DNA from: Saprospiraceae bacterium
GTDB lineage: Bacteria; Bacteroidota; Bacteroidia; Chitinophagales; Saprospiraceae
Length of the DNA stretch: 64,000 nt
Assembly: GCA_020630435.1 (NCBI GenBank)
Contig: JAHDBJ010000001.1
Span: 248,001 to 312,000 of the forward strand
Direction of reading: 5' to 3'
Below are positions 1-64,000 of the stretch, piece after piece. Each line of letters opens with the position of its first letter. Positions within the stretch are counted from its first letter, which is position 1. The notes under the pieces are model-generated. The model ran no database searches. It worked only from the letters and a program-made list of their open reading frames with translations, and was not told where the DNA came from. The position numbers and the translations under genes are program-made.

Positions 1-2
1 TA

Positions 3-212
3 GAGATCGATTGTTCTAAATATAATATTCCACCTCCACCTAGTAATAATGGAGGAATCGATGAAGGGGGAGGCGATTTCTTTGAAGATGAAATTGATGA
101 TCAACCTAGTCCGCAAGCCAATAATAATACAGGAACGAGTACAAATACACCGACAACACCTAGCGAAACAGCAAGTGATGGAGATGAGGATTTTGGTGAT
201 GATTTTAACTAA
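3..212 (+). CDS. C-terminal end of an acidic-tailed protein (partial)
   Basis: An open frame runs in from the left edge and stops with TAA at 210-212, giving the last 69 residues of a larger protein. The visible part has a proline run (IPPPPSNN), then a Gly/Asp/Glu-rich stretch, a Thr/Ser/Asn/Pro-rich stretch and a final acidic tail (DGDEDFGDDFN). This is low-complexity, probably disordered sequence. Nothing visible identifies the family. The reading frame is supported by its composition and by the stop lying just before the next gene, which starts 27 bp downstream. Confidence 0.6.
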   Translation, partial: EIDCSKYNIPPPPSNNGGIDEGGGDFFEDEIDDQPSPQANNNTGTSTNTPTTPSETASDGDEDFGDDFN

Positions 213-238
213 CAACAAAAGAGCTATATTCAAAAATC

Positions 239-766
239 TTGGAAATTCGTCCTGTTCAATATAATCAAGCCGAAATCCTCGCTCCATTTGCCAGAGCCTT
301 ATTTTATGATGCCTATAAGGATTCTACAGACGGTGAAGATATGGGGGTTTACCTAGATAATGCCTTCAATCTTTCTAAGGTACAAAAAGAGATTTCTAAT
401 CCTAAAATCCAATATTTTTTTGCTTGCCAGAATGATGAATTAATTGGATACTTAAAATTACGATGGGATAGAAACGATGAAAAACTAGAAGATTTTAATC
501 CTATTGAATTGCAACGTATCTATTTGAAAAGAGAATATTGGGGAAAACAACTAGGAAGTGAACTGCTAAATTTTTCATTTAATTACGCTATAGAAAGCGG
601 ATTTGATTGTCTTTGGTTACTTATTTATAGGGAAAATAAAAAAGCCATGCGCTTTTATCAAAAACATGGCATGGAGATTTTTGGGGAACGTTATTTTCTT
701 TTTGGAAACACACAACATTTAGACTGGGTACTGCTGAAAGATTTGAGAAATTATAATTCAATATAA
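239..766 (+). CDS. GNAT family N-acetyltransferase
   Basis: A 175-residue protein with the GNAT fold order. Strands around residues 55-75 (YFFACQNDELIGYLKLRW) lead into the acetyl-CoA loop at about residues 95-108 (REYWGKQLGSELL, a variant of Q/RxxGxG/A), then a helix and the closing motif ENKKAMRFYQKHGMEIFGER. It probably transfers an acetyl group from acetyl-CoA to an amine; the substrate cannot be read from sequence. The start is TTG at 239; no in-frame ATG lies upstream after the previous stop, so the start is slightly uncertain. It ends 12 bp from a convergent gene. Confidence 0.85.
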   Translation: MEIRPVQYNQAEILAPFARALFYDAYKDSTDGEDMGVYLDNAFNLSKVQKEISNPKIQYFFACQNDELIGYLKLRWDRNDEKLEDFNPIELQRIYLKREYWGKQLGSELLNFSFNYAIESGFDCLWLLIYRENKKAMRFYQKHGMEIFGERYFLFGNTQHLDWVLLKDLRNYNSI

Positions 767-778
767 AATTGAAAATTC

Positions 779-1507
779 CTAAACTTTTTCAACAGTTCCT
801 CTAATTTTCCAGGCACCCAGATTTTTGGTCTTCCAAGTATGTTCAAGCAAGAGTTGTTTTTTGTTTTTAGAAAAGTCACTATGTGTATGTGTCCAAACGT
901 GAACGCCTATAAACTCATCTTTTTTAACAAGACTCCATATATTCTGAAAAATATTTTGCCCTTCTTGGATAGCATTGATAACTTTCTGAGGAATTGATTT
1001 AGTGTAAGGTTCTATTTTACTTTCAAAAAACGTTTTCATAGAACTTTCTATGTCATCTAGCTTAATTTGTTTTGGGTCAAAACTTTTAATGACTTCACCT
1101 ACTGCTTTGACGACTTCTTTATTCAATGCAGTATGTCCTGCCTCAGCCCCCTGATCACTTACATTGTTTTCTTCTAACAATACGGCTAAAACACCAAAGG
1201 TTGCAGGAAGATTTTGTTCAAAGTAAGGTACTCGAAGCGGTTTTAACTGTATCTGCCACTCTCCTACGGATTTGGGTATAGCTGTTTTATATCCTGCTGT
1301 TAAAGTAGGCGTTGCTAGATTACCATGACTTCCATGCGAAAATTGAAAATCAGCCTTACCCTCCAACAAAAATTTATCGGTAATTTTAATACAACTCCCA
1401 TCAGCTTTGAATTGTACCATCCAAAGATAGGGTTTGGATACTCCTTTAGGGTATTCAACACATTCTAATTCTTGGAATTTTATTTTTAAAGACAAGGTTT
1501 CTAACAT
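779..1507 (-). CDS. hypothetical protein, 242 aa
   Basis: I do not recognise the family. The protein has no signal peptide or membrane segment. The N-terminal part looks beta-rich with alternating hydrophobics (LWMVQFKADGSCIKI). The middle (about residues 125-190) is helical and charged, and the C-terminal part again looks beta-rich with a Trp/His cluster (HVWTHTHSDF). It starts at an ATG, reads leftwards and ends tail-to-tail with the GNAT gene. A cytoplasmic role is likely; no function is proposed. Confidence 0.65.
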   Translation of the reverse strand: MLETLSLKIKFQELECVEYPKGVSKPYLWMVQFKADGSCIKITDKFLLEGKADFQFSHGSHGNLATPTLTAGYKTAIPKSVGEWQIQLKPLRVPYFEQNLPATFGVLAVLLEENNVSDQGAEAGHTALNKEVVKAVGEVIKSFDPKQIKLDDIESSMKTFFESKIEPYTKSIPQKVINAIQEGQNIFQNIWSLVKKDEFIGVHVWTHTHSDFSKNKKQLLLEHTWKTKNLGAWKIRGTVEKV

Positions 1508-1635
1508 AGGATCAATTCTATAGCGTAAAACAAGTATTAAAAACTAATATCATACGAAAGTAGCTATTCTATAAAAGAACCGAAAATTAATTCTTGATTT
1601 TTAACATAACGGGCATTATAGCATCATAGATTTTT

Positions 1636-1643
1636 TACCTTTG
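1636..1643 (+). promoter_or_regulatory. Bacteroidota -7 box TACCTTTG
   Basis: An exact match to TAnnTTTG, the -7 element of the Bacteroidota housekeeping sigma factor, lies 60 bp before the aldehyde dehydrogenase ATG. No TTG is seen at the usual -33 spacing, so support is partial. Confidence 0.45.
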
Positions 1644-1703
1644 TGGGAATTTTATAAAAATTATCTTTTCAGACATCAACCAAATTTTTAAAATACCAAA
1701 TTT

Positions 1704-3230
1704 ATGAATTTAGATTTTTTGAAAACGCTTGGACTTTCAGAGAAAAATGCAGGCACAAGTACGGGAATAGAAAGCACTAGTAAGGGAGCATACATTGATT
1801 CCTATTCTCCTGTAGATGGAAAATATATAGGTAGTGTTAGTACAACAACTAGAGACGAATACGATGCTGTGGTGCAAAAATCAAAAGAAGCCTTTAAAAC
1901 ATGGCGAACACTTCCTGCACCAAAACGTGGCGAAATCGTTCGTTTATATGGCGAAGCACTAAGAGAACATAAAGAAGCTCTAGGGAAACTAGTTTCTTAT
2001 GAAATGGGAAAAAGCTACCAAGAAGGTTTAGGAGAAGTACAAGAAATGATTGATATTTGTGATTTTGCAGTTGGTTTATCTAGGCAGCTTTATGGATTGA
2101 GTATGCATTCGGAACGTCCTGCTCATCGAATGTATGAACAATGGCATCCACTAGGCATTGTAGGTATTATTTCTGCCTTCAACTTCCCAGTAGCAGTTTG
2201 GTCTTGGAATGCTATGATAGCTATGGTTTGTGGTGATGTGACGATATGGAAGCCTTCGGAAAAGACGCCACTTTGTGGGGTAGCTTGTCAAAATATTTTC
2301 CATAAAGTGCTTAAAGAAAATAATATTCCAGAAGGTGTTGTCTGCTTAGTCAATGGTGATTATAAAGTAGGCGAATATCTATCTACCGATACTCGTATTC
2401 CTTTGGTTTCGGCTACTGGGAGTACTCGTATGGGGAAAATTGTAGCAGAGACGGTTGCAAGAAGACTAGGTAGAACATTACTTGAACTAGGAGGGAACAA
2501 TGCAATCATTGTTACACCATCGGCAGATCTTAAACTAGTATTAACAGGGACGGTATTTGGTGCAGTGGGAACTTGTGGTCAACGTTGTACGTCTACTCGT
2601 CGTTTAATCATCCATGAAAGCATTTATGATACCGTTAAGGAAAAGATTGCTGGAGCTTATCCTCAATTAAAAATTGGAAATCCGTTAGATCAAGATAATC
2701 ATGTAGGACCACTTATTGATAAAGGTGCAGTAGAAATGTATCTACAGGCTATTGAAAAAGTGAAAGCAGCAGGTGGTCATGAAGTTGTAGCAGGTGGTGT
2801 ACTAGAAGGAGAAGGGTATGAAAGTGGCTGTTATGTTAGGCCTTGTGTATTTGAGGCTCAGCCAGATTATGCTATTGTACAGCATGAGACTTTTGCGCCT
2901 ATTTTATATTTATTAAAATATAAAGATTTAGATGAGGCGATTGCTATCCAAAACAACGTACCTCAAGGTTTATCTTCTGCGATTATGACCAATAACTTAC
3001 GTGATGCTGAATTATTCCTTTCAACGGCTGGCTCCGATTGTGGTATTGCAAACGTGAATATAGGAACAAGTGGCGCAGAAATTGGAGGTGCATTTGGAGG
3101 AGAAAAAGAAACAGGAGGGGGAAGAGAATCAGGCTCTGATTCTTGGAAAACGTATATGCGTCGTCAAACCAATACCATCAATTATTCTACAGATCTTCCA
3201 CTTGCTCAGGGTATTAAATTCGATTTTTAA
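1704..3230 (+). CDS. L-aminoadipate-semialdehyde dehydrogenase (antiquitin/ALDH7 type)
   Basis: A 508-residue NAD-dependent aldehyde dehydrogenase. The cofactor region (IISAFNFPVAVWSWN, then WKPSEKTPL), the general-base glutamate (LLELGGNN) and the catalytic cysteine (GTCGQRCTSTRR, about residue 298) are all present. The end of the protein (DSWKTYMRRQTNTINYS followed by DLPLAQGIKFDF) is typical of the ALDH7/antiquitin subfamily, which oxidises alpha-aminoadipate semialdehyde in lysine breakdown. That makes lysine or pipecolate catabolism the likely role, by family knowledge. No other lysine-catabolic gene is adjacent. It has its own promoter box and a downstream terminator, so it is probably monocistronic. 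Confidence 0.9.
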   Translation: MNLDFLKTLGLSEKNAGTSTGIESTSKGAYIDSYSPVDGKYIGSVSTTTRDEYDAVVQKSKEAFKTWRTLPAPKRGEIVRLYGEALREHKEALGKLVSYEMGKSYQEGLGEVQEMIDICDFAVGLSRQLYGLSMHSERPAHRMYEQWHPLGIVGIISAFNFPVAVWSWNAMIAMVCGDVTIWKPSEKTPLCGVACQNIFHKVLKENNIPEGVVCLVNGDYKVGEYLSTDTRIPLVSATGSTRMGKIVAETVARRLGRTLLELGGNNAIIVTPSADLKLVLTGTVFGAVGTCGQRCTSTRRLIIHESIYDTVKEKIAGAYPQLKIGNPLDQDNHVGPLIDKGAVEMYLQAIEKVKAAGGHEVVAGGVLEGEGYESGCYVRPCVFEAQPDYAIVQHETFAPILYLLKYKDLDEAIAIQNNVPQGLSSAIMTNNLRDAELFLSTAGSDCGIANVNIGTSGAEIGGAFGGEKETGGGRESGSDSWKTYMRRQTNTINYSTDLPLAQGIKFDF

Positions 3231-3273
3231 TTTTTATAAAAAATATTTTAAATACCTTTTAAATTAATAATCT

Positions 3274-3317
3274 AAACTTTCATACTAAAGATTAGTTTTA
3301 GTATGAAAGTTTTTTTA
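3274..3317 (+). terminator. intrinsic terminator after the aldehyde dehydrogenase
   Basis: A perfect 16-bp stem (3274-3289 pairing with 3297-3312, 7-nt loop) is followed by a T run. It lies about 45 bp after the aldehyde dehydrogenase stop. Confidence 0.85.
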
Positions 3318-3345
3318 GTGTAAAAAATAAGTAGGTAAATTGCTT

Positions 3346-3353
3346 TATCTTTG
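3346..3353 (+). promoter_or_regulatory. Bacteroidota -7 box TATCTTTG upstream of thiL
   Basis: An exact TAnnTTTG match 20 bp before the thiL ATG, right after the preceding terminator. It implies a short 5' leader. No clear TTG at -33. Confidence 0.5.
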
Positions 3354-3373
3354 CTGCCTTAAATATTAATACT

Positions 3374-4411
3374 ATGGAACAAAAGCGTACGGATGTTAAT
3401 GAGTTGGGTGAATTTGGATTAATCGATCATTTAACAAAAGAAAATCCCATTCAAAATAATTCGACAATTATGGGAGTAGGTGATGATGCTGCGGTAATTG
3501 ATAATGGTGAGATGGTAACAGTTGTCTCTACAGATATGCTAGTTGAGGGAATTCACTTTGATTTAATGTACGCCCCTTTAAAACACTTAGGATATAAAGC
3601 TATTGTCGTCAACCTATCCGATATTTATGCAATGAATGCTACCCCAAAACAAGTGACAGTATCTTTAGCATTATCCAATCGTTTCTCTGTTGAAGCCCTT
3701 GAAGAAATATATGCGGGCATCTATACTGCTTGCAAACGTTATGGTGTTGATTTAATTGGTGGAGATACTACTTCTTCTCCTAAAGGGTTATACATTAGTG
3801 TGACGGCTATTGGTCAAGCAAAAAAAGAAAGGTTAGCTTATCGAAATACGGCCAAGGTAGGAGATTTACTTTGCATAACAGGCAACTTAGGAGCAGCTTA
3901 TCTTGGACTGCAATTGCTTGAACGAGAAAAACAAATTTATTTGTCCAATCCTGGGGTTCAACCAGATTTAGAAAATCAAGATTACCTTGTTGGGCGACAA
4001 CTCAAACCAGAAGCGAGGAAGGATGTAATAGAAACGTTTAAAAAAGTCGGACTTGTTCCAACAGCTATGATAGATGTGTCGGACGGTTTGGCATCCGAAG
4101 TTTTCCATATTTGTAAGCAATCAAAAGTAGGAGCGATCATTGAAGAAAGTGGTATTCCACTACATCCTGACACGGAGATGATGGCATTAAAGTTTAAGTT
4201 AGATCCAGCGACTTGTGCTTTAAGTGGGGGAGAAGATTATGAACTCTTGTTCACTATTGATCCTAGCGATATTGAAAAAATAAAGTATTTACCAGATATA
4301 TATATTATGGGTGAAATTGTTCCTAAAGAAGATGGTATCAAATTGCATACTAAAGGGGGAAATATTCATGCACTAAAAGCACAAGGATGGAGGCACTTTG
4401 GAGAGGAATGA
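3374..4411 (+). CDS. thiL: thiamine-monophosphate kinase
   Basis: A 345-residue protein of the PurM/ThiL ATP-grasp-like superfamily. It phosphorylates thiamine phosphate to thiamine diphosphate with ATP, the last step of cofactor synthesis. Diagnostic motifs are GVGDDAAVI (about residue 35), STDMLVEGIHFD (metal and substrate binding), NLSDIYAMNA, GGDTTSS, DVSDGLASE and SGGEDYELLF. Length is normal for the family. The ATG start follows a promoter box closely. The gene ends 4 bp from a convergent gene, so there is no room for a terminator between them. Confidence 0.95.
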   Translation: MEQKRTDVNELGEFGLIDHLTKENPIQNNSTIMGVGDDAAVIDNGEMVTVVSTDMLVEGIHFDLMYAPLKHLGYKAIVVNLSDIYAMNATPKQVTVSLALSNRFSVEALEEIYAGIYTACKRYGVDLIGGDTTSSPKGLYISVTAIGQAKKERLAYRNTAKVGDLLCITGNLGAAYLGLQLLEREKQIYLSNPGVQPDLENQDYLVGRQLKPEARKDVIETFKKVGLVPTAMIDVSDGLASEVFHICKQSKVGAIIEESGIPLHPDTEMMALKFKLDPATCALSGGEDYELLFTIDPSDIEKIKYLPDIYIMGEIVPKEDGIKLHTKGGNIHALKAQGWRHFGEE

Positions 4412-4415
4412 CTTC

Positions 4416-5234
4416 TCAATATACCGTACATAATGCCATTACTTCAGTCTTAAAATTTTCTAACTTTTGTAGTATTTGATTAAAAAAAATATTATGTCGT
4501 TTTTCATCTGTACCATCAATTGCTTCAGTACGTTTGATCATTTTCTGAAACCAGTTTAAGGTATACTTCCCAATACCTGAATGATTAGATTTTAAAAAAT
4601 TAGGATTCTCAAAAGTATTATAAAGTATAAATGATTCATCATAACTTATTAAGAGTGTATTGCTAGTGTGAAACATTTGATTATTGTAAAGTTGTATTTT
4701 TCCATTAAACTTAGTTGCTAAACCATTAGAGCCAAATTTTCTGTTTACACTTGCTAAAAATTTTAGCTGCTTAAACAGCTCAATTAACTTTTCACAAAGT
4801 AGGATTGCTTCATTTGGTGAATTAAACAAACCACATTCTATATAATATTTGATTTGTGAAGTGGTATTATTAATAATATTTAAATGCCATATCTCAGTAG
4901 AATCAATTTTACTATACCCCTCTAGGATTTTCTGCGTAAGTGCTAGTTCTTCACGATAAACAGCCATCATATCAAAACTGAAAGCGGTATTTTTTAATTG
5001 TGGTAGTTCCCATACTGAACGCCCCCAAGCATACAATTTAAATAAAGCGAGTTCTGGAATTTTGAAATAATAAAAAATGGGAATTTCATTAGTCGCATAA
5101 TAGAGGTGCACATTTTCTAGTGCGGTTAACAGAGACATATCATGAGCAATAGGTTGTAGGTAATCTTTGTATGATTTGATAGGATAATCAATATGTGCAA
5201 AATCAAAATATGTTGTAATGGAAAGTTGATTCAT
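4416..5234 (-). CDS. hypothetical protein, 272 aa
   Basis: Not recognised. The ATG at 5234 is preferred; an in-frame TTG 33 bp upstream (5267) would add 11 residues. There is no signal peptide. The protein is rich in aromatic residues and Leu/Ile, probably mixed alpha/beta and cytoplasmic. The first 45 bp of this gene lie inside a 109-bp segment duplicated at 5444-5552, so a truncated copy of its 5' end (ATG at 5488, stop after 18 codons) sits upstream of the next gene. Ends tail-to-tail with thiL. Confidence 0.65.
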   Translation of the reverse strand: MNQLSITTYFDFAHIDYPIKSYKDYLQPIAHDMSLLTALENVHLYYATNEIPIFYYFKIPELALFKLYAWGRSVWELPQLKNTAFSFDMMAVYREELALTQKILEGYSKIDSTEIWHLNIINNTTSQIKYYIECGLFNSPNEAILLCEKLIELFKQLKFLASVNRKFGSNGLATKFNGKIQLYNNQMFHTSNTLLISYDESFILYNTFENPNFLKSNHSGIGKYTLNWFQKMIKRTEAIDGTDEKRHNIFFNQILQKLENFKTEVMALCTVY

Positions 5235-5298
5235 TTTAAAGATAGAGATAAGGCATCTTTGTATCAATTAATTTAAATAACAACATAATAATTGAAAA
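5190..5298. repeat. 109-bp direct repeat, copy 1
   Basis: Identical to 5444-5552 over 109 bp; the copies are 254 bp apart start to start. This copy spans the first 45 bp of the 272-aa gene (minus strand) and 64 bp of upstream DNA. It ends at a TTG that opens a short hydrophobic frame. Both copies carry GGCATCTTTG, one mismatch from the TAnnTTTG -7 box. Confidence 0.97.
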
Positions 5299-5411
5299 AT
5301 CACCACACACTTATTGGTCTTGGAGTAGTATTAGGCTTATTTTTTAGTTCATCAATACTACTCCTACCAAAAGAGTTAAGAGTTCGTTTAGAATTAGTTT
5401 TATTATGCTAA
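5292..5411 (+). CDS. possible 39-aa hydrophobic peptide or gene remnant
   Basis: A TTG-started frame opens at the end of repeat copy 1, in the position where copy 2 has the ATG of the secreted protein. It reads LKNHHTLIGLGVVLGLFF and continues with a Ser/Leu-rich stretch and a charged end (PKELRVRLELVLLC), then TAA. The look is of one membrane segment plus a cytoplasmic tail. It could be a real small membrane peptide or the stump of a gene cut by the duplication. The codons overlap a perfect 11-bp hairpin (5322-5332 / 5354-5364), so the coding call is weak. Confidence 0.25.
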   Translation: MKNHHTLIGLGVVLGLFFSSSILLLPKELRVRLELVLLC

Positions 5412-5443
5412 TTGATTTGTATTAAGTTATTTTAAGGCATCTT

Positions 5444-5552
5444 AATATGTGCAAAATCAAAATATGTTGTAATGGAAAGTTGATTCATTTTAAAGATAGA
5501 GATAAGGCATCTTTGTATCAATTAATTTAAATAACAACATAATAATTGAAAA
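5444..5552. repeat. 109-bp direct repeat, copy 2
   Basis: Perfect copy of 5190-5298. It ends 1 bp before the ATG of the secreted 150-aa protein, so it supplies that gene's whole leader. On the minus strand it holds a dead 5' fragment of the 272-aa gene. A 10-bp motif AAGGCATCTT inside the repeat also occurs directly before this copy (5434-5443), possibly the joint of the rearrangement. Confidence 0.97.
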
Positions 5553-5553
5553 T

Positions 5554-6006
5554 ATGAAAAAGTTTGTTTGGATATTCTTAATGCTGGCAGGAGTATTTAC
5601 AGTTAAAGCACAAATCGAATTAAAATCAAATCCTTTGGCAATGCTTTTAGGAACAGGTACTTTTTCTCTAGAATATATGCCATCTCAAAGTACGGGTTTA
5701 GAATTTTATGGTTATGCAACGGGAGATATTTCTGGTATTTATTTATCAGGGAAATATTATTTTAATCCTAAAGTACAAGGAGATAGTTTTCATGTGGGGG
5801 GATTTTTAGGTACTGTTAATAAAACAGGAGGTATAGGTTTTTTGATAGGATATAAATGGTTGTCTAAAGATGCGGTTGTATTTGAGCTTGGTAGTGGAGT
5901 CGGAAGAGATCCAACAGGAGGTGGTTTCTTACCTTATTTAAAATTCGATTTGGGGTATAGGTTTAAACCTAAGAAAAATAAAAACGGAAGTTTATCAAGT
6001 CTTTAA
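5554..6006 (+). CDS. small secreted, probably outer-membrane beta-barrel protein
   Basis: 150 residues. A signal peptide (MKKFVWIFLMLAGVFTVKAQ) is followed by Gly/aromatic-rich amphipathic strands (SLEYMPSQSTGLEFYGYATG, GGFLGTVNKTGGIGFLIGYKW, FELGSGVG, LKFDLGYRFK), like small eight-stranded porin-like proteins of Bacteroidota. It ends with a basic tail (KPKKNKNG). No specific function is visible. The leader is repeat copy 2, and an intrinsic terminator follows. Confidence 0.75.
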   Translation: MKKFVWIFLMLAGVFTVKAQIELKSNPLAMLLGTGTFSLEYMPSQSTGLEFYGYATGDISGIYLSGKYYFNPKVQGDSFHVGGFLGTVNKTGGIGFLIGYKWLSKDAVVFELGSGVGRDPTGGGFLPYLKFDLGYRFKPKKNKNGSLSSL

Positions 6007-6032
6007 GGATAAAGAAAAAATAAATCACTCTC

Positions 6033-6079
6033 TTAAGTCATTCGAAATTAAGCATCATTTCGGGTGGCTTAATTTTTAT
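6033..6079 (+). terminator. intrinsic terminator
   Basis: A 16-bp stem (6033-6048 pairing with 6057-6072, including three G-U type positions) with an 8-nt loop, followed by TTTTTATA. It lies 27 bp after the 150-aa gene. Confidence 0.8.
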
Positions 6080-6083
6080 ATAC

Positions 6084-6124
6084 AAAATGGCATTGTACAA
6101 TATTGCACAATGCCATTTTTTGAT
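6084..6124. terminator. second hairpin, probably a bidirectional terminator
   Basis: A perfect 13-bp stem (6084-6096 / 6107-6119) with a 10-nt loop, flanked by A and T runs, lies between the convergent 150-aa gene and ftsH. The T run is best on the plus strand, but the hairpin is also placed to end ftsH transcription. Confidence 0.7.
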
Positions 6125-6139
6125 TATGAGGCGAAAAAA

Positions 6140-8086
6140 TTAGAAATCTAAACTAACTTCTTCGATGCCACTTTCATTCGATTCACTCTTTTTACTAGAT
6201 GGTCTAGGTCCAATCAAACGTTCTACATCAGATTTGAGTAAGACTTCTTTTTCTAAAAGCTCATTGGCCAACTTTTCAAGTTCTTCACGACGCTCTCTCA
6301 ATAAGTTTTTAGCTCTTTCATATTGGAGATCAATCAATTTTCGTACTTCTTGATCAATCAATGTTGCGGTTTCGTCAGAATATGGTTTAGCAAATTGATT
6401 TTGATTTTGTAAATCATAAAAAGAAATATTTCCTACCTTACTATTCATACCAAACATAGCAATCATGCTATAAGACATCTTTGTTACATAATCTAAATCA
6501 CTTTGCGCACCTGTAGATATTTCATTAAAGACTACGGCTTCAGCAGCTCTTCCACCAAGCGTCATACACATTCTATCTAGCAATTGATCTTCTCTTGTTA
6601 TATACTCTTCTTTGGGTAAATATTGAGCATATCCTAAAGTACCAATTCCTCTAGGAACAATTGTTACTTTTACTAGTGGGGAAGCATGTTCTAAAAACCA
6701 ACCACAAACGGCATGCCCTGCTTCATGAAAAGCAATTACCTTTTTCTCTTCTGGGGAGATAAGTTTGTTTTTCTTTTCTAAACCACCAATGATTCTATCT
6801 AAAGCATAGTTGAAATCGTCCATATCAATTTCATGCTTATCTCGTCTTGCCGCAACCAATGCTGCCTCATTGCAAATGTTAGCAATATCAGCTCCTGCAA
6901 AACCAGGCGTCATTTCTGCAAGTGTAGAAGCAGAAATTTCATTCCCAGTTTTTACATTCTCAAGATGTACTTTAAAAATAGCTTCTCGTCCTTTTAAGTC
7001 TGGTCGGTCTATTCCAATTTGGCGGTCAAATCGACCTGGTCTAAGCAAAGCTTTATCCAATACATCTGGTCTGTTTGTTGCAGCCATTAAGATTACCCCT
7101 TTGTCCGTACTAAACCCATCCATTTCTACAAGGAGTTGATTCAAGGTATTTTCTCTTTCATCATTTCCTTGAAAAGAATTACGTCCTCTAGCACGACCAA
7201 TAGCGTCAATTTCATCAATAAAGACAATACACGGTGCTTTTTCTCGTGCTTGTTTGAATAAATCTCTTACTCTTGAAGCTCCCACCCCTACAAACATTTC
7301 TACAAAATCAGAACCAGATATAGAGAAAAAGGGAACACCAGCTTCTCCAGCTACAGCCTTTGCTAATAAGGTTTTCCCTGTTCCTGGAGGGCCTACAAGT
7401 AGCACACCTTTCGGGATTTTACCACCTAGGGCAGTATATTTTTTTGGATTTTTTAAAAAATCAACAACTTCAACAACTTCTTCTTTGGCTTCATCTAAAC
7501 CTGCAACATCAGAGAAGGTTACATTTACTTTAGTATTTTTATCAAAAAGAGTTGCTTTTGATTTTCCAATATTAAAGATTTGAGAACCAGGACCACCTCC
7601 AGCACCTCCCATACGCCTCATAATAAAAACCCAAATAGCGACAATAAGCAATAATGGCAATAACCAACTAAAAGCACTTAACCAGCTGGTTCGATTTATA
7701 TTTTTAGGATAAACAGGGTTCTCTACTTGACTCTTCTCTTGGATACTTTCAACTTGTGTATTAAAATGTTCTAATGAGCCAATAACATAAGAATAATGAG
7801 CAACTCTTCCAAAACTCGACTTCGCAGCGTCAGAGTATTCCTTTTTCTTGAGAACTTCTTTTTTTAAATATATATTAGCATATTCTTTATTAATGACTTC
7901 CAAATATTCAATATCTTCATTGAGAAGCATAGTTTTAAGTTTTCCCCAACCAATTTCAGTATCGGGAGCATTATTAAGGCTATAAAAATTTAAAGCCAGT
8001 AATAAGACAGCTACTAAACCATATATCCAATAAGAACTGAACTTAGATTCACCTGGATTATCTTTTTTATTTCTATTTTCCATCAA
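6140..8086 (-). CDS. ftsH: ATP-dependent zinc metalloprotease FtsH
   Basis: 648 residues, normal length. Order of domains: an N-terminal membrane segment (about residues 20-37), an extracytoplasmic domain, a second membrane segment (about 133-153), the AAA module with Walker A GPPGTGKT (about residue 232), Walker [13 protein letters not shown], the second region of homology [21 protein letters not shown], then the M41 peptidase with HEAGH (about residue 455). It degrades misfolded membrane proteins and selected regulators at the inner membrane. It sits downstream of rsfS in the same direction, an arrangement common in Bacteroidota. Confidence 0.98.
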
Positions 8087-8095
8087 TTTTTTACT

Positions 8096-8278
8096 TTAGC
8101 GATTTGCTGTTATTATTTCCTGCATCTTAAAATCATTTCTTCTGCTGGAAAATCCGTTTAAATTAAATAACGTCTGAAAATACAATTCGTATATGACTAC
8201 ACCGATAACTACATTTTTTTTTCCAAACTGTTCTAAATGAAATGAAAAATACTGTCTTTTTTCGATAAAAACAGACAT
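8096..8278 (-). CDS. possible 60-aa protein between rsfS and ftsH
   Basis: An ATG-started frame fits almost exactly between the rsfS stop (18 bp away) and the ftsH ATG (9 bp away), on the same strand. The product begins MSVFIEKRQYFSFHLEQF, has a hydrophobic patch (NVVIGVVIYELYF) and a basic end. I recognise no family and the composition is not strongly protein-like. The neat packing is the only argument for it; it may be chance in an untranslated spacer. Confidence 0.25.
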   Translation of the reverse strand: MSVFIEKRQYFSFHLEQFGKKNVVIGVVIYELYFQTLFNLNGFSSRRNDFKMQEIITANR

Positions 8279-8296
8279 TCTTTCTTTTAAATGACT

Positions 8297-8683
8297 TTAT
8301 ACGTCTTCATATGGCGTAATTTCGGCATCACTCCATAAATCTTCTAATTGATAAAATTCTCTAGCCTCTGGATGAAAAACATGGACGACTATTGTAAAAT
8401 AATCTACCAATACCCATCTCGAAGATTGTACGCCTTCTATGTTAGAAGGCAATATGTCTGCTTCTTTTTTCAATCGAAAATGCACGTTATCTGCTATGGC
8501 TTTAGTTTGGACTATGGACTCTCCTTCACATATTATAAAATAGTCAGTAGGGGCATCATCTAATTTTCGTAAGTCTAATTTGACTATATTTTTTCCTTTA
8601 ATATCTTGAATACTATCTATAATTAATTCAAGCATCTCTCTTTCGCTCAGGACTTTTGAATGTGTTTTCTTATTTATACTCAA
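8297..8683 (-). CDS. rsfS: ribosome silencing factor RsfS
   Basis: 128 residues, DUF143/RsfS family. Typical motifs are DYFIICEGES followed by QTKAIADNV, then EGVQSSRWVLVDYFTIVVHVFHPEAREFYQLEDLW. It binds ribosomal protein L14 (uL14) on the 50S subunit and blocks subunit joining under nutrient stress. The N-terminus has a short extra basic stretch (NKKTHSK). It is divergent from birA and likely heads an operon with ftsH. Confidence 0.95.
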   Translation of the reverse strand: MSINKKTHSKVLSEREMLELIIDSIQDIKGKNIVKLDLRKLDDAPTDYFIICEGESIVQTKAIADNVHFRLKKEADILPSNIEGVQSSRWVLVDYFTIVVHVFHPEAREFYQLEDLWSDAEITPYEDV

Positions 8684-8864
8684 ATTTTTTATTTTATTTT
8701 GAAGATAATTTTATGATAAAATGTGGAGGCTATTTTTTTTATGTAGAAAATTTAATATTTTCTATTCATTTTACGAAACACTTCGATTTCTGTTACTTAA
8801 TTATAACAATAATCTATAGTGCGATAATGTTACTTTTTAAAATATAAAATTACATAATTTTAAC

Positions 8865-9623
8865 TTGGACTGCAATAATAACACCCTATTTATTGGAAAG
8901 GTTCTCAAAGAGTTTGAACAACTTGATTCAACAAATCTATATGCTCAATCAATAATCAACGAGTCAAAACCTATTGAAGGAACAGTTATTTGTGCAAAAT
9001 CACAAGTAGCAGGTCGAGGACAAATGGGAAATCGTTGGTTGAGTGAAGCTGAAAAAAATATTACGTTAAGTGTTATTTTGTATCCTTCATTTTTAAATAT
9101 TGAAAAACAATTTTGGTTGAATAAATGTATAGCATTAGGTATTTTTGATTTTGTATCTAATCATTTTCCTAATCATACTTATATTAAATGGCCCAATGAT
9201 ATTTATATTAAAAATAAAAAAGTTGGAGGCATCCTCATCCAAAATAATTTGAAAGGCTTTCAGATCAAACACAGTATAATTGGAATTGGAATTAATGTTA
9301 ATCAGCAAAAATTTCCTAAAGCACTCCCAAATCCAACGTCCTTTTTTATCGAAGAAGGAAAAACTTTTGATATTTCTACATTACAACAATCATTGTTTTA
9401 TACACTCGAAAAAAGATATTTGCAATTAAGAAATGAGGATTTAAATAATCTGCATACTGATTATTTAAAGAGTTTGTATAACTATCAACAAGAGGCAATC
9501 TTCCAATATCCCAAAGGCAATTGTTTTAAAGGTAGAATTATAGGTATCTCAGAGATTGGAAAATTACAAATTGCACATGGGAAAGAGATAGAAGAGTTTG
9601 GAATAAAAGAGATTATTCAATGA
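8865..9623 (+). CDS. birA: biotin--[acetyl-CoA-carboxylase] ligase
   Basis: 252 residues, the short catalytic form without the N-terminal DNA-binding domain of E. coli BirA, so it is an enzyme and not a repressor. Motifs: QLDSTNLYAQ, the biotinyl-AMP loop GRGQMGNRW (about residues 50-58), the catalytic KWPNDIYIKNKKVGGIL and IGIGINVNQ. It joins biotin to the carboxyl carrier protein. The start is a TTG at 8865; no ATG is available near the conserved N-terminus. Divergent from rsfS. Confidence 0.95.
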   Translation: MDCNNNTLFIGKVLKEFEQLDSTNLYAQSIINESKPIEGTVICAKSQVAGRGQMGNRWLSEAEKNITLSVILYPSFLNIEKQFWLNKCIALGIFDFVSNHFPNHTYIKWPNDIYIKNKKVGGILIQNNLKGFQIKHSIIGIGINVNQQKFPKALPNPTSFFIEEGKTFDISTLQQSLFYTLEKRYLQLRNEDLNNLHTDYLKSLYNYQQEAIFQYPKGNCFKGRIIGISEIGKLQIAHGKEIEEFGIKEIIQ

Positions 9624-9990
9624 AGTTGTTTAATAATGAAGAATTATTTTAGTGATAAGTACTTTTATACCAAGATGAAGCTCCATTCTTTTTTGTAGCC
9701 TTAGTAAAAAGAATTAACTGAAATATTCAGATACCATGACTTATAAATAATTGAGCATTCTATCTTTAGATAATTTCAATATTAAAAATTAAAAAAATGG
9801 TAAAGGTTTAACATGAAAATAAGTGAAATGAATATAGCAATTACAGCTATAATAATTAATATGTATTTTGCTCCTTTATTTATTTGTTCCATAAGTTAAA
9901 TGTGGTTGAAATTTTATAAAATACTTATACCCTTTCATAACTAAACGAAATAAAGTTTATGTTGGTTGGTAATGATAATATAAATTTAGC
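9624..9990. other. intergenic region, 367 bp
   Basis: No supported gene. The only frame of note is at 9813-9899 (plus), a 28-residue hydrophobic peptide beginning MKISEMNIAITAIII and ending APLFICSIS. It has no supporting signal beyond an ATG and hydrophobicity. No terminator with a T run and no clear TAnnTTTG box was found. Confidence 0.4.
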
Positions 9991-10977
9991 ATGAAATTTC
10001 GTACAGAGCTTCCTCAAAAAAAAGGAAATTTTCAATTTAATCATACACACTCAATTCTTTCTTTAGGGTCTTGTTTTGCTGAAAGTATGGGAGGACGACT
10101 GGGGTCTCTAAAATTTAATGTCAAGGTGAATCCTTTTGGTATTATCTATAATCCATATTCTATAGCGGGCCATTTGGAAAGACTTTGTAGTGCTGAAATT
10201 TTTACAGAGGAAGACTTGATTGAATATGGTGGTATATGGCATAGTTTTGAGCATCATAGTCGATTTTCGAATATGGATAAAAAAAGGTGTTTAGAAGAAA
10301 TAAATACTCCGTTAGTTCATACTCAAAAACAGCTTCAAAAGCTTGACATTTTGATTATTACATTAGGAACAGCCAATGTTTATATTTATCAATCAACAGG
10401 GAAGGTTGCCGTAAACTGTCATAAAGTTCCAATGAAGTTTTTTGAAAAAAGGCGATTATCTGTAATAGAAATAGTTGATAGATTGACTTCAGCAATTCGG
10501 CAACTTCGACTGCTTTCATCAGATTTAAAAATCATTTTTACGATTAGTCCTATTCGACATATTAGGGATGGGATTATTGAAAATCAGCGAAGCAAATCTA
10601 CCCTTATCCTAGCAGTTGAACAACTTACAAAGCAACTCAAAAATGTGGATTACTTTCCTGCTTTTGAATTAATAATGGATGATCTGAGAGATTATCGTTT
10701 TTTTGAAAAAGATCTAGTACATCCTAATGAACTTGCACAGGATTATATCTGGAATTTTTTTACCAAAAAATATTGGGATGAAGAGGCACATGATTTAAAT
10801 CATAAGATTCAAAAAGTTATTCAAGCTACATCACATCGTCCTAGATTTCCAAAGACAGAAACTCATCAGCAATTCCTTAAAAGGAACTTACTTCAAATTG
10901 AAGAACTTTTAAAAAAATACCCTTTTTTAAATTTTAAAACTGAAAAAAATTACTTTATAAAACAGCTTTCTACTTAA
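9991..10977 (+). CDS. GSCFA domain-containing protein
   Basis: 328 residues. The name-giving motif is at residues 27-31 (SLGSCFAESMG) with a following NPFGIIYNPYS, typical of GSCFA proteins, which are related to SGNH-type hydrolases. Further conserved blocks are LIITLGTANVYI, FTISPIRHIRDGI and the late DLVHPNELAQDYIW, where Asp/His would complete an SGNH-like active site. Substrate unknown. There is no signal peptide, so it is probably cytoplasmic. The stop abuts the convergent YhhN-like gene with no spacer. Confidence 0.9.
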   Translation: MKFRTELPQKKGNFQFNHTHSILSLGSCFAESMGGRLGSLKFNVKVNPFGIIYNPYSIAGHLERLCSAEIFTEEDLIEYGGIWHSFEHHSRFSNMDKKRCLEEINTPLVHTQKQLQKLDILIITLGTANVYIYQSTGKVAVNCHKVPMKFFEKRRLSVIEIVDRLTSAIRQLRLLSSDLKIIFTISPIRHIRDGIIENQRSKSTLILAVEQLTKQLKNVDYFPAFELIMDDLRDYRFFEKDLVHPNELAQDYIWNFFTKKYWDEEAHDLNHKIQKVIQATSHRPRFPKTETHQQFLKRNLLQIEELLKKYPFLNFKTEKNYFIKQLST

Positions 10978-11688
10978 CTATTCGTTTTTGGAATATCGGT
11001 TATTATTGATTAGTATACTACCAGTAACAATAAAATATTGACCGACTAAATAAAATAGCATAATCAATAAACGAGCATAAGGAATAGGAGCATTAAATTT
11101 GTTTAAACCAATAATCGTATCAGACACAACAAAAAGCATAACACCTAAAAATAGTTGTTGCCAAGCGTGCAGCGTAATTTTTTGATTTAAGTTGAGGCAA
11201 CTTAATGCCATTAAAACGATAGTTGTACTATAAACCAAAACAGGTATTTTCATAGCTGCTTCGATACCATCCCATAAAATAAAATTATTGGCAATTAGAA
11301 AAATAATAAAAGGGATAATGAGGAATGTTTTTTTTTGCACTAATCCTTTTTGGTTAGATGGATAATTTAGAAATGCGAGTAAATAAAAAATATGAGTTAA
11401 TAAAAAACTCCCTAATCCTAGCAAAAAGAAGTTTTTCCAATATGGAGGATTTTCTACGAACATTAGTGTCGTATCTCCTACAATTGATAAGATTAAACCT
11501 AATAAAATATAACGTCTAAACCTACTAGGGGTATTGAGTGTTGAGGTATAAAAATAAAAAGAAAGAAATACTAGGAGTAAGGGTTTTGTAGCAAAAACTA
11601 AATAATGGTTATCTATAAATTCTGCTAGAATATTTGTTACACAAAAAACGATATATAAAATAAGCCAATATTTTGGTTGGATATTCAT
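10978..11688 (-). CDS. YhhN/TMEM86-family membrane protein (lysoplasmalogenase-like)
   Basis: 236 residues, almost entirely hydrophobic with about eight membrane segments. Family signatures: ATKPLLLVFLSFYF, LILSIVGDTTLMF and LGLGSFLLTHIFYLLAF, with conserved Asp in GDT and the late VSDTIIGLNKF. Characterised relatives cleave the vinyl-ether bond of lysoplasmalogens; activity here is inferred only from family. Inner membrane location. Confidence 0.85.
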   Translation of the reverse strand: MNIQPKYWLILYIVFCVTNILAEFIDNHYLVFATKPLLLVFLSFYFYTSTLNTPSRFRRYILLGLILSIVGDTTLMFVENPPYWKNFFLLGLGSFLLTHIFYLLAFLNYPSNQKGLVQKKTFLIIPFIIFLIANNFILWDGIEAAMKIPVLVYSTTIVLMALSCLNLNQKITLHAWQQLFLGVMLFVVSDTIIGLNKFNAPIPYARLLIMLFYLVGQYFIVTGSILINNNRYSKNE

Positions 11689-11751
11689 TTGGATTAATTG
11701 TTTAATTTAATCGTTAAAATTACTAATAAAAGATAAAACTCAAATCAATCA

Positions 11752-12261
11752 ATGAAATATTACTTTCTCTTTTTTTTGCTTATTGGATGTTGTATATCTG
11801 AAATGTTTGCCCAAAAACGACTGAGAATTGATCGAGTGAATAAAAAGTCAGTTTATGTGGATATAGGGCAAGAACTAACATTCTTGCTAGAAGGACACGA
11901 AGACTATCTTACCTTAACAATTACGGATATTTTACCAAAAGAAAATGTTATCATTTTTCCAAGTTTAGGTATGGTTGATATTTCAACTATCAAGGTGATA
12001 AAAATGAAAAAAGGCAGGAAAAATTTTGCTAGAAAAATAGCTTTAATGTTGTATAGATTTGCTGCAACTTGGGCATTTTATTCTGTAATAGACGATTCAA
12101 TTAATGGTAAACTTTCTAAAGGTTCAATTATTGTTCCTTTGGCATCCGTTGCATTAGGAGGGATCATCCAGTTGTTATTTGCTAATACTAAAAAATATAA
12201 AATAGGGAAAAATGCTTCGTTACAGGCTATAAATCTTAATTTAATTCCTTTGAATGCCTAG
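11752..12261 (+). CDS. hypothetical secreted/membrane protein, 169 aa
   Basis: The N-terminus is a signal peptide or anchor (MKYYFLFFLLIGCCISEMFAQ). A short beta-rich part follows (residues 22-85, VYVDIGQELTFLLEG), then a basic stretch (MKKGRKNFARK) and a hydrophobic part near residues 127-145 (IIVPLASVALGGIIQLLF) that may insert in a membrane. No family recognised. Divergent from the YhhN-like gene. Confidence 0.65.
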   Translation: MKYYFLFFLLIGCCISEMFAQKRLRIDRVNKKSVYVDIGQELTFLLEGHEDYLTLTITDILPKENVIIFPSLGMVDISTIKVIKMKKGRKNFARKIALMLYRFAATWAFYSVIDDSINGKLSKGSIIVPLASVALGGIIQLLFANTKKYKIGKNASLQAINLNLIPLNA

Positions 12262-12789
12262 CCAAATACAATTCCTAAAACTTATTAATACTTTATTGTA
12301 GTAAGTGACAATCAATACATCTCGCTTAAGCATTTTTTTTAATAAAAAAATAATCACAAAATAAAGCGTTAAAAAACTTGACAAAGTGCATTACTTTGAG
12401 TAGATTTATTACCTACTTCCCTAAATTTTATCCCAAATATATCCCCTCATTATAAGTATTATTTTTTTATAAAACTTTGTTTAAAAACCTTGTAATCATT
12501 AGATTTTTACTATTTTTATTTCTATAAATGTATTGAAAATTTGATTTTTAGTAGGAGTACCACAAGAGATGTTAAAGTTTGTTATGTTTTTTATAAAAAA
12601 ATATTCAACTATGCACTTTTTTTAAGTCACAGTTGTTATGTATTTATACTTATTATTGTAAATACATTTTTACAAATTTTTAGAAAATGTATTAACAATC
12701 ATATTCTTGAATTCGTTATTCAAGTAGAGGACGGTTAAATTCGAAGTTATTGTACATAAAATAACTTCATCATTTAAATACTTTGAGAA
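12262..12789. other. intergenic region, 528 bp
   Basis: Very A+T-rich, with stops in every frame apart from one 65-codon TTG frame (12541-12738) whose composition is not protein-like. No terminator with a proper T run is seen. The last 50 bp hold a perfect 9-bp hairpin (12743-12768), listed separately. Confidence 0.5.
12743..12768 (+). promoter_or_regulatory. hairpin in the leader of the CBS gene
   Basis: GAAGTTATT (12743-12751) pairs perfectly with AATAACTTC (12760-12768) around an 8-nt loop, ending 21 bp before the ATG of the CBS protein. No T run follows, so it is not a terminator. It could be an operator or a leader RNA structure. Confidence 0.35.
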
Positions 12790-13452
12790 ATGATAGCACG
12801 AGAACTTTTATCCCAAGTAGTAATGCCACTGAAGACGTCGGATACTGGACGAGATGCTTTGAATTATATGTATATTTTTCATGTGCGGCATTTGCCAATT
12901 GTTAATAATCAACAACTATTGGGCTTAATATCCGAAGACGATATTATGTCAAATGATGTAGATGAGCCAGTAGGTTCTTATGACCTTTCGTTGAGTCGCC
13001 CATATGTGTTAGAAACGGATCACCTATATGACGTGGTAAAAATGTCTGCGGATTTTCAATTAAGTATAATCCCTGTAGTTGATCAAGAAGACAATTTCTT
13101 AGGTTTAATTACACAAGATGATTTGATCAATTATTTTGGTAATATCGGAGCATTTACAGAACCAGGGAGTGTTATTGTTTTAAAAATGAGTAAACACGAC
13201 TATTCACTAGCAGAAATTTCTAGGATTATTGAATCTGAAAATGCAGCTATATTAAGTACGTTCATTACCTCTCGTCCTGATTCTACGCAAATGGATGTAA
13301 CCATCAAGGTTAACAAACAAGACATTCGTCATATTATCGCTACGTTAGAAAGATATGAATATGTTGTGAAGGCTTCATTCCAAGAAAGAGAATACCTTGA
13401 CGAAACGTTGAAGGATCGTTATGAAGCATTAATGTCATATTTAAATGTATAA
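12790..13452 (+). CDS. CBS domain-containing protein
   Basis: 220 residues. A tandem CBS pair occupies about residues 1-120 (HVRHLPIVNNQQLLGLISEDDIM and LSIIPVVDQEDNFLGLITQDDL). The remaining ~90 residues resemble an ACT-like regulatory fold (VIVLKMSKHDYSLAEISRII). CBS pairs bind adenine nucleotides and sense energy charge; the partner is unknown. Cytoplasmic. Ends 7 bp from the convergent TPR gene. Confidence 0.9.
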   Translation: MIARELLSQVVMPLKTSDTGRDALNYMYIFHVRHLPIVNNQQLLGLISEDDIMSNDVDEPVGSYDLSLSRPYVLETDHLYDVVKMSADFQLSIIPVVDQEDNFLGLITQDDLINYFGNIGAFTEPGSVIVLKMSKHDYSLAEISRIIESENAAILSTFITSRPDSTQMDVTIKVNKQDIRHIIATLERYEYVVKASFQEREYLDETLKDRYEALMSYLNV

Positions 13453-13459
13453 AATTTTA

Positions 13460-15268
13460 TTACTGCACGTTTTCTCCTAGTAATTTTCGGTAGCGTTTAC
13501 GTGCTTCTACTGAAAATGTAGAACCAGAATGCTCTAATAAGATCTTTTCATAAAAGGCTGTTGCTTTCTCTTTATCATTGAGCTGATTTTCATGCTCATA
13601 CATTTCACCCAATTTATATAAAGCATTATCAACTCGAATACTTTCTGGGTATTTTTCTATAATTTCTTCTAGTATTCTTGATGCTTTTGTATAGTTCCTT
13701 TTTTTATAATAAATATTCGATTTTGTATATAAAATATCATCTTGAAGGGAATGCGATGGGAATATTGTTGAAATTGAATCTAATTTAGAAAACGCTTCAG
13801 GAAATTTATTCTGAAAAACCAATAGATCGGATTCTGCATACATCTTCATCGCTGTTGTTGTAGTATCTAAACCTAGATTATCCATTATAAAGACAGATAA
13901 ATCTAAAGCATCATTCGCAATAAGTTTAGAAGTAGAGGCTTTTAATACATCAAATTGGGCTTGTGCCCATTCAAAATCTGCTGCATAATATGATAGCTTT
14001 GCATTTTTGAAACGAGCTTCTTGTCCCAAAAGATCGTCTTTAAACTCTTTATCTACTTGGGAGTACAATAATGTCGCTTCCCAAATTTCGCCTTTCATCA
14101 AATAAAAATCAGCCAAACTCAGTTTTCCTTTAGCTTTGATTTGTCTAGAAACATTAGGATATGTCAACATAGAATCTAAAAGAACAATTGCTCTATCCAA
14201 ATCATTTAAATAAAATGCTTCAAGTTCTGCCAATTCTGCAATAATTGTTGCGGTAGTCTTTTTTCGACCAAATTCGTTTAAGAAAGCCTCATATTTTTGC
14301 TCTAGTTGTCGCAAATCAGCTTCAGTATAATCAAATCCTTCTACAAGCTTTTTACGCTGACATTTTAAGGATTCTCGTTTAGCTTCTATATAATAACTTG
14401 AACCTGCTCCTTTATTTTCTACAATATATTCATAAGCTTCTATTGCTACATCATAGTCTTTTGCCCTAGCAGCAGTATTACCTAGTTTAAAAACCCTAGC
14501 ACCCGTTTCACTCAGTTTACGATCTAATGCTCTAGCTTGGCGTAAGGCATTTTTATAATCTTTCTTATGGATAAAAATCCATCCCAATAATTCAGGATAG
14601 ATATAGGCTTCTTCGTCTTCTTGTATACGCTCATATAAAGCGGTTTGAACGGATTTAAAATCTTCTTCTGAAAACGTTCTTGAAAATTGAGATTTTAAGG
14701 AGTTTATTAAACTAGGAGTCTGTTTTAATGCGTCAAGGTAACTATTTATCATTTTTTCAGTTTCTCCTTGTTGATGATACAACTTAGCTAAGTTATACGC
14801 AAAAACATTATTCCCTTTTAATATTTTACCAGCTCTTTCGTAAGTTCGAATGGCTAATTCATATTTGGACATTGATTGGAATTGATTGGCAAGACGGCTT
14901 ACAGAGCGATGATCTTTGTCCAAACCATCTATTGCTTCTTGATATTTAGCATCGGCTTCTTCCAATTTAAATTGTTTTTCCAGTAGTTTCCCATACTGCA
15001 ATTTTAGCATGATATCATTAGGACTCTTTTTTACTTTTTTATCCAAAAGTTTTTCTGCATTTGTGAAATCTTTAAGCTCAACCAAACAATCTAAATATCG
15101 ATCAAAGTAATAAGAATTGCCTTTATTGTCCCTATAGAGCTTTTCATATAAGGTAGAGGCTTTTTCATATTCGCCATTTTGAAAATACTGCTTGGCTAAT
15201 TGAGCATCTTGTGCCGATAAAACAAAAGGGAATGCAAAAAACAGGATGATATATAATAATTTTCTCAT
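13460..15268 (-). CDS. secreted tetratricopeptide-repeat protein
   Basis: 602 residues from the ATG at 15268, which places a good signal peptide at the very N-terminus (MRKLLYIILFFAFPFVLSAQ); an ATG at 15283 would add five residues. Many TPR-like helical pairs follow (AKQYFQNGEYEKASTLYEKL, MLKLQYGKLLEKQFKLEEA, AYNLAKLYHQQGE, NALYKLGEMYEHE). Probably a periplasmic protein-protein scaffold. TPR proteins of this size are common in Bacteroidota envelopes; no specific role can be assigned. Confidence 0.85.
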   Translation of the reverse strand: MRKLLYIILFFAFPFVLSAQDAQLAKQYFQNGEYEKASTLYEKLYRDNKGNSYYFDRYLDCLVELKDFTNAEKLLDKKVKKSPNDIMLKLQYGKLLEKQFKLEEADAKYQEAIDGLDKDHRSVSRLANQFQSMSKYELAIRTYERAGKILKGNNVFAYNLAKLYHQQGETEKMINSYLDALKQTPSLINSLKSQFSRTFSEEDFKSVQTALYERIQEDEEAYIYPELLGWIFIHKKDYKNALRQARALDRKLSETGARVFKLGNTAARAKDYDVAIEAYEYIVENKGAGSSYYIEAKRESLKCQRKKLVEGFDYTEADLRQLEQKYEAFLNEFGRKKTTATIIAELAELEAFYLNDLDRAIVLLDSMLTYPNVSRQIKAKGKLSLADFYLMKGEIWEATLLYSQVDKEFKDDLLGQEARFKNAKLSYYAADFEWAQAQFDVLKASTSKLIANDALDLSVFIMDNLGLDTTTTAMKMYAESDLLVFQNKFPEAFSKLDSISTIFPSHSLQDDILYTKSNIYYKKRNYTKASRILEEIIEKYPESIRVDNALYKLGEMYEHENQLNDKEKATAFYEKILLEHSGSTFSVEARKRYRKLLGENVQ

Positions 15269-15400
15269 AAGCAAAATATCCATAATAAAGTGGAGCTAAA
15301 ATACTAAGGTTGTCATTCTATTTAATAGAACGTTATTTCTATTCAAAAGTTATTTAATAAAGTGTTATCGCTTAAATCTCAAGCGTATTTCTATAATTTG

Positions 15401-15772
15401 TTAACGTCTTTGTGCTAGACGTTGAGCTCTACTATAAGCATAATACTGCTCTCTGTTCATAATCGTTTTTAAACCCGTACGGGCATGTATGATAGCAGAT
15501 TGTCTCTTTTTTTCATAGTAATCGTTATCTTTTTGTCTTAGTTGCTCTATAATTTGTAGTTTTTCACCTTTACGATACATTAAGTGGTATACCTTTGAGG
15601 CTTGTTGGGGGGTAAGTTGATAGGAGGCTGTCAACTCACTGGTAAGCAAACGAGCATATTTTTCAAGTGCTATTTTTTTTAGAGCAACCTGTTTATCTAG
15701 GTTGGTTTGGGCATTTACTGAAATTCCTATAAATATTGCTACAAATAATATAATCTGTTTTATGAATTGCAT
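15401..15772 (-). CDS. small secreted hypothetical protein, 123 aa
   Basis: Signal peptide MQFIKQIILFVAIFIGISVNAQ, then a short, highly charged helical domain (LTPQQASKVYHLMYRKGEKL, QLRQKDNDYYEKKRQ) ending in SRAQRLAQRR. It resembles small periplasmic helical proteins with a Spy/CpxP flavour, but I do not claim that family. Same strand as the TPR gene, 132 bp upstream of it. Confidence 0.7.
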   Translation of the reverse strand: MQFIKQIILFVAIFIGISVNAQTNLDKQVALKKIALEKYARLLTSELTASYQLTPQQASKVYHLMYRKGEKLQIIEQLRQKDNDYYEKKRQSAIIHARTGLKTIMNREQYYAYSRAQRLAQRR

Positions 15773-15906
15773 AAGTGATACTTGACGATTTTAATAAAGA
15801 TTGCTAATTTACGAACTAATCTGCAAAATTTTGATGCTGTTCTATTTAGTTCAGCTGATAATTAAAGAAAAGTCAGTAATCTTATTTTTTATTGAAGTTT
15901 GTAAAG

Positions 15907-16491
15907 ATGTTGATCATACAAGATAAATTAGTTAGTGGAGAAGTCATCAAAGAGCAATTTATATGTAATTTGTCAAAATGTAAAGGGGCTTGTTGTTGGG
16001 AAGGTGATTTTGGTGCTCCTATTGAAGAAGAAGAAATAGAAATATTAAAGGCAATATATCCCAAGGTTAAACCATATTTAAGTGAAGAAAGTATTAATAC
16101 AATTGACGAAAAAGGAGTCGTAACATATTATAAAGATGTAGAAGAGATAGGAACGTCCTTACTAGATAATGGAGCATGTAGTTTTATGATTTTTGATTCA
16201 CTAGGACGTGCTCAATGTAGTATTGAAAGAGCCTATTTAGAGGGTGAAATCAATTTTAAAAAACCAATCTCTTGTCACCTTTATCCTATTAGAGTTGAAA
16301 AAAATGAGGAGGTGGATTTTGAAGCACTTAACTATGATCGATGGGATATCTGTGTTGCTGCTTGTACTTTAGGTGCAGAACAACAGATGCCCGTATATCG
16401 CTTTTTAAAAGAACCGCTTATTCGAAAATATGGTGTTGAATTTTATGAAGAACTAGATGCTGCTGCAAATTTCATGAAAGATAAAAAATAG
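15907..16491 (+). CDS. DUF3109 family cysteine-cluster protein
   Basis: 194 residues from ATG 15907; a TTG at 15892 would add five residues, but family members start near M-x-I-I-Q-D. Cysteines are clustered as in metal or Fe-S binding proteins: FICNLSKCKGACCWEGDFGAPI near the start, NGACSF, QCSIERA, SCHLYPI, ICVAACTLG. The metal site is inferred from family. Function unknown; the family is conserved across Bacteroidota. Cytoplasmic, no signal peptide. Confidence 0.9.
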   Translation: MLIIQDKLVSGEVIKEQFICNLSKCKGACCWEGDFGAPIEEEEIEILKAIYPKVKPYLSEESINTIDEKGVVTYYKDVEEIGTSLLDNGACSFMIFDSLGRAQCSIERAYLEGEINFKKPISCHLYPIRVEKNEEVDFEALNYDRWDICVAACTLGAEQQMPVYRFLKEPLIRKYGVEFYEELDAAANFMKDKK

Positions 16492-16585
16492 AACTTGTTA
16501 ATTTATTGTTAAAAACACGAATTCACCCATTTTTAAACAGGACTAAGCATTTTTCATTCGACATTTTAATATTTTTTTTAGAAAT

Positions 16586-16614
16586 TTGTGTTCCTCAAAA
16601 AATCAATAGCTTTG
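16586..16614 (+). promoter_or_regulatory. promoter of the moxR-bat operon
   Basis: TTG at 16586-16588, 18-bp spacer, TAGCTTTG at 16607-16614: a full match to the Bacteroidota -33/-7 promoter pattern. It lies 70 bp before the moxR ATG. Confidence 0.7.
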
Positions 16615-16683
16615 AAAAATTGGAAAAATTGACCAATAAACATTGATTAAAACCATAGATAGTATAAAATCTCTTTAACAAAT

Positions 16684-17685
16684 ATGGAAAAACCATTTGT
16701 GGATATAGAAGCACTTAATAAGCAAATTTATTTGGAAAGTGCGTTCATTGAAAAAATAAAAGCAGAGACCAATAAAGTTATAATTGGTCAACATCACATG
16801 ATAGAAAGATTGCTGCTAGGTTTATTAGCAAAAGGTCATGTTCTGTTAGAAGGGCTTCCTGGTTTAGCTAAGACTCTAGCTATTAAAACGCTTTCTAAAG
16901 CGATAAAATCAGATTTTAGTAGGATTCAATTTACACCAGATCTATTGCCTGCAGATATCATTGGTACAATGATATACAATCCTGCAAAAAATGAATTTAC
17001 AACAAGCAAAGGCCCCATTTTTTCTAACTTCATTTTGGCGGATGAGATTAATCGTGCACCAGCAAAAGTACAAAGTGCCCTTTTAGAAGCAATGCAAGAA
17101 CGGCAAGTTACAATTGGTAAAAATACCTTTAAATTAGAAGAGCCATTTCTTGTACTGGCAACACAAAACCCTATTGAGCAAGAAGGAACTTACCCTCTTC
17201 CTGAAGCTCAAGTTGATAGATTTATGTTAAAGGTGAAAATCACTTATCCTAACAAGGAAGAAGAAAAAGAGATTATTCGTTTAAACCTTTCAGATGAACC
17301 TTTCGAGACAGTCACGTCTGTAGCAACAGCAGAAGAAATTCTTCGTGGTAGAGAATTGGTACGGAAAGTTTATATGGATGAGAAAATTGAACAATACATT
17401 ATTGATATTGTTTTTGCAACTCGTAATCCAGAAGAATATGGTTTAACTAGTCTTAAACCGCTTATCAATTATGGTGGTTCTCCTAGGGCAAGTATCAATT
17501 TAGCGTTAGCTTCTAAGGCTTATGCTTTCCTTCAAAGAAGAGGATACGTCATTCCTGAAGATGTCAGAAATGTCTGTCACGATATAATGAGGCATCGTAT
17601 TGGTTTGACTTATGAGGCAGAAGCAGAGAATATCACACAAGAAGATGTTATTAATAAAATTCTTAATGAAGTAGAAGTGCCATAA
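16684..17685 (+). CDS. MoxR-family AAA ATPase
   Basis: 333 residues. Walker A LEGLPGLAKTLAIKTL (about residue 57), Walker B FILADEINRAPAKVQSALLEAMQE, sensor 1 LATQNPIEQEGTYPLPEAQVDRF, and a C-terminal lid with SPRASINLALASKAYA. MoxR ATPases act as chaperone-like partners of VWA-domain proteins. It is the first gene of a five-gene same-strand run with DUF58, a membrane protein and two VWA proteins, the aerotolerance (Bat) module. Confidence 0.95.
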   Translation: MEKPFVDIEALNKQIYLESAFIEKIKAETNKVIIGQHHMIERLLLGLLAKGHVLLEGLPGLAKTLAIKTLSKAIKSDFSRIQFTPDLLPADIIGTMIYNPAKNEFTTSKGPIFSNFILADEINRAPAKVQSALLEAMQERQVTIGKNTFKLEEPFLVLATQNPIEQEGTYPLPEAQVDRFMLKVKITYPNKEEEKEIIRLNLSDEPFETVTSVATAEEILRGRELVRKVYMDEKIEQYIIDIVFATRNPEEYGLTSLKPLINYGGSPRASINLALASKAYAFLQRRGYVIPEDVRNVCHDIMRHRIGLTYEAEAENITQEDVINKILNEVEVP

Positions 17686-17734
17686 TGTATCTCTTTATCT
17701 CCTTTTTATAAAAATATTTTGGAAATCCTAGTTG

Positions 17735-18601
17735 ATGGAAACCAGCGAACTACTCAAAAAAGTACGGAAAATTGAAATCAAGACAAAGGGCTTGAGTAAG
17801 CAGATTTTTTCAGGAGAGTACCATAGTGCTTTCAAAGGGAGAGGAATGTCTTTTAGTGAGGTTCGTAACTATCAATATGGAGATGATGTTCGAAATATCG
17901 ATTGGAACGTAACTGCTAGAGCAGGAGAACCTTTTATTAAAGTTTTTGAAGAAGAGCGAGAGTTAACAGCCATGCTCTTGGTGGATATGAGCCGTTCGTC
18001 TTTTTTTGGAACGGTCAATCAGATGAAAAATGAAATTATTACAGAATTATCAGCAGTATTAGCATTTTCAGCGATTCAAAACAATGATAAAGTAGGCGTC
18101 ATTTTTTTTACAAATAAAATAGAGAAATATATTCCTCCTAAAAAGGGGAAGCAACATATACTTAGAATCATTCGGGAATTATTAGACTTTCAAGCAGAAG
18201 AAACAGGAACAGATTTAACAGTTGCACTACGATTTTTAAATAACGTCATCAAAAAAAGAAGTATCACTTTTTTACTTTCTGATTTCTTGACAAAAGGCTA
18301 TGAAGATGCGCTTCGAATTGTGGCTAGAAGGCATGATGTAGTAGGCGTTCATTTTACAGATCCTAGAGAAGAGGCTTTACCAAATGTCGGTCTTATTAGA
18401 GCTATAGATGCAGAGACAGGGCAGATAAGAGTTATTGATAGTTCCAGTAAAAAAGTTAGAGAAAGATATACGGCTTGGTATCAAGAGCATCTTGATTATT
18501 ATATCAATACGTTTAAAAAAACAGGTGTAGACAGTATGAATATACGGACGGATGAATCTTATGAAAAAGCACTACATCAGTTTTTTAAAAGAAGAAAGTA
18601 G
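17735..18601 (+). CDS. DUF58 domain-containing protein (Bat operon)
   Basis: 288 residues from ATG 17735 (a TTG directly before it would add one residue). The DUF58 signature GRGMSFSEVRNYQYGDDVRNIDWNV is at about residues 34-58, followed by a VWA-like fold (AMLLVDMSRSSFFG, then FLLSDFLTKG). No membrane segment, unlike longer DUF58 relatives. Located 49 bp after moxR and 9 bp before the next gene, so co-transcribed. Likely partner of the MoxR ATPase. Confidence 0.93.
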   Translation: METSELLKKVRKIEIKTKGLSKQIFSGEYHSAFKGRGMSFSEVRNYQYGDDVRNIDWNVTARAGEPFIKVFEEERELTAMLLVDMSRSSFFGTVNQMKNEIITELSAVLAFSAIQNNDKVGVIFFTNKIEKYIPPKKGKQHILRIIRELLDFQAEETGTDLTVALRFLNNVIKKRSITFLLSDFLTKGYEDALRIVARRHDVVGVHFTDPREEALPNVGLIRAIDAETGQIRVIDSSSKKVRERYTAWYQEHLDYYINTFKKTGVDSMNIRTDESYEKALHQFFKRRK

Positions 18602-18610
18602 TATTAGAGC

Positions 18611-19549
18611 ATGAAGTATTTTTTATATATTATTGTGTTATTAAGTTCTTTTGCTGCAAAAGCTCAAGTATCTGCTTTAACGGCTTTAGATAGTATGGAT
18701 ATTTGGATTGGCGATCAAGTTAATCTTACCTTAACAGTTAGCCATGCCAACGATGTTGTAATTAATAAAGTAGATTTGAGTGGGATAGATAAGTTATCAG
18801 AGATAGAAATGTTGGGTGAACGTCAATGGGATACTTTAGCAACAAAACCTGAAACTATTCTTGAAAAGAAAATATTGCTAACCTCTTTTGATTCGGGTTA
18901 CTATAAATTACCTCCAATATCAATATATTATACACAAAACGGACAAGAAGGAATCGTCAATGCAGATGGATTAGGTTTAAATGTTATGCCTGTTGCTGTT
19001 GATTCTATGGGAATTGCTCCTATTAAAGATATATTAGATGAACCAATTAGTATATGGGATTGGCTGCCATATGTACTAGGGATTTTAGCGACAATGCTAC
19101 TAGGTGCATGGTTGATTTCTTATTTAAAAAATAGAAAAAAAGAAGTCGAAGTTGTTTCTCCTCTGCCTGTTAAGAAAGAACCAGCCCATATTATTGCCAA
19201 CAAAAAATTAGATGAATTAAAAGGAAAACAATTGTGGCAAAATGGACAAGTTAAAGCATATCATAGTGAATTGACGTATATTATTAGAGAGTATTTAGAA
19301 AATAGATATAATATCCAAGCATTGGAATTGACGACTGATGAGATTATGAATTCTCTAAAGTCAACAGACATAAAAGATATACACAAGGAGCAGTTAAGAG
19401 AAATGTTTCAAACTGGAGACTTAGTTAAGTTTGCTAAGTCTGAACCTAGTGAAGAAACACATATCAAAGTTTTAGGTGCTGCTGAAGACTTTGTAAAACA
19501 AACGAAACATATTATTTCTGAGCAAAATGAAAATGACCCTGTAAGTTGA
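18611..19549 (+). CDS. Bat operon membrane protein, BatD-like position
   Basis: 312 residues. Signal peptide MKYFLYIIVLLSSFAAKAQ, a periplasmic beta-rich domain (about residues 20-140, DSMDIWIGDQVNLTLTVSH), one membrane segment (about 150-170, YVLGILATMLLGAWLISYL) and a charged cytoplasmic helical domain (ANKKLDELKGKQLWQNGQ). Proteins of this layout lie between DUF58 and BatA in Bacteroidota. Its stop overlaps the start of batA by 4 bp, suggesting translational coupling. Confidence 0.85.
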   Translation: MKYFLYIIVLLSSFAAKAQVSALTALDSMDIWIGDQVNLTLTVSHANDVVINKVDLSGIDKLSEIEMLGERQWDTLATKPETILEKKILLTSFDSGYYKLPPISIYYTQNGQEGIVNADGLGLNVMPVAVDSMGIAPIKDILDEPISIWDWLPYVLGILATMLLGAWLISYLKNRKKEVEVVSPLPVKKEPAHIIANKKLDELKGKQLWQNGQVKAYHSELTYIIREYLENRYNIQALELTTDEIMNSLKSTDIKDIHKEQLREMFQTGDLVKFAKSEPSEETHIKVLGAAEDFVKQTKHIISEQNENDPVS

Positions 19550-20550
19550 GTTTTTTAAACAATATAGAATTCGTAAACCCTTGGCTTTTATTGCTATTAT
19601 TCCTAATTCCATTATTAGGAATTTGGTATTTTTTTACACAAAAGAGAAGATTCTCGGAAATCTATATGCCGAGTTTGGAAGGTCTGGATGGAATAGATTC
19701 GATATGGACAAAGCTTACAATACTTCTTCCAATATTAAGATGTTTAGCCTTAGCTATGTTTATTATTGCACTAGCACGACCACAGAGCGTTTTACAAGAA
19801 GAAGAAATTACAGCAGATGGAATAGATATTAATCTAGTCATGGATTTATCGAGTAGTATGTTGGCACAAGATTTTAAACCTGATAGACTAGAAGCAAGTA
19901 AAAAAGTAGCGGCTGATTTTATTTCTAAACGGCCTTACGATAGGATTGGATTAGTGGTTTTTGCAGGAGAATCTTATACTCAATGTCCATTAACAAGTGA
20001 TCATCGAGTTTTGCAAGAATTTTTAGCAGGATTGCAATGCGGAGTATTGGAAGATGGTACAGCTATAGGTATGGGATTAGCAACGGCCGTAAATCGTATA
20101 AAAGATAGTAAAGCGAAGAGTAAAGTAATTATTCTTTTAACGGATGGTGTTAATAATTCGGGTTATATTAAACCTATTCAAGCGGCAGAAATTGCTAAAG
20201 TCAATAATATTAGAGTTTATACGATTGGAGTAGGAACACAAGGAGACGCCTTAGCTCCAGTTCGTAAGAGGAATGATGGTCAGTATATTTTTGGTTTAGT
20301 TCCAGTAGAGATAGATGAAGAACTATTGGTGAAAATAGCAGAGATGACACAAGGCAAATATTTTAGAGCAACAACGCTGGAAGGTTTAGAACAAATTTAT
20401 CAATACATTGATGCCCTAGAAAAAACAAAACAAGAAATAACAGTCATTAAACGATATAGTGAGGAGTTTCCTCGTTTTCTGATACTAGGATTAATATTTA
20501 TTATTTTAGAATTAATATTAAGGTATACCGTTTTAAGAACGATTCCATAA
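19546..20550 (+). CDS. batA: VWA-domain membrane protein BatA
   Basis: 334 residues. Two N-terminal membrane segments (about residues 12-28 and 57-77) and one near the C-terminus flank a von Willebrand A domain with the MIDAS motif DLSSS (VMDLSSSMLAQDF, about residue 100) and ILLTDGVNNSG. BatA proteins take part in oxygen-stress tolerance in Bacteroides. The start is TTG at 19546 in a 4-bp overlap (TTGA) with the previous stop. Confidence 0.92.
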   Translation: MSFLNNIEFVNPWLLLLLFLIPLLGIWYFFTQKRRFSEIYMPSLEGLDGIDSIWTKLTILLPILRCLALAMFIIALARPQSVLQEEEITADGIDINLVMDLSSSMLAQDFKPDRLEASKKVAADFISKRPYDRIGLVVFAGESYTQCPLTSDHRVLQEFLAGLQCGVLEDGTAIGMGLATAVNRIKDSKAKSKVIILLTDGVNNSGYIKPIQAAEIAKVNNIRVYTIGVGTQGDALAPVRKRNDGQYIFGLVPVEIDEELLVKIAEMTQGKYFRATTLEGLEQIYQYIDALEKTKQEITVIKRYSEEFPRFLILGLIFIILELILRYTVLRTIP

Positions 20551-20579
20551 TAAATCGTATAATTTGAAGTTGATTTAAT

Positions 20580-21602
20580 ATGTTTCGATTTGAGCATCCT
20601 GAATACTTGTGGGGATTTTTATTGATTCCATTATTGATTGTGCTGTTTGTCTTTATGCTAAGAGCAAGGCAACAGGCATTGAATAATTTTGGAAATAATA
20701 CACTCCTTGCACAACTTGTACCAACAATGTCAAAGTACAAACATACCTTCAAATTTATCTTACTGATGATAGCAATAATCTTATTGTTAATCAGTTGGGC
20801 AAATCCACAATGGGGAACGAAGCGGGAAAAGGTTAAGCGGAAAAGCGTAGATGTTTTTATTGCTTTAGATATTTCTTATAGTATGTTAGCGGAAGATGTT
20901 GCTCCCAATCGTATAGAACGAGCTAGGAAATTCTCCGAAAAATTGATACGAGGACTAAAAGGTGATCGAGTTGGTACAATCATTTTTGCAGGGAATGCCT
21001 ATCTACAAATGCCCTTAACAACGGATTATTCTGCGGCTCAACTTTTCGTTAAATCGGCTAATCCTGATATGGCACCATCACAAGGAACTGCGATTAGTGA
21101 TGCCATTGACCTTGCTGAGTTATCTTTTGAACAAAATAACAAACAACATAAAGCACTTGTCATCATTACAGATGGAGAAACACATGATGAAGCCACAATA
21201 GCACGTGCAGAAGAAGCTAGGAATAATGGGCTTCTCATTTTTACAGTAGGTGTTGGTTCTCAAGAAGGAGGACTTATCCCTATTTTTATAAACGGCCGTT
21301 CTGATTATAAACGAGACAAAACGGGTAATCCTGTTCAAACAAAATTGAATGTTCAAATGCTACAAGAGTTAGCAGAAGCGGGTGGTGGTACTTATTTTAA
21401 CTTGACAGATGATGATAAAATATTAGATGCCTTGCGTACAAGTATTGATAAAATAGAGAAACGAGAATTTGAACAACGAATGTTTAATGAATTTGAAAGT
21501 TATTTTCAGTATTTTTTATTCTTTGCTATACTCTTTATCATTGCCGAATTTTTAATTTCTTATCGGAAAAATCGTTGGATAGGAGATAAAGATATTTTTT
21601 AA
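20580..21602 (+). CDS. batB: VWA-domain membrane protein BatB
   Basis: 340 residues. Same layout as BatA: N-terminal membrane segments (EYLWGFLLIPLLIVLFVFML; FILLMIAIILLLISW), a VWA domain with MIDAS ALDISYSMLAEDV and IITDGETHDEA, and a C-terminal membrane segment before a basic tail. It lies 29 bp after batA and is the last gene of the run. The batC, batD and batE genes that often follow are not here; a convergent peptidase gene begins 4 bp later. Confidence 0.92.
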   Translation: MFRFEHPEYLWGFLLIPLLIVLFVFMLRARQQALNNFGNNTLLAQLVPTMSKYKHTFKFILLMIAIILLLISWANPQWGTKREKVKRKSVDVFIALDISYSMLAEDVAPNRIERARKFSEKLIRGLKGDRVGTIIFAGNAYLQMPLTTDYSAAQLFVKSANPDMAPSQGTAISDAIDLAELSFEQNNKQHKALVIITDGETHDEATIARAEEARNNGLLIFTVGVGSQEGGLIPIFINGRSDYKRDKTGNPVQTKLNVQMLQELAEAGGGTYFNLTDDDKILDALRTSIDKIEKREFEQRMFNEFESYFQYFLFFAILFIIAEFLISYRKNRWIGDKDIF

Positions 21603-21605
21603 AAA

Positions 21606-23468
21606 TTATTTTTTGCTCCGCCCTTCGTCAAAATTTTTAAACTTATTTTGAACGTCTTTTTTGATATTAAACTTGTTTTTTGAAGGTACTACCCCACGTA
21701 TTGTCATTCCTCCATTACTATCATAAATACGATTACATTCTACATTTTCGGCAGAAGCGGTATAGGGTACGGCTATAAGAAATTTAGGTTCTGTAATCTT
21801 TTCTTCCACATTGATGTTTCCTGTACTGTGTACTAAAATCGAACCAGGATCATCCAGCGTAAGATTATGTATTACATTATCTTCTCCATCTTTGATTTCT
21901 AAATCTAAATATTCTCTTTTTGAAATATTTTCTGTGGGGATTCCAAAGGTAACATCTTCTACTGTTACTCCCCAAGTTTCATCATTTGGTTCAAGTGATA
22001 ATAAAATGACGGGTTCATAGCCATAGATATTCTCTCGACCAAGTGCCAAGGGAGCATTGGATTCATTTTGTAGTTCAAGTTTTTGATAATATAAATCAAT
22101 TAGCTTACTACAAGCACCTCTAAAATACCTTACTTCTGTATCACCATCATTTTCCATGATACATTGACCATAGTTAGGAATATAAACTTGTCCTTCGGAT
22201 GTTAACCATAGACTACAAGAACCTTCCTTATAACCAAATAACCTATTGTAGTTCTCACAATCTGTCTCAGTCTTGAACGTAGGCGTTTTTTCTGACTTAT
22301 ACCAATGTCTTCCTCCTGTAGTTATTTTAGTACATTCAGACATTGGAAAGCCATGTTGAGCGTTGAAATCTCGACAGGTTTTTAAAGATTCGAATATATT
22401 TGAACCCCCACTAGAAATAAAACAGGAACAGCCATCGTATTCATCACTTAATTTAAAAACAGCATGGGCTGTTTCATGTACTGCTGTTCCATGATTAAAT
22501 GCTTCCGATGTAAATGTATTGAACATGATAAAATTAAAAACACCTTCTTCTAAGTAGGTCAAATCGCTGTATTGTTTTTTATGTAGAAGCCCAAAAGCAT
22601 CTACTCCTGCAATAGATCCATCTTGAATGAAATGTGGAAATTTTGTACTCGCTCGTTGTTGTAAATGTTCATAGCTTATTCTCCCCTCTTTAAATTGATT
22701 GACTAACTGTAAAACACCTTCACCATCCATTGTTCCTTTCGTATAAAAGAAATTCCATTTGTCTTTATTTTCATGAATAGCATTATTTTCATGGTAACCC
22801 TCATATATCAATTTTTCGGTATCTCTTAGAAATGTCTTCCAGTCTCTGTTATAGTCAATATCGGATAAGAAACAAATATCAATTTTGTGTTTTAAAGAAT
22901 CTCTACTTGTTGAATAGAGTAAGATTTTATCATCAGGCCATGGTGAATCTCCCGCATCGAATGTTGCCAGTTTTTCAGTTATCCCACCATGTATGTCTTC
23001 TACTCTAAAAATATATTCTACATTCGATTGAGCAGCAAAACCTTTCCCCAATGTATACTTCAAATTAACTGTATCTTTTGGTGTACTAAAATTCCACGCT
23101 TTGACCTTACCCCATGTATCTGAAGGGTTAGCCTCTTTTGAAGGAAGGCCATCAGTATTTTTATATAACTGATAGGAGAAAACAAATAAAGATGCTTTTT
23201 TTATACCTGATGGATGATTGATTTTTGCGCTAAAAGTTACGCCTTCCCTATTTTGAGGATGTAATGGGCTATGAATCCAATATTCAAAATTAGCATCTCC
23301 AATTCTTCTAGGAGTTGTATATTCTGAGGTGTTAGATGATGAGGGGGTATCTGTATTTGACATTGTAGTATCTTTTGGCTTTGAGGAATCACCATTATCT
23401 CTTGGTCTGAATTGTTCTCCACAGGATAAAAAAAAGAAACAACAACAAATGGCTATTAGGACTCTCAT
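21606..23468 (-). CDS. M64-like (IgA peptidase) zinc metallopeptidase lipoprotein
   Basis: 620 residues. Lipoprotein signal with lipobox FLSCGE (Cys about residue 17), then a Ser/Thr/Asp-rich linker. A beta domain comes before the peptidase part, which has FLSDIDYNRDWKTFLRD and the zinc motif HETAHAVFKLSDEYDG (HExxH at about residue 330, then the D-E-Y characteristic of M64 peptidases). Many cysteines follow (CSCFISSGG, CRDFNAQHG, CSLWLTSEG, QCIMENDGD). Probably anchored in the outer membrane facing periplasm or surface. Substrate unknown. Confidence 0.8.
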   Translation of the reverse strand: MRVLIAICCCFFFLSCGEQFRPRDNGDSSKPKDTTMSNTDTPSSSNTSEYTTPRRIGDANFEYWIHSPLHPQNREGVTFSAKINHPSGIKKASLFVFSYQLYKNTDGLPSKEANPSDTWGKVKAWNFSTPKDTVNLKYTLGKGFAAQSNVEYIFRVEDIHGGITEKLATFDAGDSPWPDDKILLYSTSRDSLKHKIDICFLSDIDYNRDWKTFLRDTEKLIYEGYHENNAIHENKDKWNFFYTKGTMDGEGVLQLVNQFKEGRISYEHLQQRASTKFPHFIQDGSIAGVDAFGLLHKKQYSDLTYLEEGVFNFIMFNTFTSEAFNHGTAVHETAHAVFKLSDEYDGCSCFISSGGSNIFESLKTCRDFNAQHGFPMSECTKITTGGRHWYKSEKTPTFKTETDCENYNRLFGYKEGSCSLWLTSEGQVYIPNYGQCIMENDGDTEVRYFRGACSKLIDLYYQKLELQNESNAPLALGRENIYGYEPVILLSLEPNDETWGVTVEDVTFGIPTENISKREYLDLEIKDGEDNVIHNLTLDDPGSILVHSTGNINVEEKITEPKFLIAVPYTASAENVECNRIYDSNGGMTIRGVVPSKNKFNIKKDVQNKFKNFDEGRSKK

Positions 23469-23894
23469 AAAACTATTAGATTTTAACTAGGCTAATCGCT
23501 CTGAAGCGTAGACATTGTACAAGGTTGAAAAATAAAACAGACCAACATTCTTGATACAAGATAGGGCTTTATTTATTAACGATAAAGTTGTGAAGATATT
23601 TGTTTTGAGGAAATAGGAATAATGGAAAAACTATAAGGTTTGAATATTAGACAGAACAATGTAAGTTTTAAACTTAATAGTGTTTAAAATCGTCTTGACT
23701 GATTTATACTAGTTTAGATTTATTGTAATTATTCAATTTTATGGAGGAGGTTTGGAGAGTTATCTTTAAGTTTACTACCATATAACGGAAGTATTTTTTA
23801 AGAAAATATTTAGTCAATTAAAATATATTATAAACTAAAGATTAACTTTTGATGTATGGTAGTAAGCTTAAAGACATAAGTTCGGAACGTTCTT
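23469..23894. other. intergenic region, 426 bp
   Basis: No gene. It contains a small hairpin (23666-23673 / 23682-23689) and a long-spaced inverted repeat of 20 bp (23763-23782 / 23855-23874), listed separately. No TAnnTTTG box for the peptidase lipoprotein gene was found. Confidence 0.5.
23763..23874. repeat. 20-bp inverted repeat enclosing 72 bp
   Basis: TCTTTAAGTTTACTACCATA (23763-23782) is the reverse complement of 23855-23874 with one mismatch. The 112-bp unit could be a miniature inverted-repeat element, an insertion-sequence remnant or a large RNA stem. No target-site duplication is evident. Confidence 0.75.
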
Positions 23895-24098
23895 CTATTC
23901 TGCTACCAATTCAGAATCCTTTACTTGTCCATAATAGCTAACGGATTTTGTTTTGCTATATGATTCCATTAATCGTTTGATTTCTTCTTTAGAATTTCTA
24001 CGGATTAGTATTGGTGCTTGATGATTGTTTAAATGTGATTTTAATGCGATGTAGTAACCATCTTTTAGGTTTACTTTTTTACTAGGTCGCCTTGCCAT
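23895..24098 (-). CDS. conserved small basic protein, 67 aa
   Basis: 67 residues, beginning MARRPSKKVNLKDGYYIAL, with a basic middle (ILIRRNSKEEIKRLMESYSKTKSV) and the end YYGQVKDSELVAE. The start resembles a family of small Bacteroidota proteins of the form RPSxKxNLxDGYYI that I know only as uncharacterised; the resemblance is from memory. No signal peptide; cytoplasmic. A good promoter lies 320 bp upstream on the same strand. Confidence 0.75.
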   Translation of the reverse strand: MARRPSKKVNLKDGYYIALKSHLNNHQAPILIRRNSKEEIKRLMESYSKTKSVSYYGQVKDSELVAE

Positions 24099-24740
24099 AA
24101 TTAACTTTTTTATAGAAGAACATATTTAACACAATGGAAATAGAGAGCATTATGTTTTAGTGATTAATATGTCCAAAAATTAGATAATAAAAATTACTGT
24201 CTTTCATCTAAGAGTTTTAGAATGCGAATAGTGTAGGGCTGAAATAGCTATAGAAAGTGAAAACAGTGTGGTATTTTTCTTTTTGAATATTGGTAATCCA
24301 AAGTATACATTTTTAACATAAGAACAGATTGAACAGGAAAAAGTTCAATTTGTTAGATAGCTGAATAGTTTGTTTAGTCTAAATGAAGTATAATATATAT
24401 ACCATTAGTATGCAATCTTCCAAAGATACTAAAAAAAACAGAAACATTCAAATATAAAGGTTCTTTAATTTGTTATCTTGTTGGAATTCAAGTTTTTAAT
24501 TGATCTGTATTCTGGGAGTTTTTATTTTCTTACGAAGTTGGAAATCTTGCTCTATATCGTGTTTTTATCAAAAAAAATCAAATTAAGTGTTAATTGATGG
24601 AGTGCTATTTCAGAATAAATCCATATAAGGCACTTTTTTGAGGTGATTATAAGGATGTGAGCAGGCTTATATGTATTTTTGTGTATGGATAAATTGATGA
24701 TTAGAAAATATTTTAAGAATATCAATAAAATCATTTAGAC
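24099..24740. other. intergenic region, 642 bp, with a minus-strand promoter
   Basis: No supported protein gene in either direction. On the minus strand a full promoter (24421-24451) fires towards the 67-aa gene, giving a transcript with about 320 untranslated nucleotides, dense in stops. That stretch includes a 7-bp hairpin (24327-24350 region). The part nearest tatC shows no clear promoter. Confidence 0.5.
24421..24451 (-). promoter_or_regulatory. minus-strand promoter TTG-20-TATCTTTG
   Basis: Read on the minus strand, TTG (24451-24449), a 20-bp spacer and TATCTTTG (24428-24421) match the full Bacteroidota promoter pattern. The start site would fall near 24416, with no frame of useful length before the 67-aa gene at 24098. 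Confidence 0.6.
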
Positions 24741-25598
24741 ATGGCTCTAGACCAAGTAGATGTAGATAGATTAGAAAAAGCAGAAAAAGAATTAACGTTT
24801 TTTGAGCATTTAGAACTCCTTCGTTGGCACTTAATTCGTTCGGTTTGTTATGTAATAGCATTAGCTATAATTATTTTTTTATTTAAAGATTTTGTGTTTG
24901 GTCAAATTATTTTAGGACCAAATAACTCAAATTTTCTTACCTATCAAGCCTTTTGTAAATTATCAAATTCATTAGGGTTAGGAGAGCGATTATGTTTTGT
25001 TCCCTCAGGAGTACAGATTCAAGTTACGGAAATGGGGGAAGCATTTATTACACATATCAAGGTGTCTATAGTATTAGGACTAGTACTTGCATTCCCTCTT
25101 GTTTTTTGGGAGGTTTGGAGTTTCATTAAGCCTGGACTATTAGAGAAAGAACGAAAATATGCTAACGGTATCGTTTTTATCTGTTCCTTTTTATTTTCTC
25201 TGGGGGTTATTTTTGGTTATTTCGTACTCTCTCCATTTGCTTTTAATTTTTTAGCAAACTATCAGATTGCTGGAGTAGATGTACAAGCTCCCCGATTGGC
25301 ATCAGTTGTGAGTTATATGACAATGTTTACAGTGCCAATTGGTTTTATTTTTCAGCTTCCAGTTGTTGTCTATTTTTTTACAAAAATTGGTCTATTAACA
25401 CCAGCAATAATGAAACAATATCGCCGTCATGCGGTTATTCTTATTTTGGCGCTAGCAGCTATGATCACTCCTCCAGATATAATTACCCAGTTTTTAGTGG
25501 GGATACCTTTATTTATTCTTTATGAGATTAGTATAAATATTTCAGCAAGAGTATTGAAAAAGGAAAAAGAAAATGAACTAATAAAAATAGAACCTTAG
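24741..25598 (+). CDS. tatC: Sec-independent protein translocase TatC
   Basis: 285 residues with six membrane segments. Typical TatC features: the cytoplasmic N-terminus FFEHLELLRWHLIRS (the E..HL.ELR motif in variant form), FITHIKVSIVLGLVLAFPLVFWEVWSFIKPGLLEKERKY, and late AMITPPDIITQFLVGIPLFILYEISI. The periplasmic first loop is long (about residues 50-85) as in other Bacteroidota. It forms the receptor of the twin-arginine pathway for folded proteins. No tatA is adjacent. Confidence 0.96.
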   Translation: MALDQVDVDRLEKAEKELTFFEHLELLRWHLIRSVCYVIALAIIIFLFKDFVFGQIILGPNNSNFLTYQAFCKLSNSLGLGERLCFVPSGVQIQVTEMGEAFITHIKVSIVLGLVLAFPLVFWEVWSFIKPGLLEKERKYANGIVFICSFLFSLGVIFGYFVLSPFAFNFLANYQIAGVDVQAPRLASVVSYMTMFTVPIGFIFQLPVVVYFFTKIGLLTPAIMKQYRRHAVILILALAAMITPPDIITQFLVGIPLFILYEISINISARVLKKEKENELIKIEP

Positions 25599-25625
25599 TT
25601 GAAAAAATAGGAAAATAACAATACT

Positions 25626-26219
25626 TTGAAAATACTATTATTCATATATATCCTCTTGTTTTTTGTTCTTGTTTTTGGATTACGCTCTTATTTAGTATAT
25701 AAACAAACAGGTATAAATCCTTTTAAAATTAGAAGAGACGATTCGGCTCAAGGATTTTTGGGAAAAATATATTCAATCGTAAGTCTTACCATTTTTTTAG
25801 CGGTATTGGTATTTACCTTTTTACCTCAGTATTACAACTATTGGTTTCCTATTTCGTATTTAGATAATATTCTTCTTTTGAAGAAAATAGGAATAGGATC
25901 TTCTATAGTTGCGTTAATATGGATTTTAATTGCTCAAGCGAATATGCATAATTCTTGGCGAATTGGAATCGACGAAAAAGAGAAAACAGAGCTTATTCAG
26001 AATGGGTTGTTCCAATATTCAAGGAATCCCATTTTTTTGGGCATTCTTATAGCATACTGGGGCTTTTTTCTTATTATTCCAAATATGTTTACCTTTTGTG
26101 CAGGGATATTATGTTATGTCTCTACAGCTTTACAAATTAGGCTTGAAGAAGCTTATTTAGAGAAACAACAAGGAGTGATTTATCTAGATTACAAACAAAA
26201 GGTAAGGAGATGGCTTTAG
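25626..26219 (+). CDS. ICMT/PEMT-like membrane methyltransferase family protein
   Basis: 197 residues with about five membrane segments. The C-terminal half has the family signature: NSWRIGIDEKEKTELIQNGLFQYSRNPIFLGILI, then RLEEAYLEKQQGVIYLDYKQKVRRWL, as in isoprenylcysteine carboxyl methyltransferase and phospholipid methyltransferase relatives. Methyl donor would be S-adenosylmethionine; the substrate is unknown. TTG start at 25626, 27 bp after tatC, so probably co-transcribed. Confidence 0.8.
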   Translation: MKILLFIYILLFFVLVFGLRSYLVYKQTGINPFKIRRDDSAQGFLGKIYSIVSLTIFLAVLVFTFLPQYYNYWFPISYLDNILLLKKIGIGSSIVALIWILIAQANMHNSWRIGIDEKEKTELIQNGLFQYSRNPIFLGILIAYWGFFLIIPNMFTFCAGILCYVSTALQIRLEEAYLEKQQGVIYLDYKQKVRRWL

Positions 26220-26306
26220 CTTATTTTTAAAGTTGTTTTTTTCGTAAAGGATTGTACATTCTATACCTCAACAAACTATTTTTTATCAAAATAAAATAAA
26301 AAGTGG

Positions 26307-26314
26307 TACTTTTG
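26307..26314 (+). promoter_or_regulatory. Bacteroidota -7 box TACTTTTG
   Basis: An exact TAnnTTTG match 78 bp upstream of the AOS-family synthase ATG. No TTG at -33. Confidence 0.4.
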
Positions 26315-26392
26315 TATCTTGCTTTATAAAATATTTTCATAAAAATATTAGGTACGATTATCATATCTAATTGTTCAAAATCTAACCTTACA

Positions 26393-27634
26393 ATGGATTT
26401 ATTTAAAAAAATAACAAACACTAATAGCCCACTAGGACAGTATGCAGTGATGGCTCATGGTTATTTCACCTTTCCTAAACTAGAAGGGGAATTGGGTAAT
26501 AGAATGATATTTCAAGGAAAAGAAAAAATTATATGGAGTATCAATAGCTATCTGGGCTTGGCAAACCATCCTGAAATTAGAGAAATTGACACCCAAGCTA
26601 CAGCAGATTGGGGAATGGCATACCCAATGGGCTCTAGAATGATGTCAGGAGAAACATCGATACACGAGCGATTAGAAAGGGAACTAGCAGAATTTTCTCA
26701 AAAAGAAGATGCCATGCTACTTAATTTTGGTTATCAAGGTATTATGTCTATTATCGATGCTGCATTGGATCGTAGAGATATAGTCGTTTATGATAGTGAA
26801 TGTCATGCCTGTATTATTGATGGTATACGTATGCATTTAGGGAAACGTCTGGCATTTCAACATAATGATATGGAAAGCCTAGAAGCACAATTACAAAAAG
26901 CAGAAAAGTTTCTAGATAAGGAAAAAGGGGGGATTTTAGTGATTACTGAAGGGGTATATGGTATGCGTGGGGATCAAGGAAAACTGAAAGAAATTGTAGA
27001 ATTGAAAAAGAAGTATGACTTCCGTCTATTGGTAGATGATGCACATGGTTTTGGAACACTTGGCGAAACTGGAGCAGGAGCAGGAGAAGCGCAAGGAGTA
27101 CAAGACGAAATCGATATTTATTTTTCTACGTTTGCTAAATCAATGGCAAGTATAGGGGCATTTATTTCTGCTACAAAAGAAGTAATTAGTTACTTCCGAT
27201 ACAATACACGTTCTCAAATTTTTGCAAAGTCTTTGCCAATGCCGATAGTTATTGGTAATTTGAAAAGGCTAGAACTCTTAAAAACACGCCCTGAATTTAA
27301 AGCCAAGCTTTGGGAAAATGTAGAACTATTGCAAAGTGGCTTAAGAGATGCGGGCTTTGACTTAGGAGAAACAAATAGTTGTGTAACGCCTGTATATATG
27401 CATGGTTCGGTAGAAGAAGCCTTAAAGCTAATAGCTGATCTTAGAGAAAATCATCATATTTTCTGTTCTGTAGTCGTCTATCCTGTTATTCCTAAAGGAA
27501 TGATCTTATTAAGATTGATTCCTACAGCGGCTCATACAAAAGAAGATATTGAAGAAACAATTATTGCATTTAAAGCAGTAGCGAAAAAACTTAAAGCTGG
27601 AGTATATAAGCAAGAAGCTACTGTTGGGATGTAG
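26393..27634 (+). CDS. PLP-dependent alpha-oxoamine synthase (serine palmitoyltransferase-like)
   Basis: 413 residues, fold-type I PLP enzyme of the AONS/KBL/SPT group. Seen: INSYLGLANHPEI, GSRMMSGETSIHERLERELA, YDSECHACIIDG, LLVDDAHGFGTLGETG (PLP-ring Asp/His) and the Schiff-base lysine in STFAKSMASIGAFI (about residue 250). These enzymes condense an acyl-CoA with an amino acid. In gliding Bacteroidota, candidates are serine palmitoyltransferase (sphingolipids) and cysteate acyltransferase (capnine sulfonolipids); the sequence alone does not decide. Biotin or threonine pathway genes are absent around it, which argues against AONS or KBL. Confidence 0.85.
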   Translation: MDLFKKITNTNSPLGQYAVMAHGYFTFPKLEGELGNRMIFQGKEKIIWSINSYLGLANHPEIREIDTQATADWGMAYPMGSRMMSGETSIHERLERELAEFSQKEDAMLLNFGYQGIMSIIDAALDRRDIVVYDSECHACIIDGIRMHLGKRLAFQHNDMESLEAQLQKAEKFLDKEKGGILVITEGVYGMRGDQGKLKEIVELKKKYDFRLLVDDAHGFGTLGETGAGAGEAQGVQDEIDIYFSTFAKSMASIGAFISATKEVISYFRYNTRSQIFAKSLPMPIVIGNLKRLELLKTRPEFKAKLWENVELLQSGLRDAGFDLGETNSCVTPVYMHGSVEEALKLIADLRENHHIFCSVVVYPVIPKGMILLRLIPTAAHTKEDIEETIIAFKAVAKKLKAGVYKQEATVGM

Positions 27635-27673
27635 TTGCTTTAGTATTTTTACATCGGTAAGTGACAAATATCT

Positions 27674-27709
27674 AAATACCATATTTTATTAAAAATATGG
27701 TATTTTTTT
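27674..27709 (+). terminator. intrinsic terminator after the AOS-family synthase
   Basis: A perfect 14-bp stem (27674-27687 / 27692-27705) with a 4-nt loop, merging into a T run, 40 bp after the stop and 28 bp before the next ATG. Confidence 0.85.
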
Positions 27710-27732
27710 AAACAAAAAGAGAAACAAAACCT

Positions 27733-28794
27733 ATGTCTTTTATTATAAGTGGAATCCAGCAAATGGGAGTTGGTGTAAAAGATGCCCCAGAAGCATGGAA
27801 ATGGTATCGTAGATACTTTGAAGCCAATGTTCCTGTCTTTCAGGATGAGGCAGTTGCGGATTTGATGTTGCCTTATACGGGCGGAGAACCTCGCAAACGA
27901 TTTGCAATCCTTGCCTTAAATATGCAAGGTGGTGGTGGTTTTGAGATATGGCAATATAAAAGCCGTGTTCCTCAACCGCCTTCATTTGATATTCAATTGG
28001 GAGATCTAGGAATTTTTGCTTGTAAAATCAAGTGTCGAAACATAGAAGCTACCTATCAATTTTATGAAAAAGAGGGAGTCGAAATTTTATCTCCTATTGA
28101 TAGAGATGTTCCCAATAGCCCACATTTTTATATTAAAGATCCTTATGGAAATGTTTTCCAAATTGTAGAATCTCACAATTGGTTTGCCCAAAAAACAGGG
28201 AAGCGTTCTGGGGGGACTTATGGTGCAATAATTGGAGTTAGTGATATTGATAAATCATTACCCTTATATACGGACATTCTAGGATACAATAAAGTGATAT
28301 ATGACCAAACAGCACAATTTCCCTATTTGAAAAACCTTGCAGGAGGAAATAAAAAATTCCGACGGGTAGTACTAGAACATAGTAAGGAAAGAGAGGGTGC
28401 ATTTAGTAAATTGCTAGGAAAAAGCCAGATTGAATTAGTACAAGCAATGGATTATACACCAAAGAAAATTTTTGAAAATCGGTTTTGGGGCGATTTGGGA
28501 TTCATTCATTTGTGTTTTGATATAAATGGGATGGACGAATTAGAAGCAAAATGTAAAGCAGCAGGGCATCCTTTTACAGTTGATAGCAAAAATAGTTTTG
28601 ATATGGGAGAAGCAGCAGGGCGTTTTACTTATATTGAAGATGCTGATGGTACATTGATAGAGTTTGTAGAAACACACAAAGTGCCCATCCTCAAAAAAAT
28701 TGGCTGGTACTTGAATCTTAAAAATAGAAATCCTCGTAAGCCGCTACCCCGTTGGATGTTAAAAGCTATGGGACTAAACCAAGTAAAAGATTAA
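27733..28794 (+). CDS. double VOC-domain protein (glyoxalase/dioxygenase superfamily)
   Basis: 353 residues with two vicinal-oxygen-chelate modules: residues about 5-150 (QMGVGVKDAPEAWKWYRR ... HFYIKDPYGNVFQIVESH) and about 160-320 (GAIIGVSDIDKSLPLYTDIL ... GFIHLCFDINGMDEL ... DADGTLIEFVETHK). His and Glu at the second module's ends fit metal ligands. Length and two-module layout resemble 4-hydroxyphenylpyruvate dioxygenase, but its C-terminal signature is missing. Stop codons of this gene and the next overlap as TTAA. Confidence 0.8.
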   Translation: MSFIISGIQQMGVGVKDAPEAWKWYRRYFEANVPVFQDEAVADLMLPYTGGEPRKRFAILALNMQGGGGFEIWQYKSRVPQPPSFDIQLGDLGIFACKIKCRNIEATYQFYEKEGVEILSPIDRDVPNSPHFYIKDPYGNVFQIVESHNWFAQKTGKRSGGTYGAIIGVSDIDKSLPLYTDILGYNKVIYDQTAQFPYLKNLAGGNKKFRRVVLEHSKEREGAFSKLLGKSQIELVQAMDYTPKKIFENRFWGDLGFIHLCFDINGMDELEAKCKAAGHPFTVDSKNSFDMGEAAGRFTYIEDADGTLIEFVETHKVPILKKIGWYLNLKNRNPRKPLPRWMLKAMGLNQVKD

Positions 28795-31346
28795 TCTTTT
28801 TCTTGATAATAAAAATTAAAAATAGGAACATCAACTACGGCATTTAATCCCAATCGCCAAGCGTTTTGTGCCGTCTTGATACCTTGAATTTCTACGGTTC
28901 TTAGATCAGGGGTATATTGAAAGCCTGCCATTACAGAAACGGGCATTTTTCGAAAGCCCCAAGTAGCATATGCACCAGGCGAAAGGACTTGTGACCATTT
29001 TACATCTTCTGGAAATCCACTCAATTCGTCCGACCATCGGTAACTAAAGGCTGCGCCAATGTCTATAACAGGGATAAAGATTGAGAAAGAATGTTCTTTG
29101 CGTTTGCTAAATAATTTTTTATCACCCCAACTTAATGCGAACCCAATAGGAGCCGTTACGCCTGATACCCATCCCTGATTTTCGATTCCTCCAACTTCAA
29201 ATTCATTACCAGTATAAAGTCCAGGGAAAGCATTTAAATCAATGCTGGTTTTGGCTCGACGTTTCATGCTATACGAGCCAATTGGTAGAGCATAACGGTC
29301 TAAGATTCCTTTAATTTGAACAGAATTTTGAGCAGATAAAACATCAACCATAAAACCACCATAAAAGGCGATGTTTTTGATAGTACTCTTTAGGATTTCT
29401 AATCTTCGCTTTTTAGTTTCTAATTTTTCGATATTGATATCCTGTTTAGAAGACAATGTTGCTATTTCTGTCTCTAGACTAGATACCCGTTCTTCAAAAA
29501 CAGGCTCAAATGCTTGCATGGCATTAAGTAGTAATTGACCGTAATCTTGTTCCTTGGTAGCTTGTATTGCTAGTAATAGATGTTTGCCCATTGGTTGATA
29601 AATTAAATGAAATTTATCCTTATAGTACTCATCAGGATGACTAAAATATTTTAGGCGAAAGCCAAATTCTGTCATATCCATTAAAATATCGGTTAATTCC
29701 ATATAATACTCATGCAGCCCTCGTTGTTGACCTGTTTCTATTGCGTTCTTATTAATGACAGTTAATAATTCTTCTTGCTTTTTAAAACGATTAAGTATAT
29801 AAACAAAGCGACCAATATTTTTTGCAAACGCATCATGTTTAGTGCTAATCAATTCGCTTATAGGACTTCCCTTTATTTTTACAGAATCAAAAAAATCTTT
29901 ATGTTCATAGTAGAGGAATGCAACTAGGTATTTTGTACCATTATCATTTAATGTTCTAAAAATATCTAGGGGAATAAAATCATTGCTTAAATTGTATTTG
30001 TCTTTACGATTTCTAACATTATGTGCTAACATATTTAAACCCATTACTGAAAGGCCTATTTCATCTTCTACCCCTCCTAGGTTCTCATCTAATTCAACTA
30101 ATATTTCCCCTAGAGGTGTTTCATCAAGAGCTTTGTTCATTAGGTGATATGCTAAACGGAAGGATTTAATGGATTGGGATTTTTTTAAATGGATATAATT
30201 CGTATCAGTTACAATGAGTGATTCAAAATTGGGAATTAAATTATAGACATCATTTTGAAAAGATTCTACCCATAGTTCTCCCATCGAAGGAATTTTAAAA
30301 AGATCTTGATTTTTTAATAAATAATAGGTATCAGGAAAGAGGATTTGCATTTCATTAGATTCCTCTATTTTTCCTAGAAATTTATCAAAAAAAGCAACAG
30401 TTAGCTCCCCTTTTACTCTATCAACTAGAAACTGAGCAACAGCATCGATCATCTGAGTGGAAAAACCAAGAGGAGCAACGGATGTAGTTGGCTGGTCAAT
30501 AGTTGTATTTAGAGAAGGAGAGCTTACAACACTGTATGGTGTAGGGACTGTATTTGCCCCGAAATTTTGAATTGCCCAAATATCGTTTAAAACACCAATC
30601 ATTCTATCTTCTCCATTTTGATAGATGGCAATTAGATTTTTATCCGTATTAAAAATAGAGTTGTCTTTATAATTATATTTGTCTACAACTTGAACTCCTT
30701 GTACGGTTTTATAAATTTTACCATCTAAAGCATTGAAATAAGCAGCAGGTTCTATGGAAAAAGTTTCATTTTCAAAACTATGAAAACCACCTGTAATAGG
30801 ATTATAAACAGCTACTAGAGGGGTTTCATAAGTGATTTCAAGGGGTAATTGAGTATTAGGGTCAATACAATCTAATTTATTATTGGTAATTAAATCGGTA
30901 AATCCATAATCTGTTTTATCAAATTGGGCAATGGGTATATTTTCAATAACATTATAAAAAACGGAAGTGGTATCAATGAAAGGGCTTGTAGTAATGATTA
31001 AAGGTTTGGAGGATTGTTTTACATATTTATCAAATTCTTCTAGGTGTAGTGTTTTAATATTTTCAGCAAAGGGATTTTGTAAAAAACGATCCATATTTAC
31101 AATTACATCCCTTGCAAAACGATAGTTTTTTTTCCCTGTTTTTTGGAAATAAATATCATAACCTTGAGGGTTTTTCTGTTCAGCAATACCTTGGAGTTTA
31201 GTTTGTTTCTGTTCAGAAAGTTGTGAAAAAAAATAACTATAGTTAGCAAGATTGTCTTGAATATCTTTGGCATCCCAAAAGGCATTTTGAGCTTTTAAAG
31301 TAAGAGAAGCCATCAGGAAGATGGAGAAGATGATTTTCATTTTCAT
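28791..31346 (-). CDS. large secreted protein of unknown function, 851 aa
   Basis: Signal peptide MKMKIIFSIFLMASLTLKAQ. A long mixed domain follows (about residues 20-630) with no motif I recognise, then a coiled coil near 640-675 (RVSSLETEIATLSSKQ, EKLETKKRRLEILK). The C-terminal ~150 residues are Gly/aromatic-rich beta strands (FPGLYTGNEFEVGGIENQGW, APIGFALSWGDKK, IPVIDIGAAFSYRW, LSPGAYATWGFRKMPVSVMAGF) ending in FNFYYQEKD, as in an outer-membrane beta barrel. Probably an outer-membrane protein with a large periplasmic or surface part. Confidence 0.7.
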   Translation of the reverse strand: MKMKIIFSIFLMASLTLKAQNAFWDAKDIQDNLANYSYFFSQLSEQKQTKLQGIAEQKNPQGYDIYFQKTGKKNYRFARDVIVNMDRFLQNPFAENIKTLHLEEFDKYVKQSSKPLIITTSPFIDTTSVFYNVIENIPIAQFDKTDYGFTDLITNNKLDCIDPNTQLPLEITYETPLVAVYNPITGGFHSFENETFSIEPAAYFNALDGKIYKTVQGVQVVDKYNYKDNSIFNTDKNLIAIYQNGEDRMIGVLNDIWAIQNFGANTVPTPYSVVSSPSLNTTIDQPTTSVAPLGFSTQMIDAVAQFLVDRVKGELTVAFFDKFLGKIEESNEMQILFPDTYYLLKNQDLFKIPSMGELWVESFQNDVYNLIPNFESLIVTDTNYIHLKKSQSIKSFRLAYHLMNKALDETPLGEILVELDENLGGVEDEIGLSVMGLNMLAHNVRNRKDKYNLSNDFIPLDIFRTLNDNGTKYLVAFLYYEHKDFFDSVKIKGSPISELISTKHDAFAKNIGRFVYILNRFKKQEELLTVINKNAIETGQQRGLHEYYMELTDILMDMTEFGFRLKYFSHPDEYYKDKFHLIYQPMGKHLLLAIQATKEQDYGQLLLNAMQAFEPVFEERVSSLETEIATLSSKQDINIEKLETKKRRLEILKSTIKNIAFYGGFMVDVLSAQNSVQIKGILDRYALPIGSYSMKRRAKTSIDLNAFPGLYTGNEFEVGGIENQGWVSGVTAPIGFALSWGDKKLFSKRKEHSFSIFIPVIDIGAAFSYRWSDELSGFPEDVKWSQVLSPGAYATWGFRKMPVSVMAGFQYTPDLRTVEIQGIKTAQNAWRLGLNAVVDVPIFNFYYQEKD

Positions 31347-31489
31347 TGGAGTTCTTTTTATGTATATTTAAAAATACACGTAGTTTTTTTGGAAAATGTC
31401 TCTTCAAATTACAAAAAATCAGAAACATCTGATTATTCAGCGTTTGAATCTGCATAAAATATGAATCCAATCGTTATAAAATTCTAGTA

Positions 31490-31527
31490 ATAAAAATCCC
31501 CGTATCAAAATAAAATTGATACAGGGA
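31490..31527 (-). terminator. intrinsic terminator after citrate synthase
   Basis: On the minus strand a 12-bp stem (31527-31516 / 31508-31497, one G-U pair) with a 7-nt loop is followed by a T-rich tail. It lies 31 bp beyond the gltA stop. Confidence 0.75.
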
Positions 31528-31558
31528 ATATATTTTTTTTAAAATCACCTTATTTTAT

Positions 31559-32881
31559 CTACGCTTTTTGATTAACTTGTTCTGCAAGATAATTTCTTAC
31601 CCATTCTGTGGTCACTGATTTTGGTCGCTCTAATGGGAAATTATAGGCTCTAGACCAGCATAAAGATGCTAAAACGCCCAAAGCTCTAGAGACACCAAAT
31701 AAAACAGTATAGAAACTATATTCTTTCATCCCATAATGTACTAGTAATGCACCTGAGTGGGCATCTACATTAGGCCAAGGATTCTTAACTTTACCCAATC
31801 CTTCCAAAATAGGAGGAACAACCTCGAAAGTTTTCCATACTACATTAATAATATCTGAATCGTGGATATATTCTTGAGCAAAAGCCTTTTGGGCTACGAA
31901 GCGAGGATCTGGGCGTCGAAGAACAGCATGACCATAACCAGGAATTACCTTTCCTGCATTAAGAGTATTATTGACATACTCTGCGATTTGTTCTTTTGTA
32001 GGTTGTTGAGTACCTAGCACATCTAACATATGAAATACCCACTTTATAACCTCTTGATTGGCTAAGCCATGTAAAGGACCAGCCAATGCACACATTGCAG
32101 AACTAAAAGACAAGTAGGCATCACTTAAAGTAGAACCAACTAAATGCGTCGTATGAGCAGAAGCATTACCTCCTTCGTGGTCAGCATGAATCGTTAAGTA
32201 TAGACGCATTAAACTTTTGAAGTCAGGTTTATTGATTCCTAACATATGTGCAAAATTCCCGCCCCAATCCAAAGATATATCAGGATTGATATGGTCTCCA
32301 TTATGATAAGTTCTACGATATATATAAGCAGCGATACGAGGTAATTTCGCTATAAGATTCATAGAATCTTCATATGTAGCGTCCCAGTACTCATACTTGT
32401 TCATCCCCTCAGCATACCTTCTAGAGAAGATACTTTCAGTTTGCATAGAGTTAATGGCAGTTATAAACTGAGTCATTGGATGTGTCGTAATCGGAAGTGC
32501 ATTTAACACCTTATAGGTATGATCAGGAATATTACTCCTCCTTTTCCACTGATCTTGAAGGTATTTTACTTGCTCTTCAGTAGGAATTTCACCAACTAAC
32601 ATTAGCCAAAAAATACCTTCTGGCAATGGCTCTCGACCGCCCTTTGCTTTAGGGAGTAAATTTTTTAATTCAGGAATTGAATGCCCTCTAAAACGAATGC
32701 CTTCAATAGGGTCTAAATGTGAGGTTTCCCAGATCATACTTTTTACACCTCGCATTCCTCCAAAAACTTGCCCTAGTGAAACATCGTCAACTTTTACAGT
32801 AGCATTTTCTTTTCTTAGTGTTTTTATATCCTTAGATAAAACCTCAATTTTTTGTTGAAGTTTCTGTTTAAGCGGATCCAT
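31559..32881 (-). CDS. gltA: citrate synthase, long mitochondrial-type
   Basis: 440 residues. Condenses oxaloacetate and acetyl-CoA to citrate. The catalytic residues are in LTIHADHEGGNASAHT (His about residue 234), GYGHAVLR (His about 317) and PNVDAHSGALL (Asp about 373). Blocks such as LVGSTLSDAYLSFSSAMCAL and AGPLHGLANQEVIKW, and the N-terminal extension with VFGGMRGVKSMIWETSHLDP, match the eukaryotic mitochondrial enzymes far better than E. coli GltA. Long-type enzymes are normally dimeric and not NADH-inhibited (family knowledge). Own terminator, so monocistronic. Confidence 0.96.
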   Translation of the reverse strand: MDPLKQKLQQKIEVLSKDIKTLRKENATVKVDDVSLGQVFGGMRGVKSMIWETSHLDPIEGIRFRGHSIPELKNLLPKAKGGREPLPEGIFWLMLVGEIPTEEQVKYLQDQWKRRSNIPDHTYKVLNALPITTHPMTQFITAINSMQTESIFSRRYAEGMNKYEYWDATYEDSMNLIAKLPRIAAYIYRRTYHNGDHINPDISLDWGGNFAHMLGINKPDFKSLMRLYLTIHADHEGGNASAHTTHLVGSTLSDAYLSFSSAMCALAGPLHGLANQEVIKWVFHMLDVLGTQQPTKEQIAEYVNNTLNAGKVIPGYGHAVLRRPDPRFVAQKAFAQEYIHDSDIINVVWKTFEVVPPILEGLGKVKNPWPNVDAHSGALLVHYGMKEYSFYTVLFGVSRALGVLASLCWSRAYNFPLERPKSVTTEWVRNYLAEQVNQKA

Positions 32882-33272
32882 CTTCTAATTTGAATTTTAA
32901 TTGTGAACCAAACTTCTTTATGCCTTCTAAATTACATAAAGAACAATGGTGCAAATTTAGCAAAAATTCGCTAGAAAAAAAGATGCAGAAGAATTAAAAC
33001 CTATAGACTTGAAAAAGACTTATGACGGTTTTATGTTTTAACACCTTGATTAACAGGCGATAAAATAGGTATTTGTAATTTGAGACTTGAAAAAGATGGA
33101 TAGATTTTAAAGATTAATTATTTTAGATATTTTCTTAAATTAATATTATTCTATGGAACATCATTATTTTATTATCTAGCATTAGAAAATAAATCTTATT
33201 AATTTTGTAATATTAAAATAATTGTTGCTAATAGCAATTAGATTTTATTTGCCTAACCAATACCACCATATT
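32882..33272. other. intergenic region between gltA and phhA
   Basis: 391 bp of divergent upstream DNA. It holds a minus-strand TAAATTTG box (32959-32952), a candidate -7 element for gltA that lacks a TTG at -33. No clear TAnnTTTG box faces the hydroxylase. No small gene seen. Confidence 0.5.
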
Positions 33273-34019
33273 ATGATTCAAGAGTATGAAAAATATACAG
33301 CAGAAGACCATGAAGTGTGGTCAAAGTTGTATAATGATCAAATGCGGCATTTGCCAGATATATCAACGAGTGCCTATCTAGAAGGCATTCGTCGCTGTGG
33401 ATTTAAGTCTGATAAAGTACCCAATTTTAATAGGATTAATGAAGCCTTAAAAGATTTAACAGGATGGAAAGTTTATGTTGTTCCAGGATTAATTCCTCAA
33501 AAACCATTTTTTGAACATCTTTCTAGAAAAGAATTTCCAGCGACAACTTGGTTACGTTCTAAAGAAGATTTAGATTACACACCTGAACCAGATATGTTTC
33601 ATGATGTCTTTGGTCATATTCCCATGCTATCTGAACCATTCTTTTGTGATTTTTTGAACGGTTTAAGCAAGATTGCGCTTAAAAATATTGAAAATGAAAA
33701 TGCTGTAAAACTCATTTCTAGATTGTATTGGTATACCGTAGAGTTTGGTTTAATTAAAGAAGATGAAGAAGTTAAAATATATGGAGCTGGTATACTTTCT
33801 TCTCCAGGAGAATCTCTACATAGTGTTCAAGCATTTGAAAAACATGAACCATATGATCCACAAAAAATATTAGATTCAAACTATAATATTAGTGACTTTC
33901 AAGCTCAGTATTTTGTGATTGAGTCTTATGAGCAATTATTTAATAGTTTAGGAGAAATAGAGTCAATTATTGACAGATATGTTTTGGAAGGAATTGTTGT
34001 AGAGTCTTATACAAAATAA
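33273..34019 (+). CDS. phhA: aromatic amino acid hydroxylase (phenylalanine 4-monooxygenase type)
   Basis: 248 residues from ATG 33273; a TTG at 33222 would add 17 residues that do not match the family start (QEYEKYTAEDHEVW). Iron ligands are in DMFHDVFGHIPML (two His) and WYTVEFGLI (Glu). Also typical: WKVYVVPGLIPQKPFFEHLSRKEFPATTW and GAGILSSPGESLHS. A tetrahydropterin-dependent enzyme converting phenylalanine to tyrosine; tyrosine or tryptophan specificity cannot be excluded. It lacks the eukaryotic regulatory domain, as bacterial forms do. Confidence 0.93.
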   Translation: MIQEYEKYTAEDHEVWSKLYNDQMRHLPDISTSAYLEGIRRCGFKSDKVPNFNRINEALKDLTGWKVYVVPGLIPQKPFFEHLSRKEFPATTWLRSKEDLDYTPEPDMFHDVFGHIPMLSEPFFCDFLNGLSKIALKNIENENAVKLISRLYWYTVEFGLIKEDEEVKIYGAGILSSPGESLHSVQAFEKHEPYDPQKILDSNYNISDFQAQYFVIESYEQLFNSLGEIESIIDRYVLEGIVVESYTK

Positions 34020-34042
34020 TTAGAGTATTTAGAAAACAAAAA

Positions 34043-34146
34043 GCGACTTAGTGTCGTTCCTAAGTCGCCACTCGTTCTATTTTATTTATACCTTTCGGTA
34101 AAACCCTATTAACTAACCTACATAAAATCTGAACGAGTAATTTTTT
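34043..34146 (+). promoter_or_regulatory. structured intergenic segment (nested hairpins, T run)
   Basis: GCGACTTAG (34043-34051) pairs with CTAAGTCGC (34060-34068). Next, ACTCGTTC (34070-34077) pairs with GAACGAGT (34131-34138) around a 53-nt region holding a small TACC/GGTA stem, and TTTTTT follows. It may end phhA transcription or be a structured leader of the NlpC lipoprotein gene that starts at 34168. Confidence 0.5.
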
Positions 34147-34167
34147 GATTTTCAAATTTTTGAACCT

Positions 34168-34680
34168 ATGTATTCAAACGGATTTTTGAGGTTTTTGTTG
34201 CCTTTTGGTATGGCTTTTTTGATTTCTTCTTGTGGTATTTTTAAAAAAAATAATACTTCAACAAATTCTAAAACTAGTGAGAATAGCCTTAGAGAAGGAA
34301 TTGTCAGTTATGGTAAAAAATATCTAGGTACAGACTATGTATATGGGGGAAAAACACCTAAAGGATTTGATTGTTCTGGCTTTACAGCTCATGTTTATAA
34401 AAAATATAATATTTTTTTAGAAGCTGGTTCAAAAGCACAGTCAATACAGGGCAGAAAAATACCTGTTAAATCTGTTAAAACAGGAGATTTAATCTTTTTT
34501 ACAAAGAAAAAAAGAGGAAAATATATTAACCATGTTTCCATTGTAGTTTCTAATACCAACGAAGGAATTTCGGTTATTCATAGTACTTCTAGAGGGGTTG
34601 TGATCGATAATATCACAAACTCATCTTATTGGTATCCTAGAATATTATTTGCAAAAGATGTAACCAATATAAAGTTATAA
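34168..34680 (+). CDS. NlpC/P60 family lipoprotein (cell wall endopeptidase)
   Basis: 170 residues. Lipoprotein signal with lipobox ISSCG (Cys about residue 22), a short Lys/Asn/Ser linker, then the NlpC/P60 cysteine peptidase: KYLGTDYVYGGKTPKGFDCSGF (catalytic Cys about residue 70), KTGDLIFFTKKK, and NHVSIVVSN (catalytic His). These enzymes cut peptide stems of peptidoglycan, and the lipid anchor puts it at the periplasmic face of an envelope membrane. Ends 1 bp from the convergent trpG stop. Confidence 0.93.
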   Translation: MYSNGFLRFLLPFGMAFLISSCGIFKKNNTSTNSKTSENSLREGIVSYGKKYLGTDYVYGGKTPKGFDCSGFTAHVYKKYNIFLEAGSKAQSIQGRKIPVKSVKTGDLIFFTKKKRGKYINHVSIVVSNTNEGISVIHSTSRGVVIDNITNSSYWYPRILFAKDVTNIKL

Positions 34681-34681
34681 A

Positions 34682-35257
34682 TTATCCGTTTTGTAACCAG
34701 TTATCAACCATCTTTATTCCATGCTCTGTTAATACAGATTCAGGATGAAACTGAACGCCCCTTACATCATAGCTTTTGTGTTTGATTGCCATGATTTGTT
34801 GGTCTTCATCTGTAGCCGTAATGACTAAATCGGCATTTAGTTTTTGAGGATGAATAACCCATGAATGATAACGTCCCGCTGTGAATTCTTTAGGAATATC
34901 TTTGAATAGGATGTCTTTTTCCTTTGTAAGAATTGTCTTCATAGGTAAACCATGTAGAACAGTATCTAAATTTGATAACTCTGAACCAAAAGCTTCTCCG
35001 ATTGCTTGATGCCCCAAACAAACACCAAAGATTGATTTAGAGGAAGCATACTGTTTTATTAATTGGGGCATAATGCCTGCTTCTTCGGGAATTCCAGGAC
35101 CAGGAGAAAGTAATATTTTATCATAATTATCAACAGTATTGAGACTGATTTGGTCATTTCTATAAATATCTAGAGCATCATTATAGCCTAATGCTCGAAT
35201 GATATGTACTAGGTTGTATGTAAATGAGTCGTAATTATCAAGAACTAGTATTTTCAT
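34682..35257 (-). CDS. trpG: anthranilate synthase component II (glutamine amidotransferase)
   Basis: 191 residues, class I glutamine amidotransferase. LDNYDSFTYNLVHI at the start, LSPGPGIPEEAG, the nucleophile in FGVCLGHQAIGEAFG (Cys about residue 78), and the His/Glu pair in VQFHPESVLTEHG. Supplies ammonia to TrpE for anthranilate. It could also serve p-aminobenzoate synthase, but it lies 56 bp downstream of trpE on the same strand and the pair has a trp attenuator, so tryptophan synthesis is its main role. Confidence 0.95.
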   Translation of the reverse strand: MKILVLDNYDSFTYNLVHIIRALGYNDALDIYRNDQISLNTVDNYDKILLSPGPGIPEEAGIMPQLIKQYASSKSIFGVCLGHQAIGEAFGSELSNLDTVLHGLPMKTILTKEKDILFKDIPKEFTAGRYHSWVIHPQKLNADLVITATDEDQQIMAIKHKSYDVRGVQFHPESVLTEHGIKMVDNWLQNG

Positions 35258-35313
35258 TTTTGTGATTTATACTAATGTTTAAAACAGTAGAGAAAATTAT
35301 TATTTAGAAGGGA

Positions 35314-36708
35314 TTAGAGTTGTTCTGCAAGTTCCATTGCTTTACGCAATGCTCTAAGTTTATTATTGACTTCTTCAAGTTCACTATGAATATCTGATTT
35401 AATAACCACTCCTGCTCCTGCTTGATAATGCAGTTCGTTATTATTACTTAAAAATGAACGAATCATAATTGCATGATTGAAATTACCATTAAAACCTAAA
35501 TATCCGATACAACCACCATAAAAATTGCGATTGCGATTTTCATAACGATTGATCAATTCCATTGCCTTATATTTAGGCGCACCTGAAAGTGTTCCAGCAG
35601 GGAAAGTATCCGCTACAAGTTGTAGGGGATTAGCATTTTCAATCTCTCCAGTTACTTTTGAAACTAAGTGAATAACATGAGAGTAAAACTGAACTTCTCG
35701 ATAAGTTTCTACAACCACATTTTTACCATGGCGACTTAAATCGTTTCGAGCTAGATCGACGAGCATTACGTGTTCTGAGTTTTCTTTGGGATCTTTGGCT
35801 AATCGGGCAGCTAACTCTGCATCGGCTTTATCGTCTCCAGTTCTTTTAAAAGTACCAGCTATTGGGTGAATACTTGCTTTACCATTTCCTATCACAATTT
35901 GTGCTTCAGGCGAAGAGCCAAATAATTTGAAAGAGCCGTAATCAAAATAGAATAAATATGGTGACGGGTTGATGGCCCTTAATGCTCGATAGACATTAAA
36001 TTCATCTCCTTTGAATTTTGTATTGAATCTTCTTGATAGGACGATTTGAAATACGTCTCCTCGTTGACAATGATCTTTACCTTTTTGCAGAATTTCTAGA
36101 AATTCTTCGTTACTAACATTAGAAGATTCGTTATCAATTCTTGAAAAATGGAAGGTTGTATTCGTGTTAAGATTAATAAAATCTTCGATAGTATCAATTC
36201 GACTTTCTTCTCCCTCTAAATGATGTTCGAAGATATATAGTTCATTATTAAAATGATTAATAGCTATAATATAACGATAAGCATGATATAAAATATCAGG
36301 AATTTTATCTGTCGCCGTATCTTGTATCTCTAAAGTCTCATAATGTCGAATAGCATCATAAGCTTGATAGCCAAAAAGCCCATTACTAATAAATTTATAA
36401 TCGTGTTCTTCTATTTCAAATTTGACGATAAAATCGCCTAATTTTTGAATAATATTATCTGAAGAACTTATTGTTGATTTTAGCTCTTTACCATCAGGGA
36501 AAATTTGGCTAAGTTCATTGTTTTTTAATTCAAACTTAGCAATAGGATCGCAACAGATGTAGGAGAATGAATTTTCATTACCATGATAGTCCGAACTTTC
36601 TAAGAGTAAACTATTGGCAAATTTATCTCTAAGTCGTAAGTAAATGCTTACAGGAGTAACGGTATCGGATAAGCGTTTTTTTACTTTTGTTTTAAGTATA
36701 TATTTCAT
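35314..36708 (-). CDS. trpE: anthranilate synthase component I
   Basis: 464 residues. Converts chorismate plus ammonia to anthranilate. The tryptophan feedback site is visible as LLLESSDYHG near residue 35. Catalytic blocks: FQIVLSRRFNT, INPSPYLFYFDYG, LFGSSPEAQI, HPIAGTFKRTG, LVDLARNDLSRHG and FPAGTLSGAPKYKAMELI. It is the first gene after the attenuator and is followed by trpG; the remaining trp genes are not in this window. Confidence 0.96.
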   Translation of the reverse strand: MKYILKTKVKKRLSDTVTPVSIYLRLRDKFANSLLLESSDYHGNENSFSYICCDPIAKFELKNNELSQIFPDGKELKSTISSSDNIIQKLGDFIVKFEIEEHDYKFISNGLFGYQAYDAIRHYETLEIQDTATDKIPDILYHAYRYIIAINHFNNELYIFEHHLEGEESRIDTIEDFINLNTNTTFHFSRIDNESSNVSNEEFLEILQKGKDHCQRGDVFQIVLSRRFNTKFKGDEFNVYRALRAINPSPYLFYFDYGSFKLFGSSPEAQIVIGNGKASIHPIAGTFKRTGDDKADAELAARLAKDPKENSEHVMLVDLARNDLSRHGKNVVVETYREVQFYSHVIHLVSKVTGEIENANPLQLVADTFPAGTLSGAPKYKAMELINRYENRNRNFYGGCIGYLGFNGNFNHAIMIRSFLSNNNELHYQAGAGVVIKSDIHSELEEVNNKLRALRKAMELAEQL

Positions 36709-36737
36709 AGCTTTATTCGACTTTTTTTCTACTAAAT

Positions 36738-36770
36738 AAAAAAAGGTCTGCGAAAAGCAGACCTTTTTTT
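36738..36770 (-). terminator. trp attenuator terminator hairpin
   Basis: A perfect 14-bp stem (36770-36757 / 36751-36738) with loop TTTTC on the minus strand, followed by a T-rich stretch, 30 bp before the trpE ATG. It is the terminator (3:4) hairpin of the leader region. Confidence 0.92.
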
Positions 36771-36806
36771 GAATAATTTTTTATCAAAAAAGATGCTTTT
36801 CACATA

Positions 36807-36863
36807 TCAGAAATCTGAAATGTGCCAGCACCAACAGTTAGTATTATAAATCTTATTTTTCAT
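36807..36863 (-). CDS. trpL: trp leader peptide, 18 aa
   Basis: ATG at 36863-36861, TGA at 36809-36807. The peptide is MKNKIYNTNCWCWHISDF, with Trp-Cys-Trp at residues 11-13. It precedes a terminator and a competing hairpin and lies in front of trpE, so its job is to sense charged tRNA-Trp by ribosome stalling. A TACATTTG box sits a few bases upstream, so the mRNA may have a very short 5' end. Confidence 0.87.
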   Translation of the reverse strand: MKNKIYNTNCWCWHISDF

Positions 36864-36873
36864 AATTACGTAG

Positions 36874-36881
36874 CAAATGTA
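36874..36881 (-). promoter_or_regulatory. -7 box TACATTTG of the trpEG operon
   Basis: Exact TAnnTTTG on the minus strand, ending 11 bp before the leader-peptide ATG. No TTG at the usual -33 distance is seen. Confidence 0.5.
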
Positions 36882-37208
36882 GAAAAATATTTTTTTAATG
36901 ATAACGTTCATAGCTTTTTTTTAAAAAATATTCAAGGTCGAAGCGTTTATGTATGAAATGTTCTATTTTTTAATTCATCAAAAAATAGAAGTTAAAACGC
37001 AGGGAGAGTCCAATTAAGGTTTAGTTATAGGTTTGTAGATTTTTACGAGCTAAGACACAACATTTCAAATGCTATAAGGTTAAAGGAATTATTTAAATTT
37101 AAGGTCTTTATTAAAAAGATGGCTAAATATTTGATTTTGTAATGATTATTTTGAAATTTTATAAACGCTTTTAGAGTATTACTTTCTTTTAATTCAAAAA
37201 ATTTTCTA

Positions 37209-39854
37209 TTGGGATTCGATCCAAACTTTGTAAAATACAAATTTAGAGACCTACGTGTCTATTCATCTACTGAATGGTTGGCAGATAATAAAAAAAAGTA
37301 TCGTCAAGTTTTTGATCGGTATAATACTAGATATGTCTATGCTGAACTATCATTATATAACAAATTATTTGACCAAGAGGATTGGGATATAGAGGTTGAA
37401 CTCTGTTGTTATTCTGTTAAAAAAGGAAAAAAAGAGGTTTGTATACTTCCTTTTAAACGAAAAGTCAGTAAATACGATCCAATTTTTTACATACGAGAAG
37501 GTTGGGGAAATCAAAAAGAAGGATTATTTTGGAAAAAAGGGACATATTATTGGGAAGCAAGAGTTGACGGTCAAAAGGTTGCTTCTAAATATTTTTATAT
37601 AGAAGATGCCAATAAGGATGTAAAGGAAGGTAAAGAGCCATATATGACTATAAAATCCTTAAAATTATATGAAGGCTCTTATGATGATATTTCTGAAGAA
37701 GAACGCAAATACTATAAAGTTTTTGATAAAGATGACACAAAATATATCTATATCGAGGCGATCTTCCAAAACATGAATCTTGGGAAAAACTGGTATTGTG
37801 AATTATTCACCAAGTTTTACAATAATGCTAGGGAGTTAAAAGGACAAGTTGTACGCTTACAACGTATAGAAAAAGATGATAAGGAAATACAAATTTCTGC
37901 TGGTTGGGGTTCGAATGTCAAAGGTTCTTGGAGAGCTGATCAGTATACTGCGGAGCTTATCTTTATGGATAAAGTACTTGCAGTTATTCCTTTTGAAGTT
38001 GCCGACGAATTTGTAGAAGGTCATGCAGGTGTGGTATTGCCTAGTAAACTTACACCTACGATAATTAATACGATTGATGATGGTTCAACCTTTGAGGAGG
38101 TTATGCGTAATTTAGATAATTTGATAGGACTTAAGGCCATCAAAGAAAAAGTTCGAGATCATGCGAAATACATTCAATTTTTACAATTAAGAAAAGAAAA
38201 AGGTTTTAAGGAAAATGAAGAGATAAATGTACATTCGGTCTTTATTGGAAATCCGGGGACAGGCAAAACTACAGTTGCTCAAATGATGGGAAAACTGTAT
38301 AAAAAAATGGGTTTATTATCAAAAGGTCATGTCCATGAGGTCGATAGAGTAGATTTGGTTGGCGAATATATAGGGCAGACTGCTCCAAAAGTAAAAGAGG
38401 CGATTGATAAGGCAAGGGGAGGTGTTTTATTTATTGATGAAGCTTACTCATTAGCACGTTCTAATGATGATAGTAAAGATTTTGGTCGTGAGGTTATAGA
38501 AATATTGGTTAAGGAATTGTCGAATGGCGAAGGGGATATGGCGGTTATTGTAGCAGGTTATCCAAAAGAAATGAAACATTTCTTAGACTCTAATCCAGGT
38601 TTAAAATCTAGGTTTAAATTATTTTTTGAATTTGCCGATTACTTACCTCAAGAGCTTTCTCAAATCGCAGATTTTGCAGCTCAACAAAAAGGCGTGCGTC
38701 TTACGGTTGAAAGTAAAGATAAAATAGATGAATTAATCATTGAGGCTTATCGAAATAGAGATAGAACTTTTGGAAATGCTCGGTTTGTATTTGATGTTAT
38801 AGAACAAGCAAAAATCAATTTAGGACTTCGTATCATGGCAAACGAAAATCCTAGAGAATTAGAGGAAGAAACATTAGAGATTATAGAATTAAAAGATGTT
38901 AAGAAAATACAGATTAAACCTAAAAAAGAATTACCTAGAATTCCAATTGATGGAGATCTATTGGAAGTAGCTCTAGCAGAGCTAAATAGTTTAATAGGGA
39001 TGCAAAGTGTTAAAGACCAAATTAATGAATTAGTTCGCTTGGTCAAGTTTTATAGAGATACTTCTAAGAATGTATTAAACAATTTTTATCTACATACGGT
39101 GTTTATTGGAAATCCTGGAACAGGAAAGACAACTGTTGCTAGAATTTTGACTAAAATTTATAAAGCACTAGGTGTTTTAGAAAGAGGTCATATGGAAGAA
39201 ACTGATCGACAAGGGCTAGTCGCAGGATTTGTAGGTCAAACGGCTATCAAAACAGCAGAGAAAATAGAAGAAGCAATGGGAGGCGTTTTGTTTATTGATG
39301 AAGCGTATGCTTTGACATCTACAGGGAATCATGCACATGGAGATTTTGGAAACGAGGCAATACAAACCTTACTTAAACGAATGGAGGATCGTAGAGGAGA
39401 ATTTTTTGTATTTGTTGCAGGTTATCCCGATAATATGGAAAATTTTCTAAAAGCGAATCCAGGATTGAAATCTCGATTTGATAAAATCTTAAAATTTGAA
39501 GATTATACACCTGACGAATTAAGAGAAATAGCCTTGCAGATGTTCAATAAAGAAAATATGAAAGTAACTGAAGAGGCTAAAGAATACTTAGGACGCTATT
39601 TGGAATTTTTATATGATTATAGAGATAAGTATTTTGGAAATGCACGTACTGTTCGTAATATTGTTACAGAAGCAATCAAAAATCAAAATTTGCGTTTAGC
39701 AAGGTTAGATGAGAAAAAACGTACAGCAAAAAATATAAACTTACTGACAATAGAGGATCTCTCTACCTTCAAAATGGATAAAGATGGGTTCATTTTTAAT
39801 AAGAAAACCATTGGATTCAAAAATAAATCATCATCTCAACAAGGAGGTAAATAA
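37209..39854 (+). CDS. double-AAA CbxX/CfxQ-type ATPase with duplicated N-terminal domain
   Basis: 881 residues. Two related beta-rich N-terminal domains (about residues 5-135 and 140-275; shared pattern VFD..NTRYVYAE / VFDKDDTKYIYIE and EGWGNQKEGLFW / AGWGSNVKGSW) precede two AAA modules of the CbxX/CfxQ (EccA-like) group. Walker A is FIGNPGTGKTTVA in both (about residues 345 and 631), Walker B GGVLFIDEAYS / GGVLFIDEAYA, and each has a sensor VAGYP and GLKSRF arginine finger region. Relatives remodel RuBisCO or serve type VII secretion; here the client is unknown. The start is TTG at 37209 with no nearby ATG, so the N-terminus is uncertain. Cytoplasmic. Confidence 0.88.
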   Translation: MGFDPNFVKYKFRDLRVYSSTEWLADNKKKYRQVFDRYNTRYVYAELSLYNKLFDQEDWDIEVELCCYSVKKGKKEVCILPFKRKVSKYDPIFYIREGWGNQKEGLFWKKGTYYWEARVDGQKVASKYFYIEDANKDVKEGKEPYMTIKSLKLYEGSYDDISEEERKYYKVFDKDDTKYIYIEAIFQNMNLGKNWYCELFTKFYNNARELKGQVVRLQRIEKDDKEIQISAGWGSNVKGSWRADQYTAELIFMDKVLAVIPFEVADEFVEGHAGVVLPSKLTPTIINTIDDGSTFEEVMRNLDNLIGLKAIKEKVRDHAKYIQFLQLRKEKGFKENEEINVHSVFIGNPGTGKTTVAQMMGKLYKKMGLLSKGHVHEVDRVDLVGEYIGQTAPKVKEAIDKARGGVLFIDEAYSLARSNDDSKDFGREVIEILVKELSNGEGDMAVIVAGYPKEMKHFLDSNPGLKSRFKLFFEFADYLPQELSQIADFAAQQKGVRLTVESKDKIDELIIEAYRNRDRTFGNARFVFDVIEQAKINLGLRIMANENPRELEEETLEIIELKDVKKIQIKPKKELPRIPIDGDLLEVALAELNSLIGMQSVKDQINELVRLVKFYRDTSKNVLNNFYLHTVFIGNPGTGKTTVARILTKIYKALGVLERGHMEETDRQGLVAGFVGQTAIKTAEKIEEAMGGVLFIDEAYALTSTGNHAHGDFGNEAIQTLLKRMEDRRGEFFVFVAGYPDNMENFLKANPGLKSRFDKILKFEDYTPDELREIALQMFNKENMKVTEEAKEYLGRYLEFLYDYRDKYFGNARTVRNIVTEAIKNQNLRLARLDEKKRTAKNINLLTIEDLSTFKMDKDGFIFNKKTIGFKNKSSSQQGGK

Positions 39855-39882
39855 AAAAGCCATCACATAAAAATGATGGCTT
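39848..39882 (-). terminator. intrinsic terminator, minus strand
   Basis: A 9-bp stem (39882-39874 / 39865-39857) on the minus strand is followed by TTTTTTATTT. It lies 43 bp beyond the stop of the 189-aa gene and just after the convergent ATPase stop. Confidence 0.75.
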
Positions 39883-39924
39883 ACGATTAATGGATAGTCC
39901 ATATATTACGGCAAAAAAAATGAT

Positions 39925-40494
39925 TTACTTAGTGAATGCGCTTGGTTCAAAAAAACGAAAGGAGTCCATGAAGCGCTCTGTAGAGGCATTTAGACTTTTT
40001 TCTTTTAGCATAATCGTTTGAATAGAATAATAGCGATTTTGAACTAAAAAGGATTTTGTTTTTATTACGCCTTGTCCTTGTTTATAATCAACTCTCCAAT
40101 GCTTTCCAGGGAAACCTTTTGTAGAAACATCAGAAACATACAATAACTCTCCATCAACACTTTTAACAGCTGTTTCTACGGTAGCATCAAAAAATTCTTC
40201 AACTAGTTGTAAAGAATCTGAATGAATTGTTCCCTTAGGATAATCACAATAGCTAACCAAATATACTAAATTGTCAGCATCCTTTGATGTTGTCTTATAA
40301 ATAAAAGAATGATATGTTATCTCGCCAATGTATGTCTTTACAACATTGACTTCTTCTTGCATCTCTCCTCCAGGTACTTGTATGGTAAACTTTCCTTCAT
40401 AGGATTTATATTCAATCCAAGGTTTAGATTGCCAACTTATCAAGAGAAATGAGATAAATAATAGTGGGAGTATTTGTTTTCTCATATTGAACAA
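39925..40494 (-). CDS. secreted hypothetical protein, 189 aa
   Basis: N-terminal signal or anchor (MRKQILPLLFISFLLISW, after a possible MFN). A compact alpha/beta domain follows: YKSYEGKFTIQVPGGEMQ, YLVSYCDYPKGT, LQLVEEFFDATVETAVK, GFPGKHWRVDYKQGQ, YYSIQTIMLKEKSLNAS, ERFMDSFRFF. This pattern resembles small PsbP/DUF1795-like periplasmic domains, but that is a guess from strand order. It has its own promoter and terminator, so it is monocistronic. Confidence 0.7.
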   Translation of the reverse strand: MFNMRKQILPLLFISFLLISWQSKPWIEYKSYEGKFTIQVPGGEMQEEVNVVKTYIGEITYHSFIYKTTSKDADNLVYLVSYCDYPKGTIHSDSLQLVEEFFDATVETAVKSVDGELLYVSDVSTKGFPGKHWRVDYKQGQGVIKTKSFLVQNRYYSIQTIMLKEKSLNASTERFMDSFRFFEPSAFTK

Positions 40495-40584
40495 TTTCTA
40501 CTGTTAAAAATTGCTGTGATTGTTGATGTTATTTACATTGGTATAGTATGTTTCTTGAAAGTATAGAACACTACAGTTCTTATA

Positions 40585-40614
40585 CAAATTTACAATATTG
40601 AACGATGAAAACAA
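40585..40614 (-). promoter_or_regulatory. promoter TTG-19-TAAATTTG
   Basis: Minus strand: TTG (40614-40612), 19-bp spacer, TAAATTTG (40592-40585). Full match to the Bacteroidota promoter pattern, giving a leader of about 85 nt for the 189-aa secreted protein. Confidence 0.65.
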
Positions 40615-40677
40615 TTATATAGTTGCGTCTTAACATATAAAATATCAGCTACTATATTAAATTCCTTTTAAGTATTG

Positions 40678-42855
40678 TTATTTAGCGCTATATTCCTCTC
40701 CCATATTATATAGCATAAATGATAAAATATCAGCAGCTTCTTCAATACGTTTTACAGTAGGTTTCCCCGCTCCATGACCAGCACTAGTATCTATCCTGAT
40801 CAATGTCGGATTATCACCAATATTTTTATGTTGTAGCTCCGCAGCAAATTTATAAGAATGTGCAGGAACTACACGGTCGTCATGGTCTGCTGTTGTTATT
40901 AAGGTAGCAGGATACGATGTTTTAGGAACGACATTATGTAAAGGAGAATAAGCGTATAAATAGTCAAATTGCTCGGGTTCTTCACTGGTGCCATAATCAC
41001 TAGCCCATGCCCAACCTATGGTGAATTTATGATAACGGAGCATATCTAAAACACCAACAGCAGGAAGGGCTACTTTATAGAGATCAGGACGTTGCGTCAA
41101 ACAAGCTCCTACTAGAAGACCACCATTAGAGCGTCCTTCTATAGCCAGCTTTTCAGACGAAGTATATTTTTTTTCAATTAAATACTCAGCAGCAGATTGG
41201 AAATCGTTGAATACATTTTGTTTTTTATCCAAAGTACCTGACTTATGCCATCTTTTCCCAAACTCTCCACCCCCTCGAATATTAGCTACTGCGTAGATGC
41301 CTCCACTTTCTAGCAAAATGGTTTTATCAACTTTAAAGGACGGTAGAATGCTAATATTAAATCCACCGTATCCATATAAAAGTGTAGGATTATCTCCTGT
41401 CAATTTAGTTCCTTTTTTATAGGTGATAAACATAGGAATTTTTGTGCCATCATAGCTCTTATATACAATCTGTTTTGTCTCATAATCTTCTGGCTCAAAA
41501 TCTAGATTTGGTTTTTTATAAATTTGAGTTGAACGACTTGCAACATCATATCGGTAAATCGTTGTAGGGCGTGTGAAAGATGTAAAAGAAAAAAACATTT
41601 CAGAAGCATCTTTTTCTCCTGTGATATCGCTCACTGTACCAATGCTAGGGAGTTTTATATCGGATTCATACTCTCCTTTAGTAGAAAAAATTTTAATCTG
41701 ACTAGATGCATTGTTGATATAGGAAGCAATTATTTTATTCCCAATAATTTTGACTTCTTTTAAAACGTGTTCTGATTCGGGGATGATTTCTTGCCAAAAA
41801 TCAGGCTGTGGCTTCGATGTATTGATTAATATCAGACGATTATTAGGAGCTTTATGATTTGTTAATACGACTAGATTATCTTCTAAGTTATCTACTACGG
41901 AATAATCATGTTCAAATGTATTTACAATAGGTGTGAAATCTAATTCGCCTTTACTGAGATCTTTAAAATAAAGTGCATTCCCACTAGTTGATTCCATTCC
42001 AGATAATATCAGGAATCGTTCATCGGAGGTTGTTTTAGTATTGAAGTTTCGTTTGGGATGTCTGCGATCAGCAAATACAAGTTCATCTTCATCTTGTTCA
42101 GTTCCTACTTCATGATAAAATATTTGATGAAATTCATTTTTTTTAGAAAGTTTTTCTTCGTCTTTTGTTGCAGGATATCGACTGTAGAAAAAACCATTTT
42201 TATACCAAGCAATATTAGAAAATTTTACCCATTTGACAGCATCATTGGTTTTTTGATTCGTCTCTAAATTTTGAATATATATAGAACGCCAATCTGAGCC
42301 ACCATTGGCGACACCATAGGCAAGATATTTACCATCATTAGAAAAACTATGAATAGCGACTGAACGAGTTCCGTCTTTAGAGAATAGATTTGGATCTAAA
42401 ACTACTTTAGGTGTTTCTCCAAGAGTTTCTTCTACGTATAATACATTTTGATTTTGTAAACCATTATTTTTAAAATAATAATATTTATTCATTACTTTTT
42501 TAGGGGAAGAGAACTTTTCATAGTTCCATAATTTTTCCAATCTATCTATAATTTTACCTCTAAATGGTATTTTATCAAGATAAGAATAGGTTAAATTATT
42601 TTGAGCAGCTACCCAATCTTTTGTGATTTTTGATGAACTACTTTCCAAATATTGGTATGGATCGTAGATAGTTTTACCAAAAAAATCATCTCTATATGAA
42701 GAGTCTCGTAAAGAGTTAGGGTATTTAAGATTTTTATTTACAACATCTTTATTATTGCTATCTGTCGTTAAATTTTCACAAGAAGCTATAGTAAATGTTA
42801 AGATAATTAGGAAAAATCCAATTGTTTTTATCTTTTGATTAACTTTGTAGAACAT
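40678..42855 (-). CDS. prolyl oligopeptidase family serine peptidase (S9), lipoprotein-like
   Basis: 725 residues. N-terminal hydrophobic segment with a possible lipobox (TIASCE, Cys about residue 26). A seven-bladed propeller region follows and then the alpha/beta-hydrolase domain: LLYGYGGFNIS, AVANIRGGGEFGKRWHKSG, the nucleophile in EGRSNGGLLVGACLTQRPD (Ser about residue 573), ITTADHDDRVVPAHSYKFAAELQ (Asp) and SAGHGAGKP (His about 693). It cuts short peptides after proline. The S9A motifs are complete, so it should be active; location is probably periplasmic. Confidence 0.94.
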   Translation of the reverse strand: MFYKVNQKIKTIGFFLIILTFTIASCENLTTDSNNKDVVNKNLKYPNSLRDSSYRDDFFGKTIYDPYQYLESSSSKITKDWVAAQNNLTYSYLDKIPFRGKIIDRLEKLWNYEKFSSPKKVMNKYYYFKNNGLQNQNVLYVEETLGETPKVVLDPNLFSKDGTRSVAIHSFSNDGKYLAYGVANGGSDWRSIYIQNLETNQKTNDAVKWVKFSNIAWYKNGFFYSRYPATKDEEKLSKKNEFHQIFYHEVGTEQDEDELVFADRRHPKRNFNTKTTSDERFLILSGMESTSGNALYFKDLSKGELDFTPIVNTFEHDYSVVDNLEDNLVVLTNHKAPNNRLILINTSKPQPDFWQEIIPESEHVLKEVKIIGNKIIASYINNASSQIKIFSTKGEYESDIKLPSIGTVSDITGEKDASEMFFSFTSFTRPTTIYRYDVASRSTQIYKKPNLDFEPEDYETKQIVYKSYDGTKIPMFITYKKGTKLTGDNPTLLYGYGGFNISILPSFKVDKTILLESGGIYAVANIRGGGEFGKRWHKSGTLDKKQNVFNDFQSAAEYLIEKKYTSSEKLAIEGRSNGGLLVGACLTQRPDLYKVALPAVGVLDMLRYHKFTIGWAWASDYGTSEEPEQFDYLYAYSPLHNVVPKTSYPATLITTADHDDRVVPAHSYKFAAELQHKNIGDNPTLIRIDTSAGHGAGKPTVKRIEEAADILSFMLYNMGEEYSAK

Positions 42856-42946
42856 AAAATAAAAGATTTTGATGTTGTGAGAAAACCTATTTTATTTGAC
42901 CAATACAAATTAACAACAGCATCAATGTTACAAAACTGAATGTGCT

Positions 42947-44410
42947 ATGCAATTTAAAAATTTTTTAATATTCGCAATATTAGGATTATTTGTTCTAAAA
43001 TCAGAATCCATTTTTGCCCAAGTTAAAACAACTAATGATAAAGGTGAAAAAATTATCGTTTATCCTGATGGCTCATGGGAATACGATACAAGTGCTAATA
43101 CAAACACTTCTTCTCGCCCAGTTTCATCAGTTAAACTTAATGCAGAAAAAGCTGCTAAAAAAGAGGCTCAATTAAAAGCGATTGACGCACGAAGAGAAGA
43201 AGCGGAAATGATTAAAAAAGAACGCCAAGCTATTGTCGCTTTTGAACGATTTGAAAGAGATATTAACCTAGTGGATAAGAACACCTTGTCAGAAGCAAAG
43301 AAGGCTAAACAAGCACAACAACTTAAGTTTTTGAAAGAGCAATTAAAAAGAGCTGAAAATAATCGTAAAATAGCTTCGAAGAATGCTCGATTATATGAAA
43401 AAATGGTTGATATGCCTAAAGCTAAACGGGATAAGATGTTGGCAAAAATAGAGAAAACTGAAATAATTTCAAATGATATTGTAACCGTGGAGCATACATC
43501 AAGACCTAGTAAAACACCTAAGCCAACTAAACAGAAAAAAATTAAAGAACCTAAAGTAAAAGTGGCAGCCACTAATAAACCTGCAAAGGTAAAAAAGCCA
43601 AAAACGCCTAAACAGAAAAAGAACAAAGAACCTAAAACGAAAGTGGCAGCTACTAATAAACCGACAAAAGTAAAAAAGCCAAAAACACCTAAACCTGCAA
43701 AGGTAAAAAAGCCAAAAGTAACAGAAACAAGACCAGAACCTACTAGACCCAAACCAGTAAAAAGCGAAACCTTTAAAAATGAAGAAATTAGTGCCTCTTC
43801 GTACCAACCTCGCTTGATGAGTAATCCTGATCAAATTGCAGCACTTAAACAGCGTAGCATGACATTATCAAAATATAGGCGTACACCTGCAAGCCGCTTC
43901 CAAAATGGAGCAGTTAAAAATTGTAGCTTCCAATTTAATGAAAAAGATGATTTTTCAGGTACTTATAGAAGGGGCTTGGAATCCAGACAACTATTTACAT
44001 TTACGAATGAAGAACTGATTCCTTATTTAGATGGGAAAGACTATATAACTTGCAACGGTTATGTATCTGAAATATCGGGTGGACGGCTTATCTTATCCTT
44101 AACTTTTTATATTCAAACTATGGATGCTACTCGTCAATTTGGTCGTTTAGAAAAAGGTAGCCCACTTGGAATAAAATTAATTAACGGTAAAACGGTTACC
44201 CTACAAAATACAAAGGAAGATTTTGGTTCTGTTAATCGTTCTAGAGGACAGACGATTTACTATGCCTATTATTCTATTTCTCAACAACAAGCAAGGGAAT
44301 TGATGGAAAGCGAAGTAGATAAAATTAGAGTAGTTTGGAGTGCTGGATACGAAATATATGATATTTACGAACTGGATTTCTTTAAAGAACAGTTGGTGTG
44401 TTTTGATTAA
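42947..44410 (+). CDS. secreted protein with Lys/Pro-rich repetitive linker, 487 aa
   Basis: Signal peptide (about residues 1-24, FAILGLFVLKSESIFAQ), then VYPDGSWEYDT, a motif seen at the start of several Bacteroidota envelope proteins. A long charged helical part (residues 65-150) follows, then a Lys/Pro/Thr-rich repeated linker (about residues 190-257) and a C-terminal beta-rich domain (about 325-487, NCSFQFNEKDDFSGTYRRGL ... ISQQQARELMESEVDKIRVVWSAGYEIYDIYELDFF). No known family. The basic linker could bind acidic polymers or the cell wall; that is inference. Confidence 0.75.
   Translation: MQFKNFLIFAILGLFVLKSESIFAQVKTTNDKGEKIIVYPDGSWEYDTSANTNTSSRPVSSVKLNAEKAAKKEAQLKAIDARREEAEMIKKERQAIVAFERFERDINLVDKNTLSEAKKAKQAQQLKFLKEQLKRAENNRKIASKNARLYEKMVDMPKAKRDKMLAKIEKTEIISNDIVTVEHTSRPSKTPKPTKQKKIKEPKVKVAATNKPAKVKKPKTPKQKKNKEPKTKVAATNKPTKVKKPKTPKPAKVKKPKVTETRPEPTRPKPVKSETFKNEEISASSYQPRLMSNPDQIAALKQRSMTLSKYRRTPASRFQNGAVKNCSFQFNEKDDFSGTYRRGLESRQLFTFTNEELIPYLDGKDYITCNGYVSEISGGRLILSLTFYIQTMDATRQFGRLEKGSPLGIKLINGKTVTLQNTKEDFGSVNRSRGQTIYYAYYSISQQQARELMESEVDKIRVVWSAGYEIYDIYELDFFKEQLVCFD
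43514..43717 (+). repeat. Lys/Pro-rich coding repeat
   Basis: Three tandem partial units in the 487-aa protein, each starting T-P-K and ending KVKKPK: about 30, 27 and 11 residues. The first two share EPK-x-KVAATNKP-x-KVKKPK. The unit lengths differ by whole codons, as expected for in-frame slippage. Confidence 0.8.
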
Positions 44411-44440
44411 AAAATAACTTTATATAAACGAAAAGAATAA

Positions 44441-45022
44441 ATGCTAGGACTGAAATTGCCTACTGACCCTAGATGGGTCAATTTAGCCGAAAAAAGTTTA
44501 GAAGAAATCCTTACAGATCATGCTTATTGTGAACAAAAAGCGACAACTTCTTGTATAACTTTAATACAAAAGTATCCAGAACGAGAACGATTAGTAAAAG
44601 AATTAGCACCAATTGTTACCGAAGAATGGGGGCATTTTAGATTGGTGATTAAAGAACTCGAAAAAAGAGGGTTGAAATTAGGGAGACAACGTAAAGATGA
44701 ATATGTCAACCAGTTGATAGCCTTTCAAAAAAAAGGAGGAAGCCAAGATGACCAATTGATTGAACGTTTGTTGGTCTGTGCGCTGATTGAAGCCCGTAGC
44801 TGTGAACGTTTTAGAACCCTTTCACTCAATATCGAAGACGACGACTTAAAGTCTTTTTATCATAGCTTTATGGTTTCGGAAGCGGGGCATTATCGTTTAT
44901 TTATTGATTTGGCTAAATATTATGGAGAGGAGGAAAAGGTCAAAAAACGATGGGAAGAATACCTAGAACATGAAGCAAAAATTATGGAAAATCTAGAACT
45001 TCGTGGTGATCGAGTCCATTAA
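44441..45022 (+). CDS. miaE: tRNA-(ms2io6A)-hydroxylase
   Basis: 193 residues, ferritin-like diiron enzyme. Motifs: LKLPTDPRW at the start, EILTDHAYCEQKA (Glu/His ligands), IVTEEWGHFRLV (Glu, His), LLVCALIEARSCERFR (Glu) and SEAGHYRLFIDLA (Glu, His). MiaE hydroxylates the isopentenyl group of modified A37 in tRNA, using O2. Length is typical. It starts 30 bp after the Lys/Pro-rich protein gene and may be co-transcribed with it. Ends 6 bp from a convergent gene. Confidence 0.93.
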   Translation: MLGLKLPTDPRWVNLAEKSLEEILTDHAYCEQKATTSCITLIQKYPERERLVKELAPIVTEEWGHFRLVIKELEKRGLKLGRQRKDEYVNQLIAFQKKGGSQDDQLIERLLVCALIEARSCERFRTLSLNIEDDDLKSFYHSFMVSEAGHYRLFIDLAKYYGEEEKVKKRWEEYLEHEAKIMENLELRGDRVH

Positions 45023-45028
45023 TAGGAA

Positions 45029-45406
45029 TTAAAATTTAGAATGAGGTTTACCTTCTAATTGTTCCACGTAATTGACTTCACCAAGTCTAATTTTAAATGG
45101 AATTTTCAATTGTTTTTCCAATTTAACTTCAAGTTTGCAGAAAAAAGCGAGATCTTCATAGCAATATGCTCTAGGAATTGGAGTATGTTTTTTTTCTAAT
45201 AATTTTAAAAATCTTTCTGATTCGTGGTCGTCCTTTTTGAAAAGAATAAACCTATTGGTTTTAAAAGTAACCTTAGGAATATGGATGAGTTGTTCTAATT
45301 GATATAAAGATTGACCAAGAATAGATGAAGGTACTTCTTGACAAAAAGCAACTTTCTGAATAAAAAATCCTAGGATAAAAATAAAAGTATATTTTTTGAC
45401 CATCAT
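45029..45406 (-). CDS. small secreted hypothetical protein downstream of namZ
   Basis: About 125 residues from ATG 45406 (another ATG at 45403; two more at 45424/45421 inside the upstream gene would give a worse signal peptide). The N-terminus MMVKKYTFIFILGFFIQKVAFCQ is a signal peptide. The rest is basic with several Cys (ARAYCYEDLAFFCKL region) and ends KPHSKF. Not recognised. It begins 1 bp after the namZ stop, so it is probably translated from the same mRNA. Confidence 0.6.
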   Translation of the reverse strand: MMVKKYTFIFILGFFIQKVAFCQEVPSSILGQSLYQLEQLIHIPKVTFKTNRFILFKKDDHESERFLKLLEKKHTPIPRAYCYEDLAFFCKLEVKLEKQLKIPFKIRLGEVNYVEQLEGKPHSKF

Positions 45407-45407
45407 G

Positions 45408-46670
45408 CTATTCAAAATCATCATATAATAAATATTGTTTTCTTTTATTTTTAAAATTGTTTAAATCAGCAGCCCATGATTGTCGAATATCATCAATAGA
45501 AAGCTCATCGACTATTTGTTGCTTTAAGATCTGATTGCCAGCTAGTTTATTAAAAAAATTATTTTCTAGAAAAAAAGTGGACTTATTTGGGAAATGCTGA
45601 TAGGCTTGGATAAGGTAATCCAAATTTAATTCTTTTTGGTTTCTTAACATCTCGATATCAAGTTCAGATAAATCTATGCCTTGACAGATTTTTCCTTTAT
45701 GTTTAGGATATTTTGCACCACTCATAGACTTTGGTGTAAAACTAGTGGCGCCACCCTTAAATTTAGGATGACCAAAAAGTTGAAATTGTTTATTCGTCCC
45801 TCGTCCTGCGCTGAAGACAGTTCCTTCAAAAAAACAAAGCGAAGGGTATAAGTAAATCGAACGAATATTCGGCAAATTAGGAGAGGGCTTGATTGGTAGT
45901 TCATAGAAGGTATTATGATCGTACGCTTCACAAGGAATAACTTTTAAGTCGCACTGTACCCCCTCCTTTAACCAGCCTTCCCCATTAATCATTTGAGCAA
46001 GTTCACCAACAGTCATTCCATGCACAACAGGAATGGAATGCATGCCTACAAAAGATTTATACTTCTTATTTAAAACAGGTCCATCCACATAATGACCATT
46101 AGGATTGGGGCGATCCAATACCATAAAAGGGATTCCTTGTTCGGCGCAGGATTCCATTACATAATGCATTGTAGAAATATAAGTATAAAATCGAGCACCA
46201 ACGTCTTGTATATCAAAAACGACGAAGTCTATATTTTCCATATCGGATGCAGTAGGTTTTTTTCGTTTACCGTAAAGCGAAACGATCGGAATACCTGTTT
46301 TTATATCTTTACCATTTTTGACTTGTTCTCCTGCATCTGCCTTCCCTCGAAAACCATGCTCAGGGGCAAATATTTTTTGAATATGCAGCCCTAATTGATG
46401 AAGGGTATCTGCCAAATGTGTTGTTCCAATTGTTGAAGTTTGATTAACTACAAGTGCAATTTTTTTATTCTTTAAATCATTTAAAAATAAATTCATTCTA
46501 GCTGCTCCCACTTGAAGTGTTTTGGGGTTAGGTTCAATGGTGAAACTATCTTCGCTAGCTTCTTCTTTTACAAGAATAGATTGATTTTGAGCATCAGTTG
46601 TAGGGACAGTATTTTTACAGGACGTAATGACTAAACCTAAAACTAAAAAAAGTAGTATATTGAGTCTCAT
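45408..46670 (-). CDS. namZ: DUF1343 exo-beta-N-acetylmuramidase (NamZ-like) lipoprotein
   Basis: 420 residues. Lipobox ITSCK (Cys about residue 18), an acidic linker, then the DUF1343 domain: ALVVNQTSTIG, IFAPEHGFRGKADAGEQV, DFVVFDIQDVGARFYTYISTMHYVM, LDRPNPNG, GMTVGELAQMINGEGWL, SPNLPNIRSIYLYPSLCFFEGT and SAGRGTNKQFQLFGHP. The characterised member releases N-acetylmuramic acid from wall fragments, so a role in peptidoglycan recycling is likely. Envelope-anchored. Confidence 0.9.
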   Translation of the reverse strand: MRLNILLFLVLGLVITSCKNTVPTTDAQNQSILVKEEASEDSFTIEPNPKTLQVGAARMNLFLNDLKNKKIALVVNQTSTIGTTHLADTLHQLGLHIQKIFAPEHGFRGKADAGEQVKNGKDIKTGIPIVSLYGKRKKPTASDMENIDFVVFDIQDVGARFYTYISTMHYVMESCAEQGIPFMVLDRPNPNGHYVDGPVLNKKYKSFVGMHSIPVVHGMTVGELAQMINGEGWLKEGVQCDLKVIPCEAYDHNTFYELPIKPSPNLPNIRSIYLYPSLCFFEGTVFSAGRGTNKQFQLFGHPKFKGGATSFTPKSMSGAKYPKHKGKICQGIDLSELDIEMLRNQKELNLDYLIQAYQHFPNKSTFFLENNFFNKLAGNQILKQQIVDELSIDDIRQSWAADLNNFKNKRKQYLLYDDFE

Positions 46671-46703
46671 AAGTGATTTTTAGCATTAAAATAACTTCTA
46701 AAA

Positions 46704-46711
46704 CAAATGTA
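46704..46711 (-). promoter_or_regulatory. -7 box TACATTTG upstream of namZ
   Basis: Exact TAnnTTTG on the minus strand, 33 bp before the namZ ATG. No TTG at -33. Confidence 0.4.
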
Positions 46712-46802
46712 CAAATTTTGGTAGATCTTGTTGGACAGAATTGGAACTAAATCAATAGAGCAAATGTTGCGTTTTTGATATTTTTATTTTTTAAAAAAGT
46801 AT

Positions 46803-48023
46803 ATGGATAATAATAGTCAGTGGAATATAGGCGATAAGGGTAAGAAAGGTTTAGTGAAAAAAATTGAAAAAGCCGTAACGGTGGGAGTTGTATTACCCGA
46901 ACAAACAGAAATGCAAGTCAATGAGCATTTAGCTGAATTGGAATTTCTTGCGAATACTGCAGGAGCCAAAACGATCAAACGCTTTGTTCAAAAATTGCGG
47001 CATCCAGACAGACGGACTTTTGTCGGGAAAGGAAAAATAGAAGAAATTCTAGAATATATTGAAACACATGAAGAAATAAGCCTAGTCATTTTTGATGATG
47101 ATTTGACAGGAAAGCAAGTCGGGATTTTAGAAGAAATGTTGAAGGTTAAGATTCTAGATCGAAGTAGTTTGATATTGGATATTTTTGCGAGTAGAGCGCA
47201 AACAGCTCAAGCAAAAACACAGGTAGAATTAGCACAAATGCAATATTTACTACCTCGACTTAGAGGACTTTGGACACACCTAGAACGCCAAAAAGGAGGA
47301 ATCGGGATGCGAGGGCCTGGAGAGAAAGAGATAGAAACAGATAGGCGTATAGTTCGAGATAAAATTTCTTTACTAAAAAAGAAATTAGAAAAAATTGATC
47401 AGCAAAATCAAACTAGACGGAAGCAAAGGGGAGAGTTGATTCGGGTTTCTTTGGTGGGATATACGAATGTAGGTAAGTCAACTTTAATGAACCTACTAAG
47501 TAAGTCGGATGTTTTTGCAGAAAATAAACTTTTTGCGACATTGGATACAACGGTTCGAAAAGTAGTCTTCGATGCGATGCCCTTTTTATTGTCGGATACG
47601 GTTGGATTTATTCGAAAACTGCCGCATCATCTTGTCGAGAGTTTTAAGTCAACATTAGATGAAGTCAGGGAGAGTGATGTCCTGATTCATGTTATAGACA
47701 TAGCGCATCCTAATTATGAGGATCATTTAAAAACAGTACAACAAACCTTGAAGGATTTGAATTCTGAAAGCAAACCTACGTTATATGTTTTTAATAAAAT
47801 CGATTTGTATCGAGAACGCTATTATGATGAATATTTAAGTAAGGAAGGAAAAGAAGAAATTGAAAAGGAATTGGTACAAAATTTAAAAAACAACTTAGGG
47901 GATAACCTCGTTTTCATTTCTGCTAAAGAAAAAGAAAATATAGCAGAATTAAGAGCAATCATTACCAATATGGTAAAAGAAATGTATGAAAAACGTTACC
48001 CTCATCAAATAAAAAGATGGTAA
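46803..48023 (+). CDS. hflX: GTPase HflX
   Basis: 406 residues. N-terminal HflX domain (ELEFLANTAGAKTIKRFVQ, then PDRRTFVGKGKIEEI), the glycine-rich linker GGIGMRGPGEKEIETDRR, then the G domain: G1 VGYTNVGKSTLMN (about residue 218), G2 ATLDTTVRK, G3 LSDTVGFIRKLP, G4 FNKID, G5 ISAKE. HflX binds the 50S subunit and splits stalled or hibernating ribosomes under stress. Its stop is 1 bp from the convergent ruvC stop. Confidence 0.97.
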   Translation: MDNNSQWNIGDKGKKGLVKKIEKAVTVGVVLPEQTEMQVNEHLAELEFLANTAGAKTIKRFVQKLRHPDRRTFVGKGKIEEILEYIETHEEISLVIFDDDLTGKQVGILEEMLKVKILDRSSLILDIFASRAQTAQAKTQVELAQMQYLLPRLRGLWTHLERQKGGIGMRGPGEKEIETDRRIVRDKISLLKKKLEKIDQQNQTRRKQRGELIRVSLVGYTNVGKSTLMNLLSKSDVFAENKLFATLDTTVRKVVFDAMPFLLSDTVGFIRKLPHHLVESFKSTLDEVRESDVLIHVIDIAHPNYEDHLKTVQQTLKDLNSESKPTLYVFNKIDLYRERYYDEYLSKEGKEEIEKELVQNLKNNLGDNLVFISAKEKENIAELRAIITNMVKEMYEKRYPHQIKRW

Positions 48024-48024
48024 T

Positions 48025-48585
48025 TTATCCTTTCCTACTTGGATTTTGATCGATATAACTAGACCAGTCTTTGTATCGTTTTTGTCCACTTAATAAGGAG
48101 CCCAATTGAAAATGATGACAAACAGCAGTGGCTAGAGCATCCGTTGCATCTAGACCATAATCGTCTAACTTTATATTCAAAATATTTTCAAGCATAGCTG
48201 CAACTTGCTCTTTCGAGGCACTTCCTTTGCCTGTTACAGATTGTTTTATTTTTTTAGGAGCATATTCTTTAACACTTACTTCATTGACCATTGCTGCAGC
48301 AATGGCTACTCCCTGAGCTCGTCCGAGTTTGAGCATAGACTGTACATTTTTACCATAAAAAGGTGCTTCAATCGCCATTTCGTATGGACGATGTGATTTA
48401 ATAATTCGCTCTAAACTCTCAAATATTTTTTTTAATTTTTCGGCAGGACTACTTAGTTTACGCATTGTGACAACTCCCATTTCCACAAGTATAATCTTAC
48501 GCTGAACGACTTCTATCACAGCATATCCTAGAAGGTTTGTACCAGGGTCAACACCTAGTATTTTGTATTTATCTAATTTTTTCAA
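48025..48585 (-). CDS. ruvC: Holliday junction resolvase RuvC
   Basis: 186 residues. Endonuclease that cuts Holliday junctions in homologous recombination, working with RuvAB. Acidic active site: LGVDPGTNLLGYAV (Asp about residue 11), MAIEAPFYGKN (Glu about 73) and YGLDATDALATAVCHH (two Asp). Also the conserved GRAQGVAIAAA and VTGKGSASKEQVA. Full length. ruvA and ruvB are not in the window. Confidence 0.97.
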   Translation of the reverse strand: MKKLDKYKILGVDPGTNLLGYAVIEVVQRKIILVEMGVVTMRKLSSPAEKLKKIFESLERIIKSHRPYEMAIEAPFYGKNVQSMLKLGRAQGVAIAAAMVNEVSVKEYAPKKIKQSVTGKGSASKEQVAAMLENILNIKLDDYGLDATDALATAVCHHFQLGSLLSGQKRYKDWSSYIDQNPSRKG

Positions 48586-48633
48586 AAATAATAATAAGGA
48601 ATTTTAAAAGAATCTAAAACCATAAAACTCAAA

Positions 48634-48948
48634 CTACGTAAGTTTTACAGCAGTTCCGTAGGCCAAAATTTCTGAACAGCCTGCCATAACATTAGCCGTC
48701 GCAAAACGGACATTGATAATAGCATCTGCGCCAAGATATTTGGCATCTTCAATCATTCTCTCCATTGCCTTTTCTCTAGCCTCAGCCATCAGTTTGGTGT
48801 ATTCAGTAATTTCGCCACCTACAATATTTTTTAAGCCAGCAAAGAGGTCTTTACCAATGTTTCGAGCTCTTACTGTGCTTCCTCTAGCAATATCTAGAAT
48901 TTCGCTGATTTCTTTTCCTGGTATCGTATCTGTTGTTGTTATTATCAT
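48634..48948 (-). CDS. YbjQ family protein
   Basis: 104 residues, length typical of the YbjQ/UPF0145 family. Motifs: TTDTIPGKEISEILDIARGSTV, VGGEITEYTKLMAEAREKAMERM, AKYLGADAIINVRFATANVMAGCSEILAYGTAV. Relatives form pentamers of unknown function and are sometimes called heavy-metal-binding domain proteins. Cytoplasmic. On the same strand as ruvC and separated by 48 bp. Confidence 0.93.
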   Translation of the reverse strand: MIITTTDTIPGKEISEILDIARGSTVRARNIGKDLFAGLKNIVGGEITEYTKLMAEAREKAMERMIEDAKYLGADAIINVRFATANVMAGCSEILAYGTAVKLT

Positions 48949-49002
48949 TGTTACTATTTTAGAAAAATAATCATATTTATAATAAAGTTGTCTTATGTAA
49001 AA

Positions 49003-51855
49003 TTATTTCTGGACAACACTAGGCATTATTTCTTGCGCAGATTTATTTAAAAATATGGGTTCTCCTAGCCCAAGCCTTTTTAATTTATGGGCTTGTGTCT
49101 TCGCATCTCCTACAACTAAATAAATCATTTTAGAAGGGGCAATATATTTTCCAATCAGCTCTTTGGCTTCAGGAAGTGTTACCTCTACTATTGTTTTTTG
49201 ATTTTGTTCAATATAGTTTTTAGGCATTTCATAGGTGCTAATATTTTCTAAAATGCCAATCTTTTGTTTAAGTGTTTCAAATCGTAGTGCATCTCGTTTA
49301 ATAAGAGAATTTTGAGTGATTTTCAAATCTTCTTTCGAAAAATCAGCTTGATAGTCATTAAGGATGGTTTGAAAAATTTGCATTGCTTCTAAAGTTACGT
49401 TAGAACGAACATTAGAATAAGCGTTAAAATAAGAAGTATTTATTCTTCTAGGCATTCGGGAATAAGCACCATATGTATAACCTTTCTCTTCTCGTAATTG
49501 TTGGAATAAGCGTGCAGCACCACTTCCTCCTAAACGTTCATTAACAACAACACCTTTATAGAAATCTGGATGTTTACCATTTACAAAAGGACTACCAATA
49601 CGAATTACAGATAGTTTTGATTTTGGTATATCAACAAAGTAAAGTTGTGCTTTTTCAATTGGTTTGGGTGCATTTAGAATAGGGAGATTTACTTCTTTTG
49701 CTGACCATTTTTGCGTTAATGCATTAAGTCTTTTTTTGACTTTTTCTTCCGAAATTGATCCTACAATATGAAAGGCAGATATATTAGGGGAGAAATTATT
49801 TTTATAGTATGTTTTTAAATCAGCCATATTGATTTTTTCCACGGATTCAATTGTACCTATAGGGGCATTAGCAAGAATATTTTCTTCGCCATAAATCAAT
49901 TTTTTAAAAACAGTATTGGAAACATAGTTTGGCTGTACACTTTTTTGTTTAATAATAGTTATTGTTTTAGCCTTAAGTCTTTGAAACTCTTTTTCGTCCC
50001 AACGAGGAGCAAGCAAGATTTCTTCAAATAAATTAAAAACTTCGTCAAAATGCCGACTTAAACATCGACCATACAATGTGATGCCTTCGGCAGAGGTATA
50101 TATACCGATTTCTGTTCCTAATTGCCCCATTGCATCTTCTAATTCTTCAGGCGTTTTATATAGAGTTCCTTCCATCATAACATCTGTAAGTAGGTTAGAA
50201 GTTCCTATTTTTTCCATATTGTCCATTAACATTCCCCCTTTTATTCTTAGAGAAAATCGAACGAGTGGTAATTCATTATTTTCTATGCCAAAGACTTTTA
50301 ATTGATTAGACATCGTATCAGACCAAATTGTAGGAATACTCAGTTTAGGCATTTCGCCTAGCTTAGGTTCTATACTTCTATCAATTTTGGAAGGTGTTTT
50401 TTGGGTGGAGGAAATTTCCTCCACAGGTTGTTCTAGAGACTCCTCATTAGCAGTAATTTCTTCCTCTATTATAGCTGCTATTTGAGAATTGCTTAGAGCT
50501 AAGGACATTTTCCCCTTCGGTACAAAACTTGTAATAACACAAGGTTTATCTTTAATATATTTTTCATAAACACGAAGTACATCGTCTTTACGTACAGCCA
50601 TAATCTTTCTAATTTCATCTTTTAAAGCATCTGGTGTCCCCCTAAATTCATTATATCGGACGAGTTGGAACGCTTTGTATAAAACACCTTCTATACTATT
50701 ATAGAAATCGGTTTCTAATTTTGTCTTTATCCGATCCATATCTCGTTCATCAATCCCATTTTTTTCAAAATTCTGAAGTGCTTCTATTACCGCTTGATAT
50801 ACAGTATCCAGTGCAATATCTTCTTTAGCCTTAATTTTAAAATAAAAATTACCAGCGATTTCTCGGGGTAAGTTATAGGTGTAGGTTTTGGGCGCTAATT
50901 TTCTATCTTCTACAATTGTTTTATACAAAGGGGCTCTTTTTCCAATAGACAATAACTCTCCTAAGTAATCTAAAGGATAAGCGTCAGGATGCCCATCTTC
51001 TACTGTTGGAAAAACCATGGTCATTTCGGGCAACTTTGCGAAGTTATCTTCGTGGACAAATTTGAGGGTCTTAGATAATTTTGAAGGATTAGGAGGTAAA
51101 GGCTCAACTTCAGCTTTAGCTGGGATTTCACTAAAATATTTATCCACCATATCCTCAACGTCCTCAAAGTCAATATCACCAGCAATAACCATTGTGGCAT
51201 TATTCGGACCATACCATTTTTCATAGAAATCTTTAACATCTTGGACGGTAGCATTTTGTAGATCCTCTAAACTTCCAATAACTTGCCAATTATAAGGATG
51301 TCCTTCTGGATATAATGCTTTGTGGATAACAAAATTAGTATGACCGTAAGGTTGATTATCGACGCTTTGTCGTTTTTCATTTTTGACGACTTTCTTCTCA
51401 TTTTCAAGAGCTGCTTTAGAGACTGTATTGATCATGAAACCCATTCGATCACTTTCTATCCATAGCATTTTTTCTAGGGCATCTTTGGGGATAACTTCAT
51501 AATAAACTGTTCCATCATTCCATGTCCCTCCATTGAATGTCCCTCCTAACTCGTCAATGAGTTTAAAAAACCGCCCTTTCCCTACGTTCTCAGATGCTTG
51601 AAAAAGCATATGTTCAAAAAAGTGTGCAAATCCTGTTTTTCCAGGTTTTTCTCGATTTGAACCAACATGGAAAAGTATAGCGATTGCAACAATAGGATCG
51701 GATTTGTCTTTATGTAAAATAACATCTAATCCATTTTCTAATTCATATTTTTTATACTCTAAAGAAAAGTCCATAGTAGATTTTTGACAGCTACTTAACA
51801 TTAAATAAATAGTAAGACAAATAATTACTTTAAAGATAATTTTCCTGACCTGCAT
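49003..51855 (-). CDS. M16-family zinc metallopeptidase, two-domain, lipoprotein
   Basis: 950 residues. Lipobox MLSSCQ (Cys about residue 23), then an active M16 module with the inverted zinc motif HFFEHMLF (about residue 77; HxxEH) and the distal glutamate in ALENEKKVVKNEKRQ. An insertion follows with an acidic linker (EEEITANEESLEQPVEE). The second M16 module lacks the zinc motif (FSLRIKGGMLMDN... ; LREEKGYTYGAYSRM), as usual for the clam-shell partner domain. Degrades peptides in the envelope. Confidence 0.92.
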   Translation of the reverse strand: MQVRKIIFKVIICLTIYLMLSSCQKSTMDFSLEYKKYELENGLDVILHKDKSDPIVAIAILFHVGSNREKPGKTGFAHFFEHMLFQASENVGKGRFFKLIDELGGTFNGGTWNDGTVYYEVIPKDALEKMLWIESDRMGFMINTVSKAALENEKKVVKNEKRQSVDNQPYGHTNFVIHKALYPEGHPYNWQVIGSLEDLQNATVQDVKDFYEKWYGPNNATMVIAGDIDFEDVEDMVDKYFSEIPAKAEVEPLPPNPSKLSKTLKFVHEDNFAKLPEMTMVFPTVEDGHPDAYPLDYLGELLSIGKRAPLYKTIVEDRKLAPKTYTYNLPREIAGNFYFKIKAKEDIALDTVYQAVIEALQNFEKNGIDERDMDRIKTKLETDFYNSIEGVLYKAFQLVRYNEFRGTPDALKDEIRKIMAVRKDDVLRVYEKYIKDKPCVITSFVPKGKMSLALSNSQIAAIIEEEITANEESLEQPVEEISSTQKTPSKIDRSIEPKLGEMPKLSIPTIWSDTMSNQLKVFGIENNELPLVRFSLRIKGGMLMDNMEKIGTSNLLTDVMMEGTLYKTPEELEDAMGQLGTEIGIYTSAEGITLYGRCLSRHFDEVFNLFEEILLAPRWDEKEFQRLKAKTITIIKQKSVQPNYVSNTVFKKLIYGEENILANAPIGTIESVEKINMADLKTYYKNNFSPNISAFHIVGSISEEKVKKRLNALTQKWSAKEVNLPILNAPKPIEKAQLYFVDIPKSKLSVIRIGSPFVNGKHPDFYKGVVVNERLGGSGAARLFQQLREEKGYTYGAYSRMPRRINTSYFNAYSNVRSNVTLEAMQIFQTILNDYQADFSKEDLKITQNSLIKRDALRFETLKQKIGILENISTYEMPKNYIEQNQKTIVEVTLPEAKELIGKYIAPSKMIYLVVGDAKTQAHKLKRLGLGEPIFLNKSAQEIMPSVVQK

Positions 51856-51913
51856 TTACACGATTTTAAACGGAACAACTATTGTCTATTATAAGATTCT
51901 GTGATCAGAAACG

Positions 51914-52246
51914 TTATGCTACAGTAACAAGATATTGTAATTGTTTGATTACATCTTGCTTATTAAAACTCTGCAAATAAGCTAATTTAATAAATGTATT
52001 CCCAGCAGATATTCCTTTAAATGTCAAAAAATAGATTCCACTAGTCCCCATCGCTCCAGGATTATTATTTTTATATTTTTCTCCTGTTAGTTCAATAACA
52101 CTATCATTAATAGGTTCTAAAAATTCCCAAAAATATCCAGTTGAGGGATTAGCTTCCAATTCCAAATTGAATTCATCTCCTTGTTTTAAAGTTATTTCTT
52201 TGAAGATGGTTTCTTTCTTATTGTCTAGTAAAACAATTTCTTTCAT
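51914..52246 (-). CDS. chagasin-like cysteine protease inhibitor (I42)
   Basis: 110 residues from ATG 52246; a TTG at 52288 would overlap uvrB and add 14 residues. The three chagasin loops are visible: ANPSTGYFWEF (NPTTGY type), GAMGTSGIYFLTFKG (GxGG-like) and LAYLQSFN in place of the usual RPW. I42 proteins block papain-like cysteine peptidases. There is no signal peptide from this start, so it may act inside the cell; that is unusual enough to note. 34 bp after uvrB. Confidence 0.8.
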   Translation of the reverse strand: MKEIVLLDNKKETIFKEITLKQGDEFNLELEANPSTGYFWEFLEPINDSVIELTGEKYKNNNPGAMGTSGIYFLTFKGISAGNTFIKLAYLQSFNKQDVIKQLQYLVTVA

Positions 52247-52280
52247 TATTGATAATTTTAAAGACGATTTAAACAAATTT

Positions 52281-54305
52281 CTAGACAAACTTTTCTTTTA
52301 ATCGTTTTTTTAAGGTAAATAATTCATCTCTATATTGAGCAGCCGTAATAAAGTCTAGGTCTTTAGCAGCAGCTTTCATTTTACGTTCTGTTTGCTGAAT
52401 CATTTTTTCCAATTGCTCTCTATCAGCATAAGCAATAATAGGATCAGCAGCGACATTAGCTTCCTCTGGTTCTATATAGGCTTTAATGTCTCCTCGTATA
52501 GATAAAATAGATTTTTGGTTTAAAATTTCTTCCTTAGATTTTGAAACTGTTTTAGGAACAATTCCATATTCTTCATTATAAGCGATTTGTATAGAACGCC
52601 GCCGATTAGTTTCATCTATAGTACGCCGCATAGAATCAGTAACTTTGTCAGCATAAAAGATAACTAAACCATTTACATTTCTAGCAGCACGCCCAGCAGT
52701 TTGAGTCAAAGAGCGTTCATTTCTTAAAAAACCTTCTTTATCAGCATCTAAAATAGCAACTAAGGAAACCTCAGGTAAGTCAAGACCTTCCCGTAATAAA
52801 TTTACGCCAATTAACACATCAAATTCTCCTAGCCTAAGATCCCTTAATATTTCTACCCTTTCCATAGTATCAATCTCGGAGTGTAAATAACGACATCGAA
52901 CATCAAGGCTTGTTAAATATTTTGCTAATTCTTCTGACATTCGTTTTGTTAATGTCGTCACAAGTACTCTTTCTTCTTTTTTTACTCTTTCATTTATTTC
53001 TTCTAATAAATCATCAATTTGATTCATACTAGGACGAACTTCAATTGGAGGATCTAAAAGACCTGTTGGACGTATTAACTGTTCAACCAATATACCACCA
53101 GTTTGTTCCAATTCAAAATTACTAGGGGTAGCAGATACATAGATAACTTGATTGGTTAATTGCTCAAATTCGGCATAGTTTAGCGGGCGATTATCTAAGG
53201 CAGAGGGTAAACGAAACCCAAAGGAAACTAAGTTCATTTTTCTTGCACGATCACCACCCCACATTCCACGAACTTGAGGAATCGTCACATGACTTTCATC
53301 AATAAACATTAAATAATCTTCAGGAAAATAATCTAACAGGCAGAAAGGTCGGAAGCCAGGGGTTCTACCATCAAAAAAGCGAGAATAATTTTCTACACCA
53401 GAACAGTAACCTAATTCTCGTATCATTTCCAGATCAAAAGTAGTACGCTCCTTTATTCGATTGGCTTCTTCGTATTTTCTTTCTCGTTCAAAATATTTAG
53501 TTTGAGCATATAGCTCATCTTCAATGTCTCTAATAATTTGGTTTAGACGTTCTCTAGGTGCAATATATAAATTGGCGGGAAAGATTGCTGCATTTTCCAT
53601 TGATTCAATGGTTTTTCCTGATTCTATTTCTAATCGTTCAATTTCTTCAATTTCATCACCAAAAAAAGTAATTCGATAACCATAATCAACATAAGGGAGA
53701 TTAATGTCAATAGTATCTCCTTTTACTCGAAACATAGCTCGACCAAGTTCTGCTTCAGTTCTGGAATACAAACTTTCTACTAAAGCGTATAAAAAAGTAT
53801 TTCTTGAAATGACTTGACCTTTATATATTCGTACAATCCCACTTTTATAATCTTCGGGGTTGCCCATACCATAAATACACGATACAGAAGCAACGACTAT
53901 AATATCCCTTCTACCAGAAAGAATAGAAGACGTAGCTCTAAGTCTTAGTTTATCTACTTCTTCATTAATTTGTAGATCCTTTTCTATGTAAGTATCTGTT
54001 ACCGAAAGATAGGCTTCGGGTTGATAATAGTCATAGTAAGAAACAAAATATTCTACAGCATTATCAGGAAAAAATTGTTTAAACTCTCCATAAAGTTGTG
54101 CAGTAAGGGTCTTATTATGAGTTAGAATAAGTGTTGGGCGATTCAGTTGAGCAATGACGTTTGCCATCGTAAAAGTTTTGCCTGAACCAGTTACCCCTAA
54201 AAGACACTGAAAACGTTCACCATCTTCCACCCCCTTGATAAGCCCACGAATAGCTTGAGGTTGATCACCTGTTGGTTGAAACGGAGAAACTAACTTAAAA
54301 TTCAT
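52281..54305 (-). CDS. uvrB: excinuclease ABC subunit B
   Basis: 674 residues, full length. Helicase-like damage-verifying subunit of nucleotide excision repair. Walker A LLGVTGSGKTFTMANVI (about residue 41), the beta-hairpin YYDYYQPEAYLSVTDTYIEKD, DESHVTIPQVRGM, YVSATPSNFE, the C-terminal helicase motifs (LGEFDVLIGVNLLREGLDLPE; QTAGRAARNVNG) and a UVR motif near the end (DLDFITAAQYRDEL) for UvrC contact. Confidence 0.98.
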   Translation of the reverse strand: MNFKLVSPFQPTGDQPQAIRGLIKGVEDGERFQCLLGVTGSGKTFTMANVIAQLNRPTLILTHNKTLTAQLYGEFKQFFPDNAVEYFVSYYDYYQPEAYLSVTDTYIEKDLQINEEVDKLRLRATSSILSGRRDIIVVASVSCIYGMGNPEDYKSGIVRIYKGQVISRNTFLYALVESLYSRTEAELGRAMFRVKGDTIDINLPYVDYGYRITFFGDEIEEIERLEIESGKTIESMENAAIFPANLYIAPRERLNQIIRDIEDELYAQTKYFERERKYEEANRIKERTTFDLEMIRELGYCSGVENYSRFFDGRTPGFRPFCLLDYFPEDYLMFIDESHVTIPQVRGMWGGDRARKMNLVSFGFRLPSALDNRPLNYAEFEQLTNQVIYVSATPSNFELEQTGGILVEQLIRPTGLLDPPIEVRPSMNQIDDLLEEINERVKKEERVLVTTLTKRMSEELAKYLTSLDVRCRYLHSEIDTMERVEILRDLRLGEFDVLIGVNLLREGLDLPEVSLVAILDADKEGFLRNERSLTQTAGRAARNVNGLVIFYADKVTDSMRRTIDETNRRRSIQIAYNEEYGIVPKTVSKSKEEILNQKSILSIRGDIKAYIEPEEANVAADPIIAYADREQLEKMIQQTERKMKAAAKDLDFITAAQYRDELFTLKKRLKEKFV

Positions 54306-54330
54306 GGATTAAAGATAAACATTATAAGAA

Positions 54331-54373
54331 AAAATAGCCGATGATTTTCAACTTAAAAATCATCGACTATTTT
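54331..54373. terminator. intrinsic terminator after porX
   Basis: An 18-bp stem with one G-U type position (54331-54348 / 54356-54373), 7-nt loop, flanked by T runs in both directions. It lies between the porX stop and the uvrB start, so its working orientation is the minus strand. Confidence 0.8.
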
Positions 54374-54394
54374 TTAGAAATTTAGATTTCTAGT

Positions 54395-55954
54395 TTAACG
54401 GGGACTTAATTTGATAATGGGACAAATGATTTCCTCTAAAGAAATACCACCATGTTGGAAAGTATTTTTATAATAATTATTATAGTAATTATAATTATTA
54501 GGATACAAAAAATAACGATCTTCCTTAGCAAAAATATAGCTAGAACTAATATTTGGAGAAGGCAATAAAGCTTCTTTAGGATTGCGGATTGCTAGGACAT
54601 CCTTCTTTTCATAATTCAAATTTCTACCAACCTTATATCTTAAATTGGTTGTAGTTTCTTTATCTCCAATAACTTTTGAAGGCTGATTGACCCGTATTGT
54701 TCCATGATCCGTAGTAATGACTAGATTAATGTCTCGCTCTGCTAAGATTTGTAAAGCTTCCCATAATGGAGAGTGTAAAAACCAAGAACGGGTTAAAGAA
54801 CGATAAGCTCTTTCATCACTTGCTAGTTCCTTTAAAACCTCCATCTCTGTCCTAGCATGAGATAACATATCTATAAAGTTGTATACAATAACTGTAAAAT
54901 CATTATTTAAACAATTTAATATATTATCAAGCATTTGTTTGGCATTGCCAACATTTGTAATCTTTAGATAATCATATTTTATAGGATCTCTGAATGTTCT
55001 TTTTAATTGTTCTCCTAAAAGCTGTTTTTCAAATAGATTTTTACCTCCTTTGTCTGTATCATTACGCCACCATTGAGGATATATCTCTTGTATTTCAGAG
55101 GGCATTAATCCCGAAAAAATGGCGTTACGACTATACTGAGTAGAAGTAGGTAATATGCTATAAAATGAATCCTCTTCATCTACTCGATAAAATTCAGTAA
55201 GAATAGGTTCTAAGATTTTCCATTGGTCATACCTCAAATTATCAAGTAAAATCATTATTGTGGGAACATCAGCACTAATTTCTTCAAAAACCTTTTCTCG
55301 AAGTAAATTATGAGACATAACAGGAGCAGCATCTGTCTCATCATACAACCATGTTAAGTAATTATCAGCTACAAATTTTGAAAATTCTATATTGGCTTCA
55401 CTTTTTTGCATACCAAGTATCGAGCCCATTTCTGTAGTGTTTGAGTCATCTAGTTTAAGTTCCCAACCTACTATTTTGGTATAAATATTGACCCATTCTT
55501 GGTAGTTTAGTCGACTATTAATTTGTGCAAATATTTTTTTGAATTCTTGTTGATAATCTAATGTCGTTTTTTCTCTAACTAATCGTTTATTATCAATAAT
55601 CTTTTTTAAAGTCAATAAGATCTGGTTAGGGTTTACAGGCTTGATCAAATAATCGGTAATTTGAGCACCAATAGCCTCTTCCATTACATTTTCTGCTTCA
55701 TTTTTAGTAATCATTACAACAGGAAGTAAAGGGCTAATCTCTTTGATTTTTGAAAGTGTCTCCAAACCTGTCAAACCAGGCATACTTTCGTCCAAAAACA
55801 CAATATCAATGTCATTATATTCTTCACACTCTTCAATTGCATCATGTCCATTACTTACTGTAATAACATCATATCCTTTTTTTTCTAAGAATAGGATTTG
55901 GGGCTTTAATAAGTCAATTTCATCATCTGCCCAAAGTATTTTTACATTATCCAT
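54395..55954 (-). CDS. porX: type IX secretion response regulator PorX
   Basis: 519 residues. CheY-like receiver at residues 1-120 with acidic pocket ADDE (D10/D11), phosphoacceptor D55 in FLDESMPG, T82 region MITKNE and K in LIKPVNP. A linker helical domain is followed by the PglZ/alkaline-phosphatase-like domain (about 215-519) with IMILLDNLRYDQW, SILPTSTQYSRNAIFSG and VITTDHGTIRV as metal-site motifs. PorX with PorY and a sigma factor controls T9SS genes in Porphyromonas. Its presence indicates a type IX secretion system elsewhere; porY is not adjacent. Confidence 0.95.
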   Translation of the reverse strand: MDNVKILWADDEIDLLKPQILFLEKKGYDVITVSNGHDAIEECEEYNDIDIVFLDESMPGLTGLETLSKIKEISPLLPVVMITKNEAENVMEEAIGAQITDYLIKPVNPNQILLTLKKIIDNKRLVREKTTLDYQQEFKKIFAQINSRLNYQEWVNIYTKIVGWELKLDDSNTTEMGSILGMQKSEANIEFSKFVADNYLTWLYDETDAAPVMSHNLLREKVFEEISADVPTIMILLDNLRYDQWKILEPILTEFYRVDEEDSFYSILPTSTQYSRNAIFSGLMPSEIQEIYPQWWRNDTDKGGKNLFEKQLLGEQLKRTFRDPIKYDYLKITNVGNAKQMLDNILNCLNNDFTVIVYNFIDMLSHARTEMEVLKELASDERAYRSLTRSWFLHSPLWEALQILAERDINLVITTDHGTIRVNQPSKVIGDKETTTNLRYKVGRNLNYEKKDVLAIRNPKEALLPSPNISSSYIFAKEDRYFLYPNNYNYYNNYYKNTFQHGGISLEEIICPIIKLSPR

Positions 55955-56440
55955 TTACGTATTTTACTTTTTTGATTATTAAAGTTGTTATTAAAAATGA
56001 TTACATAAATTCTATATAAATATTCTATTAAGATCTATCAGGCACAATATTACAGTTTATAACTAGAAGTTAATTAAAAACTAAAGTATATATTTTTAAA
56101 TTTTTTCATTTTTTTTAAAAAAAATAAAAAAGTTGCTTTTTTACTTTATTGTTAAAATATTTTATTTATATTTAATTGATAATTAAAAGTATATGTTTTG
56201 TTTTTTGATGTACTTTTTTCTGGGGGGATTTCTATTTAGCACAAAAAAAATTGAATGGGTTTAAATAAAACATAAAAATATCTACTTTTTTAATGTTCTC
56301 ACGAGATTTGACGCAACCCTAAATGTTAAAATCCTGTCTTCGTAGTATATAATAATTACAAAAAAAGATTTGTGATAAGTTAAAGTACAACTTTAAAAAC
56401 TTTGGAACGAAAATAAAGAATAACTTATTTTGCATCCTAA
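55955..56440. other. intergenic region, 486 bp
   Basis: Divergent upstream region of porX and the HD protein, extremely A+T-rich with long A and T homopolymers (56085-56170). No coding frame, no exact TAnnTTTG box in either direction and no strong hairpin were found. Confidence 0.5.
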
Positions 56441-57658
56441 ATGATAAATAAGAAGAAAATTTTCAATGATCCAGTTTATGGTTTTATCAGTATTCCATAT
56501 GATATTGTATATGACCTAATTGAGCATCCATATTTTCAAAGACTACGTAGAATTAAACAATTAGGTTTTACTGATTATGTTTACCCTTGCGCAAATCATA
56601 CTCGGTTTAGCCACGTTATTGGAGCTGTACACTTGATAAGTTTAACAATAAAAGTATTACGTTCAAAAGGAATACGTATTACAGAAGAAGAAGCCGAAGG
56701 AGTTACAATAGCGATTTTGCTTCATGATATTGGGCATGGGCCATTTTCTCATGCTTTAGAACATACAATAGTTAATGTTCACCACGAAGAATTATCCCTT
56801 TTGTATATGGAGTATTTCAATGAAGTATTTGACGGACGCCTTTCGTTGGCTATGCAGATATTTAAAAATACTTATAAAAAACCTTTTCTTCACCAGTTGG
56901 TATCAGGGCAATTAGACTTGGACAGAATGGACTATTTAAACCGAGACAGCTTTTTTACAGGAGTATATGAGGGCGTTATTGGTTATGATCGCATTATTAA
57001 AATGTTATCAGTCAAAAATGAAGAATTGGTTGTAGAAGAAAAAGGTATTTATTCTATTGAAAAATTCCTAATTGCAAGGAGATTAATGTATTGGCAGGTC
57101 TACTTGCATAAAACGGTTCTTTCGGCAGAGCAAATGTTGGTAAGATGCCTTAAACGAGCGAAATTGTTGGCATCACAAGGAATTGATTTTGATGTATCAG
57201 AAGCATTGAGGTATTTTTTATATAATAAATTGCCTTATAAAAATAGTTCTACTCAAAAAAATCAGCTCCTTGCCAAATTTGCTGAATTAGATGATTATGA
57301 TGTGGTGTCTGCGATAAAAATATTTCAATATTCAGATGATAAAACTTTGTCATATTTGGCAGAATCCCTATTGTATAGGAAATTATTTAAATGTGAGTTA
57401 AAAAATAGACCTTTTGAGCGTGACTATATAGATAACTTGCGTCAAAAATTGGAGGCTGTTTTTGCTGAAAAAATTTCAGAGGAATTTTTGGTTTTTGAAG
57501 GGAATGAAAGTAATACAGCTTATATAAAGAATAAAGACGAAATTAAGATACTATATAAGGATGGTTCAGTATTACCAATATCTGAAATATCTGAAATGGG
57601 ATTACAATCGAAAAGAATTTTGAAATATTATTTATGTTATCCCAAAACAATAGTGTAA
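56441..57658 (+). CDS. HD superfamily phosphohydrolase (dGTPase/SAMHD1-like)
   Basis: 405 residues. The HD metal site is complete: HTRFSHVIGAVHL (H), AILLHDIGHGPFSHALEHTI (HD, then H) and QLDLDRMDYLNRDSFFTGV (D). The start FNDPVYGFISIPYDIVYDLIEHPYFQRLRRIKQLG is typical of the YwfO/SAMHD1-like group, which hydrolyse nucleoside triphosphates or related phosphomonoesters. Exact substrate unknown. Cytoplasmic; monocistronic by context. Confidence 0.93.
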   Translation: MINKKKIFNDPVYGFISIPYDIVYDLIEHPYFQRLRRIKQLGFTDYVYPCANHTRFSHVIGAVHLISLTIKVLRSKGIRITEEEAEGVTIAILLHDIGHGPFSHALEHTIVNVHHEELSLLYMEYFNEVFDGRLSLAMQIFKNTYKKPFLHQLVSGQLDLDRMDYLNRDSFFTGVYEGVIGYDRIIKMLSVKNEELVVEEKGIYSIEKFLIARRLMYWQVYLHKTVLSAEQMLVRCLKRAKLLASQGIDFDVSEALRYFLYNKLPYKNSSTQKNQLLAKFAELDDYDVVSAIKIFQYSDDKTLSYLAESLLYRKLFKCELKNRPFERDYIDNLRQKLEAVFAEKISEEFLVFEGNESNTAYIKNKDEIKILYKDGSVLPISEISEMGLQSKRILKYYLCYPKTIV

Positions 57659-57857
57659 ATTTGCGTTTTCAAAATGGTAGGAAGCTACCAGCAATGTCTT
57701 ATCAAATGGATATTGTACTTTGACATACTATATTTATATATAGTAGCTTTATCACAGTTAGGATTAATCTTATATCTATTATTATTTTATAATAGTAGAT
57801 TGAAAATTATATAGATTTATAAACCTTATTTCTTAATCTAAACCATTTATTTCAATT

Positions 57858-60800
57858 ATGAAAAGATTGAACCTAATTCTTGGTGTTGCTTTCATGCTAT
57901 TCTCAATCATAGCAGTAGCACAACCTGGGTTTGATGCTCCAATCGAGCGTGAGCCAGGAAAGTGTTATGCAAAATGTATGATTGCAGATGAGTATGAGAC
58001 TATCACTGAGACAGTCGAAACTAAAGCTGCTAGTGTTCGCACAGAGGTTGTACCTGCACAATATGGAACTGAGCAAGAACAAGTAGTAACTCAAGAGGCT
58101 TCTACTCGTGTTATTGCTGTACCAGCAGAGTATGAGACTGTAACTGAGCAGTATGAAAAAACGCCTGCGTCTTCTCGTTTAACTGCTGTACCAGCACAAT
58201 ATGAGACAGCAACAGAGCAAGTTATGACTAAACCAGAATCTTCTCGTTTAACTACAGTACCTGCTCAATACGAGACAGCAACGGAACAAGTTATGATTCA
58301 ACCAGAATCTTCTCGTTTAATAGCTGTACCAGCAGAGTATGAGACTGTAACTGAGCAAGTATTAGTTCAGCCAGAATCTTCTCGTTTGATTACTGTGCCA
58401 GCTCAATATGAGACGGCAACTGAGCAAGTGATGACTAAGCCAGCATCTTCTCGTTTAGTAGCTGTACCAGCACAATTCGAAAGTGCAACTGAGCAAGTTA
58501 TGGTTAAGCCAGAGTCAACTCGTTTGACTACAGTGCCAGCTCAATATGAGACGGCAACTGAGCAAGTTATGGTTAAGCCAGAATCAACTCGTTTGATTGC
58601 AGTACCAGCTCAATATGAGACGGCAACTGAACAAGTTATGGTTAAGCCAGAGTCAACTCGTTTGATTACAGTACCAGCTCAATATGAAGCAGCAACTGAG
58701 CAAGTGATGACTGCACCTGCGTCTTCTCGTTTGATTGCAGTACCTGCACAATATGAGACGGCAACTGAGCAAGTGATGACTAAAGCTGAATACACTCGTT
58801 TGACTACAGTGCCAGCTCAATATGAGACGGCAACTGAGCAAGTGATGACTAAGCCAGCATCTTCTCGTTTGATTGCAGTACCTGCACAATATGAGACAGC
58901 AACTGAGCAAGTTATGACTAAAGCAGAGTCTACTGTTTTAACTACAGTACCTGCACAATATGAAACGACAACTGAGCAAGTGATGACTAAGCCAGCATCT
59001 TCTCGTTTGATTGCAGTACCTGCACAATATGAGACAGCAACTGAGCAAGTTATGACTAGACCAGAATCTTCTCGTTTGATTACTGTACCTGCTGAGTATG
59101 AAACTACTACTGAGCAAGTTATGGTTGAAGAGGAGTCTAAGCGTGTTGTTGCAGTACCAGCTCAATATGAGACGGTATCTGAGCAATATGAAATCAAGCC
59201 TGCGTCTTCTAGAATTGTTGCTAAACAGCCACAATTCAAAACTGAAACTGAGCGTATCGAGACTCAACCTGCTACAACTAAATGGGTTAAGCGTAAAGCA
59301 GACAGAAATTGTCTTTCTGCCGATCCAAATGACTGTTTAGTTTGGTGTTTAGTTGAAGTACCAGCTCAATATAGAACAGTGACTAGAAGAGTAAATATGG
59401 GTTGTGACGGTTCTGGTGTTGCAGATTCAGGATGTTCTGAAACTGTAGCTATTCCAGCTGAATATGGTACTCGTACTAGAAGAGTGGTAAAAACTCCTGC
59501 AACGACTCGTGAAGAAGTTATTCCTGCAAAATTTGCTACAATAACTCGTAGAGTAATTAAAACTCCTGCAACGACTCGTGAAGAGGTTATTCCTGCTCAA
59601 TATAAAACGGTAACAGTACAAAGAATGACTGCACCTGCATCTACTCGTGAGGAAGCGATTCCTGCACAGTACAAAACGGTAACAGTTAAAAGAATGACTG
59701 CTCCTGCGACTACGCAAGAAAGAGTTGTTCCTGCTGAATACACAACAGTGCAAGTGAAAAGATTAGTTGCACCTGCATCTACTCGTGAGGAAGCGATTCC
59801 TGCACAGTATAAGACAGTAACAGTACAAAGAATGACTGCTCCTGCGTCTACTCGTGAGGAGGTTGTTCCTGCACAATATTCTACTGTACAAGTACAAAGA
59901 TTAGTTGCACCTGCATCTACTCGTGAGGAAGCGATTCCTGCACAGTATACTACAGTAACAGTACAAAGAATGACTGCTCCAGCGACTACTCGTGAGGAAG
60001 TTATTCCTGCTGTGTACAAAACTGTACAAGTACAAAGATTAGTTGCACCTGCATCTACTCGTGAGGAAGTTATTCCTGCACAGTACAAAACAGTAACAGT
60101 TAAGAGAATGAGCGCACCTGCGTCTACTCGTGAGGAAGTTGTTCCTGCTGTATACAAAACTGTAACAGTACAAAGGTTGACTGCACCTGCATCTACTCGT
60201 CAGGAAGAAATTCCTGCACAGTATACTACTGTACAAGTACAAAGAATGACTGCACCTGCATCTACTCGTGAGGAAATTATTCCTGCACAGTACAAAACGG
60301 TAACAGTTAGAAGAGTAAAAGTTCCTGCAACGACTCGTCAGGAAGTTGTTCCTGCACAGTATGCAACGGTACAAGTACAAAGGATGACTGCTCCAGCGAC
60401 TACTCGTGAAGAAGTTATTCCTGCACAGTATACTACTGTACAAGTACAAAGGATGACTGCTCCAGCAAGTACATCAGAGACTGCTGTTCCTGCAGAATAT
60501 GCAACTCGTACTATCAGAAGAGTGAAAACTCCTGCATCTTTCCGTACAGAAGAAATCCCTGCTCAATACAAAACTCAAACGAGAAGAATATTGACTGCTC
60601 CAGCTACTACACGTACTATCGACGTACCTGCGGAGTACCAAACAATTACTAAGCGTCGTTTAGTAAGACAAGGAGGATTTTCTGAGTGGAGAGAAGTACT
60701 TTGTGGATCACAAGTAACTAGCTACACAATTCGTCAAGTTCAAGATGCTCTTAGAAGTCGTGGATACGACCCAGGACCATCTGATGACCAAATGGGTGCT

Positions 60801-60899
60801 AGAACTAAAGCTGCTCTTGTTAAATTCCAAAAAGACAATGGTTTACCAATCGGTCAATTGGATTTTGAGACATTAAGAGCGTTAGGTGTTAAGTATTAA
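57858..60899 (+). CDS. giant 23-residue-repeat protein with C-terminal peptidoglycan-binding domain
   Basis: 1013 residues. Signal peptide (1-22), a short EPGKCYAKC segment, then 37 repeats of a 23-residue unit beginning [VI]-P-A-[QE]-Y and a 38th partial one. Repeats 1-19 are acidic-type (VPAQYETATEQVMTKPESS), 21-37 basic-type (IPAQYKTVTVQRMTAPAST). Between them are extended units 19-20 holding five cysteines (C485, C493, C497, C516, C526). Others are C36, C40 and C949, and no canonical 23-residue unit has one. The last ~60 residues (YTIRQVQDALRSRGYDPG ... ALVKFQKDNGLPIG) are a PG_binding_1 domain, so the protein is probably tethered to the wall. I recall shorter Flavobacterial relatives with the same Cys core and an OmpA domain; not verified. 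Confidence 0.93.
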   Translation: MKRLNLILGVAFMLFSIIAVAQPGFDAPIEREPGKCYAKCMIADEYETITETVETKAASVRTEVVPAQYGTEQEQVVTQEASTRVIAVPAEYETVTEQYEKTPASSRLTAVPAQYETATEQVMTKPESSRLTTVPAQYETATEQVMIQPESSRLIAVPAEYETVTEQVLVQPESSRLITVPAQYETATEQVMTKPASSRLVAVPAQFESATEQVMVKPESTRLTTVPAQYETATEQVMVKPESTRLIAVPAQYETATEQVMVKPESTRLITVPAQYEAATEQVMTAPASSRLIAVPAQYETATEQVMTKAEYTRLTTVPAQYETATEQVMTKPASSRLIAVPAQYETATEQVMTKAESTVLTTVPAQYETTTEQVMTKPASSRLIAVPAQYETATEQVMTRPESSRLITVPAEYETTTEQVMVEEESKRVVAVPAQYETVSEQYEIKPASSRIVAKQPQFKTETERIETQPATTKWVKRKADRNCLSADPNDCLVWCLVEVPAQYRTVTRRVNMGCDGSGVADSGCSETVAIPAEYGTRTRRVVKTPATTREEVIPAKFATITRRVIKTPATTREEVIPAQYKTVTVQRMTAPASTREEAIPAQYKTVTVKRMTAPATTQERVVPAEYTTVQVKRLVAPASTREEAIPAQYKTVTVQRMTAPASTREEVVPAQYSTVQVQRLVAPASTREEAIPAQYTTVTVQRMTAPATTREEVIPAVYKTVQVQRLVAPASTREEVIPAQYKTVTVKRMSAPASTREEVVPAVYKTVTVQRLTAPASTRQEEIPAQYTTVQVQRMTAPASTREEIIPAQYKTVTVRRVKVPATTRQEVVPAQYATVQVQRMTAPATTREEVIPAQYTTVQVQRMTAPASTSETAVPAEYATRTIRRVKTPASFRTEEIPAQYKTQTRRILTAPATTRTIDVPAEYQTITKRRLVRQGGFSEWREVLCGSQVTSYTIRQVQDALRSRGYDPGPSDDQMGARTKAALVKFQKDNGLPIGQLDFETLRALGVKY
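57981..59291 (+). repeat. 69-bp coding repeat array A (acidic type)
   Basis: Nineteen consecutive 23-codon units (residues 42-478). Consensus VPAQYETATEQVMTKPxSSRLxx, with the last two positions alternating between TT (or IT) and IA in neighbouring units 7-16, which means a two-unit, 138-bp higher-order period. The 69-bp register is never broken by an insertion or deletion. Confidence 0.95.
59358..60623 (+). repeat. 69-bp coding repeat array B (basic type)
   Basis: Eighteen units (residues 501-922), the first lengthened to 31 residues by a Cys/Gly-rich insert and the rest exactly 23. Consensus IPAQYKTVTVQRMTAPASTREEV. Units 25-32 largely alternate TVTVQRM with TVQVQRL, again a two-unit period. 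The opposite strand is also open over much of this array, a side effect of the codon bias. Confidence 0.95.
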
Positions 60900-61261
60900 T
60901 AATTATTAATATTTGATACTTATATAGTTTCGATAAAGAAAAAATTCCCACGGTAATTAATTTTATCGTGGGTTTTTTTTTACCTTTTTCTAAAGGAAGA
61001 TAACCGTTTGGATTACAAATGTATCCAATAAATAATTTACATACTTATTGTTGTATAACTTACAAGTTTAAAGCATTGGTAAATAGCTTTTAATAAATAT
61101 AAGTTGGTATTATATTTGTTGGACTCCTTATCAAAAACATAGAATAAATTATAGCCCAAGAAGTACAAATATTATTTTTTTATTCTTTGAGTCCTAAAAT
61201 TAAGTTATATTTGAAAACTACAAAGAATACATATTCAATATGCAATAAAAAGAATGTCTTT
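60900..61261. other. intergenic region with terminator and a promoter box
   Basis: 362 bp between the repeat protein and the thioredoxin-SPOR gene. Contains the terminator at 60947-60981 and an exact TATATTTG box at 61111-61118 (plus strand) about 145 bp before the preferred ATG. The in-frame codons 61187-61261 before that ATG do not look coding. Confidence 0.5.
60947..60981 (+). terminator. intrinsic terminator after the repeat protein
   Basis: A 10-bp stem with one G-U pair (60947-60956 / 60963-60972), a 6-nt loop and a run of nine T, 48 bp after the stop. Confidence 0.9.
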
Positions 61262-62137
61262 ATGAAATTTTTCTGGTCTTTTATAATGTTTGTTCTTTCA
61301 CTCCCATTGTTCTCAACATCAAATACTTCTAAAGTAGATTTTTTTAGAGGACCATTGAATGTAGCTCAAGAAAAAGCAGCAGCAGAAGGAAAACTTTATT
61401 TTGTAGAGTTTATGGCAAGTTGGTGTCAGCCTTGTAGGTGGATGGATGAAACAACATTCAGAGATCCCCGACTAATTGAATACATTAAAGGAAGTTATAT
61501 TCCAGTAAAAGTTGATATAGACGATTTTGATGGTTTTGCCTATAAGCAAAAATATAATATTAGATTATTACCATCAATTTTAGTTTTTAACTCTAAAGGA
61601 GAACTTTTAGCAAAATATGAAGAATCTTTTGCTCCTTCTAAATTATTAGGTTTATTAAAAGGACATGACTTACCAATGAATAGAGTACGACTAGCTCCTA
61701 AACCTAAACCTAAGACTTCGACGTCAACACCATCAACAACGAAACCTACAACATCTTATAAACCACCAGTATTAACACCATCTACAAGTACGACTACACC
61801 TCAAAGTTCTGCGGATGCTTCAGATGATATTGTTAAAATAAATGCTGAGGGAGAAGGCTTATATCGTTTTAAAGTATGGAAACAAGAATCTCGTGGGTAT
61901 AGTTTACAAATTGGTGCTTTTGGTCAATTAGCTAATGTACTTAGAGAGGTAGCAAAATTGCAAAGACGTTATGATGAACCCATTATTGTGCATGTTGCTA
62001 AAATTAATAATTCTCGAACAGTTTTTAAAATATTGGTTGGAGAATTCATGACGCAGCAAGAGGCTTTTCAATTCCAAAAAGAAACCGCTAGAAAAGGCTT
62101 ATCGGGAATTATTAAAGATCTTTCTTTAATGAAATAA
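61262..62137 (+). CDS. secreted thioredoxin-fold protein with C-terminal SPOR domain
   Basis: 291 residues from ATG 61262, where a signal peptide begins (MKFFWSFIMFVLSLPLFSTS); a TTG at 61187 would add 25 residues before it. Thioredoxin-like domain at about residues 30-140 with active site FMASWCQPCRWMDETTF (C55, C58) and the cis-Pro loop in RLLPSILVF. A Thr/Ser/Pro/Lys linker (about 155-195) leads to a SPOR domain (about 210-291: GYSLQIGAFGQLANVLREV ... FKILVGEFMTQQEAFQFQKE). SPOR binds denuded glycan strands at division sites, so this is a periplasmic thiol-disulfide protein probably held on peptidoglycan. Confidence 0.9.
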   Translation: MKFFWSFIMFVLSLPLFSTSNTSKVDFFRGPLNVAQEKAAAEGKLYFVEFMASWCQPCRWMDETTFRDPRLIEYIKGSYIPVKVDIDDFDGFAYKQKYNIRLLPSILVFNSKGELLAKYEESFAPSKLLGLLKGHDLPMNRVRLAPKPKPKTSTSTPSTTKPTTSYKPPVLTPSTSTTTPQSSADASDDIVKINAEGEGLYRFKVWKQESRGYSLQIGAFGQLANVLREVAKLQRRYDEPIIVHVAKINNSRTVFKILVGEFMTQQEAFQFQKETARKGLSGIIKDLSLMK

Positions 62138-62286
62138 AAGGACTAGATTTTTTTATAAACTATACGATATATCAGATAAGTAGGTGAGCATTTTATTTGA
62201 AATAATTACCTGGAAAAAACTACTGATTATCAAAGATTTAACAAAAGTTATTATATCATTTTTCAGGTTCATTTACTTAAATAAGA

Positions 62287-63531
62287 TTGGATACCATATT
62301 AATAATTAATATAAAAAAACTTTTACAAGTTTACAATGTTCCGCCTTTAGCTATAAAAGGTAGACATATGAAGCATCTTCCTACAATGAAAGATGCTTTT
62401 CTATTAATAGAAAAGAATAGAATAGCGGATTTTGGGAATATGGTAGATTGCCCTCAAAGAGCGGATCTTATTATTGATGCTTCGGATAAGTTTGTATTAC
62501 CAGCTTGGTGCGATTCTCATTCGCATCTTGTTTTTGCAGGAACTAGAGAACAAGAGTTTGTTGATAGAATTAATGGATTGTCTTATCAAGAGATAGCTAA
62601 AAAAGGTGGAGGCATCTTGAATTCGGCTAGAAAATTGCAAGGTATTGATTTTGAGGAACTGCTAGAAATGGCTTATCAGCGTTTAGAAGAAGTTCAAAAT
62701 TTTGGAACAGGAGCAATAGAAATTAAAAGTGGTTATGGCTTAACACTTGAAAGTGAAATAAAAATATTAAAAGTCATACAGCGTTTAAAAGAGATAAGTC
62801 CTCTACAAATAAAATCGACCTTTTTAGGAGCACATGCTTTACCTTTAGAATATAAAAATGATAGACAGGGGTATATAAAGTTAATTATTGATCAAATGTT
62901 ACCAGAGATTGCAGCAGGGGGATTAGCAGATTATATTGATGTGTTTTGTGAAAAAGTAGCTTTTTCTATTAAAGAGACAGAACAAATTATCGATGCAGGA
63001 TTGAAATATGGATTAAAACCAAAAATTCATACAAACCAATTTAATAGTATGGGAGGAATTGAATTGAGTGTAGAAAAAAAAGCTATTTCTGTAGATCATT
63101 TGGAAGTAATGACAGACGAGGAAATTTTTTGTCTTAAAGGCTCCGATACTATCGCTACATTATTACCTACAGCCCCCTTTTTTTTAAATGATCCTTATCC
63201 GAATGCTAGAAAAATGTTGGAAGAAGATCTTGTCGTGGCGTTAGCTACAGATTATAACCCAGGTTCGACGCCATCTGGTAAAATGCCCTTTGTACTTTCT
63301 TTAGCTTGTATAAAGATGAAAATGACTCCTAATGAAGCAATTAATGCTGCTACATTGAATGGAGCATTCGCAATGGAAGTTCAACAAAAAGTAGGTTCTA
63401 TTGAAAAGGATAAGATTGCAAATCTGATAATTACTAAAAAAATTCCGTCTATTGAGTATATCCCCTACGCATTTGGCAGTGATTTTGTATATAAAGTAAT
63501 CTTGGATGGTAAAGTAGTATTTACAGCCTAA
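62287..63531 (+). CDS. hutI: imidazolonepropionase
   Basis: 414 residues, metal-dependent amidohydrolase that opens imidazolone propionate to formiminoglutamate in histidine breakdown. Metal ligands: CDSHSHLVFAGTRE (two His, about residue 78), STFLGAHALP (His), KPKIHTNQFNSMGG (His) and ATDYNPGSTPSGKMPFVLSLAC (Asp). GAIEIKSGYGL is another signature. TTG start at 62287 with no ATG before the conserved part. hutH, hutU and hutG are not in this window. Confidence 0.95.
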   Translation: MDTILIINIKKLLQVYNVPPLAIKGRHMKHLPTMKDAFLLIEKNRIADFGNMVDCPQRADLIIDASDKFVLPAWCDSHSHLVFAGTREQEFVDRINGLSYQEIAKKGGGILNSARKLQGIDFEELLEMAYQRLEEVQNFGTGAIEIKSGYGLTLESEIKILKVIQRLKEISPLQIKSTFLGAHALPLEYKNDRQGYIKLIIDQMLPEIAAGGLADYIDVFCEKVAFSIKETEQIIDAGLKYGLKPKIHTNQFNSMGGIELSVEKKAISVDHLEVMTDEEIFCLKGSDTIATLLPTAPFFLNDPYPNARKMLEEDLVVALATDYNPGSTPSGKMPFVLSLACIKMKMTPNEAINAATLNGAFAMEVQQKVGSIEKDKIANLIITKKIPSIEYIPYAFGSDFVYKVILDGKVVFTA

Positions 63532-63662
63532 ATACAAATAGCAGAACGATTCACTATAATATTAAAAAGTCTTATATTCTTGTTAAAACCTAATGGTAGT
63601 TTAGCTTCAAAAAACTATTTTTGCACATTCATTTTCTCTTTTTGATAAAATGAGGGTAATAA

Positions 63663-63690
63663 AATGAAAAAACCTTTCGTTTTTTTCATT
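63663..63690. terminator. possible terminator hairpin after hutI
   Basis: AATGAAAAAA (63663-63672) pairs with TTTTTTCATT (63681-63690) around 8 nt. The stem is A/T-rich and carries its own T run, so it is a weak candidate for ending hutI transcription. Confidence 0.35.
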
Positions 63691-63827
63691 AGACTTTATT
63701 CCAAAATAGTTTTAAAGATAGAATTTTAGGTTTTACTAAGCATAGTTGAGAATTATACCATTTACTACACAAAATTCTATTTTAAATAAATAATTTTTTG
63801 ATGTCTTTATTAAATTCATAATATATC

Positions 63828-64000
63828 ATGATCAGACATTACCTTTTATTTTTTTCTTTGATTTTATGCTCTGTTATTGCAGAAGCTCAAATTATATCAA
63901 CAACTAAAAAAGTTGAAACAGATAATTCCTTTAGACGAAGGGCTTGTGCAGATACTAATGCAGGTTCAGTAGTTGTTTCATTAGGTAACACTTCTGAAAG
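63828..64000 (+). CDS. N-terminal part of a secreted protein (partial)
   Basis: ATG at 63828 opens a frame that runs off the right edge, giving 57 residues. A signal peptide is clear (MIRHYLLFFSLILCSVIAEAQ). The mature part starts IISTTKKVETDNSFRRRACA and continues into a small-residue, beta-like segment (NAGSVVVSLGNTSE). A TATTTTTG box lies at 63616-63623. Too little is visible to name it; a large surface or T9SS-secreted protein would fit this genome but is not shown. Confidence 0.7.
   Translation, partial: MIRHYLLFFSLILCSVIAEAQIISTTKKVETDNSFRRRACADTNAGSVVVSLGNTSE

Follow-up and report, generated by a model that had tools for sequence, protein, structure and literature searches.

Wall tethers of Gram-negative envelopes that carry an OmpA or a PG_binding_1 domain are exported proteins with a C-terminal peptidoglycan-binding domain, and the protein described here is alike in both respects. 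SMC and Rad50 proteins have two sequence arms of matched length that are turned back at a hinge so that their ends are brought together, and the triple β-spiral fibres of adenoviruses and reoviruses are trimers. The window (the whole stretch of DNA analysed, 64,000 nucleotides from a Saprospiraceae bacterium) encodes a secreted repeat protein whose two arms match in length and mirror each other in unit type; these matched, mirrored arms are the main finding of this analysis and were absent from the earlier note on this DNA, which described one long row of repeats. That note took many equally long, well-described homologues as a point against its reading: long relatives do exist (up to 1712 aa), and among the open-licence PMC papers listed for this subject we found no description of them, of the family or of a mirrored two-arm β repeat.

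The gene, its relatives and its neighbourhood

The gene (57858..60899, + strand) is an open frame of 1013 aa with a similar start in relatives. It begins with a putative signal peptide, by eye of the Sec/SPase I type (MKRLNL...AVA/QPG; 57858..57920, +), in which no lipobox was seen by eye, followed by an N-terminal base motif, EPGKCYAKC (57951..57977, +; Cys36 and Cys40), whose G, C, Y, A, K and C columns are invariant in a 22-sequence alignment and also in eight short members. The left arm (57984..59294, +) comprises 19 units of 23 aa and is acidic, with a net charge of −24; the right arm (59361..60695, +) likewise comprises 19 units and is basic, at +25. Between them, at the exact middle, lies the tip hinge KADRNCLSADPNDCLVWCLVEV (59295..59360, +; Cys485, 493 and 497), in which the columns C, L, P, D, C, V, W and C are invariant across 60 sequences. 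The first unit of the right arm bears an 8-aa insert with a Cys pair, forming a Cys516-Cys526 loop (59403..59435, +). A C-terminal base motif, GGFSEWREVLCG (60672..60707, +; Cys949), whose W and C columns are invariant in those two sets as well, leads to a PG_binding_1 domain (PF01471, residues 958-1009; 60729..60884, +; E 1.8e-11), which scores 44.5 bits against a curated Pfam cut-off of 23 and from which we infer that the base binds peptidoglycan in the periplasm. Cysteines are odd in number at both ends of the shaft, with three at the base and three at the hinge.

In residue numbers, the array consists of 19 units (43-479), a 22-residue segment with three cysteines (480-501) and 19 further units (502-946), so that arms of 437 and 445 aa flank an exactly central hinge. 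With a 23-residue profile derived from members of the family, the window protein among them, 37 units are recognised on the protein, whereas 200 residue-shuffled copies yield 0.015 on average and never more than 1; the 38th is the first right-arm unit, with its 8-residue insert between two cysteines. The count of about 38 repeats of 23 residues given in the earlier note thus stands, as 19+19, and so do its two flanks, the PG_binding_1 domain by database match and the signal peptide by eye; the "almost unbroken" register that it saw over residues 42-937 does not, as the hinge interrupts it. A simple tandem row of some 38 equivalent units is ruled out, because one half is unlike the other in type and charge, and the two are mirrored. 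Pfam and NCBIfam models gave only sub-cut-off matches on the arms. No OmpA model is among the four Pfam families listed for the protein, no type IX sorting domain among the four NCBIfam models listed at E≤1 (the C-terminal domain being PG_binding_1), and by eye no outer-membrane barrel or lipid anchor was seen.

A scan of genome contigs yielded 79 loci from the best 80 of 86 matches, mostly from uncultured Saprospiraceae, with Aureispira and some Chitinophagales or unplaced records; their open frames span 269 to 1712 aa, some being cut by contig ends. Matches occur in 34 of 60 genomes of the window's order (its own genome included) and in 102 of 299 genomes of one other family of the same class, which by the look of its proteins we take to be flavobacterial. 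A phylum-wide draw gave matches in 32 of 395 genomes at E≤0.001, many of them through the wall-binding domain alone, and in 14 of 395 at E≤1e-20. In the other family, 34 loci were tried and 32 parsed, of which 31 are OmpA-ended by a simple motif test; L118, from a distant family, and L125 and L127, both from the window's own family, are OmpA-ended as well. The second set as a whole comprises 38 parsed loci of 42, with L122, L124, L161 and L165 left out. Partial matches of 32-33% in four Pseudomonas phages, from a phage collection, were put down to shared composition.

The OmpA-ended relatives share with the window protein the N-terminal motif, the Cys hinge, the 23-aa units and the W.E.C base motif. 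Relatives with EPGKCY, a Cys hinge and an OmpA end had been named in the earlier note, and rightly so, as was the difference between their anchor and that of the window protein; that they hold only a handful of units is true of the many with 4+4, and others have 8, 11, 12, 14 or 22 per arm. Nor do the data support a great expansion in the window protein, given the length that Saprospiraceae relatives attain and an OmpA-ended relative from a distant family with 22+22 units in 1248 aa.

The repeat gene occupies a conserved place near an HD-domain-like gene and PorX. The former (56441..57658, +), which we take to be an HD-domain gene and which has only a weak dGTPase-type match in NCBIfam, is a syntenic upstream neighbour; homologues lie in the fetched stretch of 63 of the 79 loci and, in the 25 loci listed, just upstream of the repeat gene. 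PorX, the type IX secretion response regulator (54395..55954, −; NF052313, 813 bits against a cut-off of 300), is likewise syntenic, with homologues in the fetched stretch of 51 of the 79 loci.

Matched arm lengths and mirrored register

The 23-residue units and C-terminal domains were tabulated, a check proposed in the earlier note, in 123 parsed proteins that include the window protein, have 4 to 28 units per arm and end in PG_binding_1 or OmpA. The two arms hold the same number of units in 104 of them and differ by no more than one in 115; insertions of at least 80 aa were not scored as units, so that several long proteins counted as 21:22 may be 22:22. Among proteins free of such inserts, counts are equal in 93 of 99, and the six exceptions (L018 17:18, L021 17:16, L024 21:20, L048 10:9, L052 9:8 and L033 14:16) may be intermediates or assembly errors. 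Altogether 19 of the 123 are unequal, for example L037 at 23:16.

Measured in residues, the 87 complete proteins (those in which a pattern located the hinge and both end anchors, frames that were truncated or lacked an anchor being excluded) show a correlation of 0.98 between left and right arm length. Arms differ by at most 11 aa in 64 and by at most 23 aa in 74 of them; shuffling right lengths among the 87 proteins places on average 6.9, and at most 19, within 11 aa (10,000 shuffles). The left arm is negative in 79 of the 87 and the right arm positive in 79. Arms are also within 11 aa in 35 of the 38 parsed loci of the second set, the exceptions being L115 and L116, which both carry an OmpA-like domain inside the right arm, and L117 (12 aa apart).

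This match coexists with frequent changes of length. On a tree of the two flanking genes with 47 rows (the window and, of 51 loci with both neighbours, the 46 whose arms had been parsed), at least 27 changes occur in left-arm length, expressed in units and with inserts counted in. Of the 29 rows in the window's clade, 26 have equal arms, and the window's nearest six have N (units per arm) of 19, 18, 9, 8, 7 and 7, all matched. The other clade, of 18 rows and with many inserts, has lengths within one unit in 10 and more than one apart in 8.

Unit types are mirrored as well. A Tyr or Phe at position 11 of left unit i faces an Arg at position 7 of its mirror right unit (N+1−i): of 40 non-redundant equal-arm proteins, 33 are informative, with identical mirrored sets in 23 and different sets in 10. 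In L019 the feature sits at ten left positions (3-10, 13, 18), and mirroring the right arm gives the very same ten; L094 likewise agrees at ten (4-12, 15). L069 and L095 fail because Arg occupies nearly their whole right arm. At the mirror offset the association has a phi of 0.69, while no other offset exceeds 0.21; for interior units (3 to N−3) the corresponding values are 0.66 and 0.36. With L069 and L095 set aside, the observed interior count of 28 was reached by none of 20,000 permutations (mean 17.2, maximum 24). By eye, each arm of L019 contains five types of unit, and from unit 3 to unit 17 their order in one arm perfectly mirrors that in the other, pairing ETYESVAPS with PGQTATR, YEIEPA with PAKMGTR, VDNGDA with PGTSST, EQYEIKPAST with PAQYGTRTVRKL and EQVLVAEAST with PARYETISKK; in the OmpA-ended L152, the odd left units 4, 7 and 10 lie opposite right units that lack one residue. 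In the window protein alone, left position 16 (Ala or not) and right position 22 (Val/Ile or not), a pair chosen by scanning the whole family with the window protein in it, agree in 17 of 17 units, and among offsets −6 to +4 the agreement is perfect at the mirror offset only.

Covariation between the arms places this mirror at residue level. Of the 87 complete proteins, 49 have exactly equal arms, 40 remain after removal at ≥85% identity and 31 have N≥7; since only exactly equal-arm proteins entered, the tests presuppose equal arms. After centring by protein and restriction to interior units of the 31 proteins, the signal is strongest at i+j=N+1 (z 19.3), with a second peak at i+j=N (z 9.2); it is weaker at N+2 (z 6.4) and N+3 (z 4.2) and is near zero at offsets of four or more; a stricter interior gives z 16.0 (N+1), 10.2 (N), 6.1 (N+2) and 0.0 (N+3). 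Both peaks fall on one residue antidiagonal, x+y=23(N−1)+17 (K=17), with a mean Z of 4.2 and 10 of its 23 position pairs above Z 4. The signal declines on either side, mean Z exceeding 1 only at K=11 and 13-21 over the range K=−8 to 44. Long strands would thereby pair at i+j=N+1 and short ones at i+j=N, so that the last short left strand faces the hinge strand.

Structure prediction, proposed in the earlier note as a further check, yielded mirrored all-β strands. The AlphaFold model of the window tip (residues 365-625, 60 sequences) has a pLDDT of 87.3, reaching ≥90 at 152 of 261 residues, and a pTM of 0.32; it rests on the same sequences as the covariation. Ten left and ten right strands have exactly mirrored ends, again with K=17, and from these ends the pairing was read: 95-106/140-151 and 109-115/131-137 sum to 246, and the other eight pairs to 254 because of the 8-residue loop. 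An 8+8 relative, L059 (22 sequences), gives a pLDDT of 75.5, a pTM of 0.34 and strands that alternate between 12 and 7 residues. Most listed superpositions from fold searches with the tip have an rmsd of tens of angstroms, presumably because the model is very extended; together, high local confidence, low pTM and large rmsd suggest a very extended ribbon, which at such pTM values (0.32-0.34) could be wound or bundled.

Fold searches brought no close match to the shaft. The first model had high-probability matches on the PG-binding domain only (SleB, SltB, CtpB), and the sole sequence match at E≤1 (4u06, E 0.0026), considered as a solved relative, was judged to be chance. None of 391 matches of the tip model in the PDB reached E≤0.001 (best 1.3e-3). 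A second search returned 7 of 989 chains at Z≥2, led by the phi29 collar (Z 3.6, 146 residues aligned, rmsd 16), with pore toxins at Z 2.0-2.5 over 42-116 residues, and a viral library gave 2 of 436 at E≤0.001, with TM of 0.15 and 0.08. In the lysenin hairpin alignment (Z 2.2, 55 residues) both model ends (2 to 251) fall on one 63-residue stretch, as expected if the ends of the fragment are adjacent. In these PDB fold searches we found no solved precedent for so long a two-stranded ribbon.

A proposed fold-back ribbon and its rivals

At the level of sequence, matched arms, mirrored unit types and a common register are shown statistically; the two-stranded β-ribbon is a prediction of the model. 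With good confidence we propose that the hinge folds the chain back on itself to make a single long antiparallel two-stranded β-ribbon, a wall-anchored stalk. The chain would leave the base through the acidic left arm, turn at the Cys-rich hinge and return through the basic right arm, with left residue x beside right residue 23(N−1)+17−x over the whole length. Each unit would supply a 12-residue and a 7-residue strand with Pro-Ala breaks between them, left strands pairing with mirror right strands; the opposite charges of the arms (−24 and +25 in the window protein) would favour left-right pairing, and periodic Pro and charges could shield the exposed strand edges from other ribbons. An antiparallel fold-back would bring CYAKC, WREVLC and PG_binding_1 to the base and leave the Cys hinge at the opposite end, the tip. 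Extrapolating the register to the base, which is absent from the model, the C-terminal motif GGFSEWREVLCG is expected to be the register partner of the N-terminal base strand, CYAKC pairing with WREVLC.

The register alone fits equally well an antiparallel domain-swapped dimer, which shares the same strand pairing: the left arm of one molecule would pair with the right arm of another, giving a rod of double length with a wall anchor at each end that bridges two points of the wall. It accounts for matched arms and the x+y register to the same degree, and the odd cysteines at base and hinge (three each) could leave inter-chain bonds; the hinge, however, is a short conserved C-x7-C-x3-C segment that resembles a closed turn, and the prediction, made for a single chain only, has the mirrored strands within one chain. 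We regard the dimer as rather improbable. Quite improbable, too, is an arrangement in which each arm forms its own flat meander of β-hairpins and the two sheets stack face to face. The two strands per 23-residue unit joined by short turns in the tip model would suit such meanders, as would a weak antidiagonal coupling within units (p+q about 29-32), but its mean Z is at most 2.6 in the left arm and 1.2 in the right, against 4.2 across arms; the cross-arm signal of the short strands involves residues of both alternations, and the model, albeit of low pTM, mirrors strand ends between arms down to the shortened pair 86-91/163-168.

A paired ribbon wound into a compact helical sandwich, that is, an elongated antiparallel double-stranded β-helix, keeps the proposed pairing and so overlaps with the fold-back ribbon; at about 1 nm per unit, the whole rod would measure some 20 nm. 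Lone two-stranded ribbons are rarely stable, which counts for winding, and Pro-Ala corners might let the regular 12- and 7-residue strands wrap around to form two faces. We nevertheless consider it unlikely, as a second covariation ladder between successive turns was looked for and not clearly seen, and the rmsd of tens of angstroms in most listed tip superpositions would fit a very extended model. An origin of the long array in faulty assembly, or in neutral expansion of repeats free of structural meaning, is very unlikely: the genome is a draft of 70 contigs and tandem repeats are prone to collapse and expansion, yet collapse of one arm would lose equal counts and mirrored unit types, and the mirror rule holds across many other assemblies. 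The match of the arms in both number and unit type makes collapse or expansion in assembly improbable in itself.

Returning to the fold-back ribbon, its end-to-end length would be that of 19 unit pairs and not of 38 units in a row. Straight, at 0.33 nm per residue, it would measure up to ~7.6 nm per unit and up to ~145 nm in the window protein. This far exceeds the depth of the periplasm, so that a long member would have to run along the wall, be bent or wound, or reach outside. A long stalk fixed to peptidoglycan, one of the possibilities raised in the earlier note, is plausible from the domain make-up. The ribbon may be a spacer or tether that holds the tip at a distance, its length tuned by the addition of matched unit pairs; we give a periplasmic role of this kind an even chance, and surface exposure seems doubtful. 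On balance we lean slightly towards a fuller reading, in which the protein is a zipper with a pairing code: several left-unit types would each recognise one right type, the shaft would grow in evolution as two distant stretches of the gene gain matched pairs in concert, and the result would be the longest known self-paired two-stranded β-ribbon, a wall-anchored ruler with a Cys tip.

Meaning and comparison with known systems

If the ribbon is true, it would open a new route to a long protein rod that is monomeric and self-registering, in which the number of unit pairs sets the length and the matching of unit types sets the register, much as in a zip. It would offer engineers a modular β-ribbon with several pairing unit types, add an uncharacterised wall-anchored stalk to several families of one phylum and pose an evolutionary puzzle, that of two distant halves of a gene gaining and losing repeats together. 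The mirror rule also provides an internal checksum for the assembly of such repeats.

Compared with the wall tethers of Gram-negative envelopes, the bulk of the window protein is a mirrored two-arm repeat shaft with a conserved Cys tip and conserved base motifs. Lysenin/aerolysin-type pore hairpins, which are extended hairpins, were prominent among the weak fold matches (E 0.03-0.9, TM 0.05-0.11); to our knowledge, they have neither 23-residue repeats nor a mirror code. The likeness to the triple β-spiral shafts of adenovirus and reovirus fibres lies in short β repeats with turns that build a long thin shaft, whereas the partners in the window protein would be two arms of one chain, matched unit by unit in mirror order. 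The likeness to the fold-back coiled-coil arms of SMC and Rad50 (PMC5344682, PMC6969161) is one of principle and not of homology: the arms of the window protein are predicted to be all-β and not α-helical, and the protein is exported and wall-anchored and has no ATPase.

Unit numbers and inserts within the arms

Among the relatives that carry an OmpA domain at the C-terminus in place of PG_binding_1 (L148-L176, 27 parsed), each arm holds 4 units in 8 proteins, 8 in 13, 12 in 5 and 14 in a single protein, numbers that look as if they had arisen by pair gain in blocks of four. In one of these OmpA-ended proteins, L152, three-unit blocks recur in both arms. The arms of further relatives are interrupted by inserts, which include OmpA-like domains, recognised by eye, in both arms of the protein at L040 and in the right arm of those at L115 and L116, as well as segments of more than 100 residues in both arms at L049 and L082.

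In the window, the array DNA displays a 138-bp super-period in both arms (58101-60467), and the repeat gene has a GC content of 42.5%, against 33% for the window. A separate tandem repeat, with an A-rich consensus and 2.1 copies of an 81-bp period, lies at window positions 43527-43694.

Outside these relatives, a hypothetical protein of Pseudomonas phage vB_PaeP_YA3 (L187:2077-3426) partially matches the right arm at 33%, which probably reflects shared composition.

Paralogues, and the base module in the window's own genome

Tandem gene pairs, in which a family member adjoins a short paralogue with 5+5 or 4+4 units, are found at five loci (L019:9481-10509, L024:9754-10779, L079, L080 and L081), and in the last three one of the two genes is missing the PG-binding domain. 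The window's own genome encodes a 771-residue paralogue (L144, contig G000:C66) with about 6+6 units, counted by eye, whose hinge and PG-binding end are those of the repeat family and in which unit 5 of each arm holds a long Gly/Ser/Asn/Pro-rich insert.

The same genome also encodes, on the reverse strand, a 487-residue protein (L146:2071-3534, contig G000:C46) from which the repeat array is absent; its C-terminus carries the base module as in the repeat family, GSCYARC ... SSTKWV ... SSEWAEVIC, along with a PG-binding domain. It may offer a view of the base module acting alone, without the array, in a protein that we take to resemble an M56/BlaR1-type membrane peptidase.
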